Assembly (NCBI RefSeq): GCF_900104785.1
Contig: NZ_LT629733.1
Location: 3,034,672 to 3,098,671, forward strand
From: Formosa sp. Hel1_31_208
GTDB taxonomy: Bacteria > Bacteroidota > Bacteroidia > Flavobacteriales > Flavobacteriaceae
Length of the DNA: 64,000 nucleotides
Reading direction: 5' to 3'
Part shown: in pieces, positions 1-64,000 of the stretch
How the letters are laid out: every line of letters starts with the position of its first letter
How positions within the stretch are numbered: position 1 is the first letter of the stretch
Position numbers and translations under genes: made by a program
Notes under the pieces: generated by a model
The model's input: only the letters and a program-made list of their open reading frames with translations
What the model was told of the DNA's origin: nothing
Database searches by the model: none

Positions 1-344
1 CCATAGCGCAATTGACGCACATGAAGTTCGGTAATATCAAAATGCAATTGCTCATGTGCCAATATATGATCATTACCACTATCACTGAGATACCATGATT
101 GTTCTGGATAAAAGTGTGCTTCAGCATTCGCTTTAAAACTCACATTTCTACCATTGGCTTGTTGGACAGAAAAGGAAAAAGTAATCCCTGAAGCTGTTAC
201 AGCCACAGCATCAGAGTTTGGATCTATGTTACCTTTAAAGTCTGACCATGATAATTTCTTTGATTCATTCCAAGTAATAGTTACCTCATCACGAGATGCG
301 GTGTTCAAAAGTAAAAAGAAAAGGACTAAAAGTCTCAACCCCAT
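1..344 (-). CDS. DUF922-type secreted Zn-protease-like protein (3' end cut off by the window)
   Basis: Reading the minus strand from the ATG at 344 gives an open frame to the window edge (about 114 residues). It begins with a short hydrophobic, signal-like stretch, then a TWNESKKLSWSDFKG segment typical of DUF922 proteins. Near the edge is HEQLH, an HExxH zinc-protease signature preceded by ILA. The start codon shares one base with the stop of the upstream osmC-like gene (TAATG), so translation is probably coupled. Function is not established for this family; a periplasmic metallopeptidase is an inference from the HExxH motif. Confidence 0.75.
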   Translation of the reverse strand, partial: MGLRLLVLFFLLLNTASRDEVTITWNESKKLSWSDFKGNIDPNSDAVAVTASGITFSFSVQQANGRNVSFKANAEAHFYPEQSWYLSDSGNDHILAHEQLHFDITELHVRQLRY

Positions 345-745
345 TATTTCCAGTTAAACGTGATATTTTTTTCAATATCAGGATGTAAACTGTAATGCAC
401 AGGACAGGTGTTTGCTGTATGTTCTAAAATTTTTCGAGTCTTTTTATCCGCTTCAAAAGGAAACTCCATAACCACTTCGATTTTAGAGATACGTCTTGGG
501 TTGCTCGCCATCGTTTTGGTGATTTGAGCAATTGTTCCTGTCATATCTACGCCTAAATCTCTGGCTTTAATTCCCATTACGGTAATCATACAACTCGCTA
601 ATCCCGTAGCAACAGTATCTGTAGGAGAGAACGCTTCGCCCTTTCCATTATTGTCTATAGGTGCGTCTGTAATGAAGGAATTGTGCGATTTTATATGAAT
701 ACTTTCTGTTCTTAAATCACCTAAGTAAGTTACTTTTGAGGTCAT
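344..745 (-). CDS. OsmC family protein
   Basis: 133 residues, the usual size of OsmC/Ohr-like proteins. The helix carrying the first conserved cysteine is seen in LASCMITVMG, and the second in the TCPVHYSL segment near residue 114. OsmC-fold proteins reduce organic hydroperoxides with this cysteine pair in the cytoplasm. The DPR-type sub-branch (YhfA-like) is less well characterised, and I cannot separate the two by eye. The start overlaps the stop of the LysM gene by four bases (ATGA), and the stop shares a base with the next gene, so the three form one operon. Confidence 0.85.
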   Translation of the reverse strand: MTSKVTYLGDLRTESIHIKSHNSFITDAPIDNNGKGEAFSPTDTVATGLASCMITVMGIKARDLGVDMTGTIAQITKTMASNPRRISKIEVVMEFPFEADKKTRKILEHTANTCPVHYSLHPDIEKNITFNWK

Positions 746-2646
746 TGTTTTGCTTCTACTATGGTTAAATTATCATATTTCACGATATAGACAGCTTCGT
801 TATAATAACCTCCGAATAGCTTTTTAGCATAACGAAACTTGTTTTCAACGTATTCAGTTTCTACTATATCAGAAGAAGCCTTATACAAATTATCTTCACT
901 CGCTAAACGCAATAAAAGATCCATTGTTAAGTCAAACCCACGCACTGCATATCGGTTAGGACTCACATTATAAGCTCTTCTGTACGCACGGATAAATCCG
1001 TTATCGGTATCCGCAACGGCAGTTTTATGAACTGATGGGTAATGAAACTTCAAATTTGACAAATGATAATTTGAGATTTCTCGACCTTCAAATGCTCTAT
1101 TTTTATTTGTGGTCATTAAAACGATTTCCTGTTCATCACTATTTAAACCGTTAATCATACTAATCACGTTTGACGCAAAACCTTCATTGTCAGTTTCTAG
1201 AAAAACGATATTACGCCCATTTTGAAACACATTTTCTAAGTCAGTTTGATAAATAAAATAAGCTTCCTCCCCTTTCTTATTCTTTCTTGAGAGTATTTGT
1301 TTGCTTTCAGGGAATAAACCCTTCAACTTATCACTAATCGCTTTATGTTTGGAATCTGCAATTATCAATACATGTTTGGGTAGTGAATCTGATTGCACAA
1401 ACTCTATCATTGTTTCTTCAAGTAATTCTGCCGAAGGAATAGTTTGAAATACATTGCTGTAAAGATTAACTGGCATAGAATACGGTGACACTACAGGTAT
1501 ATTATCTTTTTTCAATTCTGCAGCCACACGCTCTAAATTTTTCGGCATTAATGGTCCAATAACGGCATCATAATCTGAAAAATCATTTGCATCCAAAATA
1601 TTAGAGAGTTCTGTTAATTGATTTCTTGTATCGAACACTTTCAAATAAGTAGAGATACCAAGTTGTTTTGCAGAATCAATGGCTATTAAAGCACCTGCAT
1701 GAAAGTCTAATGACACTGACAAGAGGCGGTCTGTTCTTATTTTTTTCTTTGCTTCTTGAACGGAATCGACATCGACTTGATGCGTTCTATATGGGAGCAT
1801 TAATGCAATTTTCTTCTCGCTTAGATTTGTCAAATTAGTCGAGAGGTTTGTATTATCAATATCCTTAATCACGTAATCCGTTTTAACGTTCTGAGGTAAG
1901 CGCAAGACCATGCCGAGTTTTAATCCGTCTTCTTTCAAATCTGGATTTAAGGCTTCCAATTCCTCTTGAGTTACGCCCAATTTTCGGTTAAGAGCCATAT
2001 AGCCTTCACTTTTTAAGACTGTATAATAGTTGAATTCCTCTTCTACCGTTTTCTCTTCATTATTACTTATGTTAGGCACATTTACTTCCTGTCCAGGTTG
2101 TAAAACTTCATCTAGATTAGGATTTAAAGCTTCTAATTCTGGTACTGTAATTCCAAATTTATAAGCCACACGCCACTTTCCTTCTTTTGGTAACACCTTA
2201 TACTTCTTCACGGTATTATTCAGTGACACCTTATTCACGATGGTTTTATACTTCGGGATTTTAATCCTGTCACCTTTCTTTAGATTTTCAGCATATAATC
2301 GCTCATTATGCTTTTTAATATCTTCTATTTCAATACCATATTTTTGAGATATACTGAACAACGTTTCTTTACGTCTTACTTTGTGCGTTTTAAAACTGAC
2401 AACCTCTTTAACGTCCTTAGGAATCGGCTCATTCTTTACCCGTGATGTTGGAATAATTAAAACCGTATTTACTCCAATGGATTTTTTAGCATCTGGATTT
2501 AAGGCATAGATATCAAAAGGTGTTACTAAATACATTTTAGCAATACTTTCGATAGTCTCACCCTTTTGAACCGTGTGTGTCTTATAATTCTGAGCTATTG
2601 CATAGCTACTGCAAAGGAAGACAAGTATAATTATGATTTTTTTCAT
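742..2646 (-). CDS. LysM repeat protein with a C-terminal periplasmic-binding-like domain
   Basis: 634 residues with an N-terminal signal peptide ending near AIAQ. Four LysM-like units follow at roughly residues 21-66, 85-133, 148-191 and 207-251; the first two match best (HTVQKGETIESIAKMY, HKVRRKETLFSISQKYG). From about residue 275 to 610 the sequence resembles type 1 periplasmic-binding proteins or ABC amino-acid receptors (KIALMLPY, VIGPLMPKN, VVSPYSMP). It is probably a cell-wall-anchored periplasmic protein. The ligand is unknown. First gene of the LysM-osmC-DUF922 operon. Confidence 0.8.
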   Translation of the reverse strand: MKKIIIILVFLCSSYAIAQNYKTHTVQKGETIESIAKMYLVTPFDIYALNPDAKKSIGVNTVLIIPTSRVKNEPIPKDVKEVVSFKTHKVRRKETLFSISQKYGIEIEDIKKHNERLYAENLKKGDRIKIPKYKTIVNKVSLNNTVKKYKVLPKEGKWRVAYKFGITVPELEALNPNLDEVLQPGQEVNVPNISNNEEKTVEEEFNYYTVLKSEGYMALNRKLGVTQEELEALNPDLKEDGLKLGMVLRLPQNVKTDYVIKDIDNTNLSTNLTNLSEKKIALMLPYRTHQVDVDSVQEAKKKIRTDRLLSVSLDFHAGALIAIDSAKQLGISTYLKVFDTRNQLTELSNILDANDFSDYDAVIGPLMPKNLERVAAELKKDNIPVVSPYSMPVNLYSNVFQTIPSAELLEETMIEFVQSDSLPKHVLIIADSKHKAISDKLKGLFPESKQILSRKNKKGEEAYFIYQTDLENVFQNGRNIVFLETDNEGFASNVISMINGLNSDEQEIVLMTTNKNRAFEGREISNYHLSNLKFHYPSVHKTAVADTDNGFIRAYRRAYNVSPNRYAVRGFDLTMDLLLRLASEDNLYKASSDIVETEYVENKFRYAKKLFGGYYNEAVYIVKYDNLTIVEAKQ

Positions 2647-2723
2647 TCAAAATAGTTTTATGTGCAATCGGTCTACAGACCTTTTATTATAAGAAACAAA
2701 TTCAGCACATAAGTCACATCAAT

Positions 2724-4259
2724 TTATTCCCATTCAATAGTTGCAGGTGGTTTTGAGCTAATGTCATACACTACTCTATTAACGCCTTTCACTTTATTTA
2801 TTATCTCATTAGAGGTTTTTTGCAAAAACTCATAAGGAAGATTTACCCAATCTGCAGTCATTCCATCTGTACTTTCTACAGCTCGAAGGGCGACGCATTT
2901 TTCATAGGTTCTCTCGTCTCCCATGACACCAACACTATTTACTGGGAGCAACATTGCTCCAGCTTGCCAGACTTTATCGTATAAATTCCATGAGCGTAGG
3001 TTATTAATAAAAATAGCATCCACCTCTTGTAATATACGTACTTTTTCTCTTGTTAGATCTCCAAGAATTCGAATTGCTAAACCAGGTCCTGGAAAAGGAT
3101 GTCGCCCTAGCAGCTGCGAATCCATATTCATAGAAGCACCAACACGTCTTACTTCATCTTTAAATAATGCTTTCAAAGGTTCTACCACTTTAAGTTTCAT
3201 AAAGTCTGGTAGACCTCCTACATTATGATGACTTTTAATAGTCGCACTTGGTCCGCCAGTTGCAGAAACACTTTCAATTACATCTGGATAAATAGTTCCT
3301 TGAGCTAACCATTTTACATCTTGTATACGATGCGCTTCATCATCAAAAACCTCAATGAACACACGACCGATTGCTTTTCTTTTTTTCTCTGGATCGCTTT
3401 CACCTTCTAAAGCATCCAAAAAGCGTGCCGAAGCATCTACCCCTTTCACATTAAGTCCCATACCCTCATATTGGTGTAAGACATCTTCAAACTCATTTTT
3501 CCGAAGTAATCCGTTATTTACAAAAATACAATAGAGGTTTTCTCCTATTGCTTTATGCAGCAGCATAGCCGCTACTGAAGAATCTACACCTCCAGACAAC
3601 CCTAAGACCACCTTATCATTACCTAATTTAGCTTTTAGACCATCTACAGTTTCTTCCACGAAAGATTGTGGTGTCCAGTCTTGTTCTACTTTTGCGATTT
3701 TGATTAAGAAATTATGTAATAGTTGGTGACCGTCTGTAGAATGATATACTTCTGGATGAAATTGAATGGCGTAGGTCATTTCACTTTCAATCTTAAAGGC
3801 CGCATTTTCCACATCACTAGTACTTGCTAAAAGCACACCTCCAGCTGGTAGTTTCTTGATGGTATCACTATGGCTCATCCAAACCTGACTTCCTTCATGG
3901 ATATTTTCAAAAAAGTCTTCATCTGGTTTTATAAAACCTAAATTGGCTCTTCCATATTCTCTGGTATTTGATTCTGCCACTTCTCCTCCTGAAAAATGTG
4001 CTAAATACTGAGCTCCATAGCATACGGCTAGCATTGGCTTTTTTCCACGAATACCTGAGAGATCTGGATGAAGAACATCTTCACCCCTTACCGAGTTTGG
4101 ACTACCTGATAAAATAACAGCTTTAAAACTATCAGAATCAGAAGGAATTTTGTTGAATGGATGAATTTCGCAGTAGATATTTAACTCTCTAACGCGACGT
4201 GCAATAAGCTGAGTATATTGCGAACCGAAATCTAAAATAAGGACTTTATTGTGTTGCAT
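2724..4259 (-). CDS. guaA: GMP synthase (glutamine-hydrolysing)
   Basis: Converts XMP to GMP in purine synthesis. The class I glutamine amidotransferase domain fills about residues 1-190 (nucleophile in [17 protein letters not shown] supplies the His/Glu). The ATP pyrophosphatase loop is [13 protein letters not shown] near residue 220, and the C-terminal dimerisation domain ends with [12 protein letters not shown]. The frame runs three codons upstream of ATG 4259 to a TTG at 4265, but the ATG start ([14 protein letters not shown]) matches the family, giving 511 residues. No purine-regulatory element is evident upstream. Confidence 0.97.
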
Positions 4260-4314
4260 GTGCAAAAGTAATAATTGCTGCTAAAACTAAAACAACAACA
4301 GCACAAATTTTACA

Positions 4315-5916
4315 CTAAATTGTTAACACTGAAAACGAGCCTTTAAGTGGTTCTAATTCTTGGATTAAAGTTTGGATTATTGCATCTCCGTACTCTAAAT
4401 AAAATTCTGAAAAATTCATGTTGCGCTCTTGCAGACTATGACTAGGAAATAGTTCATCTTGAATTTCGGCAACACGTTCAAGATGATCCTTAAGCTTGCG
4501 TTTTTGAGCTTTCAATAAACGCTTTTCCAATTTTTCTAATCCTTTAATTTGCTTACGCTCTTGAGCTGCGACCGCACCTTCAAAAGACTTATCGGTCGCT
4601 TGGGCAATTTTGTAAAGGTCTTTAAACTGTTGTTCCAACTGTTGCTTTTGAGCGGAAAAATCAATCTTAATTCCTGATATTTGTTTTGTAACTTTCGTTT
4701 TCAGTTCGTTTTGATTTAAAAACAAATCCTCTATGGAAACGTCTAATTTTTGAAGTTTCTCTTTTTGCTTATCGGTCATAAACAACACCGAATTACGCAA
4801 TAGCAACATGGGAAACACAACGTTTTGGGCTTCAAAATTAGATTTAAGCTGCAACCAATAGGCCAACTCACCTCCTCCTCCTATATAACACAGGTTTGGC
4901 AAAATGACTTCCTGATACAAGGGACGCACAATCACATTTGGAGAAAACCGTTCAGGCATCTCATTCAGGTGTTGGAGCAATTCCATCTCGCTCCATTGAA
5001 TTTCGGTATTGTTAACACGAAACACACCTTGATCCTCAACAATGCGCTCACGTAATCCTTCAGTAATGTAGAATAGATTTATATCTCTTGGATTGACTTG
5101 TATTTTATAATTTCCGTCGCAGGCATTTAAGCTATCGTTGGCTAGCGAGACTTTATGATGTGATGTTTTAGTGATTAACTCGTCTTTTACATATGGAATA
5201 AATAAGCGCTTTAAATCCTTGTCATTTCCATCAATAATTACAAGTCCGTGTGCACCAAACAATTCATTAACCAAATAACGCATTGCTTTGGCTAGATCCT
5301 GATGTTTTAAATAGGCATTGGCAAATAAATCTTTTATTCGTTTGGCATTCGTTGTATCCCCAAGTTGACTTGCATATACCTCGAATACGACCTCCAAGCC
5401 ATTCAAATCTAATTCACCAACAGCTCCGGAAGCATTGCGGTTCCATTGGACTTTTTTTCCTTTAAAATTGAAAAAGTTGATCTCATCGAAATCATGATCT
5501 TCAGAAGCCATCCAATACACAGGAACAAAGTTTTGATTGGGATAGTTTGTTTTCAATTGCTTACATAAATTGAGCGTTGAAATGATCTTATAGAAAAAAT
5601 AAAGTGGCCCAGTAAACAAATTAAGCTGATGTCCTGTTGTAACTGTAAAGGTGTTTGGGTCACTTAATACCTTTATATTCTTTTTTGTGCCTTCGGAAAT
5701 TTTATAACCTTCGTACTGCCGTTCTAAAGCTTGCACCAATATCATTCGGGTTTCAGAGGCAAAGGCAGCTTGTTTTTCCTTTATTTGTGCCTCAAAACCC
5801 TCAATATGAGGAAAACGATTATAGAATGATTTCAGTTCTTCTTTCTCATCTAAATAATCGCATATTAAGGAAGAAAAATAATTGGTATCTCTAAACGGAA
5901 TACAGTCGGTTGGCAT
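4315..5916 (-). CDS. bshC: Bacillithiol biosynthesis cysteine-adding enzyme
   Basis: 533 residues with the family N-terminus (MPTDCIPFRDTNYFSSL) and the signature stretches TVTTGHQLNLFTGPLYFFYK and YIGGGGELAYWLQLK. BshC adds cysteine to glucosaminyl-malate in the last step of bacillithiol synthesis, so this organism probably uses bacillithiol as its main low-molecular-weight thiol. A charged coiled-coil stretch covers about residues 385-480. It lies 55 bases upstream of guaA on the same strand. bshA and bshB are not in the window. Confidence 0.95.
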   Translation of the reverse strand: MPTDCIPFRDTNYFSSLICDYLDEKEELKSFYNRFPHIEGFEAQIKEKQAAFASETRMILVQALERQYEGYKISEGTKKNIKVLSDPNTFTVTTGHQLNLFTGPLYFFYKIISTLNLCKQLKTNYPNQNFVPVYWMASEDHDFDEINFFNFKGKKVQWNRNASGAVGELDLNGLEVVFEVYASQLGDTTNAKRIKDLFANAYLKHQDLAKAMRYLVNELFGAHGLVIIDGNDKDLKRLFIPYVKDELITKTSHHKVSLANDSLNACDGNYKIQVNPRDINLFYITEGLRERIVEDQGVFRVNNTEIQWSEMELLQHLNEMPERFSPNVIVRPLYQEVILPNLCYIGGGGELAYWLQLKSNFEAQNVVFPMLLLRNSVLFMTDKQKEKLQKLDVSIEDLFLNQNELKTKVTKQISGIKIDFSAQKQQLEQQFKDLYKIAQATDKSFEGAVAAQERKQIKGLEKLEKRLLKAQKRKLKDHLERVAEIQDELFPSHSLQERNMNFSEFYLEYGDAIIQTLIQELEPLKGSFSVLTI

Positions 5917-6035
5917 AGTTACAATTCAATTCAAGCGTAAATATAATGCTCTTAACTTTTTTTAAGTCCTAAATTTTAGTTAATTCAGGAGCACTTCATA
6001 TCTTTACTGCTATCATTCTCAATTAGATTTTACAT

Positions 6036-8531
6036 ATGATTAGATCTCTATCACTATTTGTGGCTTTCGTATTAACACTAACCACATTTGCACAAAACCT
6101 ACAATCCCCTTCAGAATTTTTAGGTTATAACTTAGGAACAAAATTTTCAAGACATCATCAAGTTGTCGATTATTTTAAACATGTTCAAACCGAAAATCCG
6201 CAGCGCGTTAAACTTATGCAATATGGCGAAACCAATGAGCGTCGACCATTATTGCTGGCCTTTGTGACTTCCGAAGCCAATATGAATACACTTGAAGTTA
6301 TTAGAACAAACCATCTAAAAAATGCTGGACTGCTTGACGGCACAGCATCAACAAATGACATCGCTATTGTCTGGTTAAGTTATAATGTGCATGGTAACGA
6401 AGCATCAAGTACTGAAGCGTCGATGAATACGATATACAAATTACTCAGTGAAAATAAAACCTATTTAGACAACACCGTCGTCATTATTGATCCCTGTATC
6501 AATCCTGATGGTCGCGACCGTTACGTAAATTGGTACAATGAAACAGCTAGTGTCCCGTATGATATTGACCAACAAGCTAGTGAGCACAACGAACCTTGGC
6601 CTGGCGGTCGACCTAATCATTACTTATTTGATTTAAATAGAGATTGGGCATGGGCAACACAGGTAGAAACTACCGCACGATTAAATGCCTATAACCAATG
6701 GATGCCGCATATTCATGTCGATTTTCATGAACAAGGCATTAATGAACCTTACTATTTCGCACCAGCAGCCGAACCTTTTCACGAAGTAATTAGTGATTGG
6801 CAACGTAATTTTCAAACTCAAATTGGAAAAAATCACGCGAAGTATTTTGACGCTGAAGGTTGGTTATACTTCACACGTGAACGCTTTGATTTATTATATC
6901 CTAGTTATGGTGACACCTACCCAACCTATATGGGAGCTATTGGAATGACCTACGAGCAAGCTGGACACGGACGTGCTGGTCTTGGGATTTTAAATGATGA
7001 AGGCGATGAATTGACATTAATAGATCGATTAACTCATCATACAGTTACTGGACTATCTACTGTAGAAATCTCATCTAAAAATGCGGTAAAACTAAACACG
7101 GAGTTCGCTAAGTTTTTTGATAACTCAGGATTGAATTTCAAAAGTTATGTCTTAAAAGGAAATGTCAACAAAATTAATAGCCTCACTAAGCTTTTAGACA
7201 AACACGAGATTGCGTACGGATTTGCAAAAAACGGAAAAGTAAGCGGTTATAAATATTCAACGGCAAGTCAAGGACAAATGAATACATCATCAAATGATTT
7301 GGTAGTGAGTACGAATCAACCGAAAGGAAAAATGGTAAAAGTCCTATTTGAACCTAATGCGAAACTAAGTGATTCTCTAACTTATGATATCACGGCATGG
7401 AGTGCACCTTATGCATATGGGCTAGAGGCTATTGCTAGTAAGACTGCAATTAGTAGTCAAAAAAGAATTACTGATGCACAGCTACCTACAACGAACACAT
7501 CAGCAACAGGTTATGTTATGGCGTGGAACTCTATGCAGGATGCAAAATTTCTAGCAGCATTACTTAAGCAAGGTATAAAAGTTCGTTTTACGGAAAAACC
7601 GTTTACAACACAAGGCAATACTTATGACAGAGGCTCCTTAATTATAGTGCGAGGTGATAATAAAAAAGCAGAAGAGTTTGATGCTATCGTAATAAATAGT
7701 GCCTCTAAATTTGGTCGAAATCCAGACGCTATATTGTCAGGATTCTCAACTTCAGGACCTGACTTTGGGTCACCTGATATCAAATTAGTAAACCCTCCTA
7801 AAATAGGAATCTTAGCTGGTGATTATACGTCATCTTTAAGCTATGGCGAATTGTGGCACTTTTTTGAACAACAACTACACTATCCAATTACGTCATTAAA
7901 TACAGAAAACTTAGGGCGCACCAACTTATCAAAATACAACGTTTTGATTATGCCAAATGGATATTATAACGGTCTTTTAGATGACACAGTCATGGACAAA
8001 CTCAAAACATGGGTGCAAGCTGGTGGCAAGCTCATTGCTATTGATGGCGCATTAAATAGTTTTGCCGACAAAGAGGGCTTCGGATTAAAACGAAATCAAC
8101 AACAAGAAGACACTATACAAAACAAAGATGATTCTCAACTTGTAAAATATGCCGATAGAGAACGCTCATATACCAACAATCTCATCACGGGTGCTATTTT
8201 CAAAAGTGATGTAGACGAGACACACCCTATGGCTTTTGGTTATAGCGACACGTACTTTACGCTTAAACTAGGGAGTTCATCTTACAGTCTTTTGGACAGT
8301 GGCTATAACGTTGCTTATATTGATAACAATCCTAAAAAAGTATCTGGTTATGCCGGTAAAGATGCTTTAAAACGCTTGGGCAACTCTTTAGTATTTGGAG
8401 AGCAGCGCATGGGAAGCGGTAGTTTGATTTATATGGTAGATAATGTGATGTTCAGAAGCTTCTGGGAAAATGGCAAACTATTTTTAGTAAATTCTATTTT
8501 CTTTGTAAATAACAATTTAGCTGAGTTGTAA
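6036..8531 (+). CDS. M14 family zinc carboxypeptidase, secreted
   Basis: 831 residues, signal peptide cleaved after about residue 19 (TTFAQ). The zinc ligands of the M14 family are visible as HGNE (H119, E122) and H231 in VDFHEQG; TYEQAG further on is a candidate for the catalytic glutamate region. The long C-terminal half (from about residue 380) includes a class I amidotransferase-like stretch (KIGILAGDYTSS, WVQAGGKLIAIDGA) common in large Bacteroidota M14 peptidases. It should act in the periplasm or outside the cell on peptides. No sorting tail is visible. Confidence 0.88.
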   Translation: MIRSLSLFVAFVLTLTTFAQNLQSPSEFLGYNLGTKFSRHHQVVDYFKHVQTENPQRVKLMQYGETNERRPLLLAFVTSEANMNTLEVIRTNHLKNAGLLDGTASTNDIAIVWLSYNVHGNEASSTEASMNTIYKLLSENKTYLDNTVVIIDPCINPDGRDRYVNWYNETASVPYDIDQQASEHNEPWPGGRPNHYLFDLNRDWAWATQVETTARLNAYNQWMPHIHVDFHEQGINEPYYFAPAAEPFHEVISDWQRNFQTQIGKNHAKYFDAEGWLYFTRERFDLLYPSYGDTYPTYMGAIGMTYEQAGHGRAGLGILNDEGDELTLIDRLTHHTVTGLSTVEISSKNAVKLNTEFAKFFDNSGLNFKSYVLKGNVNKINSLTKLLDKHEIAYGFAKNGKVSGYKYSTASQGQMNTSSNDLVVSTNQPKGKMVKVLFEPNAKLSDSLTYDITAWSAPYAYGLEAIASKTAISSQKRITDAQLPTTNTSATGYVMAWNSMQDAKFLAALLKQGIKVRFTEKPFTTQGNTYDRGSLIIVRGDNKKAEEFDAIVINSASKFGRNPDAILSGFSTSGPDFGSPDIKLVNPPKIGILAGDYTSSLSYGELWHFFEQQLHYPITSLNTENLGRTNLSKYNVLIMPNGYYNGLLDDTVMDKLKTWVQAGGKLIAIDGALNSFADKEGFGLKRNQQQEDTIQNKDDSQLVKYADRERSYTNNLITGAIFKSDVDETHPMAFGYSDTYFTLKLGSSSYSLLDSGYNVAYIDNNPKKVSGYAGKDALKRLGNSLVFGEQRMGSGSLIYMVDNVMFRSFWENGKLFLVNSIFFVNNNLAEL

Positions 8532-8555
8532 ATAAAAAGCAAGAAATTAAGAGAT

Positions 8556-9098
8556 ATGGACAAAAGCTTACAAACCATGATTAGTAATATGCCAGAGAAA
8601 ACTGGTAAATCATTAGAGCAATGGATATCCATTCTTAAAGAAAAAGACTTTACTAAACATTCAGAAGGTGTAAATTTCCTTAAGCAGAAACACGGCGTAA
8701 CACACGGTTTCGCAAACACAATAGTGACCTTATCCAAAAGTCAAAACGATGCGCCTGAAGATTTAGTCACCAATCAGTACAAAGGCAAAGAACTTCTATT
8801 TCCTATGTATGAAAAGCTCCTAGCTGCAATTCATACATTAGGAAATGACATTACCATCACACCAAAAAAATCAAGTGTAAGTGTAATTAGAAAACGACAA
8901 TTCGTATTAATTAAACCTGCAACTAAAACACGTATTGATCTTGGACTAAAGCTACCCGAAAAATCAATAACAGATAGATTAGGTAGCTCTGGTCCTTTTG
9001 GAACGATGTGTACGCATCGTGTTCAAATTACTTCGATAAATGATATTGATGAAGAATTAATTGATTGGATGAAAGAAGCTTATGACAGAGCAGAATAG
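8556..9098 (+). CDS. DUF4287/DUF5655 domain protein
   Basis: 180 residues. The N-terminal ~70 residues match DUF4287 (TGKSLEQWISILKEK, KHGVTHGFANTIV). The C-terminal ~105 resemble DUF5655 (KELLFPMYEKLLAAI through DEELIDWMKEAYDRA). Proteins of this architecture are small, cytoplasmic and functionally unassigned. It starts 24 bases after the M14 peptidase stop, so the two may be co-transcribed. No catalytic motif can be picked out. Confidence 0.8.
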   Translation: MDKSLQTMISNMPEKTGKSLEQWISILKEKDFTKHSEGVNFLKQKHGVTHGFANTIVTLSKSQNDAPEDLVTNQYKGKELLFPMYEKLLAAIHTLGNDITITPKKSSVSVIRKRQFVLIKPATKTRIDLGLKLPEKSITDRLGSSGPFGTMCTHRVQITSINDIDEELIDWMKEAYDRAE

Positions 9099-9161
9099 GA
9101 TTTCACATAAAGTTTACACTTTTTTCACATTTAATCTGTCTATATGAGTATCAATCCATGA

Positions 9162-9169
9162 TATATTTG
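9162..9169 (+). promoter_or_regulatory. -7 box upstream of the TonB-like gene
   Basis: TATATTTG is a perfect match to the Bacteroidota TAnnTTTG element, 30 bases before the ATG at 9199. A TTG-type -33 box is not clear. The same string TATATTTG occurs at 11373-11380, upstream of the serine hydrolase gene. Confidence 0.4.
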
Positions 9170-9198
9170 AATGATATTAACTTCAAAATAAATCTGAT

Positions 9199-10011
9199 AT
9201 GAAAAAGCACGTGATTACAGTTAGCACAATTCTTGTTATTTTAAGTATCGTAATAATTGGCTTTACTAACTGGAGCGCCAAAGAGACTGCCGAGGTAAAC
9301 TTATCGAATAAAAAAACTCTTGCTTTTGAAAACCAAAATATGAAACGGTCAAATGACAACGTCATTCCTGAGCTGTATTATGGCGTAGATACTCGATTTA
9401 CAGCCATCAAAAAAACAGACCTTGCTAAAGTGACTACAATTTACGATTTCCTTACTGATGAAGAGGCCCAACAAATAGCTCACATTAATTCTGTAAAGGT
9501 GATCATCATTAAAGACAATCAACAATCTGAAATGCAAGAATATGGAACAGATGCTCATCTCACTGATGCTCAAATAAAACTAATAAGATCAACGGAACAT
9601 TTTAACCATTTTACAATTAGAACCGATTTTAAAGAGAAGCATAAGGACACTGGAAAAATGGAAGAACGTTTTTTCGGTCCGCACTTGACTGTTGTTCCAG
9701 ATACACAAGCCATTTATATTGATGGTAAGGCGTCACTTATTAACTATCTTAAGGAGAACAGTAATGACGATATGACCATTATCACTGAAGGTAAACTTGG
9801 AGCGATTAAATTGTCTTTTATCGTAACAAAAAACGGAACTGTTTCAAATATAACACATGACGCGATGACAACAGGATATCCTTCTCTTGATGAAAAATTC
9901 ATTCAACTCCTAAAAAATATACCTGGAAAATGGATTCCTGCTGAAAATTCAAAAGGCGAAAAAGTTGATCAAGAATTGGTGTTTACTTTCGGACCTGTAA
10001 ATGGGTGTTAA
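9199..10011 (+). CDS. Single-pass membrane protein with TonB-C-terminal-like domain
   Basis: 270 residues. One transmembrane helix at residues 5-23 (VITVSTILVILSIVIIGF) puts the rest in the periplasm. The last ~70 residues (GAIKLSFIVTKNGTVSNI to QELVFTFGP) have the layout of the TonB C-terminal fold used in Bacteroidota energy transducers: a strand, then a 'V..NG.V' turn, and a helix with PGKWIPA. The Pro-rich spacer of a true TonB is absent and the middle region is unfamiliar. TonB-like or a degenerate relative; function unassigned. A TAnnTTTG box lies 37 bases upstream. Confidence 0.65.
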   Translation: MKKHVITVSTILVILSIVIIGFTNWSAKETAEVNLSNKKTLAFENQNMKRSNDNVIPELYYGVDTRFTAIKKTDLAKVTTIYDFLTDEEAQQIAHINSVKVIIIKDNQQSEMQEYGTDAHLTDAQIKLIRSTEHFNHFTIRTDFKEKHKDTGKMEERFFGPHLTVVPDTQAIYIDGKASLINYLKENSNDDMTIITEGKLGAIKLSFIVTKNGTVSNITHDAMTTGYPSLDEKFIQLLKNIPGKWIPAENSKGEKVDQELVFTFGPVNGC

Positions 10012-10027
10012 ACATTACCTAAAATAG

Positions 10028-11332
10028 TTAGTCAATTACCTCAGCATACAAATCAAAATCCTCGGCCTCAGTCACTTTAACTCTGGTATATTCTCCTGTT
10101 TTTATATAGGTATTTGTGGCTTCAATTAAAACTTCATTATCTACATCTGGAGAATCATATTCGGTACGACCAACAAAGTAGTTCCCCTCTTTACGATCAA
10201 TAACGACTTTAAATTCTTGTCCGATTTTAGCCTGATTCAATTCCCAAGAAATTTGAGATTGGATTTCCATAATCTGATTAGCTCTTTCCATCTTCACATC
10301 TTCAGGCACATCATCTTCTAGGTTGAAGGCATGTGTGTTTTCTTCATGAGAATAGGTAAAGCACCCTAAACGTTCAAAACGCATTTCTTTGACCCAGTCT
10401 CTTAGCGTTTCGAAATCTTCTTGAGTTTCTCCAGGATAACCAACAATTAAAGTGGTTCTAATAGTCATTTCTGGCACTTTTGCTCTAAATGCTTTAAGCA
10501 AGTTCGTCGTTTTCTCTTTAGTGGTTCCACGACGCATACTTTTTAAAATAGAATCTGAAATATGCTGTAACGGAATATCAAGATAGTTACACACCTTAGG
10601 CTCGCGATTCATCACATCTAATACATCCATAGGGAAACCTGTTGGAAATGCATAATGCAAACGTATCCATTCAATACCTTCAACTTTTACTAGGTGTTCT
10701 AGTAATTCGGCGAGATTCCGTTTTTTATATAAATCTAATCCGTAATACGTTAAATCCTGAGCAATCAAGATAAGCTCCTTAACACCATTAGCGGCTAATT
10801 TTTCTGCTTCAATTACAATCTCTTCAATTGGAGTACTCTTATGTTTTCCTCGCATTAAAGGGATTGCACAAAAACTACAGGGTCTATCACATCCTTCTGC
10901 AATCTTCAAATAGGCATAGTTTTTTGGTGTTGTTGTTAAACGTTCTCCTATGAGTTCATGCTTATAATCAGCTCCTAAAGCTTTTAATAATTGTGGTAAT
11001 TCTGTCGTTCCAAAATATTGATCTACATTAGGAATTTCTTTCTGTAAGTCTGGCTTGTAACGTTCACTTAAGCAACCTGTTACAAAAACTTTATCAACCT
11101 CACCTGCCTCTTTTTTTTGCATAAATTCCAAAATGGTATTCACACTTTCTTCCTTAGCATTATTAATAAAACCACAGGTATTGATAACTACAACATTTCC
11201 TTCTTCTTCATGAACAACGTCCTTCCCACTGGCTTTCAATTGTCCCATTAACACTTCGCTATCATAGACATTCTTGCTACAACCTAGTGTTACGACGTTA
11301 ATTCTGTTCTTTTTAAGTGATTTGGTTCTCAT
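10028..11332 (-). CDS. rimO: Ribosomal protein S12 methylthiotransferase
   Basis: 434 residues from ATG 11332; the frame extends to a TTG at 11338 but the ATG fits better. The N-terminal MTTase domain has its cysteines in VVTLGCSKN and INTCGF. The radical SAM cluster is CDRPCSFC (CxxxCxxC) near residue 145, and a TRAM-like domain ends the protein. RimO is a radical SAM enzyme that methylthiolates an aspartate of S12. In many Bacteroidota rimO lies next to ftsY; here two hydrolase genes intervene. Confidence 0.96.
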   Translation of the reverse strand: MRTKSLKKNRINVVTLGCSKNVYDSEVLMGQLKASGKDVVHEEEGNVVVINTCGFINNAKEESVNTILEFMQKKEAGEVDKVFVTGCLSERYKPDLQKEIPNVDQYFGTTELPQLLKALGADYKHELIGERLTTTPKNYAYLKIAEGCDRPCSFCAIPLMRGKHKSTPIEEIVIEAEKLAANGVKELILIAQDLTYYGLDLYKKRNLAELLEHLVKVEGIEWIRLHYAFPTGFPMDVLDVMNREPKVCNYLDIPLQHISDSILKSMRRGTTKEKTTNLLKAFRAKVPEMTIRTTLIVGYPGETQEDFETLRDWVKEMRFERLGCFTYSHEENTHAFNLEDDVPEDVKMERANQIMEIQSQISWELNQAKIGQEFKVVIDRKEGNYFVGRTEYDSPDVDNEVLIEATNTYIKTGEYTRVKVTEAEDFDLYAEVID

Positions 11333-11436
11333 AGTCAAATTTCAGATGGCAAAGATACACAATGATTTATGATATATTTGTTTTGTATGGATTAAACCTT
11401 ATCATAGCTGAAAGGTCTAATTTTAAATATTGAAGA

Positions 11437-12528
11437 ATGAAACTAAGGTATTTTTTTATAATTCTAATATGGAGCTTCTTTAGTATCGGTTGTTCTTCGG
11501 AAGCTAACGAAACGCCAATTCCTCAAGATCAAGAACCACTGCCAGCAGCTATTTACTTTCCGCCTCTCGATGGCAGTGACACTTGGGACACAAAATCGGT
11601 AGCCGATTTGGGATGGAATGATAACCAATTACAACCGCTTTTAGACTTTCTAGAAGAAAACAATTCGAAAAGTTTTATCATAGTTCACACGGGGAAAATC
11701 GTTGTCGAAGCCTACATGAACGGTCATTCCAACAGTTCTCTCTGGTATTGGGCAAGCGCTGGAAAAACACTAACTACTACTGTTACAGGTATTGCGCAAA
11801 ATGAAGGCTTATTGAATATCAATGACAAAGTTTCGGATTATATCGGCACGGGATGGACAAGCACCCCTTTAGAAAAAGAAAATTTAATTACTAGTAAACA
11901 TCTCTTATCTATGACTTCTGGATTAGACGATAGTTTAGGTGATGACATTTCCACAGAAAACCTTCAATATCTTGCCGATGCTGGCAATCGTTGGGCTTAT
12001 CATAATGTCTATGTCAAGCTTCAGGATGTGGTTGCTAGTGCCAGTGATCAAACTTGGTCTAACTATTTTAATACCACACTCAAGAACAAAATCGGAATGT
12101 CAGGAGCTTGGATTCAAAACAACGATTATAGTGTATACTGGAGTGATACTAGAAGTATGGCTCGTTTCGGACTCATGATTTCGGCCAATGGAAAATGGGA
12201 AAACACACCAATTATATCAGAAGACTTTTTGAATGTAGCCATTAATACGTCTCAACCTTTAAATGAAGCCTATGGCTATATGTGGTGGCTCAATGGAAAA
12301 TCGACCTTTAGACTACCTCAATCACAACTAGAATTTCAAGGAGAACTTATTCCGAACGCGCCAAGTGATATGTATTGTGCATTAGGCAGAGATGACCAAA
12401 AGATTTACATTGTACCTAGTAAAAATATCGTTGTCATCCGCATGGGAGAAACTGCCAATGATGTCAACTTTGCCTTATCCTCATTTGATAATGACCTTTG
12501 GGAAAAAATCAATGCTTTAATTAACTAG
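11437..12528 (+). CDS. Class C beta-lactamase-related serine hydrolase, lipoprotein
   Basis: 363 residues. The lipobox SIGC puts the lipidated cysteine at residue 19. The SxxK nucleophile motif is SAGK (S107-K110), and a YxN motif is seen as YHN near residue 190. The fold family contains class C beta-lactamases, D-Ala-D-Ala carboxypeptidases and esterases; which reaction this one performs cannot be told. The stop overlaps the stop of the convergent amidase by four bases (CTAG shared at 12525-12528). Confidence 0.85.
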   Translation: MKLRYFFIILIWSFFSIGCSSEANETPIPQDQEPLPAAIYFPPLDGSDTWDTKSVADLGWNDNQLQPLLDFLEENNSKSFIIVHTGKIVVEAYMNGHSNSSLWYWASAGKTLTTTVTGIAQNEGLLNINDKVSDYIGTGWTSTPLEKENLITSKHLLSMTSGLDDSLGDDISTENLQYLADAGNRWAYHNVYVKLQDVVASASDQTWSNYFNTTLKNKIGMSGAWIQNNDYSVYWSDTRSMARFGLMISANGKWENTPIISEDFLNVAINTSQPLNEAYGYMWWLNGKSTFRLPQSQLEFQGELIPNAPSDMYCALGRDDQKIYIVPSKNIVVIRMGETANDVNFALSSFDNDLWEKINALIN

Positions 12529-14213
12529 TTATAATTTTTAGGTGCGACTCTCATTCTAGAAGCTTGTTCATAGACATAAGCCCATTCTAACAATTGCTTC
12601 TCGCGTAACCGAGAACTAATAAAGGTAAGGCCTCTTGGCGCACCAGTTTCTGTATACCCCATAGGAACAGTTAAGGCAGGGTATTCGGCAACTGCTGCAA
12701 AACCAGCGTGGTAATTATTGATAGATAAGATGCCATCTAAGTTTTGAGCAGACATGGGTTCATCGAAAAAACGTTTCCCATTTGTTTTTAAAACACTTTT
12801 GAGTGCTTCAAATTCTATAGTGGTACTAGAATCTTCAGAAACGCCATAAAACAATTTTTGTCCGTAAGGCATAATGTTCAAACTATCTGTACGATTAAAT
12901 GCTATAATATCTTCAAGAGATGTATATTCTAGATACGGATTGCCGTAATCTTTTAAATAATTTACTAAATCTGTTTTCATATCTAGGTTTAATAACCGCA
13001 CAAAATTTGGAAGCTTTATATCTTGTGGCTCAAGCTCTACAATTACTGCACCTTGTGCCCTTAAGGTTTTGATTGCTTTATTATAAAGTGAGTCTGACAT
13101 AAGCGTATTAAATGCTCCAAAGCGTTTTCCCTGAACACTTGCTTCTTCCAGTCCTTTAAAATAAAATGGTTTACTCCATAGGACCTGAAGTGATTTTGAA
13201 TCGGATATATCTTCACCAAAAATTGCATCTAAAACGATGGCATTATCCATTACGTTTTTTGTGATTGGTCCTGCAGTATCTAATGTAGATGAGATGGGTA
13301 TAATACCCGCTCGACTCACCAATCCAATAGTAGGTTTTAATCCAACCGTTGAATTTTGACTTGCTGGTGATAATATAGAACCTGAAGTTTCGCTTCCAAT
13401 AGCGGCAGCACAAAAGTTCGCTGCAACGGCAACTCCACTACCAGCGCTTGAGCCTCCAGTATCCATGATTTTACGGCCGTATGGATTCAAGGTTTGTCCA
13501 CCAATTGCACTATAACCACTAGGACAATCACCACAGAAAAAATAAGCCCATTCACTCAAATTAGCTTTACCTAAAATGATGGCATCATTTGCTTTTAATT
13601 GAGAAACGATAAAAGCATCATTTGTCGTATTATCTTTCAGAGCCACAGCGCCTGCAGTGGTTGGCATTCCTGACGCATTAATATTATCTTTTAAAAGGAT
13701 CGGCATTCCAAATACTGAGTAATTAAAATCTGCATATAGCTCCATGGTTGTTAATTTTGCGTCTTTAGCTCTGGCCTCTTCAATCGCATTAGGATTAATA
13801 CTGATTACCGAATTTAAGGACAATTCGTTCTCTCGATCAAACTTTCTAATTCTGTATAAATAAAACTTTGTTAGTAATTCATATGACAGTTTTCTGTCTT
13901 GAATATTCTTTTGAAGTGTTGGAATGTCCTGATCAAGAATAACTGATTTTAAAGAATTATAAGTCTCTTCAGTAAAATCTTTTAGATCATCATTTATGGA
14001 ATTCCAAAGCTCCGTTTGATTAATATATTTTGAATCTAAGACTTTAAAATCGGTGATGTCTTTAGTCGAAATATCACTAATATCATTCTCGTCTTTGATT
14101 TCTTGAGGCGCCTCATCTGAGGTTTCTACTGAAGTATTGGTTTCTTTTTTCTCTTCGGAATTTTTACAGCCAAATGTAATACACATTAGGCAACACAGTA
14201 TTATATATCTCAT
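12525..14213 (-). CDS. Amidase-signature family hydrolase, lipoprotein
   Basis: 562 residues with lipobox ITFGC near residue 16. The amidase-signature Ser-cisSer-Lys triad is recognisable: the lysine in PILLKDNI, and the glycine-serine rich GGSSAGSGVAVAA and GSETSGSILSPAS segments. Family members hydrolyse amide bonds; this resembles the secreted 'amidase' group, not the GatA subunit, because of the lipoprotein signal and the acidic N-terminal extension. Downstream of ftsY on the same strand. Confidence 0.88.
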   Translation of the reverse strand: MRYIILCCLMCITFGCKNSEEKKETNTSVETSDEAPQEIKDENDISDISTKDITDFKVLDSKYINQTELWNSINDDLKDFTEETYNSLKSVILDQDIPTLQKNIQDRKLSYELLTKFYLYRIRKFDRENELSLNSVISINPNAIEEARAKDAKLTTMELYADFNYSVFGMPILLKDNINASGMPTTAGAVALKDNTTNDAFIVSQLKANDAIILGKANLSEWAYFFCGDCPSGYSAIGGQTLNPYGRKIMDTGGSSAGSGVAVAANFCAAAIGSETSGSILSPASQNSTVGLKPTIGLVSRAGIIPISSTLDTAGPITKNVMDNAIVLDAIFGEDISDSKSLQVLWSKPFYFKGLEEASVQGKRFGAFNTLMSDSLYNKAIKTLRAQGAVIVELEPQDIKLPNFVRLLNLDMKTDLVNYLKDYGNPYLEYTSLEDIIAFNRTDSLNIMPYGQKLFYGVSEDSSTTIEFEALKSVLKTNGKRFFDEPMSAQNLDGILSINNYHAGFAAVAEYPALTVPMGYTETGAPRGLTFISSRLREKQLLEWAYVYEQASRMRVAPKNYN

Positions 14214-14235
14214 GGTTAGCAGTTTTTATAAAAAT

Positions 14236-14291
14236 ACGGAAAAATGCGTTTCGACTAGTACCCAAATTAGCAGAAAGCTAATTGCGCATTT
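14236..14291 (-). terminator. Nested hairpin, probable ftsY terminator
   Basis: On the minus strand an outer stem AAATGCG/CGCATTT (14285-14291 with 14242-14248) encloses an inner stem AATTAGC/GCTAATT, and the outer stem runs into a short T tract. It lies about 60 bases after the ftsY stop and before the amidase. Confidence 0.5.
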
Positions 14292-14352
14292 CAAAAGGAA
14301 TAATGATGTCTTTTTCGCGTTGGTTATCGGTCTTAGAGTAATTGTGCTGTAT

Positions 14353-15327
14353 TTATTTAAAGAAACTATCTACAAACTCGTACTTATTAAATACTTGCAG
14401 GTCTTCAATACCTTCACCTACTCCAATATATTTAACTGGAATTTGAAACTGATCGCTAATACCAATGACCACACCTCCTTTAGCGGTACCGTCAAGCTTC
14501 GTCACTGCCAAGGAAGTGACCTCGGTAGCTGCTGTAAATTGTTTTACCTGTTCAAAGGCATTTTGTCCTGTAGAACCATCCAGCACTAAAAGCACATCAT
14601 GTGGTGCATCATCAATCACTTTTTGCATCACACGTTTCACTTTAGTCAACTCATTCATTAAATTGACTTTATTATGCAAGCGTCCTGCGGTATCAATGAT
14701 AATTACGTCGGCGTTTTGGTTAACTCCTGATTGCAGTGCATCAAAAGCCACACTAGCAGGATCACTCCCCATTTCTTGGCGTATCATTGGCACATCCACA
14801 CGGTCTGCCCATACTTGAAGCTGATCAATAGCTGCAGCTCTAAACGTATCTGCCGCTCCGAGAACGACATTCAATCCTTTCTTTTTAAATTGATAGGCAA
14901 GTTTTCCAATGGTTGTTGTTTTTCCAACTCCATTCACTCCAACCACCATTAAGACATACGGTCGCTTTGTCCCATCGGCTTGTTTTGGTAATTCTGGAAT
15001 CACATAATCTGTATCTTCGCCAGAATTAGTTTCAGACAAGAGACCTGCAATTTCTTCACGTAAGATTTGATTTAATTCTGAAGTACCTAGATACTTGTCA
15101 TTTGCAACCCGTTCTTCTATGCGCTCAATGACTTTCAACGTTGTATCGACTCCCACATCACTTGAGACCAACACTTCTTCTAGGTTATCTAAAACGTCAT
15201 CATCTACTTTAGACTTACCTGCGACTGCTTTATTAAGTTTAGAGAAAAACGTTGTTTTGGATTTCTCTAAGCCTTTGTCTAAGGTTTCTTTTTTTTCCGA
15301 AGAAAATATCTTTTTAAAAAAACTCAT
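14353..15327 (-). CDS. ftsY: Signal recognition particle receptor FtsY
   Basis: 324 residues. An SRP54-type N domain (helical) occupies about residues 20-100 and the NG GTPase domain follows. Motifs are G1 GVNGVGKTT, the insertion-box DTFRAAAIDQL, G3 DTAGR and G4 TKLDGTAKGG. The acidic A domain is minimal, as in other Bacteroidota. It targets ribosomes translating membrane proteins to the translocon. It follows the DUF4295 gene in the conserved rpmB-rpmG-DUF4295-ftsY order. Confidence 0.97.
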   Translation of the reverse strand: MSFFKKIFSSEKKETLDKGLEKSKTTFFSKLNKAVAGKSKVDDDVLDNLEEVLVSSDVGVDTTLKVIERIEERVANDKYLGTSELNQILREEIAGLLSETNSGEDTDYVIPELPKQADGTKRPYVLMVVGVNGVGKTTTIGKLAYQFKKKGLNVVLGAADTFRAAAIDQLQVWADRVDVPMIRQEMGSDPASVAFDALQSGVNQNADVIIIDTAGRLHNKVNLMNELTKVKRVMQKVIDDAPHDVLLVLDGSTGQNAFEQVKQFTAATEVTSLAVTKLDGTAKGGVVIGISDQFQIPVKYIGVGEGIEDLQVFNKYEFVDSFFK

Positions 15328-15413
15328 TGGTTATAGGTATTTATAAGTTCTAGTCAAATGTCAAGCCGAAAATTAAATCTGCTATTTTGGCAGAAATTCT
15401 CTCAAATATAGAC

Positions 15414-15446
15414 ATAAAAAAACTGCTTTCACGTATGAAAGCAGTT
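15414..15446 (-). terminator. Intrinsic terminator after the L28-L33-DUF4295 operon
   Basis: Perfect 11-bp stem (15421-15431 with 15436-15446), 4-base loop, then seven Ts on the minus strand. It separates the small ribosomal genes from ftsY, though read-through is possible. Confidence 0.85.
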
Positions 15447-15471
15447 GGTGATTAAACATAAGATGCTTAAT

Positions 15472-15624
15472 TTATTTTTTACTTAAAAACTCATTGACAA
15501 ACTCTGGTGCCATTACTGACTCAACAAACATGTAAGCGCCAGTTTTTGGAGATTTAACCATTTTGATCGCTTTGGTAAGTCTTTTAGATCCTGTTTGTAA
15601 TGATGCTACTGATTTCTTTGCCAT
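15472..15624 (-). CDS. DUF4295 small basic protein
   Basis: A 50-residue ORF (MAKKSVASLQTGSKRLTKAI at the start, FVNEFLSKK at the end). It starts six bases after the L33 stop. The family is restricted to Bacteroidota and always sits beside rpmG, which suggests a ribosome-associated role, though that is an inference from context and basic charge. Confidence 0.88.
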   Translation of the reverse strand: MAKKSVASLQTGSKRLTKAIKMVKSPKTGAYMFVESVMAPEFVNEFLSKK

Positions 15625-15630
15625 GACTTA

Positions 15631-15813
15631 TTATTTTATCTCTTTGTGAATAGTCATACGCTTCAAGATTGGATTAAATTTCTTAATCTCCATTCTGTCT
15701 GGCGTATTCTTTTTATTTTTAGTAGTAATGTAACGCGAAGTTCCTGGTTGCCCAGACTCTTTATGCTCTGTACACTCTAATATAACTTGTATTCTATTTC
15801 CTTTCTTTGCCAT
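15631..15813 (-). CDS. rpmG: 50S ribosomal protein L33
   Basis: 60 residues with the L33 core ([34 protein letters not shown]). It lacks the CxxC zinc pairs, since only one cysteine (in LECTEH) is present, so it is a zinc-free or reduced form. Second gene of the rpmB-rpmG-DUF4295 operon. Confidence 0.95.
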
Positions 15814-15841
15814 TTTACGTGTCTTTTAACGCGTTATGCTA

Positions 15842-16078
15842 TTATTTTAAAAATCCTTTGGATTTAGCTTCTTTGATTGCAGCAGAAATACCAATTTTAT
15901 TGATAGTCTTCAATGCTGAAGTTGATACTTTTAAAGTTACCCACTTATCTTCCTCAGGAATGAAGAAACGCTTTTTGATTAAGTTAGCGTTAAATTTACG
16001 CTTCGTTTTATTCATCGCGTGAGATACGTTGTTTCCAACCATCGCTTTCTTTCCAGTAAGTTCACAAACTCTTGACAT
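15842..16078 (-). CDS. rpmB: 50S ribosomal protein L28
   Basis: 78 residues beginning MSRVCELTGKKAMVGNNVSHA, the standard L28 start, followed by the basic FIPEEDKWVTLKVSTSALKTI section. First gene of the small ribosomal operon; L33 starts 28 bases downstream. Confidence 0.96.
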   Translation of the reverse strand: MSRVCELTGKKAMVGNNVSHAMNKTKRKFNANLIKKRFFIPEEDKWVTLKVSTSALKTINKIGISAAIKEAKSKGFLK

Positions 16079-16159
16079 TTCTTTCTAACTTTAAATTATG
16101 TTCTTTTAAAACAGGCTGCAAATTTAATAAAACTTTACAATACCCACAAACTAAAAGTG

Positions 16160-17407
16160 CTACTTTTTTAAAATTTCTTTCTGTAGCATTTCAAAGGCTT
16201 TGTTCGCTGCTTTATTGATAACTTTAACGCGATGATTTCCGAAACTAAACTTTTCAGAATAAACACTGTCTTTTGTAGCAATCGCAATGTAAACAATCCC
16301 TATATCTTCAGCTGTATCATCTTTTGTTGGCCCAGCGTTTCCTGTAGTTGCTACTGCAAAATCGGTATGCATTAATTGCAATACATTTTTTGCCATACTT
16401 TCAGCAACTTGAGCACTCACGACAGAATATGTATCAATAAGTTCTTCGGAAATATTAAGCACGTTAATTTTGGTCTCTTTTGTATAGCTTACAATGCTAC
16501 CTTTAAAATATTTAGAGGCTCCGGCATTGGTTGTAAATCGCTCTGCTATGAGTCCGCCAGTGCAACTTTCAGCGGCAGCCACCGTTTTATGTTGTTCCGT
16601 TAAGTAATTTCCAATAATAGCTTCGATGGAGATATCTTCTTCAAATCCTGCAAACACATCTCCAATTTGAGGTAAAAGTAGATTGGTTTGTTTTTCCATT
16701 TCAGCGGCTATCATCTCTTTATCATTTCCTTTAGCTGATAAACGCAACCTTACACGTCCTAAACTAGGCAGGTAGGCTAACTTGATAAAGTCTGGCAATT
16801 CATTTTCATAAGCTTCAATGCGCTCTGCAAGTGCACTCTCACCTACACCATAGGTGAGGAAAGTTTTATGTTGAATGTATGGAAATTTAAACTCTGCTCT
16901 AAGTTTAGGCATTACCTCATCGTCTATTAATGCTTTCATTTCATAAGGCACACCTGGTAATGAAATAAATACAGTATCATTTTTTTCGAGCCACATCCCT
17001 GGAGCGCTTCCATATTTATTCATCAATACCTGAGCTTTAGAGGGCACAAGAGCTTGATCCAAATTCACTTGCATGATAGGCTTCTTAACAAACACCTTCC
17101 AAATATGCTCTATATTTTGACGTACGGAAAAATCTTCAATGAGTCGATCGTTAAAATAATCGGCCATAGTTTTTTTGGTGATGTCGTCTTTTGTAGGTCC
17201 TAAACCACCAGTTAAGATTACAATATCAGCATTTGCTTCGGCTTCTTCAAGCGCCTTTAAGATATGGGTTCTATCATCCTGAACAGATGTAATTTGATAT
17301 ACAGATACCCCTATTTTATTAAGTTGTTTTGCTATAAAAGCTGAATTTGAATCTATAATTTGGCCAATGAGAATCTCATCACCAATCGTAATTATTTCTG
17401 CCAGCAT
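16160..17407 (-). CDS. cinA: CinA family nicotinamide-nucleotide amidohydrolase / competence-damage protein
   Basis: 415 residues. The N-terminal MoaB/MogA-like domain shows TIGDEILIGQIIDSNS and VILTGGLGPTKDDIT. The C-terminal CinA amidohydrolase domain includes AAESCTGGLIAERFT and ATTGNAGPT. CinA recycles NMN (deamidation) and cleaves ADP-ribose; the link to competence is historical. Its start shares one base with the stop of the Hpt gene (TAATG). Confidence 0.94.
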   Translation of the reverse strand: MLAEIITIGDEILIGQIIDSNSAFIAKQLNKIGVSVYQITSVQDDRTHILKALEEAEANADIVILTGGLGPTKDDITKKTMADYFNDRLIEDFSVRQNIEHIWKVFVKKPIMQVNLDQALVPSKAQVLMNKYGSAPGMWLEKNDTVFISLPGVPYEMKALIDDEVMPKLRAEFKFPYIQHKTFLTYGVGESALAERIEAYENELPDFIKLAYLPSLGRVRLRLSAKGNDKEMIAAEMEKQTNLLLPQIGDVFAGFEEDISIEAIIGNYLTEQHKTVAAAESCTGGLIAERFTTNAGASKYFKGSIVSYTKETKINVLNISEELIDTYSVVSAQVAESMAKNVLQLMHTDFAVATTGNAGPTKDDTAEDIGIVYIAIATKDSVYSEKFSFGNHRVKVINKAANKAFEMLQKEILKK

Positions 17408-17748
17408 TATAGGTTAAAGTCTTGTTTGATTTCTGCAACAGCGTGCTCTACAGCCTGCAATACGAGATTTAATTCTTTCGTGCAGTCTTCACCACGTTTT
17501 TCAAATTTTCCCCAATCTTGAACTATAATAAGATCTTGAAGCACACCCAACTCGAATAAGTCTATAGTAGGTTTCATTTTGTGTGCTGCTTGATAGGTAT
17601 TGTAGAAATCTTCAGCTGCTACTGCTTTTTTGAGTCGTTCAGCATCTTCAGGCACTTCTTCTAAAAAAGCTTCTGCTAATGCATTAACAAAATCCATGTC
17701 ATTATCTGCTAATTCTTTTACTCTCGCTAATTTGTAGTGTTGTTCCAT
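17407..17748 (-). CDS. Orphan Hpt (histidine phosphotransfer) domain protein
   Basis: 113 residues, all helical. The phospho-acceptor motif is AAHKMKPT with H56, in the usual place for a four-helix Hpt bundle. A stand-alone Hpt shuttles phosphate between a histidine kinase and a response regulator, but no kinase or receiver gene is in this window. Translationally coupled to cinA downstream and to the FAH-family gene upstream, each sharing one base. Confidence 0.85.
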   Translation of the reverse strand: MEQHYKLARVKELADNDMDFVNALAEAFLEEVPEDAERLKKAVAAEDFYNTYQAAHKMKPTIDLFELGVLQDLIIVQDWGKFEKRGEDCTKELNLVLQAVEHAVAEIKQDFNL

Positions 17749-18359
17749 TATTTTATTGTAATTGAAAACAATTGTTTGTCTTCGATATATCCCTTTAATT
17801 TATCATTAGCAATAACTTTGCCAACTCCCGATGGCGTCCCTGTAAATATAATATCTCCAATCTTTAAAGTAAAATATTTTGACACATATTCTATAATCTC
17901 GTCAATCTTCCAAAGCATTAAACTGGTATTTCCTTTTTGAACAATCTCATCATTTTTTCGCAAACTAAAATTGATTGCATTGACATCTTCAATATCAGAT
18001 TTTGGCAGCCAGTCTCCTATGACTGCTGCGCCATCAAAGGCTTTGGCTTTTTCCCACGGTAAGCCTTTAGCTTTGAGTTTTGACTGTAAATCACGTGCCG
18101 TAAAATCGATCCCTAAACCAATTTCATCATAATATTTATGGGCAAACTTTTTGGCAATATGTTTTCCTACTTTGTTGATTTTTACCAGAATTTCCACTTC
18201 GTGATGTACATCTTCCGAAAAATCTGGAATAAAAAAGGGCTGTTTCTTTAATAAGATAGAAGTATCTGGTTTTAAGAACACTACTGGATCAGTGGGTCTC
18301 TCATTTTCCAGTTCTTTAATGTGTTCTGTATAATTTCGACCTATGCATATTAACTTCAT
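17748..18359 (-). CDS. Fumarylacetoacetate hydrolase (FAH) family protein
   Basis: 203 residues. Family features are IGRNYTEHIKEL, the metal-binding EVEILVKI and DFTARD, and the C-terminal GDIIFTGTPSGVG loop. Such short FAH proteins act as acylpyruvases or oxaloacetate decarboxylases; which reaction applies is not evident. Upstream partner of Hpt and cinA. Confidence 0.9.
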   Translation of the reverse strand: MKLICIGRNYTEHIKELENERPTDPVVFLKPDTSILLKKQPFFIPDFSEDVHHEVEILVKINKVGKHIAKKFAHKYYDEIGLGIDFTARDLQSKLKAKGLPWEKAKAFDGAAVIGDWLPKSDIEDVNAINFSLRKNDEIVQKGNTSLMLWKIDEIIEYVSKYFTLKIGDIIFTGTPSGVGKVIANDKLKGYIEDKQLFSITIK

Positions 18360-18370
18360 AACTTTTGCTA

Positions 18371-18442
18371 TTCCTGCAAAGGCAGGTTTCTTCTTTTTCT
18401 AATTTATATATTACTTATGTCCCTGCGCTTTCAGGAATTACG
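18371..18442. repeat. Facing pair of short palindromic repeat units (REP-like)
   Basis: TTCCTGCAAAGGCAGG at 18371-18386 and, inverted, GGAATTCCTG-type sequence at 18419-18442 (CCCTGCGCTTTCAGGAATTA). The two units share the core CCTG..A..GC.GG in opposite orientation about 33 bases apart, filling the 84-base gap between the exonuclease and FAH genes. Similar units are commonly dispersed in Flavobacteriaceae genomes. Confidence 0.45.
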
Positions 18443-18443
18443 A

Positions 18444-19220
18444 TTAACTCAATTTATTGTTAAATGCTCTTAACTTGATTGCAGTTAGCACCTTTTTGGT
18501 ATACAACGGGAAATCAGCATTGAGTAACCAGCCAAAATAGCCAGGTTCATTTTCTAGAACATCTGTAACCAACTTCCCTTTATGCTTTCCAAATGAAAAA
18601 CATTCTTGTTCATCTTTATTGTAAGCAATAAATCCAGCGAAATCTGCGAAACGTTTTCTTGAACTGAAATCAGCCAAAAACTTGGCGTCATTTTCTAAGT
18701 CTTCATAACGATCCAATTGCGCCTTTAGCACTTCATAAGTTGCCAAAGTGTCTGCCTCAGCACTATGAGCATCGTCTAAGTTTTTATCACAATAAAATTT
18801 GTAAGCTGCACTTAAAGTACGCTGTTCCATTTTATGAAAAATAGTCTGAACATCAATAGACTGGGCGTTTTTCATGTCAAAATCTATTCCAGCACGTAGC
18901 ATTTCTTCTGCCAAAAGAGGAATATCAAAACGATTAGAATTAAAGCCTCCTAAATCTGAATCTTTAATCAGATGATACACTTCTTTGGAGATATCTGCAA
19001 AGGTTGGTTTGTCGGCAATATCAGCATCAGAAATCCCGTGAACTAAAGTCACTTCTGGCGGAATTGGAATGGTTGGGTTAACACGCTGAGTGTAGGTGTC
19101 CTCAGTTCCGTTAGGATGCACTTTTAAAATTGAAATTTCAACGATTCTATCGTTTGTGATATTGATTCCAGTTGTTTCTAAATCGAAAAAACAGATGGGC
19201 TTTGTGAGATTGAGCTGCAT
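18444..19220 (-). CDS. DnaQ-like 3'-5' exonuclease (DNA pol III epsilon type)
   Basis: 258 residues. DEDDh exonuclease motifs are ICFFDLETTGI (ExoI), GFNSNRFDIPLL (ExoII) and the AHSAEADTLATY (ExoIII) histidine. The C-terminal ~90 residues (FIAYNKDEQECFSFGKHKGK, PGYFGWLL) are the small 'exonuclease-C' extension seen in stand-alone Bacteroidota homologues. Function is 3'-end trimming or proofreading; it is not necessarily the replicative epsilon subunit. Confidence 0.9.
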   Translation of the reverse strand: MQLNLTKPICFFDLETTGINITNDRIVEISILKVHPNGTEDTYTQRVNPTIPIPPEVTLVHGISDADIADKPTFADISKEVYHLIKDSDLGGFNSNRFDIPLLAEEMLRAGIDFDMKNAQSIDVQTIFHKMEQRTLSAAYKFYCDKNLDDAHSAEADTLATYEVLKAQLDRYEDLENDAKFLADFSSRKRFADFAGFIAYNKDEQECFSFGKHKGKLVTDVLENEPGYFGWLLNADFPLYTKKVLTAIKLRAFNNKLS

Positions 19221-19345
19221 GTCCTATTAATTTTAAACAAAGGTAAATAGAATATGTGGAATGACTGGTTTTGGCTTATGGAATAAATTAGCGAACTTCG
19301 TTGCGAGGTGATTTAAACTCACCACTAACAAATAATCATATCAAT

Positions 19346-20533
19346 ATGCAAATCAAAACCAACCGCATTGAGTCTATTGATGTTTTAAGAGGTCTTGTAA
19401 TGGTAATTATGGCATTAGATCATGTGAGAGATTATACGAACACGGGCTATCTCTTCATTAATCCAACAAATATGGATTCTACGACACCTGCATTATTTTT
19501 TACGAGATGGATTACCCACTTTTGCGCACCTGTTTTTGTGTTTCTTGCAGGTACCTCTGCATTTTTGTTTGGCTCAAAACAACCAACAAAAAAAAACCTC
19601 TCAAAATTTTTATTTACACGAGGACTCTGGCTAATTTTTATAGAACTAACAGTTGTCAATTTTGCTTGGACTTTTGATATCGGTTTGGGTGTACACATTT
19701 TTCAAGTGATATGGGCTATTGGTATTTGTATGATGTTTCTGGCTGCTTTAATTTATCTACATAAAACACTGTTATTGGTGTTAGGTTTTATCATTCTTAT
19801 TGGTCATAATCTTTTAGATGGCATTACTGTACAAGGCAATGATCCACTTTCATTATTATGGTATTTCACACATCAACAAGGATCAGTAGCATTCAATAAT
19901 GGGGAAAGTTTACTATTTATTGCTTATCCATTTTTACCGTGGTTAGGCATTATGGTTTTAGGCTATTGTTTTGGACATTTTTACCAGAAAGGATTTGATA
20001 TTAAGATTCGTAAAAAGTGGCTACTTTATATGGGTTTAGGTGCTATAGCTCTATTTATAAGTATACGTTTTATTAATATCTACGGAAATTTGACACCTTG
20101 GAGCGAACAAAAAGATGGTGCGCATACATTAATATCTTTTTTAAATACAACTAAATATCCACCATCGTTGTTATATACATTAATGACGCTTGGTCCGGCT
20201 ATGCTGTTTTTATATATTATTGAATCTGTAAAGAATTGGTTTACAAATATTTTAGTAGTCATAGGACGTGTACCATTTTTTTACTACATTATTCATTTGT
20301 ATGTGATTCACCTTTTCGGATTAATAGGTCTGACACTTTTAGGTGAAAATTGGAAAGAATTAGTTTTAACTCCTCAACGATTCATGAGTAAATATCTTGC
20401 TACTAAAGGTTATGATCTATGGGTTACTTACCTGATTTGGTTTATTACTATTGTATTACTCTATCCATTATGCAAAATGTATATGAAATATAAAGCCAAC
20501 AATAAAGACAAATGGTGGTTGAGTTATTTATAG
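19346..20533 (+). CDS. DUF1624-type membrane acyltransferase (heparan-alpha-glucosaminide N-acetyltransferase-like)
   Basis: 395 residues from ATG 19346. The frame runs back to 19301, but the N-terminal MQIKTNRIESIDVLRG fits the family. The signature IESIDVLRGLVMVIMALDHVRDY begins at residue 8, and about ten hydrophobic helices follow. Relatives transfer acetyl groups across the membrane to glycans. The substrate here is unknown. Monocistronic, with its own terminator. Confidence 0.88.
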   Translation: MQIKTNRIESIDVLRGLVMVIMALDHVRDYTNTGYLFINPTNMDSTTPALFFTRWITHFCAPVFVFLAGTSAFLFGSKQPTKKNLSKFLFTRGLWLIFIELTVVNFAWTFDIGLGVHIFQVIWAIGICMMFLAALIYLHKTLLLVLGFIILIGHNLLDGITVQGNDPLSLLWYFTHQQGSVAFNNGESLLFIAYPFLPWLGIMVLGYCFGHFYQKGFDIKIRKKWLLYMGLGAIALFISIRFINIYGNLTPWSEQKDGAHTLISFLNTTKYPPSLLYTLMTLGPAMLFLYIIESVKNWFTNILVVIGRVPFFYYIIHLYVIHLFGLIGLTLLGENWKELVLTPQRFMSKYLATKGYDLWVTYLIWFITIVLLYPLCKMYMKYKANNKDKWWLSYL

Positions 20534-20551
20534 GATTCTAACCTAGAATAG

Positions 20552-20582
20552 AAAAGCACAATCCTAAAATTGTGCTTTTTTT
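20552..20582 (+). terminator. Intrinsic terminator after the acyltransferase
   Basis: Perfect 11-bp stem AAAAGCACAAT/ATTGTGCTTTT with a 6-base loop and a run of Ts. It lies between convergent genes and could stop both. Confidence 0.85.
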
Positions 20583-20618
20583 ATTGGTGTGATTCCTACT
20601 TTTGAAGAATGTTTTTTT

Positions 20619-21959
20619 TTAAATCTCTCTATTAGAATCCCAAGCCTCTAAATAATCTTTAACGGCTTTTACAAATTGTCCGCCAAGCGCACCATTAACG
20701 ACTCTATGATCATAGGAGTGCGATAAGAACATTCTATAACGAATACCTATAAAATCACCTTCAGGAGTTTCGACAACTGCAGGAACTTTTCTAATAGCTC
20801 CTAAAGCTAGTATTCCAACTTGTGGTTGATTGATAATTGGTGTTCCCATGATACTACCAAAAGTACCAACATTAGTTACCGTATAGGTACCACCTTGAAT
20901 ATCGTCTGGTTTTAATTGATTATGACGTGCGCGATTTGCTAAGTCATTTACCTTTTTAGTCATTCCTACTAAATTCAACTGATCTGCATCTTTAATGACA
21001 GGTACAATTAAATTTCCGTCGGCCAAAGCCGCAGCCATTCCTAGATTGACATGCTTCTTTTTAATGATGTTATCCCCTTGTATCGAAATATTCATCATTG
21101 GAAAATCGCGCAATGCTTTTGCCACTGCTTCCATGAATATTGGTGTAAAAGTCAGGTTTTCTCCTTCTCTTTTAAAGAACTCATCTTTCACTTTCTTACG
21201 CCAGTTCCAGATTTTCGTCACATCGGCTTCTATAAAACTCTGCACATGAGCAGACGTTTGCACAGATTCTACCATATGATGAGCAATAAGTTTACCCATT
21301 CTAGTCATCTCTACAATCTCATCATCTCCACTTGCTAACACTGGAGCCGGTTGTGACTTTCTCTCAACTGCATTCACTTGAGCGGCCGCTGGTTTCGCTG
21401 TTTCAGATGGAACAGATTTTACAGGTTCGGATTGCGCGCTTCTTGAATCTAAATATGCTAGAATATCATTTTTGGTCACGCGTCCATCTTTTCCAGAACC
21501 TGGCATCGCATCGAGCTCATTCTGTGTTACCGCTTCTTGTTTTGCAATATTCCTTACTAAGGGTGAATAAAAACGATCTCCTGAGCTTACGATTGGCGCA
21601 GCAGTTTCTTGCGCTACTGTAACTGTTTTTGTCACCTCAGCAACAGCAACCGGTTCTGGAATAGATTCTGATGCTAGGACTTCTCCTTTTGGAGCAGCAG
21701 TTGCTACAGTATCTTCACCATCTATCTCTATAACAGCAATAGTTTGACCTACCTGAACAACATCATCAACTGCAAATAGTATTTCTACTAACACACCATC
21801 TACCTCACTTGGCACTTCACTATCAACTTTGTCTGTAGCAATTTCTAGCACTGCTTCATCAGCTTCAATTGTGTCACCAACCTCTTTTAACCAAGATGTT
21901 ATTGTTGCCTCTGCAACACTCTCTCCCATTTTTGGAAGCTTTAGTTCAAATTTTGCCAT
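20619..21959 (-). CDS. Dihydrolipoamide acyltransferase E2, single lipoyl domain (bkdB/odhB-like)
   Basis: 446 residues. One lipoyl domain covers about residues 2-78, with the lipoylated lysine in EIATDKVDSEVP. A peripheral-subunit-binding domain (SPLVRNIAKQEAV to VTKNDILAYL) follows an Ala/Val/Pro-rich linker, and the catalytic domain ends with SYDHRVVNGALGG (active-site His). It is distinct from the pyruvate dehydrogenase E2 at 53.5 kb, which has two lipoyl domains. Likely the branched-chain or 2-oxoglutarate complex; no E1 or E3 gene is adjacent to decide. Confidence 0.9.
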   Translation of the reverse strand: MAKFELKLPKMGESVAEATITSWLKEVGDTIEADEAVLEIATDKVDSEVPSEVDGVLVEILFAVDDVVQVGQTIAVIEIDGEDTVATAAPKGEVLASESIPEPVAVAEVTKTVTVAQETAAPIVSSGDRFYSPLVRNIAKQEAVTQNELDAMPGSGKDGRVTKNDILAYLDSRSAQSEPVKSVPSETAKPAAAQVNAVERKSQPAPVLASGDDEIVEMTRMGKLIAHHMVESVQTSAHVQSFIEADVTKIWNWRKKVKDEFFKREGENLTFTPIFMEAVAKALRDFPMMNISIQGDNIIKKKHVNLGMAAALADGNLIVPVIKDADQLNLVGMTKKVNDLANRARHNQLKPDDIQGGTYTVTNVGTFGSIMGTPIINQPQVGILALGAIRKVPAVVETPEGDFIGIRYRMFLSHSYDHRVVNGALGGQFVKAVKDYLEAWDSNREI

Positions 21960-22039
21960 ATCTGTAATCTAGCGTCTATAATTTGTTTATGGATTGCAAA
22001 ATTAATGAAAAATCAACACAATTATTGAGATTATTTCAA

Positions 22040-23146
22040 TTAATTATCTGCAATAGATATAACTTCTCCCCTACGTTTGGAGCTATTACTTCCGATGATA
22101 AAGTTAGAGTTTTTTGGAAGAATTTTAAATGTTGACGTACAATTTTTAGGTGTATTGGACAGTATTTCGATGATTGACTTAAAATTAAGATAATTATTGT
22201 CTAAAATATATTCTGTGCCATCAACATAATTAGTAAAATGATTAACCACAATTAATTCCTTTGCCAAAGCAACTTCTACGCGCTTATGATGTTCCGCAGA
22301 CACCAGTACATATTGCTTTGGAGTTTTATGTTCTATTTCCGAAGTGCTACGAAATAAAGGCGCTAATTTTATTCCTAGCCATACAAGTACATTAAAAATT
22401 ACATTAGACTTAAAATGTTTGTCGTAAAAAATTTGCATCGCACCATAAAAACGCTTGGCATAAGTTTCATCTTTTAATGTGCTTTCCCCTTTGTAATGTA
22501 TAACAGTTGTGTTGCCTTGATACATATTGTGATAATTAGCTTTAAGTACTTTGTATGATAAATCTATGTCTTCACCATACATAAAATAGTCTTCGTCAAA
22601 TCCCTGAACCTCATTATATACTGCTCTTCGTATCATCATAAAAGCACCTACAAAAACGGGCACTCTCCCTGTCCCTTTTTCATTTAGATTAGACGCATAA
22701 TAGGATTGGGACATCCCGAGAATTTTTTTGATAGCTATAAAAGGTGTTGGTATATTCCTTTTACTTTCTGGAAGAAAACGCCCTTGCCCATCAATAAGTC
22801 TGCATGATAAAATCCCTAGCTTATGTTTTAACTCCGAAAGACTAAGGAGATGTACAAAAGTATCTTCTGCAACGACCGTATCTGGGTTTAAAATACAAAC
22901 GTATTCTCCTTTGGCCGCTTTTACTCCAATATTATTTCCTTTTGAAAATCCGAAATTTTCTTTGTTTTCAATCAGTTTGATATTTGGGAATACAGTTTTG
23001 ACCATAGCACAGCTACCGTCTACAGAATGGTTATCAACGACAATAATTTCAGATTCTATATCCACCAAAGCCGCTTCGACACTTTTAAGACAGAGTTCTA
23101 AAAAATGGCGTACATTATAATTCAATATGATTACTGAGAGCTTCAA
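22040..23146 (-). CDS. GT2 family glycosyltransferase (rhamnosyltransferase-like)
   Basis: 368 residues. Motifs of the GT-A fold are SVIILNYNV, the DD-like VVDNHSVDGS, NKENFGFSKGNN, and the metal-binding NPDTVV. Further on come GEDIDLSYKVLKA and, after about residue 225, a helix that may sit on the membrane. The extra C-terminal ~70 residues are unfamiliar. Transfers a sugar, probably in surface polysaccharide or lipopolysaccharide synthesis. Isolated from other polysaccharide genes, directly downstream of recR. Confidence 0.88.
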   Translation of the reverse strand: MKLSVIILNYNVRHFLELCLKSVEAALVDIESEIIVVDNHSVDGSCAMVKTVFPNIKLIENKENFGFSKGNNIGVKAAKGEYVCILNPDTVVAEDTFVHLLSLSELKHKLGILSCRLIDGQGRFLPESKRNIPTPFIAIKKILGMSQSYYASNLNEKGTGRVPVFVGAFMMIRRAVYNEVQGFDEDYFMYGEDIDLSYKVLKANYHNMYQGNTTVIHYKGESTLKDETYAKRFYGAMQIFYDKHFKSNVIFNVLVWLGIKLAPLFRSTSEIEHKTPKQYVLVSAEHHKRVEVALAKELIVVNHFTNYVDGTEYILDNNYLNFKSIIEILSNTPKNCTSTFKILPKNSNFIIGSNSSKRRGEVISIADN

Positions 23147-23153
23147 AGGGTCG

Positions 23154-23771
23154 CTAGGATTTTAAGGAGGCTTCAAATGGGATTCTATTTATAATACTTC
23201 TTCCAAGTGTGACTTCATCGGTATATTCCAATTCATTTCCTACAGAAATACCTCTTGCTATGGTAGAGGTTTTTACGTGATATTCCTGAATTTGTTTATA
23301 AATATAAAAATTAGTGGTATCGCCTTCCATAGTAGATCCTAAGGCAAAAATTAGTTCTTTTACCTTACCTTGCTTTACTTTTTCAACCAACGGCTGTATA
23401 TTCAACTCATTAGGTCCAATACCATCCATGGGTGATATCTTTCCACCTAACACATGATACAACCCTCTAAATGAACTCGTGTTTTCGATAGCCATGACAT
23501 CTCGAATATCTTCAACAACACAAACAATATCGTCTACGCGGTTTGGATTAGCACAAATTTCGCATAGCTCTGTATCACTAATGTTATGACAACTTTTACA
23601 GAATTTAATTTTGGTACGCATTTCACTCAAGGCATTAGCAAAATTCAAGGTTTGCTCTTTGGGTTGGCGTAATAAATGCAGTACCAAACGCAAAGCCGTA
23701 CGCTTACCAACACCCGGTAGCTGCGACATTTCATTAACTGCGTTTTCTAATAATTTAGAAGAAAATTCCAT
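23154..23771 (-). CDS. recR: Recombination mediator RecR
   Basis: 205 residues. Helix-hairpin-helix start ([17 protein letters not shown]), four-cysteine zinc finger [16 protein letters not shown], and Toprim core [16 protein letters not shown] with GRYHVLGG-like loop. Acts with RecO/RecF to load RecA on gapped DNA. Its stop lies 7 bases before the start of the glycosyltransferase. Confidence 0.96.
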
Positions 23772-23817
23772 AGTTGCGAATTTACAATATGTCTAGCAAT
23801 TTCGAATACCTTTACAC

Positions 23818-23852
23818 AAAAAAACCACCATCAGATAACTGACAGTGGTTTT
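23818..23852 (-). terminator. Intrinsic terminator after the T9SS cargo gene
   Basis: Stem AAAACCAC..TCAG with its complement around a TTAT loop (23821-23834 with 23839-23852, two mismatches), then a T run on the minus strand. It closes the gene at 23873. Confidence 0.8.
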
Positions 23853-23872
23853 ACCTTATACTTGAATTAAGC

Positions 23873-26839
23873 TTATTCGATTACTAATTTTTTAGTTACG
23901 AATCCTCTTGAATTATTAATCTTAACAAAATATAGTCCGGTAGCATAATTTGAAACGTCAATTGTCTTAGGTTGAGCTATCGTTTGGTTCTTAGCGAAGT
24001 ACATTAATTTACCTTGAGTATCAAAAATTCGTATCGAGACTTTCTCAGTTTTATCCCAACTCAATGTCACATTTTTATTAGTAGGATTAGGATACATATT
24101 AAATGACTCTAAATCAAACTCACTTAAACTAAGGGTATCATCAAATAGGTCTGAGCGCCATAGTCCGCGTCCATAAGTTGCGGCATAGACTTTTTCATCT
24201 ACTGTATTAATTTCTAATTCACTAATAATCACATTAGGTAAACCGTTACTAAAAGGTTGCCATTCTGTATAGGTATTATCAATATAGTATACACCATAAT
24301 TCATACCTAAATACAAGCCATCAAAACCATTGTCATGCCAAACCAAGGCTTGTGCATTAAAGTTTGGTAAGTTAAGTTGGTATGAGGTCCAATTATCTCC
24401 TCCATTTGTAGAAACAAATACCTTACGACCATCTGTTGTAGCAATTGCAACTTTAGCTGGATCTGAAGGATGAACAGCTATAGAGTTAATATTCCCGAGT
24501 ATTCCAGGTATTTCTGTCCATACGGTATTGACATCTGCATTTGTATTTTTAAACATTCGATTTCCATCAGCGGCATACATCACGTTACTATTAGATGGTG
24601 CTATTTTCAAATGGTTTAAGTCTCCTCCAAAGTTTTGTGAAATACTCGTCCAGAACGTTCCACCATTTACTGATTTATAAACTTCATCATAGCCTGTATA
24701 AATTGTATTTGGTGTTATAGGATCTTGTTCAAAAGGCGTGATCCAGTTTCCTGATTTGCCGTCAGGTTCTGGCAAGCCGGTATAATTTGCACCTCCATTA
24801 AAGGTTTTATATAATGACCCAAACTGAGAGGTCCCGTAAAGTATGTTACTATCATTTTTATCTACAAACGATTCCATTCCATCAGCACCTAACCAATCTG
24901 ACCAAACGCCATCAGCTGCTCTCACAGATGTACCATTATCTTGAGATCCTCCGGTAACGATTACAGGATCGGTTTGACTAATTCCAATTTTATAAAATTG
25001 TCTAATTCCTAAACCTGTTGTTAAGTCTCTATAAAATGTTGAATTTACTGTTGTTGGGTTGTCTGCGACATAAACGCCACCATCAGTCCCGGCATAAAGT
25101 TTACCTTCAATAAATTCTAATATATCCACATCAGCATGACAATAGCCAATATTTAGTGAAGCTGCATTTCCAGGAACCCATTGAGAAGTTATACCAAAAG
25201 TAGTTCCCCCATCAGTAGAACGCCACGTATTAATACCAGCAATATGAACATCATCAATATTAGTTGGGTTAATAGCTATATCCATATCTCTTGGTGCTTG
25301 TCCTAAATTATCATTAGCATTGGTATCATATCCAAAATAATTCTTATTGTTATGATCTAACTCAGTGAATGTGTTTCCACTATTATCAGAGCGATGAAAA
25401 CCTGCAAAGGTTCCATTTTGAGCTTCTAAGACATATACAACATCTGGATTAGCAGGTGAAACACCAATCATTTTTGGCCCTCCTGCAAAGGTATTAGGAC
25501 TAGTTTCAAAGCCATCTTCAAAAACAGTCCCTAATGTTGCATCATTTATTGACACATCATCTAATGTTAATCCGCGACCATAGAATGACGTTCCTTCAAA
25601 TGCCACATAATAATCAGAACTCGGATTAGGCAATGCTAGTGTAATATCATTCCATGTTGCTGATTCTGAGGTATATTCTGCCAATTCTATCCAGCTTCCG
25701 CCGGCTGATGTTTTATATAAAACTCTCACGGTATCTATATCTCCTGCCCAATTTACATTGGTATACGAAAAGCTTACAGTTGGGCTAGAAGCACCTGTTA
25801 AATCTAAAGCTGGTGTTATCAAATTAGTTGTTGGTTCTGAGAAATTACCAATATAGAAAAGTGCCATTCCAGAACCTGTTCTTGGCGTTACCGAATTATT
25901 CTGATTAGATCCTGATGTGGTCCAATCATTAGTTCCACTTACAAATTCTTGAGTCCAAGACCCTAATCCGTTTGGAGATGTAAAAGTAGTTCCTCCATCT
26001 GTGGACTTAAAGAAAGACGTTCCTGAGGCGTAAATAACATTAGTATCTCCAGGCTTAAACTCTATGTCATAGCCATTGGTTGCGCTAGAGGTGATCCTCG
26101 TCCATGTGGCTCCTGTATCTGTAGATTTAAAAATCCCTCCACCTTCAACAGAACAATACATTTTACTGGTATCTGTTGGATCTATTAAAATTTTGTTCAC
26201 ATTACCGTTTCCTGTATCGGCTAACAATGACCATGTAGCCCCTGCATCAACCGATTTAAAAATTGTTCCGCTAGTCGTTCCCCAATAATAAATAGAAGCG
26301 TTAGTGGGATCTATAGCTAAGGCGTAAACGACAAGGTTAGAAAGGTCATCTGTTAAGACATCCCAAGTCACTCCACCATCAAGTGTTTTCCATACACCTC
26401 CAGAATTTGCTCCAACAATCATATGATCTGAATTACCACTCTCGGCTGCAATGGCTGTAATACGACCAACTCCTGGGTTCCATCCACTACTTTGATTCCA
26501 ATAAACAGGACCTAATTCTTCCCAACTTCCAACGGTAGTTCTAGCAAGAGTTGTCGATTCATTTAAATAGCTATTATAGGCTTCGAGCTCATTGAAATAA
26601 AACTCAGGCGATTTTAACATGCCATTTTCGTCCATATTTCTTAAAGCTTGATATTCCCAACGTTTGTATGGTTTATAGCCTCGTCCTCTTTCGGTTCCAA
26701 CTAATGCAAAATGGGCTTCAGCGGCTGTTTGAATCTCAGCAACCGTATAGGTGCCTTGTGCAATCATTTGTCTGTAGTCTTGAGACCAAACCACAGTAAA
26801 CGAGAAAAGAAAAGCCAATAGTAGGTAAAAATTTTTCAT
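23873..26839 (-). CDS. Secreted T9SS cargo with sortilin/BNR-type beta-propeller repeats
   Basis: 988 residues with signal peptide (LLLAFLFSFTVVWSQ). Repeated Asp-box-like segments (GGVWKTLDGGVTWDV, FKSVDAGATWS, KSTDTGATWT, RSTDGGTTFG, KTFNGGANYT, VSTNGGDNWT) mark a VPS10/sortilin-like propeller. An unrelated beta-sandwich lies near residues 300-440. The end carries a type A sorting tail (FNMYPNPTNKNVTLSW to GLYFVKINNSRGFVTKKLVIE) that sends the protein through the type IX system to the surface. Function: probable surface or extracellular binding protein; no catalytic site seen. Confidence 0.9.
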   Translation of the reverse strand: MKNFYLLLAFLFSFTVVWSQDYRQMIAQGTYTVAEIQTAAEAHFALVGTERGRGYKPYKRWEYQALRNMDENGMLKSPEFYFNELEAYNSYLNESTTLARTTVGSWEELGPVYWNQSSGWNPGVGRITAIAAESGNSDHMIVGANSGGVWKTLDGGVTWDVLTDDLSNLVVYALAIDPTNASIYYWGTTSGTIFKSVDAGATWSLLADTGNGNVNKILIDPTDTSKMYCSVEGGGIFKSTDTGATWTRITSSATNGYDIEFKPGDTNVIYASGTSFFKSTDGGTTFTSPNGLGSWTQEFVSGTNDWTTSGSNQNNSVTPRTGSGMALFYIGNFSEPTTNLITPALDLTGASSPTVSFSYTNVNWAGDIDTVRVLYKTSAGGSWIELAEYTSESATWNDITLALPNPSSDYYVAFEGTSFYGRGLTLDDVSINDATLGTVFEDGFETSPNTFAGGPKMIGVSPANPDVVYVLEAQNGTFAGFHRSDNSGNTFTELDHNNKNYFGYDTNANDNLGQAPRDMDIAINPTNIDDVHIAGINTWRSTDGGTTFGITSQWVPGNAASLNIGYCHADVDILEFIEGKLYAGTDGGVYVADNPTTVNSTFYRDLTTGLGIRQFYKIGISQTDPVIVTGGSQDNGTSVRAADGVWSDWLGADGMESFVDKNDSNILYGTSQFGSLYKTFNGGANYTGLPEPDGKSGNWITPFEQDPITPNTIYTGYDEVYKSVNGGTFWTSISQNFGGDLNHLKIAPSNSNVMYAADGNRMFKNTNADVNTVWTEIPGILGNINSIAVHPSDPAKVAIATTDGRKVFVSTNGGDNWTSYQLNLPNFNAQALVWHDNGFDGLYLGMNYGVYYIDNTYTEWQPFSNGLPNVIISELEINTVDEKVYAATYGRGLWRSDLFDDTLSLSEFDLESFNMYPNPTNKNVTLSWDKTEKVSIRIFDTQGKLMYFAKNQTIAQPKTIDVSNYATGLYFVKINNSRGFVTKKLVIE

Positions 26840-26999
26840 AATGAATAATGGTTAGAATTAAGTACATTGAAATGTTTAGAGACCATGAAAAACTGTTATT
26901 TCAGAAAAACATGGTGCTTCATTAGAAATTACTTAATATTGTTTACAATTTTTTACGAAAATAAGATATTTGAATTAAATCTTCGCTAAACTTGCAAAT

Positions 27000-28436
27000 A
27001 TGTCGACGAACGCCATCATTTTCCTCATTCTAGCCTATTTTGGTGTCTTAATTTTAATTTCTTATTTCACGGGTAAAACATCCGGAAATGAGGCGTTTTT
27101 TAAAGGGAATAAACAATCACCATGGTACGTTGTTGCTTTTGGGATGATAGGTGCATCACTTTCAGGAGTTACCTTTATTTCTGTTCCTGGCTGGATTGAG
27201 GCCTCTCAGTTTAGCTATATGCAGGTCGTATTGGGCTATATCGTTGGTTACCTCGTCATAGGAACAGTACTCTTACCCTTATATTATCGACTCAATTTAA
27301 CATCAATATATACGTATTTAGAAACGCGATTTGGAAATTATGCATATAAGACAGGTTCGTCCTTCTTTCTAATCTCCAGAATAGTTGGCGCGAGTTTCAG
27401 ATTATATCTCGTCGCCAATGTACTGCAAATTGTATTATTTGATGAATTAGGGGTGAGTTTCTGGCAAACAGTGACCATTACAGTATTACTCATATGGCTT
27501 TACACATTTAAGTCTGGAATTAAAACGATAGTTTGGACAGATACCTTGCAAACACTTTTTATGCTTGTCGCTGTAGGCGTCGCTATTTATTTCGTTAGTG
27601 ATGAACTGGGAATAGAAAGCGGAAATCTACTAGGTTACGTACTCGATAGCGATCTTTCTAAAATGTTCTTTTTTGATGATTATAAATCCGGGAACTATTT
27701 TTGGAAGCAATTTATTTCTGGAGCCTTTATTGCTATTGTTATGACGGGTTTAGATCAAGATATGATGCAAAAGAATCTCACCTGTAGATCTTTAAAAGAT
27801 GCTCAAAAAAACATGTTTTGGTTTACCATTGTTTTGACCATTGTCAATTTTGTGTTTTTAAGTTTAGGTTTGCTACTCACTATATATGCTCAGCAAAATG
27901 GTATTGATGCGCATAAAGATGATCTTTTTCCTATTTTGGCTAAACATCATTTAGGAGTTGGTGTTTTTGCTTTTTTCTTGTTAGGCCTTATTGCTGCTGC
28001 CTACTCAAGTGCAGACAGTGCCTTAACCTCACTAACAACCTCTTTTAGCATTGACATTTTAGATATTGAAAAAAAATACACCCAAGAACAACAAGTCGTC
28101 ACCAGAAAACGAATCCATGTGGTCATTTCATTGGTGCTTATTCTAGTCATCATCGCTTTTAAATATATCATTAAAGATGAAAGTGTGATCGCTAAATTAT
28201 TTGTTTTTGCAGGCTATACTTACGGACCTTTACTTGGTTTATATGCCTTTGGTTTATTTACATCTTGGAATGTAAAGGATAAATTAGTGCCAATGATTGC
28301 GCTATTATCACCCATACTATCTTATCTCATTAGTGTTAATAGCCTTAAATGGTTCGGATTTGAATTTGGATTCTTTATTTTAATTCTTAACGGACTATTA
28401 ACCTTTCTAGGTTTAATACTGATTCGTAGACAATAA
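27000..28436 (+). CDS. Sodium:solute symporter (SSS family)
   Basis: 478 residues with about 13 hydrophobic helices. The N-terminus (FLILAYFGVLILISYFTGK) and the FGMIGASLSGVTFISVPGW stretch match the SSS family, whose Na+ site uses residues in TM1 and TM8. Substrate is not deducible by eye; relatives carry sugars, amino acids or carboxylates. The 3' end overlaps the convergent CoA-binding gene by 24 bases. Confidence 0.92.
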   Translation: MSTNAIIFLILAYFGVLILISYFTGKTSGNEAFFKGNKQSPWYVVAFGMIGASLSGVTFISVPGWIEASQFSYMQVVLGYIVGYLVIGTVLLPLYYRLNLTSIYTYLETRFGNYAYKTGSSFFLISRIVGASFRLYLVANVLQIVLFDELGVSFWQTVTITVLLIWLYTFKSGIKTIVWTDTLQTLFMLVAVGVAIYFVSDELGIESGNLLGYVLDSDLSKMFFFDDYKSGNYFWKQFISGAFIAIVMTGLDQDMMQKNLTCRSLKDAQKNMFWFTIVLTIVNFVFLSLGLLLTIYAQQNGIDAHKDDLFPILAKHHLGVGVFAFFLLGLIAAAYSSADSALTSLTTSFSIDILDIEKKYTQEQQVVTRKRIHVVISLVLILVIIAFKYIIKDESVIAKLFVFAGYTYGPLLGLYAFGLFTSWNVKDKLVPMIALLSPILSYLISVNSLKWFGFEFGFFILILNGLLTFLGLILIRRQ

Positions 28437-28775
28437 TACTAAAGTACACGCCTCTTCAAAATAAATATTGTGTTGTTTTAAGATATTTTGAAATTCAGGA
28501 TTTTCAGTACCTGGATTAAAAATAATACGCCTTGGTTGTAATGCGATGACATAGTCGTAGAACGGCTTTTGTCGACTCGGGTTTAAATAAAGTGTCACCG
28601 TATGAATTTCTTGATAGGGCATTAGATTGGTGTCTATATTTATTCCACCAACCTCTCCTTCTCTCAAACCAAAGGCCACAACCTCATGGCCAGAATCTAT
28701 CAATCTGTTAATTGCAAAATTAGAATAACGCTGCGGTTTTAATGATGCACCTAAAACCAATGTCTTTTTTACCAT
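28413..28775 (-). CDS. CoA-binding domain protein
   Basis: 120 residues from ATG 28775 (MVKKTLVLGASLKPQRYSN), a Rossmann-fold CoA-binding domain. An upstream extension of the frame to 28826 lacks family similarity. The family binds CoA or acyl-CoA; individual roles are mostly unknown. The stop lies within the 3' end of the symporter gene on the opposite strand. Confidence 0.87.
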   Translation of the reverse strand: MVKKTLVLGASLKPQRYSNFAINRLIDSGHEVVAFGLREGEVGGINIDTNLMPYQEIHTVTLYLNPSRQKPFYDYVIALQPRRIIFNPGTENPEFQNILKQHNIYFEEACTLVLLSTNQY

Positions 28776-28935
28776 TGCAATTGTTTTGAGACAAAAGTAC
28801 AATTCATTGCATAATGGCTCTTGCAAATGTTAAAAAAATGTTAAGGTGCGTTAAAACGAGTAACACCTTGAGGAAGTAATCGTCTATGTTAATACAATCA
28901 AATTAATTTCATCAATCTAAATCAATCAATCAAAA

Positions 28936-31407
28936 ATGAAAATCCTTACCCAAGTGTGCATTTTTTTATATGCCCTAGTAGCATTTGCACAACCTCCAAA
29001 ATTAGAATTAAAAAATGGAACTGTAACAGGTCGTGTTATCGATGCAGAATTACAACAACCTTTACCTTATGTAAATGTGATTATTAAAGACCTCTCTGAT
29101 ACTATTATCACCGGTGGCATCTCTAATGATGATGGTAGCTTCAAAATTGAAAAGTTACCCGATGGTAAATTTATAATTGAAATCACGTACATAGGATATA
29201 AAACTATATCCAAAGAAACCACCCTCGAAAGAGGAAAACGAAACATTAATCTTGGTGATCTGTACCTTAATGAAGATACTGAAAGTCTCGAAGAAGTCAC
29301 CGTTATTGCTGAAGTGTCTACCATTCAACAAAAAATAGACCGAAAAGTTATAAATATTGGTAAAGACCTCACTACATCAGGACCTACAGCGTCTGATATC
29401 ATGAATAACATTCCTTCGGTAAATATCGATCAACAAACGGGTGATATTTCTTTACGTGGTAATCAGAATGTGCAAGTCATGGTGGATGGAAAACTATCCA
29501 ATATTCCTGCGGCTCAGCTCTTACGACAGATTCCTTCAACGTCTATAAAACAAATTGAACTCATCACGAATCCTTCAGCAAAATACAACCCTGAGGGGAT
29601 GAGTGGTATCATCAATATTATCTTACATAAGAATGTAAATATTGGTTTTAACGGAAATCTTAATTTGGGACTTACCTATCAATTAGAACCAAAGTTTAAC
29701 AGTTCTATTGATATGAATTACAGAAATGGGAAGCTTAATTTCTACGGAAGCTACGGTAATAATATTTCAGATAACCGTAATACTGGATTGCTAACACAAA
29801 CTGAGGCCGATGTATCTCAAACCTTCAACTTTTTAGACCAGCGTAATTCGCATTTATTTAAGTTTGGTGTCGATTATTATATCAATGATAAGAATACATT
29901 TTCAATCTTTACAAATCAAAATATTTTTGATGGTGGTACAATAGGTCAAACGAATCTTTTCCCTATCTCTAACCCCACTAACGGTCAATTTCAAGATTTC
30001 GACAATATGAATGATAATAATAGTCAGCAATACAATGCAGATTACAAATTAGATTTTGAAAAGGAAGGTCATAACATTGAATTAGAAGTCGATTACAATA
30101 CATATGAAAGTGATTTAGAAACGGTGAATACATTTACTGGTAATCTAGTGAGACCGAACTTTGATGAGTTTACTGATACTGAACGCAATCGTACAACGAT
30201 AAACTTAGACTATGTCAACCCCCTATCTGAAACTGCTAAATTAGAATTAGGCGTTCAAGCTCGATTATTTGATAATACCATCACATATAATTCTGATGCG
30301 CGTGTACAAAATGAATTTGGCGATTTTATTCCAACACAAACACTTTTCGATTATGAAAGAAATATCTATTCGGCATATGTGAGTTATGGGAAAAAGTTAG
30401 ATAAATGGTCGTACCAACTAGGAGTAAGAGCAGAAACTGTACAAGTTGATGCCTTGGCTATCGACACAGATTTGACGAATGATACCACTACTAATTTCCC
30501 ATTTGAAAATGACTATTTTCAGGTATATCCTTCAGCATTTGTAACCTATACTGCTTCAGATAAGAATTCGTATCAATTTAGTTATAGCAGACGTGTGGAT
30601 CGTCCAGGCGTTGGACAAGTAAATCCAATACCTGAATTTAACACCCCTTTAATTTCTCAATTTGGAAATCCTGAACTAGAACCTCAATTCACAAACTCTC
30701 TAGAAGTAAACTATACGAGAAATCTTGAAAAAGGAAGTATTACAGCCGGCGTATTCTATAGGCTCATCGAAAATGAGATTAACCAAGGGGTATTTGTTGA
30801 CCGTTCCAGTTTAGGTTCGGGTCGTGTGATCTTAACTAATGATAATTTTGACAATACTTCAGCCTATGGATTAGAAATTTCTAGTAGCTACAAACCAACA
30901 AAATGGTGGAGTTTTAATGCTAGTTTTGATTTATATGCACGGAAACAAACTGGTATTGCTGAGTCTTTAGATCCAACAATTATTGATCCTGCTGAAACAG
31001 ATATCAACCTTAACAAGGTAGAGGTAGATAACATCATATACAACTTTAGAATCTTTAATAATTTTAAAGCAACCAAGAAATTATCGTTCTCTGCTTTTGC
31101 AATGTATAGAGGAAAAGATACAGGTCTAAATTTTGAAATGGATCCAATGTACTTTGTAAATCTTGGTATGCGCTATAGCTTTCTTGAAGATAACAGAGCG
31201 ACGTTTAGCATGAATTTCAACAATGTATTTGACACACAAGAAATCTCTATTGTAAGTGAACGTCCGTTTAGACAAACAGTAAACTTTCAGCCAGAATTTA
31301 GCACCATATTTGTTGGTTTATCTTACCGCTTTGGAGGTGGGAAATACAGAGCAAAATCTCGTAAGAGACGAGATAATGATGAAAAATCAGGCGGAGGTCT
31401 CATGTAA
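28936..31407 (+). CDS. TonB-dependent receptor-like outer membrane beta-barrel with CarboxypepD_reg domain
   Basis: 823 residues. After a signal peptide (LYALVAFAQP) comes a carboxypeptidase-regulatory-like domain (GTVTGRVIDAELQQPLPYVNV) and a plug (IMNNIPSVNIDQQTGDISLRGNQNVQVMVDGK). A large beta-barrel in the OMP_b-brl_3 style ends at VGLSYRFGGGKYR, with a basic tail. Such proteins import or sense large ligands, or act in surface maintenance. Substrate unknown; no paired SusD gene is present. A strong terminator follows. Confidence 0.92.
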   Translation: MKILTQVCIFLYALVAFAQPPKLELKNGTVTGRVIDAELQQPLPYVNVIIKDLSDTIITGGISNDDGSFKIEKLPDGKFIIEITYIGYKTISKETTLERGKRNINLGDLYLNEDTESLEEVTVIAEVSTIQQKIDRKVINIGKDLTTSGPTASDIMNNIPSVNIDQQTGDISLRGNQNVQVMVDGKLSNIPAAQLLRQIPSTSIKQIELITNPSAKYNPEGMSGIINIILHKNVNIGFNGNLNLGLTYQLEPKFNSSIDMNYRNGKLNFYGSYGNNISDNRNTGLLTQTEADVSQTFNFLDQRNSHLFKFGVDYYINDKNTFSIFTNQNIFDGGTIGQTNLFPISNPTNGQFQDFDNMNDNNSQQYNADYKLDFEKEGHNIELEVDYNTYESDLETVNTFTGNLVRPNFDEFTDTERNRTTINLDYVNPLSETAKLELGVQARLFDNTITYNSDARVQNEFGDFIPTQTLFDYERNIYSAYVSYGKKLDKWSYQLGVRAETVQVDALAIDTDLTNDTTTNFPFENDYFQVYPSAFVTYTASDKNSYQFSYSRRVDRPGVGQVNPIPEFNTPLISQFGNPELEPQFTNSLEVNYTRNLEKGSITAGVFYRLIENEINQGVFVDRSSLGSGRVILTNDNFDNTSAYGLEISSSYKPTKWWSFNASFDLYARKQTGIAESLDPTIIDPAETDINLNKVEVDNIIYNFRIFNNFKATKKLSFSAFAMYRGKDTGLNFEMDPMYFVNLGMRYSFLEDNRATFSMNFNNVFDTQEISIVSERPFRQTVNFQPEFSTIFVGLSYRFGGGKYRAKSRKRRDNDEKSGGGLM

Positions 31408-31472
31408 AAATAAAGTTTAGTAGCCTTCATAAATAGTTGATGGTTAGTGTTAATGTTAGGTTATTAAATAAG

Positions 31473-31504
31473 AAAGCCCAAGACTAAAAAGTCTTGGGCT
31501 TTTG
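31473..31504 (+). terminator. Intrinsic terminator after the barrel gene
   Basis: Perfect 12-bp stem AAAGCCCAAGAC/GTCTTGGGCTTT, 6-base loop, followed by Ts. Confidence 0.85.
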
Positions 31505-31821
31505 TTGTTAAAAGATTATCCATGCACTGGGAGATGATTAAAATATCCGACTTAAATTATGTAAAAACATAAGTATTCGTTTTTTCAGAGTTAGTTTTAA
31601 AACACAAAAACGCTGATTAGTCGAAAAAAAAACCAAAGCAATCTTGTTTTGGATTTTTTTAAAACGAATGAATTTGTGTTAATTGAGCGTTAAAACTGTT
31701 AAGAAATAAAATAAAATAGAAATTCTAGCGTCTATAGAGTGTGATAAGTTTTAAGGCTAATCAGTTTAGTGAATCACTGTTTTATAGTTTTAGTGTTTTT
31801 CAATAAATTGGTTAATAGCAG
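31505..31821. other. Non-coding stretch with no recognised gene
   Basis: About 320 bases between two terminators. I see no convincing coding frame. It contains A/T runs and a loose TTTTG/TGAATTTG pair near 31645-31675 that resembles a weak promoter. A small RNA ending at the next hairpin cannot be excluded, but that hairpin is better explained by the minus-strand gene. Confidence 0.3.
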
Positions 31822-31856
31822 AAAAATCCCAAAGTTTAAACTTTGGGATTTTTTGT
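31822..31856. terminator. Strong hairpin, likely terminator of the minus-strand mini gene
   Basis: Perfect 13-bp stem AAAAATCCCAAAG/CTTTGGGATTTTT with loop TTTAAA, flanked by Ts on one strand and As on the other, so it works both ways. It lies about 20 bases downstream of the small ORF on the minus strand. Confidence 0.75.
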
Positions 31857-31874
31857 TTTATTAACAAATGAAGC

Positions 31875-32058
31875 TTAAGTGCTTTGCTTCCGACTTAAGT
31901 AAATAGCATAAACTCCAATAATCAATAGAATCCCTGATGCTGAAAGCCCATAAATATCATTATCGTGCCTTAGCCCTCTAAATTGATTACCAAACATGAT
32001 GCTGCAAGCTATAAGAAGTAAACCTGCACCAGCATTGTTTCTTTTTTTTGTTTTCCAT
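31875..32058 (-). pseudogene. Frameshifted mini membrane protein (60 residues if restored)
   Basis: From ATG 32058 the frame reads MENKKK and stops early. If one base is removed from the eight-A tract at 32042-32049, the frame becomes MENKKRNNAG and continues through two hydrophobic segments (GLLLIACSIMFG and SGILLIIGVYAIYLS) to a stop at 31875, giving exactly 60 residues. A terminator follows. Unknown function. This could be a base-calling slip, a real frameshift or slippage at the homopolymer; the coding pattern after the run is clean. Confidence 0.55.
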
Positions 32059-32179
32059 CTTTTCGGGTATTAGTTAGAATCTAAAGATAGTATTAAATTC
32101 CTTATTTTAAGGAGCTCAGAATGAGCGTTTCAAAATCCTAATATTTTTTTGGATACTTTTTTGAATATAGATTGATTTT

Positions 32180-32743
32180 ATAAATAAAAAAAAGATTGTT
32201 TCAAGATCTATCGACGGAACATCTACTTGGGAAGAAAAATCTCTAGATACTGATATACTTATCAGTCCCACCAGTATAGTTGAAAGATCTAATAACGGTA
32301 ATAGTACTCATACTCATGGTAGTTTTGTTTTAGGAAACCTTCAAATGACTTGGTCTGGCACCGAAAACAATGGTGGGACTCATGGAAGTGCTACTTTGAC
32401 TGATCAATTAGCTCCAGGTTTAGATGTTAGTGTTACCATGGAAACTGATTGCGTTAATGCCATTGGAAATGAAGTGGTGTACGTAGGACGTATTACAGAA
32501 TCTATTGACCCTACTAATTTTTTATTTAGAGTTGGAAATAAAATCTCTTTAAAAGTGATAGATAATGGTCAAGGTAATAATGCTCCAGCAGATCAATTTG
32601 GTGGTTTGTTTATTTCAATAGGTGGATTTTTCGGAGGCGAGCCACAAGTTTGTGAATCTCTTGGACAGCCAAATTTTTCAGCTTGGGAAGGCCTGCCAAC
32701 AACTGATATACCAGCACCTGGAAGCGTTAAAATAAACAACTAA
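32180..32743 (+). pseudogene. N-terminally truncated secreted-type protein remnant
   Basis: An open frame runs from a TAG near 32175 to the stop at 32743, but the only methionine comes midway (ATG 32345, MTWSG). The residues before it (SIDGTSTWEEKSLDTDILIS) look like protein of the same compositional type as the rest, so the gene has probably lost its start and signal peptide. The C-terminal part has a GLFISIGGFFGGEPQVCE stretch. No family recognised. A terminator at 32777 suggests a formerly expressed unit. Confidence 0.45.
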
Positions 32744-32776
32744 AATCAACAAACTTTAGAGTTTTACATTTCAAAT

Positions 32777-32822
32777 AAAAGTGAAGTCGTCAATACGTTT
32801 TATTGTCTACTTCACTTTTTTG
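32777..32822 (+). terminator. Hairpin after the truncated ORF
   Basis: AAAAGTGAAGT and its complement ACTTCACTTTT (32777-32787 and 32809-32819) with a 21-base loop and a run of Ts. Confidence 0.6.
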
Positions 32823-32883
32823 TTTGCAATAAATTATTAGATTTTTTTCAGATAGAATCAGCTGAAACACAAAAAGAAATGTC

Positions 32884-33888
32884 TTACCACTTTATAATCA
32901 CACTTCCCCAAGTAAACCCACTACCAAAAGCTGCTAAAACCACATTATCTCCTTCTTTTATTTTTCCTTCTTCCCATGCTTCGGTTAATGCAATAACGAC
33001 AGAGGCTGCTGTCGTATTACCATACTTCATGATATTATTAAAAACTTGGTCATCCCTAAGACTAAATTTCTTCTGAATAAACTGTGCTATTCTTAAATTC
33101 GCTTGATGCGGAATTAACATATCAATGTCTTCGCGTTGCAAACCATTTTTAGCCAAACCTTCCATAATGACTTCGCTAAAACGAACGACTGCATTTTTAA
33201 ATACAAAGGTACCGTCCATATATGGGAAATAGGATAAATCTTCATCGCCAGCTTCAATAATTTCTGGAACCCAATGTGCAATACTTGGCGATGCCACAAT
33301 AAGTTTATCTGCATATTTACCTTCGCTATGTAAGTGTGAAGATAGTATCCCTTTTGTAGTATCCTCTTCTCTACTTAACACCGCAGCGCCTGCTCCATCG
33401 CCAAAAATAACCGTAACACCACGACCTCTTGTACTTTTATCTAATCCGTTACTGTGATATTCGGCTCCAATAACGAGAATGTTCTTATACATTCCTGTTT
33501 TTATAAATTGATCAGCTACCGAAATTGCATAGATAAAACCAGAACACTGATTTCTTACATCCAAGGCTCCAACGGTAGGCATATCTAACATATCTTGAAT
33601 TTGCACACCACAGCCAGGAAAATAATAATCTGGACTCAAGGTAGCAAATACGATAAAATCAATGTCATCTTTGGTTATACCTGCACGCTCAATGGCTATC
33701 CTAGCAGCTTTTGCACCCATAACTGCCGATGTATCTTCTGTGCCTTCTTTAATCCAACGTCTTTCTTTTATACCAGTACGTTCTTGTATCCATTCATCAT
33801 TGGTGTCCATCATATTAGATAGATCATCATTTGTCACTACATTATCAGGAAGATACTTTCCTAAGCCAATTATTTTCGAATTATACAT
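32884..33888 (-). CDS. fabH: Beta-ketoacyl-ACP synthase III
   Basis: 334 residues from ATG 33888 (MYNSKIIGLGKYLPDNVV). The frame extends 21 codons further upstream but without family similarity. The catalytic triad of KAS III is Cys115 in VRNQCSGFIYA, His in IPHQANLRI and Asn in MKYGNTTAAS. Starts fatty-acid synthesis by condensing acyl-CoA with malonyl-ACP. Monocistronic. Confidence 0.93.
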   Translation of the reverse strand: MYNSKIIGLGKYLPDNVVTNDDLSNMMDTNDEWIQERTGIKERRWIKEGTEDTSAVMGAKAARIAIERAGITKDDIDFIVFATLSPDYYFPGCGVQIQDMLDMPTVGALDVRNQCSGFIYAISVADQFIKTGMYKNILVIGAEYHSNGLDKSTRGRGVTVIFGDGAGAAVLSREEDTTKGILSSHLHSEGKYADKLIVASPSIAHWVPEIIEAGDEDLSYFPYMDGTFVFKNAVVRFSEVIMEGLAKNGLQREDIDMLIPHQANLRIAQFIQKKFSLRDDQVFNNIMKYGNTTAASVVIALTEAWEEGKIKEGDNVVLAAFGSGFTWGSVIIKW

Positions 33889-34063
33889 AGTAAAATTTAG
33901 TGTTAAATAAGTATGCAAAATTAACCATTTCAGACTGAAATTCATCCGCATTCGTTATGCGTGCATAATATATTACAAGATGTCAGTTTGTCACGTTATC
34001 GGTATTGGTATCTTTTTTGTCTAGAGTAAGCTATTAACATTATTTAAATAAAACATATATATC

Positions 34064-35950
34064 ATGACAAAAGGAAATATTAATGTATCGGTAGAAAATA
34101 TTTTTCCGCTCATTAAAAAATTCTTGTATAGCGATCACGAAATATTTTTACGTGAATTAATTAGTAATGCTACAGATGCCACGCTTAAACTAAAACATCT
34201 AGCGAGTATTGGTGAATCTAAAAGTGAGTACGGAAATCCGCAAATTGAAGTTAAAATAGACAAAGATGCTAAGAAGCTTCATATCATCGATCAAGGTGTT
34301 GGTATGACTGCTGAAGAAGTTGAAAAATACATTAACCAAATTGCCTTTTCTGGTGCTGAAGAGTTTCTTGACAAATACAAAGATGCAGGCAAAGATGCTG
34401 GAATTATTGGTCATTTTGGATTAGGATTCTATTCTGCATTCATGGTGGCTGAAAAAGTAGAGATTATTACTAAGTCTCATAAAGACGAACCTGCAGCACA
34501 TTGGACCTGTGATGGATCTCCAGAATTCACCTTAGAAACTTCTGATAAAACGGAAAGAGGATCAGAAATTATTCTTCATATTGCTGAAGATTCTACAGAG
34601 TTTTTAGAAGAAGGAAGAATAAGCGAGTTGTTATTGAAGTATAACAAGTTCATGCCAATTCCAATTAAATTTGGAACAAAAGAGGTGAATGTAGCACTTC
34701 CTGAAGATGCTCCAGAAGATGCAAAACCAGAAAAAACAACTGTAGATAATATCATAAATAACCCTAATCCAGCATGGACCAAACAGCCAACTGAGTTAGA
34801 AGATGAAAACTATAAAAGTTTTTACCGCGAGTTATATCCTGCACAATTTGAGGAGCCGTTATTTCACATTCATTTAAATGTAGATTATCCGTTTAACTTA
34901 ACAGGAATATTGTATTTCCCGAAGATGACGAATGATTTAAACATTCAGAAAGATAAAATTCAACTTTATCAAAATCAAGTCTATGTGACTGATAATGTTG
35001 AAGGTATTGTCCCAGAATTCTTAACCATGTTAAGAGGTGTTATCGATTCTCCTGACATTCCATTAAACGTATCTCGTTCTTATTTACAAGCTGATGGTGC
35101 GGTGAAGAAAATATCTTCATACATCACACGTAAAGTGGCTGATAAGTTAAAGTCGTTATTCAATTCTAATCGTGAAGATTTCGAAAAGAAATGGGATGAC
35201 ATTAAAATAGTCATTGAATACGGAATGCTTTCAGAAGAAAAATTCTTCGAAAAAGCTGATGCTTTTGCTTTGTATCCAACAGTGGATGGTCAATATTACA
35301 CTTACGAGGAATTATTCAATAAAATTAAAGCTAAACAAACCGATAAGGATGATAAGCTAGTTATTTTATATGCTTCGGATGTGGATGCGCAACATTCATA
35401 TATCGAATCTGCTAAAGCAAAAGGTTATGAAGTATTACTATTAGATTCTCCTATAGTTTCGCATTTAGTTCAGAAATTAGAAACGTCGAAAGAGAATATT
35501 TCTTTTGCACGAGTTGATGGTGATCACATAGATAATCTCATCAAAAAAGAAGACACCACAATTTCTAAACTTTCCGAAGAGGAAAAAACAAAGTTGGATG
35601 AATTATTAAAAGAGGTGATTCCTTCAGAAAAATTCATGGTACAATTAGAGGCTATGGATAGTGATGCGTCTCCATTTATCATTACACAACCTGAATTTAT
35701 GCGTCGCATGAAAGAGATGCAACAAACTGGTGGAGGTGGAATGAATATGTTTGGCAATATGCCAGAGATTCATAATCTTATTGTAAATACAAACTCTGAA
35801 TTGGTTGGCGAAATACTCAACACTAAAACTAAGAAGAAACAAGAGCGTTTGATTACTCAAAGTTTAGATTTGGCGCGATTATCTCAAGGTTTACTCAAAG
35901 GTGAAGAGTTAACAAATTTCATTAAGCGTAGCTATGATATGATTAAATAA
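34064..35950 (+). CDS. htpG: Molecular chaperone Hsp90
   Basis: 628 residues, the usual bacterial Hsp90 length. The N-terminal ATPase shows FLRELISNATDA, HIIDQGVGMT and GHFGLGFYSAFMVA. The middle domain carries VTDNVEGIVPEFL and LNVSRSYLQ. The C-terminal dimerisation region ends at IKRSYDMIK. Cytoplasmic folding chaperone. Monocistronic, followed by a strong terminator. Confidence 0.97.
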   Translation: MTKGNINVSVENIFPLIKKFLYSDHEIFLRELISNATDATLKLKHLASIGESKSEYGNPQIEVKIDKDAKKLHIIDQGVGMTAEEVEKYINQIAFSGAEEFLDKYKDAGKDAGIIGHFGLGFYSAFMVAEKVEIITKSHKDEPAAHWTCDGSPEFTLETSDKTERGSEIILHIAEDSTEFLEEGRISELLLKYNKFMPIPIKFGTKEVNVALPEDAPEDAKPEKTTVDNIINNPNPAWTKQPTELEDENYKSFYRELYPAQFEEPLFHIHLNVDYPFNLTGILYFPKMTNDLNIQKDKIQLYQNQVYVTDNVEGIVPEFLTMLRGVIDSPDIPLNVSRSYLQADGAVKKISSYITRKVADKLKSLFNSNREDFEKKWDDIKIVIEYGMLSEEKFFEKADAFALYPTVDGQYYTYEELFNKIKAKQTDKDDKLVILYASDVDAQHSYIESAKAKGYEVLLLDSPIVSHLVQKLETSKENISFARVDGDHIDNLIKKEDTTISKLSEEEKTKLDELLKEVIPSEKFMVQLEAMDSDASPFIITQPEFMRRMKEMQQTGGGGMNMFGNMPEIHNLIVNTNSELVGEILNTKTKKKQERLITQSLDLARLSQGLLKGEELTNFIKRSYDMIK

Positions 35951-35954
35951 GCTC

Positions 35955-35980
35955 ATACTGAACTCGGTTCAGTATCTTAC
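35955..35980 (+). repeat. Dispersed palindromic element, copy 1
   Basis: ATACTGAACTCGGTTCAG (35955-35972) followed by TATCTTAC. The core ATACTGAA/TTCAGTAT is an 8-bp inverted repeat. A closely similar 26-base element occurs on the other strand at 53433-53458 after the E2 gene, so it is probably a repeat family. Confidence 0.5.
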
Positions 35981-35988
35981 AAATAACT

Positions 35989-36019
35989 AAAACCACTTTG
36001 TTCACTCAAGGTGGTTTTT
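35989..36019 (+). terminator. Intrinsic terminator after htpG
   Basis: AAAACCACTTTG and CAAGGTGGTTTT pair around TTCACT (one G-U), followed by Ts. It is almost identical in sequence to the terminator at 43128-43160. Its right end overlaps the stop codon of the convergent PAP2 gene. Confidence 0.85.
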
Positions 36020-37397
36020 AATTAGAAGACAAATCAAAATTATTCACGGCATCTGATATTTCATAACCCAGTCGCAGTCCTTCGGCACAATCAATTCGCA
36101 TATGCACGCCAAGAGGGACTCTTGAGAAGGCAGCATCTTCAACCATATCAGTGATCGCATTAAACTGTCTTGGCGTTCCTCTAAATTCCGTTCTTCCTTC
36201 ATGAGAACGATCTGTGAAATTAATAGTGTTTCCAAAAAAATCGATAAAAACGCCTCCAGCTGCCGAAACAAAACACGAATGCCCCGAAGGGTAACTTGGG
36301 AATGATGGATTTGGCCAGTTAATAAACCTATAAAGATTGGTTTCATAATCGGCATCAATAAATTCTTGAATATATACATTTGGTCGCATCACCATGTAGT
36401 TATATTTATCAGCCCATGTTGACACTGCTGCATCATTAAGAGCGAATCCCAATTTTAGTAATAGCGCTAAAGATGCATCATGACTGAAATCATTCTGTAC
36501 AATTAATTGATTGGCAATAGAAATTTGTCTGCCAGGTGGGCTCATCATTAATCCTTCAACATCATCAGACCAAAACTCTGCAATCCATAAATCTTCATTA
36601 TCTTCAGCCTTTGCTGCATTATTCACAGTATACACCTCACTCATTTGTGCAAAATATTCGCTATTTGAAGCTTCGCTATAATCAAGGGGTGGTAAACTGC
36701 TAGTTTCAACAGAAGAAATCACAAAGGTGCGCACAGATTCCCAATACGGAAATAAGGCGCGTTCTGGATCTGCACTATATGTCCAAAACCCTTCACCAAC
36801 AGGTGGCTCATAAGATAATGGTTGTGGTTCTAGTATCTGTGTTTCTGCTTGAACATCTGTCTGACTATAGGCGATTACTTGGTCCGCTACATAACTGCCC
36901 CATTGCCGAGAATCTAGTAATAATTCATTAGACATGTTTTCTGCTAGCGCACTCTCTTTTGTGGTTTTAAACACGTCTATTTCTCCTTCAACGTCACCCG
37001 ACGTATTATACATAAAGTGGTTCATGACCGCAGCATAGCAAGTATTTAACGCCACATTTTTATCTATACTCTCAGCTCGTTGAGACGTATCAATAGTTAA
37101 ATTCTCAAGCCTTGTTGTATTAGAATTAAACCCTGTGATGTCAGCAACTACAGTTTCATAAGCGGCAAGATGAATATACGCTAATGCTCTAGCCGTTGCA
37201 TTTGGACGCATACCGAATGAATACCGATCTTGCTGCAACCATATACCGTTCCACTCAATTATAAGTTGGGTCGTTTCATCAGAAACCAAAGGATCATCAG
37301 GACTTGGAATTAATTGACCATCGTCAGTATTACACGAACCAAATAAAAGCAGAGCGAATACCAACGTTAGCATCCAATTTAAGCGAGTAGTTTTCAT
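36018..37397 (-). CDS. PAP2/vanadium-dependent haloperoxidase-like lipoprotein
   Basis: 459 residues from ATG 37397. Lipobox LLFGSC with the lipidated cysteine near residue 22. The three PAP2/haloperoxidase blocks are present: KYNYMVMRPN (K-x6-RP), PSYPSGHSCF (PSGH) and the RVPLGVHMRID stretch (SRxxxxxHxxxD-like, with Arg-His-Asp spacing kept). Proteins of this class are phosphatases or haloperoxidases, and sequence alone does not decide. Exported and lipid-anchored. Confidence 0.83.
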   Translation of the reverse strand: MKTTRLNWMLTLVFALLLFGSCNTDDGQLIPSPDDPLVSDETTQLIIEWNGIWLQQDRYSFGMRPNATARALAYIHLAAYETVVADITGFNSNTTRLENLTIDTSQRAESIDKNVALNTCYAAVMNHFMYNTSGDVEGEIDVFKTTKESALAENMSNELLLDSRQWGSYVADQVIAYSQTDVQAETQILEPQPLSYEPPVGEGFWTYSADPERALFPYWESVRTFVISSVETSSLPPLDYSEASNSEYFAQMSEVYTVNNAAKAEDNEDLWIAEFWSDDVEGLMMSPPGRQISIANQLIVQNDFSHDASLALLLKLGFALNDAAVSTWADKYNYMVMRPNVYIQEFIDADYETNLYRFINWPNPSFPSYPSGHSCFVSAAGGVFIDFFGNTINFTDRSHEGRTEFRGTPRQFNAITDMVEDAAFSRVPLGVHMRIDCAEGLRLGYEISDAVNNFDLSSN

Positions 37398-37406
37398 TTC
37401 CTTCAA

Positions 37407-37739
37407 TTTACTTTAATACTAATAGCACAAGCATTAATCAACACAAAAAAAACGCTTTGTCTCCTTATTTCGATTTAATTCTGAATTAAAAAGTAGAGTT
37501 CCTTAATCGACTAATGATACTTACAAGTTAAATTAATTTTTAAAAAAGACTATTTTTTTAAAGTGATTTTTTGTAAAAAACATGTATGTCATTTTATACT
37601 TACCCATGTTAAATGAAACCTGTTGTTCTATATGTGTCACAAAATAAACCGATCATCTGTTTTTTTAAACAAAAAAACGTTCCTTGAGTATTTTTCTTAT
37701 GATTTTATGTATCTTAAGATGGTTAGTAACCATGTAAAA
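37407..37739. other. Intergenic stretch upstream of the Crp/Fnr gene
   Basis: 333 bases without a supported gene. A 17-base perfect palindrome TTTAATTC-T-GAATTAAA lies at 37474-37490, a possible operator for the divergent genes. The rest is A/T-rich, and a frame runs back from 37740 to 37623 without family similarity. Confidence 0.35.
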
Positions 37740-38324
37740 ATGCAATCTGATAATTCTAAAATAAAAGATATTTTTAAAAATCTTTCTTTTTCCGAAAACG
37801 AAATAAAGATTATAGAATCTGTATTTCATAAAGTGAACTACAAAAAAGGAGATATGATTATCAAACCAGATGACAATGTTGATAATCAATACTATATTTT
37901 GGAAGGCTGCCTCCGTTCTTATTTTATAAATCGACAAGCCAAAGAACATACCGTACAATTTGGAATCAAAGACTGGTGGATTAGTGATTACACCGCATTT
38001 TTCTCAGATTCTAAATCCATTATGAATATTGAAGTTATAAAAGATGCCACATTATATAAATTATCTAAATCAGATAAAGAACATTTATATTCTGCAATTC
38101 CACGTATTGAGTCCTTTTTCAGAAAAAAATTAGAAAAGGCTTTTGCGGCATTTCAAAAACGCATATTATCAAATTTATCTGAAACAGCTGCTGTTCGATA
38201 TAAAAACTTTATTAAGACCTACCCAAATATAGAACAGTGTGTAAAAAATTACCATATTGCGTCATACTTAGGGATCACTACTGAAAGTCTAAGCAGAATA
38301 CGAAAAGACATTTCTCACTCATAA
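37740..38324 (+). CDS. Crp/Fnr family transcription regulator
   Basis: 194 residues from the ATG at 37740. The cyclic-nucleotide-binding-like domain (VNYKKGDMIIKPDDNVDNQYYILEG, RSYFINRQAKEHTVQFGI) is followed by a helix and a winged-helix HTH at the end (YHIASYLGITTESLSRIRKDI). No cysteine cluster for an Fnr iron-sulfur centre is apparent, so a redox or ligand signal other than O2/[4Fe-4S] is more likely. Its closeness to the sulfur operon and to a Crp-geometry operator at 39486 makes it a candidate regulator of that operon, which is an inference. Confidence 0.8.
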   Translation: MQSDNSKIKDIFKNLSFSENEIKIIESVFHKVNYKKGDMIIKPDDNVDNQYYILEGCLRSYFINRQAKEHTVQFGIKDWWISDYTAFFSDSKSIMNIEVIKDATLYKLSKSDKEHLYSAIPRIESFFRKKLEKAFAAFQKRILSNLSETAAVRYKNFIKTYPNIEQCVKNYHIASYLGITTESLSRIRKDISHS

Positions 38325-38650
38325 TTTATTAACATATATCAATTTATTTAAAGCTAACTTATTGTAATTTTGTGACTTATAATAGTTAGATTGACATAAC
38401 ATTATTGTAAATCCCTATGATTAATAGCTGACAAAGCGCAAGTTTACCCAACTTGCGCTTTTTTGTTTTGAAACACCTTTATAATCACCCACTAGTCTTG
38501 AGTTCCCAGTTCTTAAATTGTCTTTCATTCTAGCCATCGACCCATATTTCAGATCTAGAAAAAGATTACAACGCAAGGTCCGCCATCACTAAAAGCAATA
38601 CTATAAAAAATGATTCAACGCAATGAGATGGATTTTTGTAGTTTTATATT
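38325..38650. other. Intergenic region between the Crp/Fnr and MOSC genes
   Basis: 326 bases; only the terminator at 38434-38464 is interpretable. The remaining ~190 bases upstream of the MOSC gene show no coding frame, repeat or obvious promoter. Confidence 0.4.
38434..38464 (+). terminator. Intrinsic terminator downstream of the Crp/Fnr gene
   Basis: Perfect 11-bp stem AAGCGCAAGTT/AACTTGCGCTT with loop TACCC, then a T run. It stands 110 bases beyond the gene. Confidence 0.85.
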
Positions 38651-39283
38651 ATGAAAATCATCTCGACCAATATCGCTAAACCAACAACCATCTTTTGGAA
38701 TGGCAAAGAGGTGACCACAGGCATCTTTAAAAAACCTGTTGACTCGGCCATTCACCTCGGAAAAGAAAACGTGAAAGGCGATGAGGTTTCCGATAGAAAA
38801 GTCCATGGTGGTATATACAAAGCCTGTTATTTATTTTCTACAGATCATTATCCATATTGGAAAACCCTGTATCCAAATCTCAACTGGACTTACGGTATGC
38901 TTGGTGAGAACCTAACTGTTGAACATTTAAATGAAAAAGAACTTCATATTGGTGATATCTATAAGGTTGGAAATGCCTTAGTACAAATCACACTACCTAG
39001 AGAACCTTGTTATAAATTTGCTGCTAAATTTGAATCTACAACCGTAATAAAGGCCTTCGTTGCCCACGGTTACCCTGGCACTTATGTTCGTATTTTAGAA
39101 GAAGGCACGGTGAAAAATGCCGACACTTTTCAATTGGTGGAAAAAATAGAACATAGTATCTCCATTTGGGATTTTTTTGCGCTGTTATATGCGCAAAATA
39201 AAAACAAAGATCATATCCGATTAATTATGGATAATGAGGCTTTACCCCAACGAAAGAGACAGATACTAAAAGCTTTATTATAA
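38651..39283 (+). CDS. MOSC domain protein (YiiM-like)
   Basis: 210 residues. The MOSC family signatures are DRKVHGGIYKACYLFSTDHY and GMLGENLTVEHL, with the conserved cysteine in LPREPCYKFAAKF near residue 120, which is thought to carry sulfur. MOSC proteins act in molybdenum-cofactor sulfuration or detoxification. Its place directly upstream of the sulfide-handling operon is notable. A near-palindrome spans the stop codon. Confidence 0.85.
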   Translation: MKIISTNIAKPTTIFWNGKEVTTGIFKKPVDSAIHLGKENVKGDEVSDRKVHGGIYKACYLFSTDHYPYWKTLYPNLNWTYGMLGENLTVEHLNEKELHIGDIYKVGNALVQITLPREPCYKFAAKFESTTVIKAFVAHGYPGTYVRILEEGTVKNADTFQLVEKIEHSISIWDFFALLYAQNKNKDHIRLIMDNEALPQRKRQILKALL

Positions 39284-39629
39284 GGAGACTCCTTATTATT
39301 AGACATTCCTTTTATTAAATCTAGATGATACCCGTTTGGTTTACCAGGTTATAGAAGCGCTTCAAGAGTAAACCTATTCAAACTTGATGTAATTACGTAG
39401 AAATAAAATTAAACTCAAGCCTCCAAAAAGACGCTATACACATTAGGTTTTCTCTATAGTATACTTGCAAAAATCTCCTGATGTTATGTAACATAGGTTA
39501 CATAGGTATATGACAATTATCATGTTATTTTGAGGCACTTCAGAGTACCTTTATACAACTAAAAACATTATAACCATGTAATGTATGATAAGGTTAATTT
39601 TATCAGCTGTTACAACAAACTAAATAATC
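39284..39629. other. Leader of the sulfur operon
   Basis: 346 bases containing an imperfect nested inverted repeat at 39334-39383 (GTTTG..CAAAC outside, GGTTTAC..GTAAACC inside, with the palindrome GAAGCGCTTC in the middle) and the operator at 39486-39503. TACCTTTA at 39546-39553 resembles a TAnnTTTG -7 box. The distance from operator to ATG is 127 bases. Confidence 0.4.
39486..39503. promoter_or_regulatory. Perfect palindromic operator with Crp/Fnr geometry
   Basis: ATGTAACATAGGTTACAT: ATGTAAC and GTTACAT are perfect inverted arms around ATAG. Written as TGTAA-N6-TTACA it matches the 5-6-5 spacing of Crp/Fnr sites. It lies upstream of the FadL-SQR-DsrC-DsrE2 operon, and the nearest Crp/Fnr gene is 1.2 kb away. 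Confidence 0.6.
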
Positions 39630-40964
39630 ATGAGATCACTTTTTTCAACATTTTTGTATTTACTTTTTTCGGTTTCGGCTATCGCTCAAACTGGTCATAT
39701 TATGCAAGGTGCAGGATCTGTGAACATGTCTATGGGTGGTGCTGCAACCGCACAACCTTTAGATATTTCAGGAGCTTTGCAATGGAACCCAGCTGCCATA
39801 TCGACTTTTGATGGAACCATCATAAGTTTTGATATTGGATTATTCTCATCATCTCCAACATTATTCTCTACTGTTCCAGAATTTGATAGCATGGGTATGC
39901 CAACTGGTAATTTCTTTTCTGGTGTAACTGAAGACGATAGAGGCCTTTCACCTATGCCTGCTTTAGCAGTAGTTTGGGGAAAAGAAGGTAGCAAGCACAC
40001 CTTTGGAGCTTCTGCTTTTGGTATTAGCGGATTTGGAGTGACGTTTCCAGAAAGTATGACAAATCCTATTAATGCTCCTCAAAGTATGGGTGGATTTGGT
40101 CGTATAGAATCCGATTATATTTTATTACAAATCGGTTTTACTTGGGCTTATGAATTAAGTGACAACTTTTCAATAGGTCTAGAACCAACTTTTAATTATG
40201 CCACTCTAGAATTAATGCCTAATCCAACAGCAAATCCTGGAGCATCTGGTTATCCTTCAACAGATAAAGCGACTGCAACTGGGTTTGGTGGTCAAATAGG
40301 ACTATTTTATGATTCTAAAACAGGGTTTAAGGCTGGTTTATCCTATAAAAGCACTCAATCGTTCAGCAAGTTTAAATTCGATAACACCTATTTAGATGCT
40401 TCTACAGGCACTAATGAATTTAATATGGATTATCCAGCAATCTATTCCATTGGTTTGGGATACTCAAAATCTGATTTTGATATTGCTTTAGATTACAGAT
40501 TAGTAGATTATGAAAACACAGATGGATTCTCAACTACGGGATGGACACCTACTGCATCAGTAAGTGGGTTTGGATGGCAAAACATTTCAATAGTTTCGGC
40601 TGGTGTTCAATATAAAGGTATCAATAAACTGCCTTTACGAGTTGGGTACACGTACAGTTCTAATCCGATAAACGACGACGTTGCATTTTTTAATATCCCA
40701 GCAACGGCGATTATTAAAAATGCATTTCAGTTAGGGTTAACTTATGAATTTAATGACCGACTTAATTTAAATGCAGTTTACCATCATGGTGATAGCGGAG
40801 GAAAAACTTCTGGTCAAATATTAAATCCTGGATTTATACCAAACTTCCCTCCTTATGGTGCAATCCCAGGTAGTAATGTATCCTACGAGATGACTACAGA
40901 TTTATTTATGATAGGATTTAATTACACGTTTAAAAGAAAAGAGGTAAAAAATAACGACTTATAA
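39630..40964 (+). CDS. FadL/OmpP1 family outer membrane channel
   Basis: 444 residues with signal peptide (LYLLFSVSAIAQ). The start of the mature part, GHIMQGAGSVNMSMGGAATAQP, and the N-terminal hatch (ALQWNPAA) are typical of FadL-like 14-strand barrels that admit hydrophobic compounds by lateral diffusion. It is the first gene of a four-gene operon. The substrate in this context might be hydrophobic sulfur compounds, an inference from neighbours only. Confidence 0.85.
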   Translation: MRSLFSTFLYLLFSVSAIAQTGHIMQGAGSVNMSMGGAATAQPLDISGALQWNPAAISTFDGTIISFDIGLFSSSPTLFSTVPEFDSMGMPTGNFFSGVTEDDRGLSPMPALAVVWGKEGSKHTFGASAFGISGFGVTFPESMTNPINAPQSMGGFGRIESDYILLQIGFTWAYELSDNFSIGLEPTFNYATLELMPNPTANPGASGYPSTDKATATGFGGQIGLFYDSKTGFKAGLSYKSTQSFSKFKFDNTYLDASTGTNEFNMDYPAIYSIGLGYSKSDFDIALDYRLVDYENTDGFSTTGWTPTASVSGFGWQNISIVSAGVQYKGINKLPLRVGYTYSSNPINDDVAFFNIPATAIIKNAFQLGLTYEFNDRLNLNAVYHHGDSGGKTSGQILNPGFIPNFPPYGAIPGSNVSYEMTTDLFMIGFNYTFKRKEVKNNDL

Positions 40965-40975
40965 AAAACAATATA

Positions 40976-42220
40976 ATGAAAGAGCTACTCATATTAGGTG
41001 CAGGGACGTCAGGGACAATGATGGCGAATCATCTTCGAAAAACACTTCCTAAAAAGGATTGGAATATAACAATAGTGGATCAGGAAGAAACACATTATTA
41101 TCAACCTGGATTTTTATTTCTACCTTTCGATTTATATAAATCGAAAGATGTTAAAAAGAAAATAGATAAGTTCATTCCTAAAGGTGTTCAATTAATTAAC
41201 GAAAAAATTGATCGCATAGATAAAGACAATGATATCGTTCTACTTAAAAACAATACATCTTTAAAATATGACATTTTAATTATAGCCACAGGAACAAAAA
41301 TTGCTCCGCAAGAAATAGAAGGCATGTTAGGTGATCATTGGTATGATACTGTATTTGATTTTTACACCTTTGAAGGTGCACGAAACTTGCGTAATAAATT
41401 AAGAAATTGGGAAGGTGGCAAATTGGTTGTTCATATTACTGAAATGCCTATTAAATGTCCAGTAGCTCCTTTAGAATTTGCTTTTTTAGCTGACTCTTAC
41501 TTCATTAATAAAGGAATGCGAGATAAGGTTGACATTACATATGTAACACCAATGTCAGGTGCATTTACAAAACCAAAAGCAACAGAAGCCCTAGAGCACT
41601 TATTAGATCAAAAACATATTAAAGTAGTTCCTGACTTTAATATAGAACACGTCGACGGAGCTCATCAAAAAATTGTCGATTATGCAGGTGAAGAGGTTGC
41701 ATATGATCTATTAGTCACGGTCCCAACTAATATGGGTGACGATATGATTGAACGTTCAGGATTTGGTGATGAATTAAATTTTGTACCCACTGATAAGGCT
41801 TCCCTTCAAACCACCGTTAAGGACAATATTTTTGCCATAGGTGACGCGACTAACATACCTGCTTCTAAAGCCGGTTCTGTTGCCCATTTTGAAGCAGAAA
41901 TATTAACCGAAAACATCAAGAGATATATAGCAGGCGAAGCACTCAAGAAAGAATATGATGGTCATGCCAATTGCTTTATAGAAACGGGTCATGGAAAAGC
42001 CTTACTGATAGACTTTAATTACAATCAAGAACCAGTAAAAGGCACATTCCCTTTCCCAGGTGTAGGTCCATTAAGTTTATTAAAGGAAACACACATGAAT
42101 CATATGGGTAAATTAGCTTTCCGATGGATTTATTGGAACATGCTTATTAAAGGCAAACATATTCCTTTCGTATCTGCAACAATGAATACCGCAGGAAAAC
42201 AATTAGAAGAATCAGTATAA
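40976..42220 (+). CDS. Sulfide:quinone oxidoreductase-like flavoprotein
   Basis: 414 residues. The FAD-binding GAGTSG motif is at residues 8-13 and a second nucleotide segment (NIFAIGDATNIPASKAG) near 285. The protein has only two cysteines, C161 in PIKCPVAP and C333 in HANCFIETG, which sit where the redox pair of sulfide:quinone reductases lies. It should oxidise sulfide to sulfane sulfur with electrons going to quinone, on the membrane surface. It begins 11 bases after the FadL gene. It might instead be a related NADH- or persulfide-linked enzyme. Confidence 0.8.
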   Translation: MKELLILGAGTSGTMMANHLRKTLPKKDWNITIVDQEETHYYQPGFLFLPFDLYKSKDVKKKIDKFIPKGVQLINEKIDRIDKDNDIVLLKNNTSLKYDILIIATGTKIAPQEIEGMLGDHWYDTVFDFYTFEGARNLRNKLRNWEGGKLVVHITEMPIKCPVAPLEFAFLADSYFINKGMRDKVDITYVTPMSGAFTKPKATEALEHLLDQKHIKVVPDFNIEHVDGAHQKIVDYAGEEVAYDLLVTVPTNMGDDMIERSGFGDELNFVPTDKASLQTTVKDNIFAIGDATNIPASKAGSVAHFEAEILTENIKRYIAGEALKKEYDGHANCFIETGHGKALLIDFNYNQEPVKGTFPFPGVGPLSLLKETHMNHMGKLAFRWIYWNMLIKGKHIPFVSATMNTAGKQLEESV

Positions 42221-42242
42221 TAATAAACTAAATCTTAAAATA

Positions 42243-42557
42243 ATGGTAGTAGAAAAAATATATGGAGAACTGTGTGTCACATGCAATGCACAAGGTTATT
42301 TAACCGATTTAAATCAATGGACAAAAGAAGTTGGTTCAGAAATCGCTAAAGAAGAAGGTATTGAAATGACAGATAAACATTGGGAAGTCATTACTTATTT
42401 ACAAGATCAATGTAGAAATCAAGTTCCTTTAAGTATCAGAAAAATTGGTAAAAGTGGTGTTGTAAGCATCAAAGAATTCTATCAACTCTTTCCTAAAGGA
42501 CCTTTAAAAATATCGAGCAGAATTGCTGGTATACCAAAACCCGTAAGTTGTATATAA
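42243..42557 (+). CDS. DsrC/TusE-like sulfur carrier
   Basis: 104 residues. The C-terminal arm FPKGPLKISSRIAGIPKPVSCI carries the invariant penultimate cysteine (C103) of DsrC/TusE. The second redox cysteine, eleven residues earlier in true DsrC, is a serine (S92), so it resembles TusE, which carries persulfide but cannot make the trisulfide. An added N-terminal CVTC pair (C11, C14) is not seen in typical members. It lies between the SQR-like and DsrE2-like genes, 22 bases after the former. Confidence 0.82.
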   Translation: MVVEKIYGELCVTCNAQGYLTDLNQWTKEVGSEIAKEEGIEMTDKHWEVITYLQDQCRNQVPLSIRKIGKSGVVSIKEFYQLFPKGPLKISSRIAGIPKPVSCI

Positions 42558-42591
42558 CTCAGGTTATCACTAATCAATAAATACTATTAAA

Positions 42592-43107
42592 ATGGAAAAT
42601 ACTATGTCAAGCCCTGTAAATGAAAAAAAGGAAGGTAAAAAACCCATCAAAAAAATGATGCTTATTTTATCTAAGGCAACAATAGATAATGTTTATGCTT
42701 GCTTTATTCTAGCAAATGGTGCTCGAATGGAAGGTATCGAGTCAGAAATATTTTTTACGTTTTTCGGATTGGAAGCGATTCAAAAAAAGAAACTTGAACA
42801 TTTACGTGTTGCTACCGTTGGAAATCCAGGTATGCATATTCCAACCATGCTAGGCGGTTTACCAGGAATGGAAGCCTTGGCAACCAAAATGATGAAATCT
42901 GAAATGGAAAAACTAGATATTCCGCCAGTTGGTGAATTCTTAGAAATTCTTTCAGCCTCAGGAACTAAACTATGGGCTTGTAAATTAGCAATGGATATGT
43001 TCCATCTTGGAAAAGAACACTTAGTTGAAGATCTTGATGGTGTATTAACCGTTGGTGATTTCTATGCACGAGCACAAGGCGACAATACACATCTACTCTT
43101 TATCTAA
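42592..43107 (+). CDS. DsrE2-like sulfur transfer protein
   Basis: 171 residues. A DsrE/DsrF-like Rossmann core begins at about residue 20 (KKMMLILSKATIDNVYACFILANGA) after a charged N-terminus. The candidate active cysteine is C130 in KLWACKLAMDMF, and a second cysteine is C37. The DsrE2 branch hands persulfide sulfur between TusA/DsrC-type carriers. No TusA gene is nearby. The operon's last gene, followed by a strong terminator. Confidence 0.8.
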   Translation: MENTMSSPVNEKKEGKKPIKKMMLILSKATIDNVYACFILANGARMEGIESEIFFTFFGLEAIQKKKLEHLRVATVGNPGMHIPTMLGGLPGMEALATKMMKSEMEKLDIPPVGEFLEILSASGTKLWACKLAMDMFHLGKEHLVEDLDGVLTVGDFYARAQGDNTHLLFI

Positions 43108-43125
43108 CTTCTTATGATTACAATG

Positions 43126-43160
43126 AAAAAAACCACTTTGCTCAGGCAAGGTGGTTTTTT
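43126..43160 (+). terminator. Intrinsic terminator of the sulfur operon
   Basis: AAAACCACTTTGC/GCAAGGTGGTTTT with loop TCAG, followed by Ts. Its sequence and flank (TAATTA) almost match the htpG terminator 7 kb away. Confidence 0.88.
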
Positions 43161-43208
43161 AATTAAGACTACAAGTTTTAAACTATCTTTGTCCTTAAAC
43201 ATGATGCC

Positions 43209-44444
43209 ATGTCATTTAAAGACTTAAAACTTAATAAGCCCATTCTAAGAGCCGTTGCCGAAGCTGGTTATGACAACCCTACCTTAGTCCAAGAACGCAC
43301 CATACCTTTAGTATTAGAAGGTAAAGATGTGATTACCTCAGCTCAAACAGGAACTGGAAAAACAGCAGCTTTTGCTTTGCCAATCTTACAGTTATTATTT
43401 GACAAACAAGATGCTCCTAAAAAAGGAAAAAAAATTAGAGCATTGATTGTAAGTCCGACACGAGAATTAGCTATTCAGATAGCTAAAAATTTCGAAACTT
43501 ATGCAACATATACCAATCTGAAATCTGCTGTGGTTTATGGCGGCACATCTATTGAACCTCAAAAAGATATTTTGAAGAAAGGTATCGATATTTTGGTGGC
43601 AACACCTGGACGACTCTTAGATCTTCACAAACAAGATTTATTGAATCTAGATTATATTGAAACCTTTGTATTAGACGAAGCTGACCTCATGCTTGATATG
43701 GGATTTATAGATGATGTCAAGAAGGTTGAACGTTTGTGTCCTGAAACGAAACAAACCCTTCTATTTTCAGCAACAATGCCATTTAAAGTAGAGCAACTAG
43801 CCAACTCTATTTTAAAAGACCCAGTACGGATTGAAGTGACTCCTACCTCTTCGGTAGCAAAAAATGTTAGCCAAGTATTATATTACGTACCAAAACAAAA
43901 TAAAGTAGAATTGTGTTTACATATACTTCGGAATACTGTAAAAGGCAACATCCTTATTTTTAGACGCACCAAGTTTGGTGTAGACAAACTCCATGAAACA
44001 CTTATAAAAAACGGTTATACAGCGGAACGTTTGCACGGTGACCGTTCGCAAAACGAACGTCAAAATGCACTGGCCGATTTCAAACGCGGAAAAGTCAATA
44101 TTCTTATAGCGACTGATGTTGCTGCCCGTGGCATAGACATTAATGAACTGGACGCTGTTATCAATTTTGATTTACCAAATATTCCAGAAACCTATGTTCA
44201 TCGTATTGGTAGAACTGGTCGTGCTGGTGAATTTGGAAACTCATATTCATTTTGTTCTGCTGATGAAAAATCCTATGTAAAAAATATTCAGCAATTGATT
44301 AACGTGCAAATTCCAATTGCGGAAGACCATCCGTATCCATTAGATCCGAAAGCAAAACCGATTGTTCATAAAAAACAAGGAAGTAAGTATAAAAAAGGAC
44401 GTAAAGGTGAGGGTTCTAAAAAGAAAAAGAAACGTTGGTATTAA
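43209..44444 (+). CDS. DEAD-box RNA helicase (RhlE-type)
   Basis: 411 residues. Motifs: SAQTGTGKTAAFALP (I), SPTRELAIQ (Ia), VLDEADLM (II, DEAD), FSATMP (III), HRIGRTGRAG (VI). The C-terminal tail is rich in lysine (KYKKGRKGEGSKKKKKRWY), usual for RhlE-like proteins. Unwinds RNA in ribosome assembly or mRNA turnover. Monocistronic. Confidence 0.95.
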   Translation: MSFKDLKLNKPILRAVAEAGYDNPTLVQERTIPLVLEGKDVITSAQTGTGKTAAFALPILQLLFDKQDAPKKGKKIRALIVSPTRELAIQIAKNFETYATYTNLKSAVVYGGTSIEPQKDILKKGIDILVATPGRLLDLHKQDLLNLDYIETFVLDEADLMLDMGFIDDVKKVERLCPETKQTLLFSATMPFKVEQLANSILKDPVRIEVTPTSSVAKNVSQVLYYVPKQNKVELCLHILRNTVKGNILIFRRTKFGVDKLHETLIKNGYTAERLHGDRSQNERQNALADFKRGKVNILIATDVAARGIDINELDAVINFDLPNIPETYVHRIGRTGRAGEFGNSYSFCSADEKSYVKNIQQLINVQIPIAEDHPYPLDPKAKPIVHKKQGSKYKKGRKGEGSKKKKKRWY

Positions 44445-44450
44445 GCCATA

Positions 44451-44485
44451 AAAAAAGCCATTAGTTAGTCACTCATGGCTTTTTT
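44451..44485. terminator. Bidirectional terminator after the helicase
   Basis: AAAAAAGCCAT and ATGGCTTTTTT (44451-44461 and 44475-44485) with a 13-base loop. It separates the helicase from the convergent hypothetical gene and could stop both. Confidence 0.85.
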
Positions 44486-44503
44486 GATACTATGATTTTT
44501 ACA

Positions 44504-45142
44504 CTATTCAAATTTCATTTCAAAAAGCAAATAATGCTCGATACCAAATTTCTCTCCCCATGTTTCAACTGCATCACCTGAAGTTCCAATTTCGCACCAC
44601 GAATTTGAACCATCTGGGCGCTCGTATGGTAATATATAAGCCAAAAAATTAAACTTTTCATTATAACCAATGTCCAAATTACTTTCGTCAGCAAGGTTAC
44701 GCAAAGCATAATCGTCAGACGCTATAGCATCGTAAGTTTTGGTGACACTAAATCTTGAAAACTTAAAGGTTAGCTTTAATTTATTATCACGAGTTCGCTT
44801 TGATATCACTCGCATTTTAAGCATCGAATCTTTTAGGGTTTCAAATTGGGGGAGACCAAGTGTTTTGCTATTTAAAACTGTGGTATCTGAAACCACTTCT
44901 CCATTCCAAATCTCTTTTACGGTTAAGTGATAGCTCTTCCCTTTTAACTCCTTTCCTGAAAACTTAATTTTCATATAATCGATGCCTTCAAAACTTAAAA
45001 TATCCCTTATTTCGATATTATCAGAAGCGTATTCGGTTTCCATATTTAAACCTGAAGTCGCTTTAAAATTTAGGTCGTTTGTTTGCGCATTTAGAGTGCT
45101 GAAGCAAATGAATGCAACAGCTAGTGTGATTAAATTTTTCAT
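44504..45142 (-). CDS. Hypothetical secreted protein
   Basis: 212 residues with signal peptide (LAVAFICFSTLNAQ). The rest is beta-rich and soluble, with no motif that I recognise; the C-terminus reads WGEKFGIEHYLLFEMKFE. Starts four bases after the stop of the DUF4097-like gene and is the last gene of the sigma/anti-sigma operon, so it is probably part of the same envelope response. Confidence 0.7.
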   Translation of the reverse strand: MKNLITLAVAFICFSTLNAQTNDLNFKATSGLNMETEYASDNIEIRDILSFEGIDYMKIKFSGKELKGKSYHLTVKEIWNGEVVSDTTVLNSKTLGLPQFETLKDSMLKMRVISKRTRDNKLKLTFKFSRFSVTKTYDAIASDDYALRNLADESNLDIGYNEKFNFLAYILPYERPDGSNSWCEIGTSGDAVETWGEKFGIEHYLLFEMKFE

Positions 45143-45146
45143 GTGT

Positions 45147-46313
45147 TTATTGTTTTGGTTTGATGAATGTATCGTTTGCTGTGTAGAGAATACCTCTAAC
45201 CATATCTAAATTAATAACTCCAGAAAAATGCCCTTTACCTTTGGCTTTGCGCTCCATCATATTAAATTTTTTATCGCTTTTTGTGGGTTGCATTGTGATA
45301 GACATATTTTCAAAATGATTGACTGTATTATTACCAACCACACTTAAACTGAAGTCATAGGTTTCGGGATAGAAAAAATAGAGTTTCGTATATTCTGAAA
45401 AGAAATCAAATCGATTAAAGTCTTTAGCCCAATTGTAAAACCAAAATTCGCCATTAAAGTCTGTGATGTTAACCTTATCTCGAATTTCACCGATTTCAAT
45501 TTTAGAAAATTCAGAATTTATAGTTACATCTTGCAAGCTTCCAATCTTTCCATTTGTTACATTATCAAAAGAAAAGTCACCTCCTGAAATCCCTTCAAAT
45601 TCAAAGCTCGCTTGATCGATTTTAAATTTATTATAGGTATTACTTAAATACTTGCCTTTTAAAGTTCCTTTTTTTAGGTTTAAGGATATTTCATTAGTGA
45701 CATCATCTAAAAATGAAATTTGTGCATGATTACCGATAATTTTAACGTTTATAAAAGCGGGTATTTTGATCACAAATCTACTTTTATACATTTTAACTTT
45801 TTTAAAATCTATTGCTTTCTTTTCGCCATTTTTGTCAAGCATCTTGAAGTTTTTAAACATCAAATTCTTAAACTCTCCACCTCTTATCTCTTTTATAATT
45901 GAGTCTTTAGATTTTCTATAAATAGTATCATTAGCCCTTCCAATTTTGAATTCATCATTATCTAGGGTTAAACCAAAAGGAGCATCGAGTTGGTAAGCAA
46001 TTTTTGAAATATTTTGGTAGCTAGAAGCATGGAGGGTTAATGTGTTTTCAAATTGTACCGCCTCAACTTTAATGTCATCTATAAACGACTGGATTTCCTT
46101 TTTAGAATATTGACTAAACTCAACGGTATAATTGAAATGAATTTTTCCATCAGTAGAGGTTTCAATCGCTACGGTTGTATTATCAAGATTCAATATGGCC
46201 TGTGTATTTTTATTTGCTGAAAAACTCTCAGAATACACGACTTTTTTCTGTGCAAAAATGGGTCCAGATGTGATGAGTATCAGCCAACAAATTTTAAATG
46301 CTAATTGTTTCAT
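45147..46313 (-). CDS. DUF4097-like putative beta-helix protein, secreted
   Basis: 388 residues with signal peptide (LILITSGPIFAQ). The repeating short strands (IGNHAQISFLDDVTNEISLNL, FEFEGISGGDFSFDNV, GKIGSLQDVTINSEFSKIEIG, NITDFNGEFWFY) suggest a right-handed beta-helix like DUF4097 'adhesin' proteins. Such genes often sit after an anti-sigma gene in Bacteroidota. Overlaps the anti-sigma gene by 20 bases. Confidence 0.65.
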   Translation of the reverse strand: MKQLAFKICWLILITSGPIFAQKKVVYSESFSANKNTQAILNLDNTTVAIETSTDGKIHFNYTVEFSQYSKKEIQSFIDDIKVEAVQFENTLTLHASSYQNISKIAYQLDAPFGLTLDNDEFKIGRANDTIYRKSKDSIIKEIRGGEFKNLMFKNFKMLDKNGEKKAIDFKKVKMYKSRFVIKIPAFINVKIIGNHAQISFLDDVTNEISLNLKKGTLKGKYLSNTYNKFKIDQASFEFEGISGGDFSFDNVTNGKIGSLQDVTINSEFSKIEIGEIRDKVNITDFNGEFWFYNWAKDFNRFDFFSEYTKLYFFYPETYDFSLSVVGNNTVNHFENMSITMQPTKSDKKFNMMERKAKGKGHFSGVINLDMVRGILYTANDTFIKPKQ

Positions 46314-46836
46314 AGTGTTCGTTTTTTTGATGTAATGATTTGATGTGTTCTTGTATGTCTTTTAATAATTGAAGTCTCATTTGAAGATTTTGAACTAAAG
46401 CTTCAATGATCAACATATTGTTGGTATTTGCTTTAAATTGTTTTGAGATGTTCTGATAGTCGATGTCTAAACCATCTAATTTCTCTTTGTATCGCTTTAC
46501 AAGTTTTTCATCATTAGCCACTCTTATAAAGTTGTGCCATTCTTTGTCTATACTTGCTAAGTACTGCTGTTCAATAGCATCTATTTGCGTTTCTATTGGT
46601 GTCTCTTCAACAATTTGGTTAGTCACATTATCAGTTGTTTTAAATATCATAAAAGTAAAGGCTAAAAATAAAACAACTATAGCCGCTACTTTATACACAT
46701 AGTTGGCATTTAACCTAAATGTTCGTCTCGGTCTAGAGGCTTTGAGTTTATCGTAGAACTCTTGCCTATGGTTAGCTGGCAACTGTTTTCCAGAAGCCTT
46801 ATTATCTTTAAATAAATCTCTAATATCTTGCTTCAT
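46294..46836 (-). CDS. Single-pass anti-sigma-type regulator
   Basis: 180 residues. The cytoplasmic N-terminus (~45 residues) precedes one transmembrane helix (VYKVAAIVVLFLAFTFMIF), then a helical periplasmic part. The arrangement and the 17-base overlap with an ECF sigma gene indicate an anti-sigma factor, though no known domain is visible. The periplasmic half is unlike RseA or FecR. Confidence 0.65.
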   Translation of the reverse strand: MKQDIRDLFKDNKASGKQLPANHRQEFYDKLKASRPRRTFRLNANYVYKVAAIVVLFLAFTFMIFKTTDNVTNQIVEETPIETQIDAIEQQYLASIDKEWHNFIRVANDEKLVKRYKEKLDGLDIDYQNISKQFKANTNNMLIIEALVQNLQMRLQLLKDIQEHIKSLHQKNEHYETISI

Positions 46837-47368
46837 TGTAATGTGTTTTTAAAATTTCCTGAAGTTTTAACCGCCCACGTCTTAAATGGGTTCGTGATGT
46901 TTGTATTGGAATATTAAGTATGTTAGATATTTCCTCATGGTCATAGCCTTCAATAAGGTATAATTTGACAACGACCTGATGTTTGCTTGGTAATTTTCCG
47001 ATTGCATCAAGTACTTGTTGCTTGGATATTTCCGCATTAAAATCCCAACTAGTATCGTCGTCTTCAATAGTTAGATTGGATATTTCTGATGCTGTGAACT
47101 CCAATCGTTTCTTTTTTAAATCGTCGATACATTGATTGATAACGATACGTTTTAACCATGATCCAAATGTGAAACTTTCTGTAAAACCATCAAGTTTTGA
47201 AAATGCTTTGATAAAACTCTCTTGCATCGCATCTTTCGCATCTTCTTCATTTAAATACCGACAAGCTATTTGAAACATAGCTTGACAGTACAAATCATAA
47301 ATTTGCATCATCGCCTTCTCTTCTCCTTGCTTGCAGCGATCTATTAAAATGGTATGCGCTTTAGACAT
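46820..47368 (-). CDS. ECF-type sigma-70 factor
   Basis: 182 residues. Region 2 is YLNEEDAKDAMQESFIKAF, with NQCIDDLKKK after it; region 4 is LPSKHQVVVKLYLIEGYDHEEISNILN followed by an HTH. It starts the operon with an anti-sigma partner and two secreted proteins, so it probably drives an envelope response. Divergent from the unknown membrane protein at 47479. Confidence 0.9.
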   Translation of the reverse strand: MSKAHTILIDRCKQGEEKAMMQIYDLYCQAMFQIACRYLNEEDAKDAMQESFIKAFSKLDGFTESFTFGSWLKRIVINQCIDDLKKKRLEFTASEISNLTIEDDDTSWDFNAEISKQQVLDAIGKLPSKHQVVVKLYLIEGYDHEEISNILNIPIQTSRTHLRRGRLKLQEILKTHYNEARY

Positions 47369-47478
47369 GTAGCTTTGGTTAGTATTCAGTATTAAAAACG
47401 AAAAAAAATGTTTAGCGTTTCAAAATTCTTAAAAATTTTTGATAAAAGTGATTATCTTTAATCTCAAATCCTAGTCAA

Positions 47479-48795
47479 ATGAGCCAAGATTACAATAATC
47501 CTGCATTTAAAAAACTACTACAAAAATTACAGGAAGAGAGTTGGCAGTTAGAATTACTTATTTCTGGTTTTGCCATTTTTGGTTTATTTCAGGCAACCAC
47601 GCCTTTGAGTATAGCTTCTCAAGAGGCCAGAAATAATGAACATTTATTTTTATTCGTAATCTTAATTGTTGCAACGGTTTCATGCTATATTTTATTATTT
47701 AATCTGCTGCTTCACGTCATATTAAGAGGCCTTTGGATTGGCGCTCTTGGCTTGCGCTATGTCTCTGGTGATATTGATTATGAAGAATTAAATTACAGTC
47801 AGAAATTCACAACATATCTAAAACATAAAATTGGTTCATTTGACAGATATATAGGGAATCTAGAAAATTACTGTAGTGTTATTTTTGCGATTTCATTCTT
47901 ACTCATTTTTTATGTCATCGCATTTACGCTAACCTTTACCTCCATTGGACTAATCGCATATTATTTGCTTGATAACAAAACTAATTCTTATGAATGGATA
48001 GGTGTCCCTTTAATTTTATTTATCGTTTTTGGAATGCTTTTTACCTTCATAGATTTTCTCACTCAAGGTTGGTTAAAGAAAAAAAAGTGGACCTCGACTA
48101 TTTATTTTCCAATCTACTGGGTATTTAGTTTTATCACATTATCATTTTTATACAGACCTCTAGTTTATAATTTTTTAGACAACAAATTTGGCCGTAGAAT
48201 TAGTTTCGCTTTAGTCCCAATTTATTTTTTAATCCTAATGGCAACTAGTTTTAATTACAAACTCTCAAATTATTTAGAATTAGGTCTCAATTCAAATGCA
48301 TATACCGCAAACAAGGTTAATTATGAAGATCTATTAGACAAAGAAAAAGGTCAATTTATAAGAACGGCGTCAATTCCATCTAAGGTTATTACTGATAGGT
48401 ATCTCAAAGTTTTTGTGTTATATTCTGAAAATACTGAAGATATTATTTTTGAGTTTAGACCCGATCTTAAACCTGATGATGATACCAGAGGTTTAGGAAC
48501 TGAAATGAATTTTAGTAATGATTTTTCCGAATTGAGGAAACGAGATAGTCTGAGGCCAGAATATATGAAAACCCTTAATAGCATCTATAACTTCAAGATA
48601 GATTCGGTAACCTATAAGCCGCAATTTGTGCTTACCGAAAGCACTACTGAACAGTTTGGCTTTGAAACCTATCTAGACTTAAAAAATGTTCCTAACGGAA
48701 AACATCAATTAAATGTGATTCGTAAAAGTCTTAGAAAAAAAGATACCGTAGAGAGTACAAGAGTTAGAATTCCGTTTTGGTATTTTAAAGATTAA
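47479..48795 (+). CDS. Unknown multi-pass membrane protein
   Basis: 438 residues. Hydrophobic segments at about residues 29-45, 57-80, 132-160, 172-195, 208-226 and 240-258, then a soluble C-terminal part of ~180 residues with a beta-rich feel (ending NVIRKSLRKKDTVESTRVRIPFWYFKD). No family recognised. It lies between two ECF modules, ending four bases inside the second anti-sigma gene's 3' end. Confidence 0.7.
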   Translation: MSQDYNNPAFKKLLQKLQEESWQLELLISGFAIFGLFQATTPLSIASQEARNNEHLFLFVILIVATVSCYILLFNLLLHVILRGLWIGALGLRYVSGDIDYEELNYSQKFTTYLKHKIGSFDRYIGNLENYCSVIFAISFLLIFYVIAFTLTFTSIGLIAYYLLDNKTNSYEWIGVPLILFIVFGMLFTFIDFLTQGWLKKKKWTSTIYFPIYWVFSFITLSFLYRPLVYNFLDNKFGRRISFALVPIYFLILMATSFNYKLSNYLELGLNSNAYTANKVNYEDLLDKEKGQFIRTASIPSKVITDRYLKVFVLYSENTEDIIFEFRPDLKPDDDTRGLGTEMNFSNDFSELRKRDSLRPEYMKTLNSIYNFKIDSVTYKPQFVLTESTTEQFGFETYLDLKNVPNGKHQLNVIRKSLRKKDTVESTRVRIPFWYFKD

Positions 48796-49205
48796 ACGTC
48801 TAAACGCTGATTAAAATACCGCTTTAATAATGGAATTTGAATACATAACATAATAGCAAATAATACTACAGAATAGATAACTGTTTGCGAAAACTCCATA
48901 CTTGCTAAAGGGTTTGTAAACTCATAATTAGAAAAACGTTCTAAACCTAAATCGCTTAACAGGCCGTTTTCTGATTTTGAAGTCCCAAAAACACTATAAC
49001 CTAAAATAGCTATCATTCCAAAAGCTATTAATATCCACGAACGCATAGAAATCAATGGCTCATAAGCTGTGACTTTATATGTATGTAACATGTTTATTCG
49101 GGACATAAGTGTTTGAGTGAAATCTAACGACGGACTTTCAATTGTTGATTCCCCTATCACTTTTCGGGATAAATTGTCTAATAGTTTATCTGCGCTCTCT
49201 TTCAT
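48792..49205 (-). CDS. Two-helix membrane anti-sigma-type protein
   Basis: 137 residues from ATG 49205 (MKESADKLLDNLSRKV). The cytoplasmic N-terminus of ~50 residues is followed by two hydrophobic helices (MRSWILIAFGMIAILGYSVF and VIYSVVLFAIMLCIQIPLL). It overlaps the upstream sigma gene by 20 bases, the layout of a membrane-bound anti-sigma factor. No domain match visible. Confidence 0.65.
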   Translation of the reverse strand: MKESADKLLDNLSRKVIGESTIESPSLDFTQTLMSRINMLHTYKVTAYEPLISMRSWILIAFGMIAILGYSVFGTSKSENGLLSDLGLERFSNYEFTNPLASMEFSQTVIYSVVLFAIMLCIQIPLLKRYFNQRLDV

Positions 49206-49776
49206 AATATTCAATTATTTCTGGTTCTAACTGTGCTCTTAATATGGCTGCCAACTTTTTACGACATCTAAACAATTTCACTTTAATCGTATTTGCTGTA
49301 ATACCAACAATCTTAGAAATTTCATCTAAAGATAAGTCATCAAAATAATATAAAGTCAATAAAAAGCTGTCTTCATTAGGCAAAGATGCAATACAGCGTT
49401 TCATTGCTAATTCTTTCTCTTTTACCTCCATTTGATCTAAAGCACTGTCTATTGTTTTTACCTGATGTTCTGTAAACTCATTAATTTCAACATCATTAAT
49501 ATATTTTTTATTTTTTTTTATCCGATCTAAACAGGTGTTGTAGGCCACACGATAAATCCAAGTCGAAAATTTAGAATCTCCTTTAAATTTATCTAAGGAT
49601 TTATAGGCTTTTATAAACGTATCTTGAGCAACTTCTTCCGCTTCCTCTCTGTTTTTCAACATACGCAATGCCAATGTGAACACCAAATCTTTATAATTAT
49701 CCACCAGCATCGAAAAAGCATTTGTATTGCCATCGATAATTTGATTGATGAGTATTTGATCGTTGTTGGTGGTCAT
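49186..49776 (-). CDS. ECF-type sigma-70 factor (second)
   Basis: 196 residues. Region 2 shows LVDNYKDLVFTLALRMLKNREEAEEVAQDTFIKAY, and FSTWIYRVAYNTCLDRIKK follows it. Region 4 is LTLYYFDDLSLDEISKIVGITANTIKVKLFRCRKKL. It is of the SigW-like type. Its start lies 149 bases from the divergent DUF6249 gene. Confidence 0.92.
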   Translation of the reverse strand: MTTNNDQILINQIIDGNTNAFSMLVDNYKDLVFTLALRMLKNREEAEEVAQDTFIKAYKSLDKFKGDSKFSTWIYRVAYNTCLDRIKKNKKYINDVEINEFTEHQVKTIDSALDQMEVKEKELAMKRCIASLPNEDSFLLTLYYFDDLSLDEISKIVGITANTIKVKLFRCRKKLAAILRAQLEPEIIEYYERERR

Positions 49777-49925
49777 TTTGTTTTAAGACGACACAATTAA
49801 CCCTAAGGTTACAATTTCCGAAAAATATTTTTTTAATCTTTTTTAAACTAATCTGTAACCAAAACTCAAAACCTGTCGTCATAAGCTCAGAACATTTAAA
49901 TTTAATCAATTAAAAACGAAACATT

Positions 49926-50273
49926 ATGGGATCAGAATTAATCATTATACCAATTATATTTGGTGCAATCTTTGGAGTATTTTATTTATATTTTTCAACG
50001 CGAAACAAAGAACGTTTAGCACTTATCGAAAAAGGTGCCGATGCAAGTATTTTTATGAAAGGTAAACAGCACGCAGCGCCAATCTGGAAAGTACTTACCC
50101 TTAACCTTTCCCTTTTATTAATGGGCATAGGGCTAGGAACTTTTATAGCATCTATTATAGATAATTACTCAACATTAGACGAAGACGCCATTTATCCTGC
50201 AACAATTTTCTTTATGGCTGGAGTGGGACTTTTTATAGGCTTTAATATGACCAAAAACCTTGATAAAGAATAA
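49926..50273 (+). CDS. DUF6249-like small membrane protein
   Basis: 115 residues with three hydrophobic helices: residues 4-23, 58-79 and 90-108. A short charged loop (RNKERLALIEKGADASIF) follows the first helix, as in DUF6249 members. Role unknown; divergent from the ECF sigma gene and so a possible target of it. Followed by a terminator. Confidence 0.75.
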   Translation: MGSELIIIPIIFGAIFGVFYLYFSTRNKERLALIEKGADASIFMKGKQHAAPIWKVLTLNLSLLLMGIGLGTFIASIIDNYSTLDEDAIYPATIFFMAGVGLFIGFNMTKNLDKE

Positions 50274-50296
50274 ATTTCATATCACCAACTAAACTT

Positions 50297-50330
50297 AAAA
50301 GCCACTGTTAATCGACAGTGGTTTTTTTAT
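50297..50330 (+). terminator. Intrinsic terminator after the DUF6249 gene
   Basis: AAAAGCCACTGT and ACAGTGGTTTTT pair around TAATCG, followed by further Ts. Confidence 0.85.
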
Positions 50331-50387
50331 TTACATCGCTTAATGTGTATATTAGACAAGATGAACTCCAATATATACATTCAATCT

Positions 50388-51368
50388 ATGAAACACCTAT
50401 TTTGTAACCTACTCGTCTTCATATTAGTGAGCAGTGCCAGTTCACAAACTACAATTGTCGACGAAGAAACGCAATACCCTGTGTCTTATGCAACTATCTC
50501 ATTTGGTGACGGACAAGGTTTATTTGCAGATGATGATGGTTTATTTATATTCACTAAAAAACTGTATCCAGATGTAGATTCACTATATATTTCTGCCTTA
50601 GGCTACAAAGATTTAGCAATAGCTACAATAAATCTTCCAACGACTATTGAGATGCAAATAGAAGCTAATAAGCTCGATGAAGTTATTGTAAACGCTAAAA
50701 TAAATAGAAAGTTCAAAAAAGAAACCTTAAAACCATATTTAGATGACGACTATTATAAATGCTGGCTACCTACTATAGAAAGTGAAATCGCAGTGTTTTT
50801 CCCGAATGACAATGACAAATTAAAAAAAATTACGTCTGTGTTATTTCCAATTACTTTAGAATCTAAAGATTGGAATAAACGCAAACGGTCAAATGCCGAT
50901 AAGCGTAAATTTTCAACCTTGTTTAAAGTGAAATTCTATAAGAATGATAACGGCATTCCAGGTGACGTCATGACCTATTCAAATATTGTATTTCGAGTCA
51001 CTGAAAAAAATGGTGATGCGTTCAAACTCGATATCTCAGAGCACAATTTATTTATTCCGAAGGGTGGTTTTTTTGTATCCTTACAGGTTCTTGGATACAC
51101 AGATCCAAACGGAAAATTACTGCCAAATAAGAAGTATAAAGAGATTAAATCTAAAAACGGTATTGTAAAAATCCCAACTAATTTTAGACCGCTCTTACCC
51201 TTTACAGATGAAATTAATCAACACCACACCTATATTAAACGTGTGTTTATTAGTGGGAACAAATGGGTACAGTTCAAACAAGGCAATGGTATTGAATCAA
51301 GTTTATTAAGAACTAACCTCAACAATTATGGTGTTGGCATGACTTATAATATCTATAAAGATGACTAG
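50388..51368 (+). CDS. CarboxypepD_reg-like secreted protein
   Basis: 326 residues from ATG 50388 (MKHLFCNLLVFILVSSASSQ signal). The first ~80 mature residues form a carboxypeptidase-regulatory-like beta-sandwich (EETQYPVSYATISFGDGQGL, LDEVIVNAK). The rest has WNKRKRS and a segment of SusD-adjacent type seen in Bacteroidota proteins of unknown function. The frame extends upstream to 50343 without similarity. It overlaps the DoxX gene by 8 bases. Confidence 0.75.
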   Translation: MKHLFCNLLVFILVSSASSQTTIVDEETQYPVSYATISFGDGQGLFADDDGLFIFTKKLYPDVDSLYISALGYKDLAIATINLPTTIEMQIEANKLDEVIVNAKINRKFKKETLKPYLDDDYYKCWLPTIESEIAVFFPNDNDKLKKITSVLFPITLESKDWNKRKRSNADKRKFSTLFKVKFYKNDNGIPGDVMTYSNIVFRVTEKNGDAFKLDISEHNLFIPKGGFFVSLQVLGYTDPNGKLLPNKKYKEIKSKNGIVKIPTNFRPLLPFTDEINQHHTYIKRVFISGNKWVQFKQGNGIESSLLRTNLNNYGVGMTYNIYKDD

Positions 51369-51714
51369 TGCTTGGCACCTATATGTGATGGCTGTGATGT
51401 ATATTATCGCTGGTATTATGCATTTTGTCAAACCAAAACTCTATCTGCGTGTCATGCCAAGATATTTACCATACCATAAACCCTTGGTGTTTTGGAGTGG
51501 TATAGCGGAAATAGCATTGGGTATTGGTTTATGCATACCAGATTTAAAAACCATTTCTATTTATGGTATCATTGCCATGCTCGCAGTATTCTTACTCGTA
51601 CATTTTTATATGTTATCTGGTAAGAAAGCATCGGCTGGTGTGCCAAATTGGCTCCTTATACTTCGCATTCCTTTGCAGTTTGGTTTGATGTATTGGGCTT
51701 GGTGGTATTTATAA
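51361..51714 (+). CDS. DoxX family membrane protein
   Basis: 117 residues with four hydrophobic helices. The motif MYIIAGIMHFVKPKLYLRVMP near the start and FWSGIAEIALGIGL in the second helix match the DoxX-like family. Role unclear; some members act in thiosulfate-quinone or redox complexes. Starts within the last codons of the preceding gene. Confidence 0.82.
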   Translation: MTSAWHLYVMAVMYIIAGIMHFVKPKLYLRVMPRYLPYHKPLVFWSGIAEIALGIGLCIPDLKTISIYGIIAMLAVFLLVHFYMLSGKKASAGVPNWLLILRIPLQFGLMYWAWWYL

Positions 51715-51730
51715 TTTGACTAGTCAATAA

Positions 51731-52420
51731 TTAAGGTGTTGAATTAGACACCTGTAAGACTTTCCCATTATAATATTTATTTCCATTAAGTGCAAAATCT
51801 TGAATATAGGTTGCCATTTCCAAAGCGGTAGTTGGTGCTTGATAGTCTGGAAAAGCTTCTTTCAGCATTTCGGTTTGAACAGCACCTAAAGCGAGCACAT
51901 TAAATTGTGGACCCGTCTCTTTATATTCTTCGGCTAATAATTCGGTAAGGGTTATTACGGCTCCTTTACTTGAGCTGTAAGCTGCTAATCCCGGGAATTT
52001 CATACTACCTTGAATGCCTCCCATTGAACTTATAGTTACGACATGTCCGTCGTTCTTCATGTAAGGCAACACAATACGCGTCATTTCAGAAACACCAAAA
52101 ACATTGGTTTCATAAACCTTTGTAAAATCCTTAAACGTCGTTTCTGCAAATGGTTTATTAAGTAACATCCCAGCATTATTGATTAGAATATCAACATGCT
52201 TCCATTCATTCTGAATAAACTGTTCAACTTTTTGGTAATCATCTTCCTCGCATAAATCGAAAGCAAATGATTCTATGTTGTCGAAATGAAGATTATTTAC
52301 GGGTTGTGCATTTCTTGATAAGGCTAATACATTATGACCTTGTTTAGCAAACAAATGAACTAGTTCAAAACCAATTCCACGACTGGTGCCAGTTATAATT
52401 ATATTCTTAATCTGCTTCAT
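51731..52420 (-). CDS. SDR family oxidoreductase
   Basis: 229 residues. NAD(P)-binding TGTSRGIGFEL near the start, NNAG at residues 77-80, catalytic SSMGG with the YSSSK (YxxxK) motif. The substrate is not evident. It overlaps the 3' end of the M28 peptidase gene by 14 bases on the same strand. Confidence 0.9.
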   Translation of the reverse strand: MKQIKNIIITGTSRGIGFELVHLFAKQGHNVLALSRNAQPVNNLHFDNIESFAFDLCEEDDYQKVEQFIQNEWKHVDILINNAGMLLNKPFAETTFKDFTKVYETNVFGVSEMTRIVLPYMKNDGHVVTISSMGGIQGSMKFPGLAAYSSSKGAVITLTELLAEEYKETGPQFNVLALGAVQTEMLKEAFPDYQAPTTALEMATYIQDFALNGNKYYNGKVLQVSNSTP

Positions 52421-53360
52421 ACATTATAATTTCTTTAGTCTCTGTGTTACTCATTGTTTCTATTGCAGGTATCACGGCATTAATCAAACTTGCCATATGC
52501 TCATAATCTAACTTATCTATTTCATCATCAGCATGATGATAATAATCATAATTGGAAAGATCGCATGATGAAACTGTATGACAAGGCAACTTAAATTCTT
52601 TATAGAACGCATAGTTATCAGACTGTCTAAATAAATTGTATTTTTTTGCAATTTCAGAAAACCCAATAAAATTAGACCCCAAATATTCATTCATTTTTTG
52701 AGCAATATTTGATTTTTCAAAACCAGTCACAAATGCCGTATAATCGCGATCTTTAAAAGGCACACCAATCATTTCGAAGTTAATCATGGTGTATAGGTTA
52801 AGGTTTTCAGATTTCAATCGTTGCGCTAAATGTTTAGATCCCAAGAGTCCCATTTCTTCAGCAGAAAACAAAGCGATCATAATACTGCGCTTATTATTTT
52901 TCTTAGTTGCGAAATACTTGGCTATTGCCATAACAGCACTTGTTCCTGCCGCATTATCGTTTGCACCATTAGCTATTGAATCATTCTCTATAGCTTTTGC
53001 ATATCCGATGTGATCGTAATGTGCTCCTAACACAATAACCTCATTCTTAAGTGTTGTATCTGTACCTTCAATAAAACCAACCACATTAAATGCGTCCATT
53101 TCACCAACTTTAAAGTTATCTCTATATGTATCGTAATACGGTTTTACACCAAAAGTTTTCAACTGATTTTCAATGTAAGTTGCAGATGCATTAATGCCAT
53201 CCGAACCTGTGTTACGACCTTGATTTTTGTCTGAAGCCAAATACATCACGACTTCTTTAACTTCGGCACTCGAAATAGTGATTGATTTGGATTCTGTTTT
53301 TACGGAGGACTTACAGCCTAGAATAAGTAATAAAACAACTAATGGAAAAAGTTTTTTCAT
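52407..53360 (-). CDS. M28 family metallopeptidase, lipoprotein
   Basis: 317 residues with lipobox LLILGC. Co-catalytic zinc motifs: GAHYDHIG, NGANDNAAGTSAV, FSAEEMGLLG, and the final DEIDKLDYEHM histidine. Acts as an exported aminopeptidase. Precedes the SDR gene, with which it probably forms an operon. Confidence 0.92.
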   Translation of the reverse strand: MKKLFPLVVLLLILGCKSSVKTESKSITISSAEVKEVVMYLASDKNQGRNTGSDGINASATYIENQLKTFGVKPYYDTYRDNFKVGEMDAFNVVGFIEGTDTTLKNEVIVLGAHYDHIGYAKAIENDSIANGANDNAAGTSAVMAIAKYFATKKNNKRSIMIALFSAEEMGLLGSKHLAQRLKSENLNLYTMINFEMIGVPFKDRDYTAFVTGFEKSNIAQKMNEYLGSNFIGFSEIAKKYNLFRQSDNYAFYKEFKLPCHTVSSCDLSNYDYYHHADDEIDKLDYEHMASLINAVIPAIETMSNTETKEIIMYEAD

Positions 53361-53387
53361 GTAGATTATTATTTGTCACTAAAGATA

Positions 53388-53425
53388 AAAAAACCCGAAT
53401 TGAAAAAAATATCAAATCAGGCTTT
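53388..53425 (-). terminator. Imperfect hairpin after the E2 gene
   Basis: On the minus strand AAAAGCCTGATTTG pairs with CAATTCGGGTTTT (some G-U and mismatches), followed by Ts. Confidence 0.55.
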
Positions 53426-53432
53426 TAATATC

Positions 53433-53458
53433 GTAAGTATCTGAACTAAGTTCAGTAT
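53433..53458 (-). repeat. Dispersed palindromic element, copy 2
   Basis: On the minus strand ATACTGAACTTAGTTCAG followed by ATACTTAC; 26 bases close to the element after htpG (35955-35980), differing at about five positions. Confidence 0.5.
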
Positions 53459-53475
53459 TATAAATTTTATTTAAT

Positions 53476-55125
53476 TTAAACGAGCATTGTTACAGGATTC
53501 TCAATATAGCCTTTTAACGTTTCTAAAAATTGAGCTCCTGTCGCACCATCTACAGTCCTATGATCACAGGCCATTGTCAATTTCATTGTATTGCCAGGAA
53601 CAACTTGTCCATTTTTAACTACTGGCTTAGACACTATAGCTCCAACTGATAAGATTGCAGAGTTTGGCTGATTTATGATTGAGGTAAAACTCTCAATGCC
53701 GAACATTCCTAAATTAGAAATTGTAAAGGTACTACCCTCCATTTCGTCTAAAGTTAGTTTCTTGTTGCGAGCACGTCCAGCATAATCTTTTACCGCAGCT
53801 CCAATTTGTGGCAAACTTTGCTCATTTGCAAAACGCACCACAGGAACAACAAGGCCATCAGGGACTGCAACTGCAACACCTATGTGTACATGATTATTAA
53901 GTTGCATTCTATGATCAAACCATTGTGAGTTCACTTGTGGATGTTGACGCAACGCTAAAGCACAAGCTTTCACAATCATATCATTATAAGAGATCTTTGT
54001 ATCTGGTATGGAATTGTACTGTGCTCTAAAAGCCATTGCATTTTCCATATCAAACTCCACATTTAAGTAATAATGTGGTGCTGTAAATTTCGATTTTGCT
54101 AAATTTTTAGCAATCGCTTTACGCATATTTGAGTTTAGAACTTCATCAAAATCTTCCTGACCAGAAGGCACAAATTTAGCTACTGGCGCTGAAGACTGGG
54201 CTGTTATTACTGGTGTAAAGTTTTCTATATCGCGTTTAACAATTCGGCCATTCTCCCCAGAACCTTGGACTTGAGACAAATTGATCCCTTTTTCTTCAGC
54301 CATTTTCTTTGCTAACGGCGACACAAAAATTCGACCATTATTTGTAGAAACAACTCCTGTGCTAACTTGAGCAGTAGCAATTGTTTTCTTTGACTCTGTT
54401 TTTGGAGTCGCTATAGTTTCTTGTTTTGGAGTTTCTTCTGTTTTTGCTTTAGAAGATGAAGCTCCAACTTTAAAGTTTTTCGCCACAGCAGACACATCTG
54501 TACCTGCAGGCCCAATGATTGCTAAAAGTGCGTCTACTTTAGCAGATTCACCTTCATTTAAACCAACATGTAATAAAGTTCCCGATTGGAACGATTCAAA
54601 TTCCATAGTCGCTTTATCAGTTTCAATTTCTGCTAAAATATCACCTTCTTCAACAGCATCACCTACCTTTTTCAACCAAGTCGCGACAGTCCCTTCTTCC
54701 ATTGTATCGCTCAATCGAGGCATAGTCACTACTATAACTCCTTCGGGTATTTCAACGTCATTAGATGTCTCAGCATCTTGAATGTCTTCAGATTGTTTTT
54801 CAAGGTCTTCTGACTCTTTAGCTGCGTTAACATCATCAACCTTATTTTCAGAAGCTCCACCAATTAATAGACCTGAGATGTCTTCTCCTTCTTCACCAAT
54901 AATGGCTAAAAGCGAATCAACTTTAGCTGTTTCGCCTTCTCCGATACCGATATGAAGTAAAGTTCCTTCATTGAAAGATTCAAACTCCATTGTAGCCTTA
55001 TCAGTTTCAATTTCAGCTAAAATATCACCTTCTTCAATTTTGTCTCCTACTTTTTTTAACCAAGTGGCAACAGTTCCTTCTTCCATTGTATCGCTCAAAC
55101 GCGGCATATTAATTACTTCTGCCAT
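53476..55125 (-). CDS. pdhC: Pyruvate dehydrogenase E2 (dihydrolipoamide acetyltransferase), two lipoyl domains
   Basis: 549 residues. Two lipoyl domains lie at about residues 2-77 and 130-205, each with EIETDKATMEFES carrying the lipoyl lysine. A subunit-binding domain (FVSPLAKKMAEEKGINLSQVQ) and the acyltransferase core follow; active-site motif DHRTVDGATGAQFL. Acetyl transfer from pyruvate to CoA. Starts three bases after the E1-alpha stop. The E1-beta gene is not adjacent, as is usual in this phylum. Confidence 0.94.
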   Translation of the reverse strand: MAEVINMPRLSDTMEEGTVATWLKKVGDKIEEGDILAEIETDKATMEFESFNEGTLLHIGIGEGETAKVDSLLAIIGEEGEDISGLLIGGASENKVDDVNAAKESEDLEKQSEDIQDAETSNDVEIPEGVIVVTMPRLSDTMEEGTVATWLKKVGDAVEEGDILAEIETDKATMEFESFQSGTLLHVGLNEGESAKVDALLAIIGPAGTDVSAVAKNFKVGASSSKAKTEETPKQETIATPKTESKKTIATAQVSTGVVSTNNGRIFVSPLAKKMAEEKGINLSQVQGSGENGRIVKRDIENFTPVITAQSSAPVAKFVPSGQEDFDEVLNSNMRKAIAKNLAKSKFTAPHYYLNVEFDMENAMAFRAQYNSIPDTKISYNDMIVKACALALRQHPQVNSQWFDHRMQLNNHVHIGVAVAVPDGLVVPVVRFANEQSLPQIGAAVKDYAGRARNKKLTLDEMEGSTFTISNLGMFGIESFTSIINQPNSAILSVGAIVSKPVVKNGQVVPGNTMKLTMACDHRTVDGATGAQFLETLKGYIENPVTMLV

Positions 55126-55128
55126 AGC

Positions 55129-56127
55129 TTATATTTTGTGTTGTATAAATGGATAATCTTCTTGTTCGTATACGGCATCGTACATCACATTTAAATCTGG
55201 ATAAGGAGAATCTTCGGCAAATTGCTCACATTCTTTAACCAAATCTTTAACGCGCTTGTCCATGACTTTAATCTCGTCGTCGGTGGCATATTTCTTTTCT
55301 AAAAGAATATCTTTTACCTGAGTGATTGGATCTATTTTCTTGTACTCTGCCACTTCGTCTTTCGTTCTATAATGCTGAGCATCACTCATCGAATGACCTC
55401 TATAGCGATAAGTTTTAACCTCTAAGAATGTTGGCCCACCACCAGTTCGTGCTCTTGTAATAGCTTCGTCAAAAGCTTCGGCAACTTTCACTGGATTCAT
55501 CCCATCAACAGGACCACAAGGCATTTCATATCCTAATCCGAGTTTCCATATATCCGTATGGTTTGCAGTACGTTCAACAGAAGTTCCCATTGCATAACCA
55601 TTATTTTCACAAACAAAAACAACTGGCAAATTCCAGAGCATTGCTAAGTTAAATGTCTCATGCAATGACCCTTGACGTGCAGCACCATCTCCAAAACAAC
55701 ATAAGGTCACAGCATCACTTCCATGGTATTTATCCCCAAATGCTATACCCGCTCCTAATGGAATTTGACCCCCAACGATTCCATGACCACCATAAAACCG
55801 ATGTTCTTTTGAAAAAATATGCATTGATCCACCTAACCCTTGAGAGGTCCCTGTAGCCTTACCATATAATTCCGCCATGACACGCTTAGGGTCCACACCC
55901 ATCCCAATAGGCTGAACGTGGTTTCTGTATGCCGTAATCATTTTATCTTTCGTCAAATCCATAGCATGAAGCGCTCCAGCTAACACCGCTTCTTGACCAT
56001 TATATAGGTGAAGAAATCCTCTTACTTTTTGTTGAATGTAAACTGCAGCAAGTTTGTCTTCAAACTTTCTCCAGAATAACATGTCTTCATACCATTTTAG
56101 GTAAACTTCTTTTGTTATTTTTTGCAT
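55129..56127 (-). CDS. pdhA: Pyruvate dehydrogenase E1 component, alpha subunit
   Basis: 332 residues. The thiamine-diphosphate motif is GDGAARQGSLHETFNLA ... NLPVVFVCENN; the phosphorylation-loop region RYRGHSMSDAQHYR follows near residue 260. Forms the E1 heterotetramer with a beta subunit encoded elsewhere. The E2 gene starts three bases downstream. Confidence 0.95.
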   Translation of the reverse strand: MQKITKEVYLKWYEDMLFWRKFEDKLAAVYIQQKVRGFLHLYNGQEAVLAGALHAMDLTKDKMITAYRNHVQPIGMGVDPKRVMAELYGKATGTSQGLGGSMHIFSKEHRFYGGHGIVGGQIPLGAGIAFGDKYHGSDAVTLCCFGDGAARQGSLHETFNLAMLWNLPVVFVCENNGYAMGTSVERTANHTDIWKLGLGYEMPCGPVDGMNPVKVAEAFDEAITRARTGGGPTFLEVKTYRYRGHSMSDAQHYRTKDEVAEYKKIDPITQVKDILLEKKYATDDEIKVMDKRVKDLVKECEQFAEDSPYPDLNVMYDAVYEQEDYPFIQHKI

Positions 56128-56217
56128 TGGTGGCGTTAATTATTTAAACGAATAACAAAAGTAACACTTTAGTTAGTAATGAAAAAACTGAAAATCGTAA
56201 AATTTAGCACGAAAACG

Positions 56218-56700
56218 TTATAGAAAACTACGATCGAATCCCAGCGGTAATAAATTTGCGAGCGAGTGAGACTTGACAATCTTTCCAGATGTACCCATAA
56301 AGTAAATTTCTATTGGAAACTCTTGCTTCACTTCGTATTCAGCTATTGTTTGTCTGCAAGCTCCACAAGGAGGAATTGGTGTGGTATTGATGTTGTTTTG
56401 AGCTCCAGCGGTTATTGCCATACTTACAATTTTAGCATCTGGATATTGAGCTCCTGCATAGTATATAGCTGTTCGTTCGGCACATAAACCAGAGGGATAA
56501 GATGCGTTTTCTTGGTTACTTCCTGTTATGATTTCACCATTGTCTAATAATAATGCAGCGCCTACTAAAAACTTTGAATAAGGTGCATAAGCTTTTAATC
56601 TAGCTTCTTTGGCGTTTTCCATTAAGGATGCAATATGATTTGGTAACTCATTAGAGTTATCATAAACACTAAGCTTTGACTCAATTCTAATCTCCTTCAT
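56218..56700 (-). CDS. cdd: Cytidine deaminase
   Basis: 160 residues. Zinc-site motifs CAERTAIYYAG and PPCGACRQTI (the two Cys plus the Cys of CAE). Converts cytidine and deoxycytidine to uridine forms in pyrimidine salvage. Sits in the conserved porV-cdd-pdhA-pdhC order. Confidence 0.95.
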   Translation of the reverse strand: MKEIRIESKLSVYDNSNELPNHIASLMENAKEARLKAYAPYSKFLVGAALLLDNGEIITGSNQENASYPSGLCAERTAIYYAGAQYPDAKIVSMAITAGAQNNINTTPIPPCGACRQTIAEYEVKQEFPIEIYFMGTSGKIVKSHSLANLLPLGFDRSFL

Positions 56701-56717
56701 TACAAACTGTATTAGAC

Positions 56718-56751
56718 AAAAAAACTATTGCTTAAGAACAATAGTTTTTTT
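56718..56751 (-). terminator. Intrinsic terminator after porV
   Basis: AAAAAAACTATTG and CAATAGTTTTTTT pair around an 8-base loop. It stands between the porV stop and the cdd start. Confidence 0.85.
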
Positions 56752-56771
56752 GTTATCAATATAATTGACGA

Positions 56772-58001
56772 CTAATATTCGTCATATTCGCCATCTCCAA
56801 AGTTAAAGGTTAGAGAGAAACGAAGTGTATTTTCTAACGGGCTTTGCACCTTTGAAGCCGAGAATAAATATGATAAGTCGATATTTATTGTCGTGTATTT
56901 AAATCCTGCACCTAAAGCAAAAAACTTTCGTGCTCCTTTTTCATCACTTTCATTAAAATAACCAGCTCTAAATGCAAAAGACTCTTGGTATAAATACTCA
57001 GCACCTAAAGCCCAAGTAAACTCTTTTAATTCTTCACTAAATCCTCCTGGCGCATCACCAAAAGATTGAAAAACGCCTGATAAGAACCCTACATCATTAG
57101 ATTGACCTCCCGTAATAATCGTAGGTTCTCCTTCATCAATATCTGTTGTGGATGGATCGTCTACTGTTTGCTGACCGTCACCATCTGTATCTACAAATCC
57201 AAATAAGGGAGGTGTAGGCACTAAAAGTTTTGTCACTTCAGCCGTAACTGATAATTTGTTGTAATCATCAAAGATGAAATCAAACCCTCCACCTAAACGC
57301 AAATTTGTTGGTAAGAAGTTCTCTCTACCACCATCATCATATTTAATTTTAGGTCCTAAGTTTTGAATGGCGAATCCAAAGCGTGTTCTACCGTTAAAAC
57401 TATTGTATGCTTCTTCTTCACTCTGATAATATCCAGTAATGTCAACACCAAAAGATCCAGCAGCTTGAGCATTAGCATCAACAGACTGGATTCGTAAATC
57501 CGAGCGTAAATAGCGCAATACTACTGCCATTGAAAACTGATCTGCCAATCGTAAAGAATACGACGCATCTATTGTAAATTCATTAGGTTTTTCTATGATA
57601 GGGTCTACAAATTCATTTTCACGAATTTCAATTTCTCCAAGGCCAAAATATTTAAAACTAAAACCAAAGGCACTTCGCTCATTGATTCTATTAAAATAGG
57701 TCAAATAAGCAATAGAAATATCATTTACTAATCTACTCAAATAAGGCGTATAACTCACTGCTATTCCTGATTTTGCTTCAGAAAATGTATACTTCGCAGC
57801 GTTCCATTGTTGTGCATATGCATCTACAGAAGTCGCAACTCCCATATCTCCCATACCTGCAGCTCGCGCGTCGGGCGCAATCAACATAAAGGGCACACCA
57901 GTTGTTATTACTGTAGACTGATTATCAAATGTTATGGTTTCTTGAGCATTTAACGTGTTAAATACTGTAAGTATAATTAGGGCTAAAATGTATTTTTTCA
58001 T
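56772..58001 (-). CDS. porV: Type IX secretion outer membrane protein PorV
   Basis: 409 residues from ATG 58001 (MKKYILALIILTVFNTLNAQ); ATGs at 58013 and 58019 give only short extensions. Mature protein opens with FMLIAPDARAAGMGDMGVATSVDAYAQQWNAA, the PorV signature, followed by a FadL-like barrel. PorV is the OM shuttle that carries cargo to the PorU sortase. Directly downstream of porU, as expected. Confidence 0.95.
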   Translation of the reverse strand: MKKYILALIILTVFNTLNAQETITFDNQSTVITTGVPFMLIAPDARAAGMGDMGVATSVDAYAQQWNAAKYTFSEAKSGIAVSYTPYLSRLVNDISIAYLTYFNRINERSAFGFSFKYFGLGEIEIRENEFVDPIIEKPNEFTIDASYSLRLADQFSMAVVLRYLRSDLRIQSVDANAQAAGSFGVDITGYYQSEEEAYNSFNGRTRFGFAIQNLGPKIKYDDGGRENFLPTNLRLGGGFDFIFDDYNKLSVTAEVTKLLVPTPPLFGFVDTDGDGQQTVDDPSTTDIDEGEPTIITGGQSNDVGFLSGVFQSFGDAPGGFSEELKEFTWALGAEYLYQESFAFRAGYFNESDEKGARKFFALGAGFKYTTINIDLSYLFSASKVQSPLENTLRFSLTFNFGDGEYDEY

Positions 58002-58066
58002 ATGTAATTTCATGTTCATTTCAAGGTATTGCTACATTGCTTATATTAAGCAAATATAAATCTTTA

Positions 58067-61000
58067 TTATAGTATGACAAGTTTTTCGATTTTTTTCAAC
58101 TTGTTTATTTAAACGGTTCGATCTCACTTTTAGTTTATAAACATAAACTCCTTTTCCTATTTTTTCTCCGAAATCGTCTCTACCATCCCAAACAATATCC
58201 TTTGAAAGTGAGCTCGTGATTTTACTTCCTCCCGAAGTTTGACCATTTAATGTACGAACAAGTTTACCAGAAACCGTAAATATTTGTACTGAAACGTCTA
58301 AAACATCTGAACTATTGTGATTAAACCAAAATTCGGTATAATCAATAAACGGATTTGGATAGTTTAAAACATTAGTAATGACCAATTCATCATCTTTATC
58401 TCGCACTAGAAATTCTATTTCGGCAATTGATGAATTATTATATACATCCCAAGCTTTAAGCGTTAAGGTATGTAACCCTGGCTCTAGTTCTCTAAAGGCA
58501 TAACTTAATTTTCCGCTTTGGTAGTCATCTACATTGGCTTGATAATAATCATTTAGAACAAATGGATTGGTTTCATCACCATCAATAATCGCAGTAATAT
58601 CATGACCAATACCACTTGCTGTATTGATTCCGTTATCATCTTGCAATTTTGCAATAAGTGTTGGTTGTTCATTGGTAATTCCTCCGGATACGAAATTTTC
58701 ATCATTCATAAACAAATTGATTACCGGACCAATATTGTCTTCCTCTGCATTTTCATTTATACCTCCTACTTGAATATCGAAACTATAACCTGCCTTATCA
58801 TCAAGTATATTATCTTGTTTAGAATAAAAACTCACCTTACCTTGCCCTACTGGAATTCCGATATCTCGAGGCACCACATATTCAAATTCAAAGTTTCCAT
58901 TGGTTACAGTCGCCTGTCCTTTAAAAATAGTTTCTCCTATCGTTTTTAAAATCCAATATAATAAGATCCCCATTACTTGTCGTCCGTCGTTTCCTAAGGT
59001 TTGTCGATCAATTTCTTTATCAAATACAGTCGCAGTGACGACGCCATTATAATTTGACAAGAAATTTCCTGAACTATCATAAACTTCTCCAGACATTTTA
59101 ACTCTATCCAATGCTTTAAGTGGCTCATTAAATTGGCTTAATGGAATATCGTTAACTTGAGTTAAACGAATTTCGGGCTTTGCAAATGCTAATTGCATTG
59201 CAGGATCACCAATAAAAAACACTAGTGATTTTTGAGGGCTTCCAACAACACCAACATCATTTTTAGTTCGTCTTAGGGCTTCTCCAATAGTAGGATACTC
59301 ATTTGATCCATAACTAAACAAGTACTGATCAAGAACTTCATTAAAAGACACACCTATAGTAACAAAAATCTGTCTTGTCGTGGTAATTAATCCAATAGCC
59401 CTCCTATTTTATTCCAATAGGTAAATTCACCGGCCGTTATTCTTTGTGGATTATCAAACTTTGTATACTCACAGGTCACAGTCACAAAGAGTGGAAATTT
59501 GCATACATTTCTTATATCTTGAGCATCGTTCTTTGTAAAAATACGTTCACCAGACAATCCGTCTTCTCCGCCATGACCAAAATAATTAACAACCAAAGCA
59601 CCAACTTCAATCGCATCTTTAATGGCTTTATTCACTTCAGGGTAACGTTCTCCGCTCGCCGTGGATTCTTGTTGAAACGCGTCCGTATGAATCTTGATAA
59701 CATTCATAAAAGGTTTTTCTTCTGTCACCTCATTTCCAATAGCATCGGTTGTGCTTTCAAGAACTATTTCCCAGTCTTTATCAACATCATCTGAAATAAC
59801 TACAAAATTATTTCTCCAACTGCCAAATGCTTCTTCTTGATAATAACCGTCTATTTTATCTACTAACTCTTTGGCGCGCTGAGGAGACTCAGCTAATATT
59901 CTACCAACAGCAATATCTAATCGATCTTGAATTTGCATCAAACCTTCATTTTCATCCATCATTCCGTAGAAATCATCAGAAATAAATGAAGAGGTCAAAC
60001 TAAAACTCTCCAATGAATTCCATATTGGTACGATATTAGTATTATTTGAAATACGATCTTTATAATCGTAGGATGCATCTCCGAAAAGACATAAATATTT
60101 CATTCTTCGATCGGGAGAACTAGCGTTATCATACACATATTTAACCATATTTCTTATGGCTGATATATCGGGATTACCAGAGCTAAACTCATGATAAATT
60201 TCATTTAAAGTTTACCACTTGACATTTAAATTATATTGTTCTCTATTAATTTGAGCTAGACGTTCGGCTTGTGTCACAAAATTATTATGAGATACAATAA
60301 TATAGTCGACATCCTGAAACTCGCCTTGTGCATTTTGAAAAATGGTTCCTTTTATATTCTGGTTGCTTACTGAAGTATTTGCGTCTCTCGACGGCTGGTA
60401 ATAATCTATACTTGAAACGGTGACATAATTTTTATTAGTTCCAGCAACGTCTTTAAAACTGAAGTTGGCACTCTGATCACTATTTACTACTCTTTGTACA
60501 TTATATTTATCGGTTATATCCCAAACTTCTTGTATTGAGCTGGCATTACCAATTGTGTATTCTACAATTCCTGGGTTAAGAGCCACGTCATCATTTCTAA
60601 ACCTGAATTGCGTGCCTTCAAAGATTAATCCTCTTGTAGCTTCAATAGAGATATAGTCTAAATAACCAAATGCTGATGGGTTACTATTATTATTAAAAAT
60701 CAATTTAACAGCAACATCAGATGAAGGTAAATCAACCTCTTGATCAAAGGTTTTACTATCCGCGAGAATAGGATCATCAACAATAACAAACCCTAAAGTA
60801 CTAATCAATGTACCATTTAATAAGATTTTCATATCGGTAATGGTCGACTCACTAACTCCTGCGGTAATAACTTTCATCTTTGCTGGTTCGGATGCAATAA
60901 TGTTTGGAAAGTTAAAGCTAAAGTCTTGTTCATTTTCAATATCAAAGCGTTCACCAAACCAGCGTCTTCCTATTTTTGCCAAGTTTATTTTCATCCACTT

Positions 61001-61911
61001 CATAAAACTGATAATCTTGAAAGGTATTTACGTCTATAGTTGGACTTCCATCAGGTTGATTCAATGACTGTATCCGCTTACCAAATGCGCCTTGAGTATT
61101 TACATAATAATAGGATTTATTAGAATAGAGATTTAAATTAGTATCACTGTCTTCATTGTAACCCGTCGGACCTTCGGCATAAAACAAGATGAAATCTTCA
61201 TTATTGAATACACCGTCCTCTTCTCCAACAAATCGAATCGCATTTTCCGTAAGATCAAATGGATAATACTCATTGTTGGCTAATGGCAGCATAGCACCAC
61301 CATTACCATAAATCTTTATGGTTCTTGGGTCGACATTAGTATTGACACCTATCGAACTTAAAAACGACTTACTCAATCTAAATACTCCAGATTTATCTAC
61401 ATAAAATCTATGCCAAGTACCCGTATTCAAAATTGAATTTGTAATTTCTTGAGTGCTTTGAGCCGATCGAGATAAGTTTCCATACTGGTATGTAATCGTA
61501 AAAGAAGTCATCTTTTTATAGATACCACGATCATTAATAATTGGCGTAATTTCAAAATAAGCGGAAATTTCATCTCTATCAATCGCATTCTTTAAACTTA
61601 GTTTTGGCGCATTAGGAATCAATTCTAAAGGAAGTTGTTTCAACTCTGAAACAGTCATATTACTGTAAGAAACCTGGCTTAACACAAACAGAATTTTCAT
61701 TGATATAATTACTCTCTTCCCATTGTGAAAAGAATATTAAGCCTTTCTTATAAGTAAAGTTAAAATGTTTTTTATCAAATCCAGGAACTTCTAATGATGC
61801 TGTTGAAGTTTCTAAGGTTCTTGGTGATTCCCAACTAATATTAAATTGCTTTTGCTGAGAAAACCCAAATAAAGAGCAAACAATTAATGGTAATAGTAAG
61901 TACTTTTTCAT
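58067..61911 (-). pseudogene. porU: T9SS sortase PorU, broken into five frames by homopolymer indels
   Basis: Start at ATG 61911 (MKKYLLLPLIVCSLFGFSQ) and, after restoring the frame, stop at 58069-58067. The pieces together cover the whole PorU protein: N-domain, the gingipain-like sortase (CLFGDASYDYKDR, VVNYFGHGGEDG with catalytic His, and PLFVTVTCEYTKFD with catalytic Cys), and a C-terminal T9SS-type sorting tail (NYPNPFIDYTEFWF). Breaks lie near 61,670-61,700, 60,973-60,977, 60,211-60,219 (two), 59,399-59,401, 58,943-58,971 (two) and 58,090-58,096. Each is a one-base change in a run. PorU cleaves the sorting tail of cargo and links it to lipopolysaccharide. Confidence 0.85.
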
Positions 61912-62044
61912 AGTCAAATAACGTCTATAACTCGTGATATTATGGAGTCTCAATTTTTTATTCAAAATTACAACAATAATTGATTTATTCAACCGTTATT
62001 AACATCAAAATACACCGATAAACTGATCAAAAATCCGTTATTGT

Positions 62045-62099
62045 GTGCAAAAAAAGGATGAAATGCAACTTTTTTTCCATTTTAGTGCAAAAAAAGTTG
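62045..62099. promoter_or_regulatory. Repeats in the porU-gldJ intergenic region
   Basis: The 12-base string GTGCAAAAAAAG occurs twice (62045-62056 and 62085-62096), exactly 40 bases apart. In addition CAACTTTTTTT (62066-62076) is inverted at 62089-62099. These lie between divergent porU and gldJ and could be a shared control site. Confidence 0.4.
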
Positions 62100-62126
62100 T
62101 TAGTTTACCTTTAATTACTATATTGC
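62097..62126 (+). promoter_or_regulatory. Candidate gldJ promoter
   Basis: TTG at 62097-62099, a 19-base gap, then TATATTGC at 62119-62126, close to the TTG-N19-TAnnTTTG pattern of Bacteroidota. It is 40 bases upstream of the gldJ start. Confidence 0.4.
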
Positions 62127-62165
62127 GTGTCTAAAATCAAACTAGCTTACTTAAAAAGTATGGAT

Positions 62166-63889
62166 ATGAAAAACATCTTAAACCTAAGGATACTATTGGC
62201 CCTAGTACTATCTTTAACAATCGTTAGCTGTAGCAGAAACTCTTCTTCAAATAAACGTCTCTAGAGCAACAGGATGGAAAATTAATGACAAAAATGGTGG
62301 TTTTCAGTATAACGACAAGTTCCAAGAACAAGAAACTGCACCAGGATTAGTTTTCATTGAAGGTGGAACCTTCACAATGGGTAAAGTTCAGGATGTCATG
62401 CATGACTGGAATAACTCTCCTAACCAACAACACATTCAATCTTTTTACATGGATGAAAGTGAAGTTACTAATAAAATGTACACAGAGTATTTAGATTGGA
62501 TAAAAACTACTTATCCGCCTGAAGAAGAAAACTATAGACTAATCTATGAAGGTGCTTTGCCTGATACATTAGTATGGAGAAATCGTTTAGGTTATGCTGA
62601 AATGATGACTGAAAACTATTTGCGCCATCCAGGTTACGGTGAGTATCCTGTGGTTGGAGTAAGTTGGATCCAAGCTGTCGAATTCGCTAACTGGAGAACA
62701 GATAGAGTTGCTGAAATGGAATTACAAAATGCTGGATATCTAGAAAGAGATTCACATTTATCTTCTTCTGCAGAAAGCAATTTTAATGTAGATACTTATA
62801 TCAATGCTCCAACACTTACATATGGTGGTAATGACTCTATTATCAATCCTCAAAAATCAAGACGACGTGTTCAAACCACCGCTGCAGGTGATACAATAAA
62901 CAGATTCGCGAAAGAGAATCTGGTATAATCGGACCTGATTACAGACTACCAACTGAGGCAGAATGGGAATATGCAGCTCTTGGCTTAAGTGAATTGAGAA
63001 GCTATAATGTCTATCGCGGACGTAAAAAATATCCATGGGACGGTCAATACACACGTTCTGGGAAACGAAAAAACTAAAGGAGATCAATTAGCAAACTTTA
63101 AGCAAGGAAAAGGAGATTACGGCGGAATTGCTGGGTGGTCTGATGATGGCGCTGATATTACTGCTCAAGTAATGTCATATGCACCTAACGATTATGGGTT
63201 ATACGATATGGCAGGTAATGTTGCTGAATGGGTAGCCGATGTATATCGTCCTATAGTAGATGACGAATTTAATGACTTTAACTACTACAGAGGGAATGTC
63301 TACACTAAAAATGCGATTAACGAAGATGGAACAGTGAAAATTGTTACTCCTGATGAGATTGTGTTTGACACTTTAAGTAATGGTCAAGTAATTGCAAGAA
63401 ACTTGCCAGGTGAAATCTTACAGGTAGGTGTTGACGAAAATGAAACGTACTTAAGAACAAACTTTGATAAAAAGTGATAACCGTAACTTTAGAGATGGAG
63501 ATGCTAGATCATCACGACAGTACGCTGATAGCTTTGATGAAGACGAAGACACTTCTGATAAAAGCAACTTAACTAGCAAAATGTATAACTCTCCGCGACA
63601 TAACGTTAAAAGAGATTCTACAGGTCAGATTATAAAAGAATATGACACCTCTAATGATAGAACGTCTTTGATTAATGATGAAGTGAGAGTATATAAAGGG
63701 GGTTCTTGGAGAGATAGAGCCTACTGGATTGATCCAGCACAACGCAGATATTTCCCACAGGATATGGCAACTGACTATATCGGGTTTAGATGCGCAATGT
63801 CTAGAGTTGGTTCAAAACTCAAGGAAATAGTAAGAAGAGAAACTAATTCTTTTTTTAGAAGATATAAAAGTCCTAATCATAATGATTAG
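62166..63889 (+). pseudogene. gldJ: Gliding motility lipoprotein GldJ, broken by homopolymer indels
   Basis: Lipoprotein start at ATG 62166 (or 62160) with lipobox TIVSC. Read through four one-base changes the sequence gives a whole GldJ (formylglycine-generating-enzyme-like fold; GGTFTMGKV, PVVGVSWIQAVEFANWR, YGLYDMAGNVAEWV, KGGSWRDRAYWIDP, RRYFPQDMATDYIGFRCAMS). Breaks: extra A at 62253-62255 (in-frame TAG at 62262), missing A at 62911-62913, extra A at 63068-63073, extra A at 63469-63473. GldJ stabilises GldK and is needed for gliding and T9SS function. Confidence 0.85.
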
Positions 63890-63895
63890 GACTTT
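63867..63895 (+). terminator. Terminator overlapping the gldJ stop codon
   Basis: AAAGTCCTAATCA and TGATTAGGACTTT pair around a 3-base loop, followed by Ts. The stop codon (TAG 63887-63889) lies in the right arm of the stem. Confidence 0.75.
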
Positions 63896-63911
63896 TTCTT
63901 ACTTTTATTTT

Positions 63912-64000
63912 ATGAAATTAGAAACTATATACAAGCATTTTTTGACATGTGATTCTGTTTGCACTGACACCAGGAAAACCGGAGATAACAGCATGTTTTT
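63912..64000 (+). CDS. murF: UDP-N-acetylmuramoyl-tripeptide--D-alanyl-D-alanine ligase (5' end only)
   Basis: Only 29 codons lie inside the window: MKLETIYKHFLTCDSVCTDTRKTGDNSMF. The 'DTRK....NSMF' segment is the start of the MurF/MurE N-terminal domain. It fits the gldJ-murF order known in Flavobacteriaceae. Rest of the gene is outside. Confidence 0.75.
   Translation, partial: MKLETIYKHFLTCDSVCTDTRKTGDNSMF

Follow-up and report, generated by a model that had tools for sequence, protein, structure and literature searches.

A conserved SQR-DsrC-DsrE2 gene cassette and a candidate sulfide-oxidation regulon in Formosa sp. Hel1_31_208

Gene content and boundaries of the operon

The window, a stretch of 64,000 nucleotides from the genome of Formosa sp. 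Hel1_31_208, contains four consecutive genes for an outer-membrane channel, an SQR, a DsrC-family carrier and a DsrE2-like protein (Table 1). A first reading of the locus from sequence only (the sequence-only reading) had described four same-strand genes with one operator in front and one terminator behind, and all of this was borne out. The ORF calls give the same intergenic gaps of 11, 22 and 34 bases, the operator is a perfect palindrome, and the terminator is a strong hairpin whose folding energy was equalled by none of 200 shuffles (mean −5.9 kcal/mol). This hairpin is absent from the list of a simple terminator scan, and a scan for sigma-70 promoters gave matches no more frequent than in shuffles. 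FadL-SQR-DsrC-DsrE2 is thereby confirmed as a single short-gap operon between the two elements.

Table 1. Features of the operon, with positions in the window
Feature	Position	Strand	Characteristics
Operator, perfect inverted repeat TATGTAAC-N4-GTTACATA	39485–39504	none	8-base arms, 4-base spacer
FadL/TodX-type outer-membrane channel gene (optional partner)	39630–40964	+	PF03349, 84.5 bits (cut-off 29.7)
Type III SQR gene	40976–42220	+	Cys form of the "selenoprotein subtype"; redox pair C161/C333
TusE/DsrC-family carrier gene	42243–42557	+	PF04358, 91.9 bits (cut-off 24.9); penultimate Cys103, no CysB
DsrE2-like sulfurtransferase gene	42592–43107	+	Cys130
Intrinsic terminator hairpin	43127–43160	+	15-pair stem, −20.2 kcal/mol, z −6.7

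The flavoprotein scores 647.7 bits against NF049943 (type III SQR, selenoprotein subtype; curated cut-off 525) and is by this profile match a type III SQR. As noticed before, its translation has only two cysteines, both at the redox positions; these are invariant in all 140 SQR sequences and align with two cysteines of human SQOR. The best solved relatives are human SQOR chains with only 25–26% identity in the structural alignment. This distance could speak for another quinone-linked thiol oxidoreductase, with the carriers as its protein substrates, a reading that we consider very improbable.

The Sec motif of the selenoprotein subtype is given as HxxU in a review table (PMC13188914) and matches H330-A-N-C333 here. 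The two redox positions are the same, with Cys in the window's SQR in place of Sec. No internal stop was present in any SQR match above cut-off, and all of the best 80 loci of our GTDB scan have Cys, although the scan is biased against the Sec form since one of its two patterns included the Cys. The accessible parts of that review and of the deep-Sep paper (PMC12013277) name no carrier cassette with this subtype. In one sediment survey, type III was the commonest SQR type (1,814 sequences; PMC12345210). As to plasmid spread, tblastn of the SQR against 72,556 plasmid records (E 1e-60) returned only six records, all with haloarchaeal names and 33.5–34.6% identical.

The DsrC-like protein scores above the cut-off of the broader subfamily TIGR03342 (81 bits, cut-off 53.5) and below that of the TusE equivalog PRK11508 (64.5 bits, cut-off 191). 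Similarly, the DsrE2-like protein matches PF13686 (109.3 bits, cut-off 25) and was assigned the DsrE fold in a fold test, and it falls below the DsrE2 equivalog NF047629 (97.2 bits, cut-off 210). The active cysteines C103 and C130 named earlier are both present; further ones exist in the DsrC-like protein (C11, C14 and C57) and in the DsrE2-like protein (C37).

Conservation of the cassette

Among 149 genomes of the family, a close SQR was found in 22, and a PF04358 match of any kind occurs in these same 22 and in no other. The SQR, DsrC and DsrE2 genes are contiguous in 20 of these carriers, the remaining two being contig breaks, and in every one of the 35 further Bacteroidota loci examined outside family f18. 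The same holds for 73 of the best 80 GTDB-scan loci, which represent about ten phyla; the other seven are cut by contig ends. Because three cytoplasmic genes stay adjacent across about ten phyla, their togetherness is beyond chance. The pairwise distances of the three proteins correlate with r 0.70–0.74 (119 loci, uncorrected for species kinship), which fits a shared descent.

The FadL gene adjoins the cassette in 9 of the 22 family carriers, and in 7 of these it is divergent. The gene order FadL-SQR-DsrC-DsrE2 suggested for relatives therefore holds for its last three members, which are together, bar contig ends, in the family carriers and in the loci examined outside f18, but not always for FadL. 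Judged by gene order, the true unit is SQR-DsrC-DsrE2 with FadL as an optional addition. The sequence-only reading had proposed a relay that takes sulfur from SQR to a DsrC-like acceptor, with a channel that may pass hydrophobic sulfur compounds; this interpretation is partly supported and can be extended. The MOSC gene upstream (38651–39283) was also considered as a part of the system and rejected: among the 21 other family carriers only one (G125) has a MOSC gene on the stretch read, and this lies on the other side.

In the GTDB-scan cassettes a DUF1641 gene is usually found behind the SQR gene, and there is none in the window's operon. The cassette of the cultured Lutimonas halocynthiae CECT 8444 (L236) also includes DUF1641. 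The DUF1641 protein ForE1 of the Bacillus ForCE formate dehydrogenase is required for formate:menadione activity and most likely for the binding of menaquinone (PMC8808070). It likewise stands beside a quinone-reducing enzyme, and by analogy the DUF1641 protein in the cassettes of other phyla could serve the SQR as ForE1 does its enzyme. A literature search, which reached few subscription journals, found no description of the SQR-DsrC-DsrE2 cassette.

Family f18 (genomes of L336–L345, probably green sulfur bacteria) offers a comparison with dsrAB-type systems. In 11 of the 57 f18 genomes the SQR and DsrC matches are no more than 12 kb apart, and at these 11 loci a related SQR lies 3–12 kb before a dsr cluster. 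The cluster of locus L343 is made up of rhodanese, TusA, DsrE2, DsrC and dsrAB, and its canonical DsrE2 scores 216.8 bits, above the equivalog cut-off. Four other f18 loci (L164–L167) have no carrier near the SQR. Taken with the cassettes, the 11 dsr-linked loci connect this type of SQR to a DsrE2-DsrC relay both with and without dsrAB.

The penultimate CysA (C103) is kept in 127 of 128 cassette relatives. Membership of PF04358 and the related SQR beside dsrAB in f18 might suggest that the cassette DsrC forms a CysA-CysB trisulfide as in the dissimilatory DsrAB pathway. However, the CysB place (position 92, eleven residues before CysA) holds Ala, Thr or Ser in all 128 cassette sequences and Cys in none, while CysB is kept in 10 of 10 dsrAB-linked DsrC proteins of f18. 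We therefore rejected a dissimilatory role and hold the trisulfide to be next to impossible; always being without CysB, the cassette DsrC is TusE-like. SQR, CysB-less DsrC and DsrE2 together make a marker set that separates such sulfide oxidisers from dsrAB organisms, a distinction in which DsrC alone would mislead.

Genes sharing the operator

The exact operator TGTAACNNNNGTTACA occurs four times in the 3.1-Mb genome and the reversed control pattern not at all. Besides the site at 39487 before the cassette operon, it is found ≈70 bp before the gene of a CstB-type dioxygenase-rhodanese (genome 1.891 Mb), ≈63 bp before a SorA-like gene of a SorAB-like sulfite dehydrogenase (genome 1.467 Mb), and 50 bp before a DUF4386-like membrane gene in the same SorA region. 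With up to two mismatches allowed there are four sites in the window, no more than expected by chance, and the informative form is therefore the exact one alone. By these exact sites, the cassette, the dioxygenase-rhodanese and the sulfite dehydrogenase share one operator.

An exact operator precedes the cassette in 14 of the 22 family carriers, and one with at most one mismatch in 16, leaving 6 without either. The 21 other carriers have 52 exact sites compared with 9 reversed controls. SorA-like genes are preceded by the operator, within 400 bp and with at most one mismatch, in 6/11 of the other carriers and 5/22 of the non-carriers (value in shuffles of the SorA regions, 0.0009); for dioxygenases the corresponding figures are 9/19 and 14/18. 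Of the 19 dioxygenase places tested in carriers, 7 have no site with up to two mismatches within 400 bp. Several exact sites of the other carriers lie elsewhere, those read in G125 and G032 partly by respiratory-looking genes (L325, L326, L328 and L331; named by eye), and the regulon may therefore be wider than sulfide.

Persulfide dioxygenase-rhodanese-type proteins are encoded at two places in the window's genome. The protein at the operator-linked place combines an MBL domain with two rhodanese stretches, and its structural matches include 3tp9 and 3r2u, both MBL plus rhodanese-type proteins. As 140 of the 149 family genomes have a dioxygenase, its presence is no evidence for a link, and the closer type (≥65% identity, 25 genomes) is not significantly enriched (7/22 carriers vs. 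18/127, p 0.06). SorA-like proteins are found in 12/22 carriers vs. 24/127 non-carriers (Fisher p 0.0008), with no match in the other 10 carriers. A search for TusA (PF01206, E 0.001) gave no match in the window's own genome and a match in 11 of 14 controls. The sequence-only reading had named no final sulfur acceptor; the operator-sharing dioxygenase-rhodanese is a candidate acceptor elsewhere in the genome.

The regulator at TGTAAC-N4-GTTACA is likely a cysteine-bearing Crp/Fnr protein encoded beside TauE and this dioxygenase, whose Cys77 and Cys84 are present in all 18 covering sequences, its own included. In Bacteroidota it would be a candidate for a sulfur regulator that works through thiols. 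The Crp/Fnr gene upstream of the operon (37623–38324) was rejected as the regulator: its best blastp match to the dioxygenase-linked protein is not significant (E 6.5), and tblastn over the collected loci gave, apart from the window itself, a single weak homologue in L229 (30%).

Candidate pathway and known systems

We consider it likely that this operon provides the first steps of an inducible regulon for sulfide oxidation, which runs through the carriers, the dioxygenase and the sulfite dehydrogenase. We infer each transfer step, their order, the dioxygenase substrate and the binding of the regulator; the family identities, the invariant thiols, the conserved cassette and the shared operator are read from the sequences themselves. 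SQR would oxidise sulfide at C161/C333 and pass the electrons to quinone. In the cytoplasm, the sulfane sulfur would move to Cys130 of the DsrE2-like protein, to Cys103 of the TusE-like DsrC, or to both, and so stay protein-bound. The co-regulated CstB-type persulfide dioxygenase-rhodanese could convert the carrier sulfur to sulfite or thiosulfate, and the SorAB-like enzyme sulfite to sulfate, unless sulfite is exported via the TauE next to the dioxygenase. The overall route would thus likely be sulfide to protein persulfide to sulfite to sulfate, with the cysteine-bearing Crp/Fnr acting at the operator.

CstB enzymes use small-thiol persulfide. DsrE2 and DsrC might accordingly store sulfane sulfur or pass it to small thiols (CoA, bacillithiol), whose persulfide the dioxygenase would then use. 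The closeness of the dioxygenase to 3tp9 and 3r2u, with its two rhodanese stretches, favors this, but it gives no reason why nearly every cassette keeps a TusE-like carrier whose thiol is invariant, and we hold it to be rather unlikely. We tentatively propose, at a similarly low level of belief, that SQR-(DUF1641)-DsrC-DsrE2 keeps the sulfane sulfur on proteins throughout, that the CstB-type dioxygenase acts on DsrC persulfide rather than on the persulfide of glutathione or CoA, and that the cassette either arose from the dsrAB-linked arrangement of f18 or gave rise to it. This would mean a sulfide oxidation free of small thiols over about ten phyla. In our literature search, with its limited reach into subscription journals, no statement was found on what takes the sulfur from type III SQRs in such organisms. 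With two dedicated carriers pointed out by the cassette and the two enzymes that follow by the operator, this question is directly testable. The f18 SQR beside dsrAB suggests that the dioxygenase is not the sole possible outlet.

The TusE of E. coli has only the penultimate cysteine and serves tRNA thiolation. The cassette DsrC shares the DsrC family and this single CysA with it, and SQR might thus remove sulfide while DsrE2 and DsrC feed biosynthesis such as tRNA thiolation, with no oxidase involved. We regard this combination of detoxification and sulfur supply as improbable, as the patchy presence in 22 of 149 genomes is unlike a housekeeping function, the own genome lacks a TusA match, and the common operator links the cassette to the dioxygenase and the sulfite dehydrogenase. 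The cassette DsrC also differs from TusE in its sub-cut-off equivalog score and its SQR neighbor.

The putative sulfide-oxidation regulon resembles other known systems in part. The f18 dsr cluster likewise has a related type III SQR, DsrE2 and DsrC on one stretch, but with rhodanese, TusA, dsrAB and a CysB-bearing DsrC, and its genes are not contiguous. In the TusA-DsrEFH-DsrC relay of cable bacteria and Allochromatium (PMC13293266), a DsrE-fold sulfurtransferase also gives sulfur to a DsrC-family protein, whereas here one DsrE2-like protein stands in the operon, the DsrC is without CysB, and TusA is without a match. The SQR-persulfide dioxygenase-rhodanese pathway of heterotrophs has the SQR and the dioxygenase-rhodanese in common with the regulon, in which these share one operator with a sulfite dehydrogenase and two protein carriers, the TusE-like DsrC and DsrE2, are added and locked to the SQR.

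The window operon and the distribution of its cassette

The four open reading frames of the window operon (FadL-SQR-DsrC-DsrE2) and the gaps between them match the sequence-only reading in the ORF call, and the single operator in front and single terminator behind were likewise found. The cysteines named in that reading are all present, but C11, C14 and C57 of DsrC and C37 of DsrE2 had gone unmentioned. The C11-x-x-C14 pair and C57 of the window DsrC occur in no other aligned relative (1/128, 1/128 and 1/127) and possibly form a private metal or redox site. The Crp/Fnr-like gene reported upstream is there, with a weak HTH match, but it is not conserved beside the cassette. FadL is a frequent partner of the cassette, yet an optional one.

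Features of the window and operator copies in its genome
Feature	Position	Strand	Remarks
Crp/Fnr-like gene	37623-38324		upstream of the operon
Operator, copy 1	39485-39504		perfect inverted repeat, before the window operon
Window operon	39630-43107	+	FadL-SQR-DsrC-DsrE2
DsrC	42243-42557		in the window operon
Terminator hairpin	43127-43160		15 pairs, z -6.7
Operator, copy 2	~70 bp before L254:5985-7400		exact match, before MBL-rhodanese protein
Operator, copy 3	~63 bp before L253:6235-7455	gene on -	exact match, before SorA-like protein
Operator, copy 4	L253:9103 (G000:1469102)		1.6 kb past copy 3, 50 bp before DUF4386-like gene

Among the 149 genomes of the family, 22 have a close match to the SQR (E 4e-162 or better), and PF04358 (DsrC/TusE family) matched in exactly these 22 carriers and no others. 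PF13686 (DsrE2-like) exceeded its cut-off in the carriers and in G066, at a contig end, with weak matches in G011 and G089. In four further genomes weak SQR-like matches stand alone (E 4e-31 to 2e-43); in two carriers a weak second match accompanies the close one. No SQR, PF04358 or PF13686 match was found in the genus mate G045 by the family genome searches. The conserved neighbourhood on which the earlier proposal of a sulfur relay depended was found: in carrier neighbourhoods read over 4–18 kb, bounded by contig ends, SQR, DsrC and DsrE2 form one contiguous block in 20 of the 22. The contig of G147 stops behind DsrC, with a PF13686 match on another contig scoring far above the cassette form, and in G146 the cassette is divided between two contigs.

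Within the 395 genomes of the phylum set, NF049943 (type III SQR) exceeded its cut-off in 95, of which 57 belong to a single family, f18, and 38 lie outside it. All 38 also have a PF04358 match; the only other non-f18 genomes over the PF04358 cut-off are G303, G499 and G510, while G401, also without NF049943, has a match below cut-off. Three of the 38 are among the 22 carriers, and DsrC and DsrE2 stand behind SQR in all 35 remaining loci. A scan of GTDB contigs with the SQR alignment gave at least 589 relatives, and the best 80 of these (L169–L248) are assigned by record titles and tree labels to Marinimicrobia, Calditrichota, KSB1, Verrucomicrobiota, Gemmatimonadota, Chloroflexota, Actinomycetota, Acidobacteriota, Ignavibacteriota and Bacteroidota, although single assignments may be wrong since most are MAGs. 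DsrC and DsrE2 follow SQR in 73 of these best 80; the other seven have just 48 to 1013 bases of contig left behind SQR.

An extra gene stands behind SQR, ahead of DsrC where this is visible, in 77 of the same best 80, and likewise in 11/63 among loci L106–L168. Both representatives tested exceed the DUF1641 cut-off of 21 (27.2 and 24.0). In Bacillus, the DUF1641 protein ForE1 is required for the formate:menadione activity of the formate dehydrogenase ForC1, and it is most likely required for menaquinone binding too (PMC8808070). By analogy, it is a fair guess that the DUF1641-type protein could be a quinone-coupling subunit for SQR. Its gene is missing from the cassette in the window's lineage. 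In the SQR tree the two family carriers that have it cluster with Lutimonas and Bacteroidales, a placement suggestive of a separate acquisition.

The operator and its candidate regulator

Across the 3.1-Mb genome there are four exact copies of the operator TGTAACNNNNGTTACA and none of its reversed control. The MBL-rhodanese protein behind copy 2 matches PDB entries 3tp9 (E 1e-65) and 3r2u (E 3e-58), the latter of which we take to be CstB of Staphylococcus aureus. This dioxygenase has Crp/Fnr, TauE, rhodanese and cytochrome c-like genes as neighbours on the same strand, Crp/Fnr preceding both TauE and the dioxygenase itself. Among solved structures the SorA-like protein is closest to sulfite oxidases (2a9d, E 2e-54) and to subunit A of sulfite:cytochrome c oxidoreductase (2blf, E 7e-47). 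Its gene is followed by those of a SorB-like cytochrome c and of a double-rhodanese protein; the SorA-like and SorB-like matches do not reach the cut-offs for SorA and SorB. The DUF4386-like match is also below cut-off. In a second genome (G034, L332:696) the operator again adjoins a DUF4386-like membrane-protein gene by the SorA-like region.

The 21 other carriers contain 52 exact sites versus 9 for the reversed control. The exact operator lies upstream of the cassette, or of a leading FadL, in 14/22 carriers (16/22 with at most one mismatch). Where FadL is divergent, the site lies between FadL and SQR in six of seven carriers; no site was found in the seventh (L114). With at most one mismatch and within 400 bp, the operator precedes SorA-like genes in 6/11 carriers and 5/22 non-carriers (33 regions, leaving out G000, the window's own genome, and partial matches in G051 and G079; mononucleotide shuffle control 0.0009). 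For dioxygenase genes the counts are 9/19 carrier and 14/18 non-carrier places (37 regions: 24 closer-type places outside G000 and one each in 13 further carriers, with G007 and G147 left out). As the operator precedes both genes in carriers and non-carriers, it appears to mark a family-wide sulfur-oxidation regulon into which, judging from these sites, the cassette has been drawn. An exact operator also lies ~50–70 bp upstream of a distant second SQR-like gene (~26–28 % identical) at G037:C265:6742 and G105:C38:5970.

Relatives of the dioxygenase-linked Crp/Fnr protein were found in 18 other loci among those fetched (E 1e-20); these include the cassette loci L115, L125, L126 and L236, and also L333. 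Its Cys77 and Cys84 are present in 18/18 sequences covering them, its own included. The motif published for the HcpR2 branch of Crp/Fnr proteins is GTAACnnnnGTTAC (PMC1274295). We infer that the dioxygenase-linked protein could bind the operator and sense persulfide. At L333:1030-2735 (G083) the cysteine-bearing Crp/Fnr gene is directly followed by an operator copy and by what we take, by eye, to be YeeE/YedE-like genes and, behind them, an iron-sulfur protein.

A proposed route for sulfur

Along the most likely path, sulfide would become SQR-bound sulfane sulfur and pass to DsrE2 Cys130 and DsrC Cys103; the dioxygenase would then turn carrier-bound sulfur into sulfite, to be oxidized to sulfate or exported. 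There is good support for the family assignments of the first and last enzymes, and for their joint control in the window's genome. SorA-like genes are enriched in carriers (12/22 versus 24/127 non-carriers, p 0.0008), and the 10 carriers that lack one may have thiosulfate or sulfite as end product. No published description of the cassette and its regulon was found in the portions of literature searched; the operon's parts are members of known families.

Carrier cysteines with and without dsrAB

SQR C161 and C333 are Cys in 140/140 aligned rows (137 cassette loci and three from f18; the G219 row left out, L136 and L221 near-identical), DsrC C103 in 127/128 and DsrE2 C130 in 118/118. The redox and active cysteines singled out by the sequence-only reading are thus conserved in aligned relatives, and the counts point to one invariant thiol per carrier protein. 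The CysB position of cassette DsrC, eleven residues before the penultimate cysteine CysA, holds Ala, Thr or Ser in 128/128. A CysA-CysB trisulfide is the known form of DsrC as DsrAB substrate, and since CysB is never Cys, cassette DsrC cannot form it.

Gene content is among the grounds suggesting that f18 comprises green sulfur bacteria. The SQR tree places three f18 proteins on a long branch of their own. No carrier-protein genes were found near SQR in the first four f18 loci read (L164–L167) or at the G219 locus, where SQR is below cut-off. According to the search tables, SQR and DsrC are at most 12 kb apart in 11/57 f18 genomes (L335–L345). In the 10 loci whose ORF call shows DsrC, it lies 3–12 kb behind SQR and on the same strand; in L335 it is masked by an overlapping ORF and known from the PF04358 search. 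Its C-terminus is ACK(V/I)AGLPKPTGCV in 10/10, with both CysB and CysA. DsrE2 matched on 5/11 stretches. L343, the one locus examined closely for dsr cluster content, has a molybdopterin oxidoreductase, DsrE2 (216.8 bits versus an equivalog cut-off of 210), rhodanese, TusA, a CobB/CobQ-like protein, DsrC, dsrA and dsrB on the stretch from SQR to DsrC and behind it. This type of SQR therefore adjoins a DsrE2-DsrC relay even where dsrAB is present, and, as far as the aligned proteins indicate, CysB is kept in the dsrAB-linked DsrC of f18 and lost from that of the cassette.
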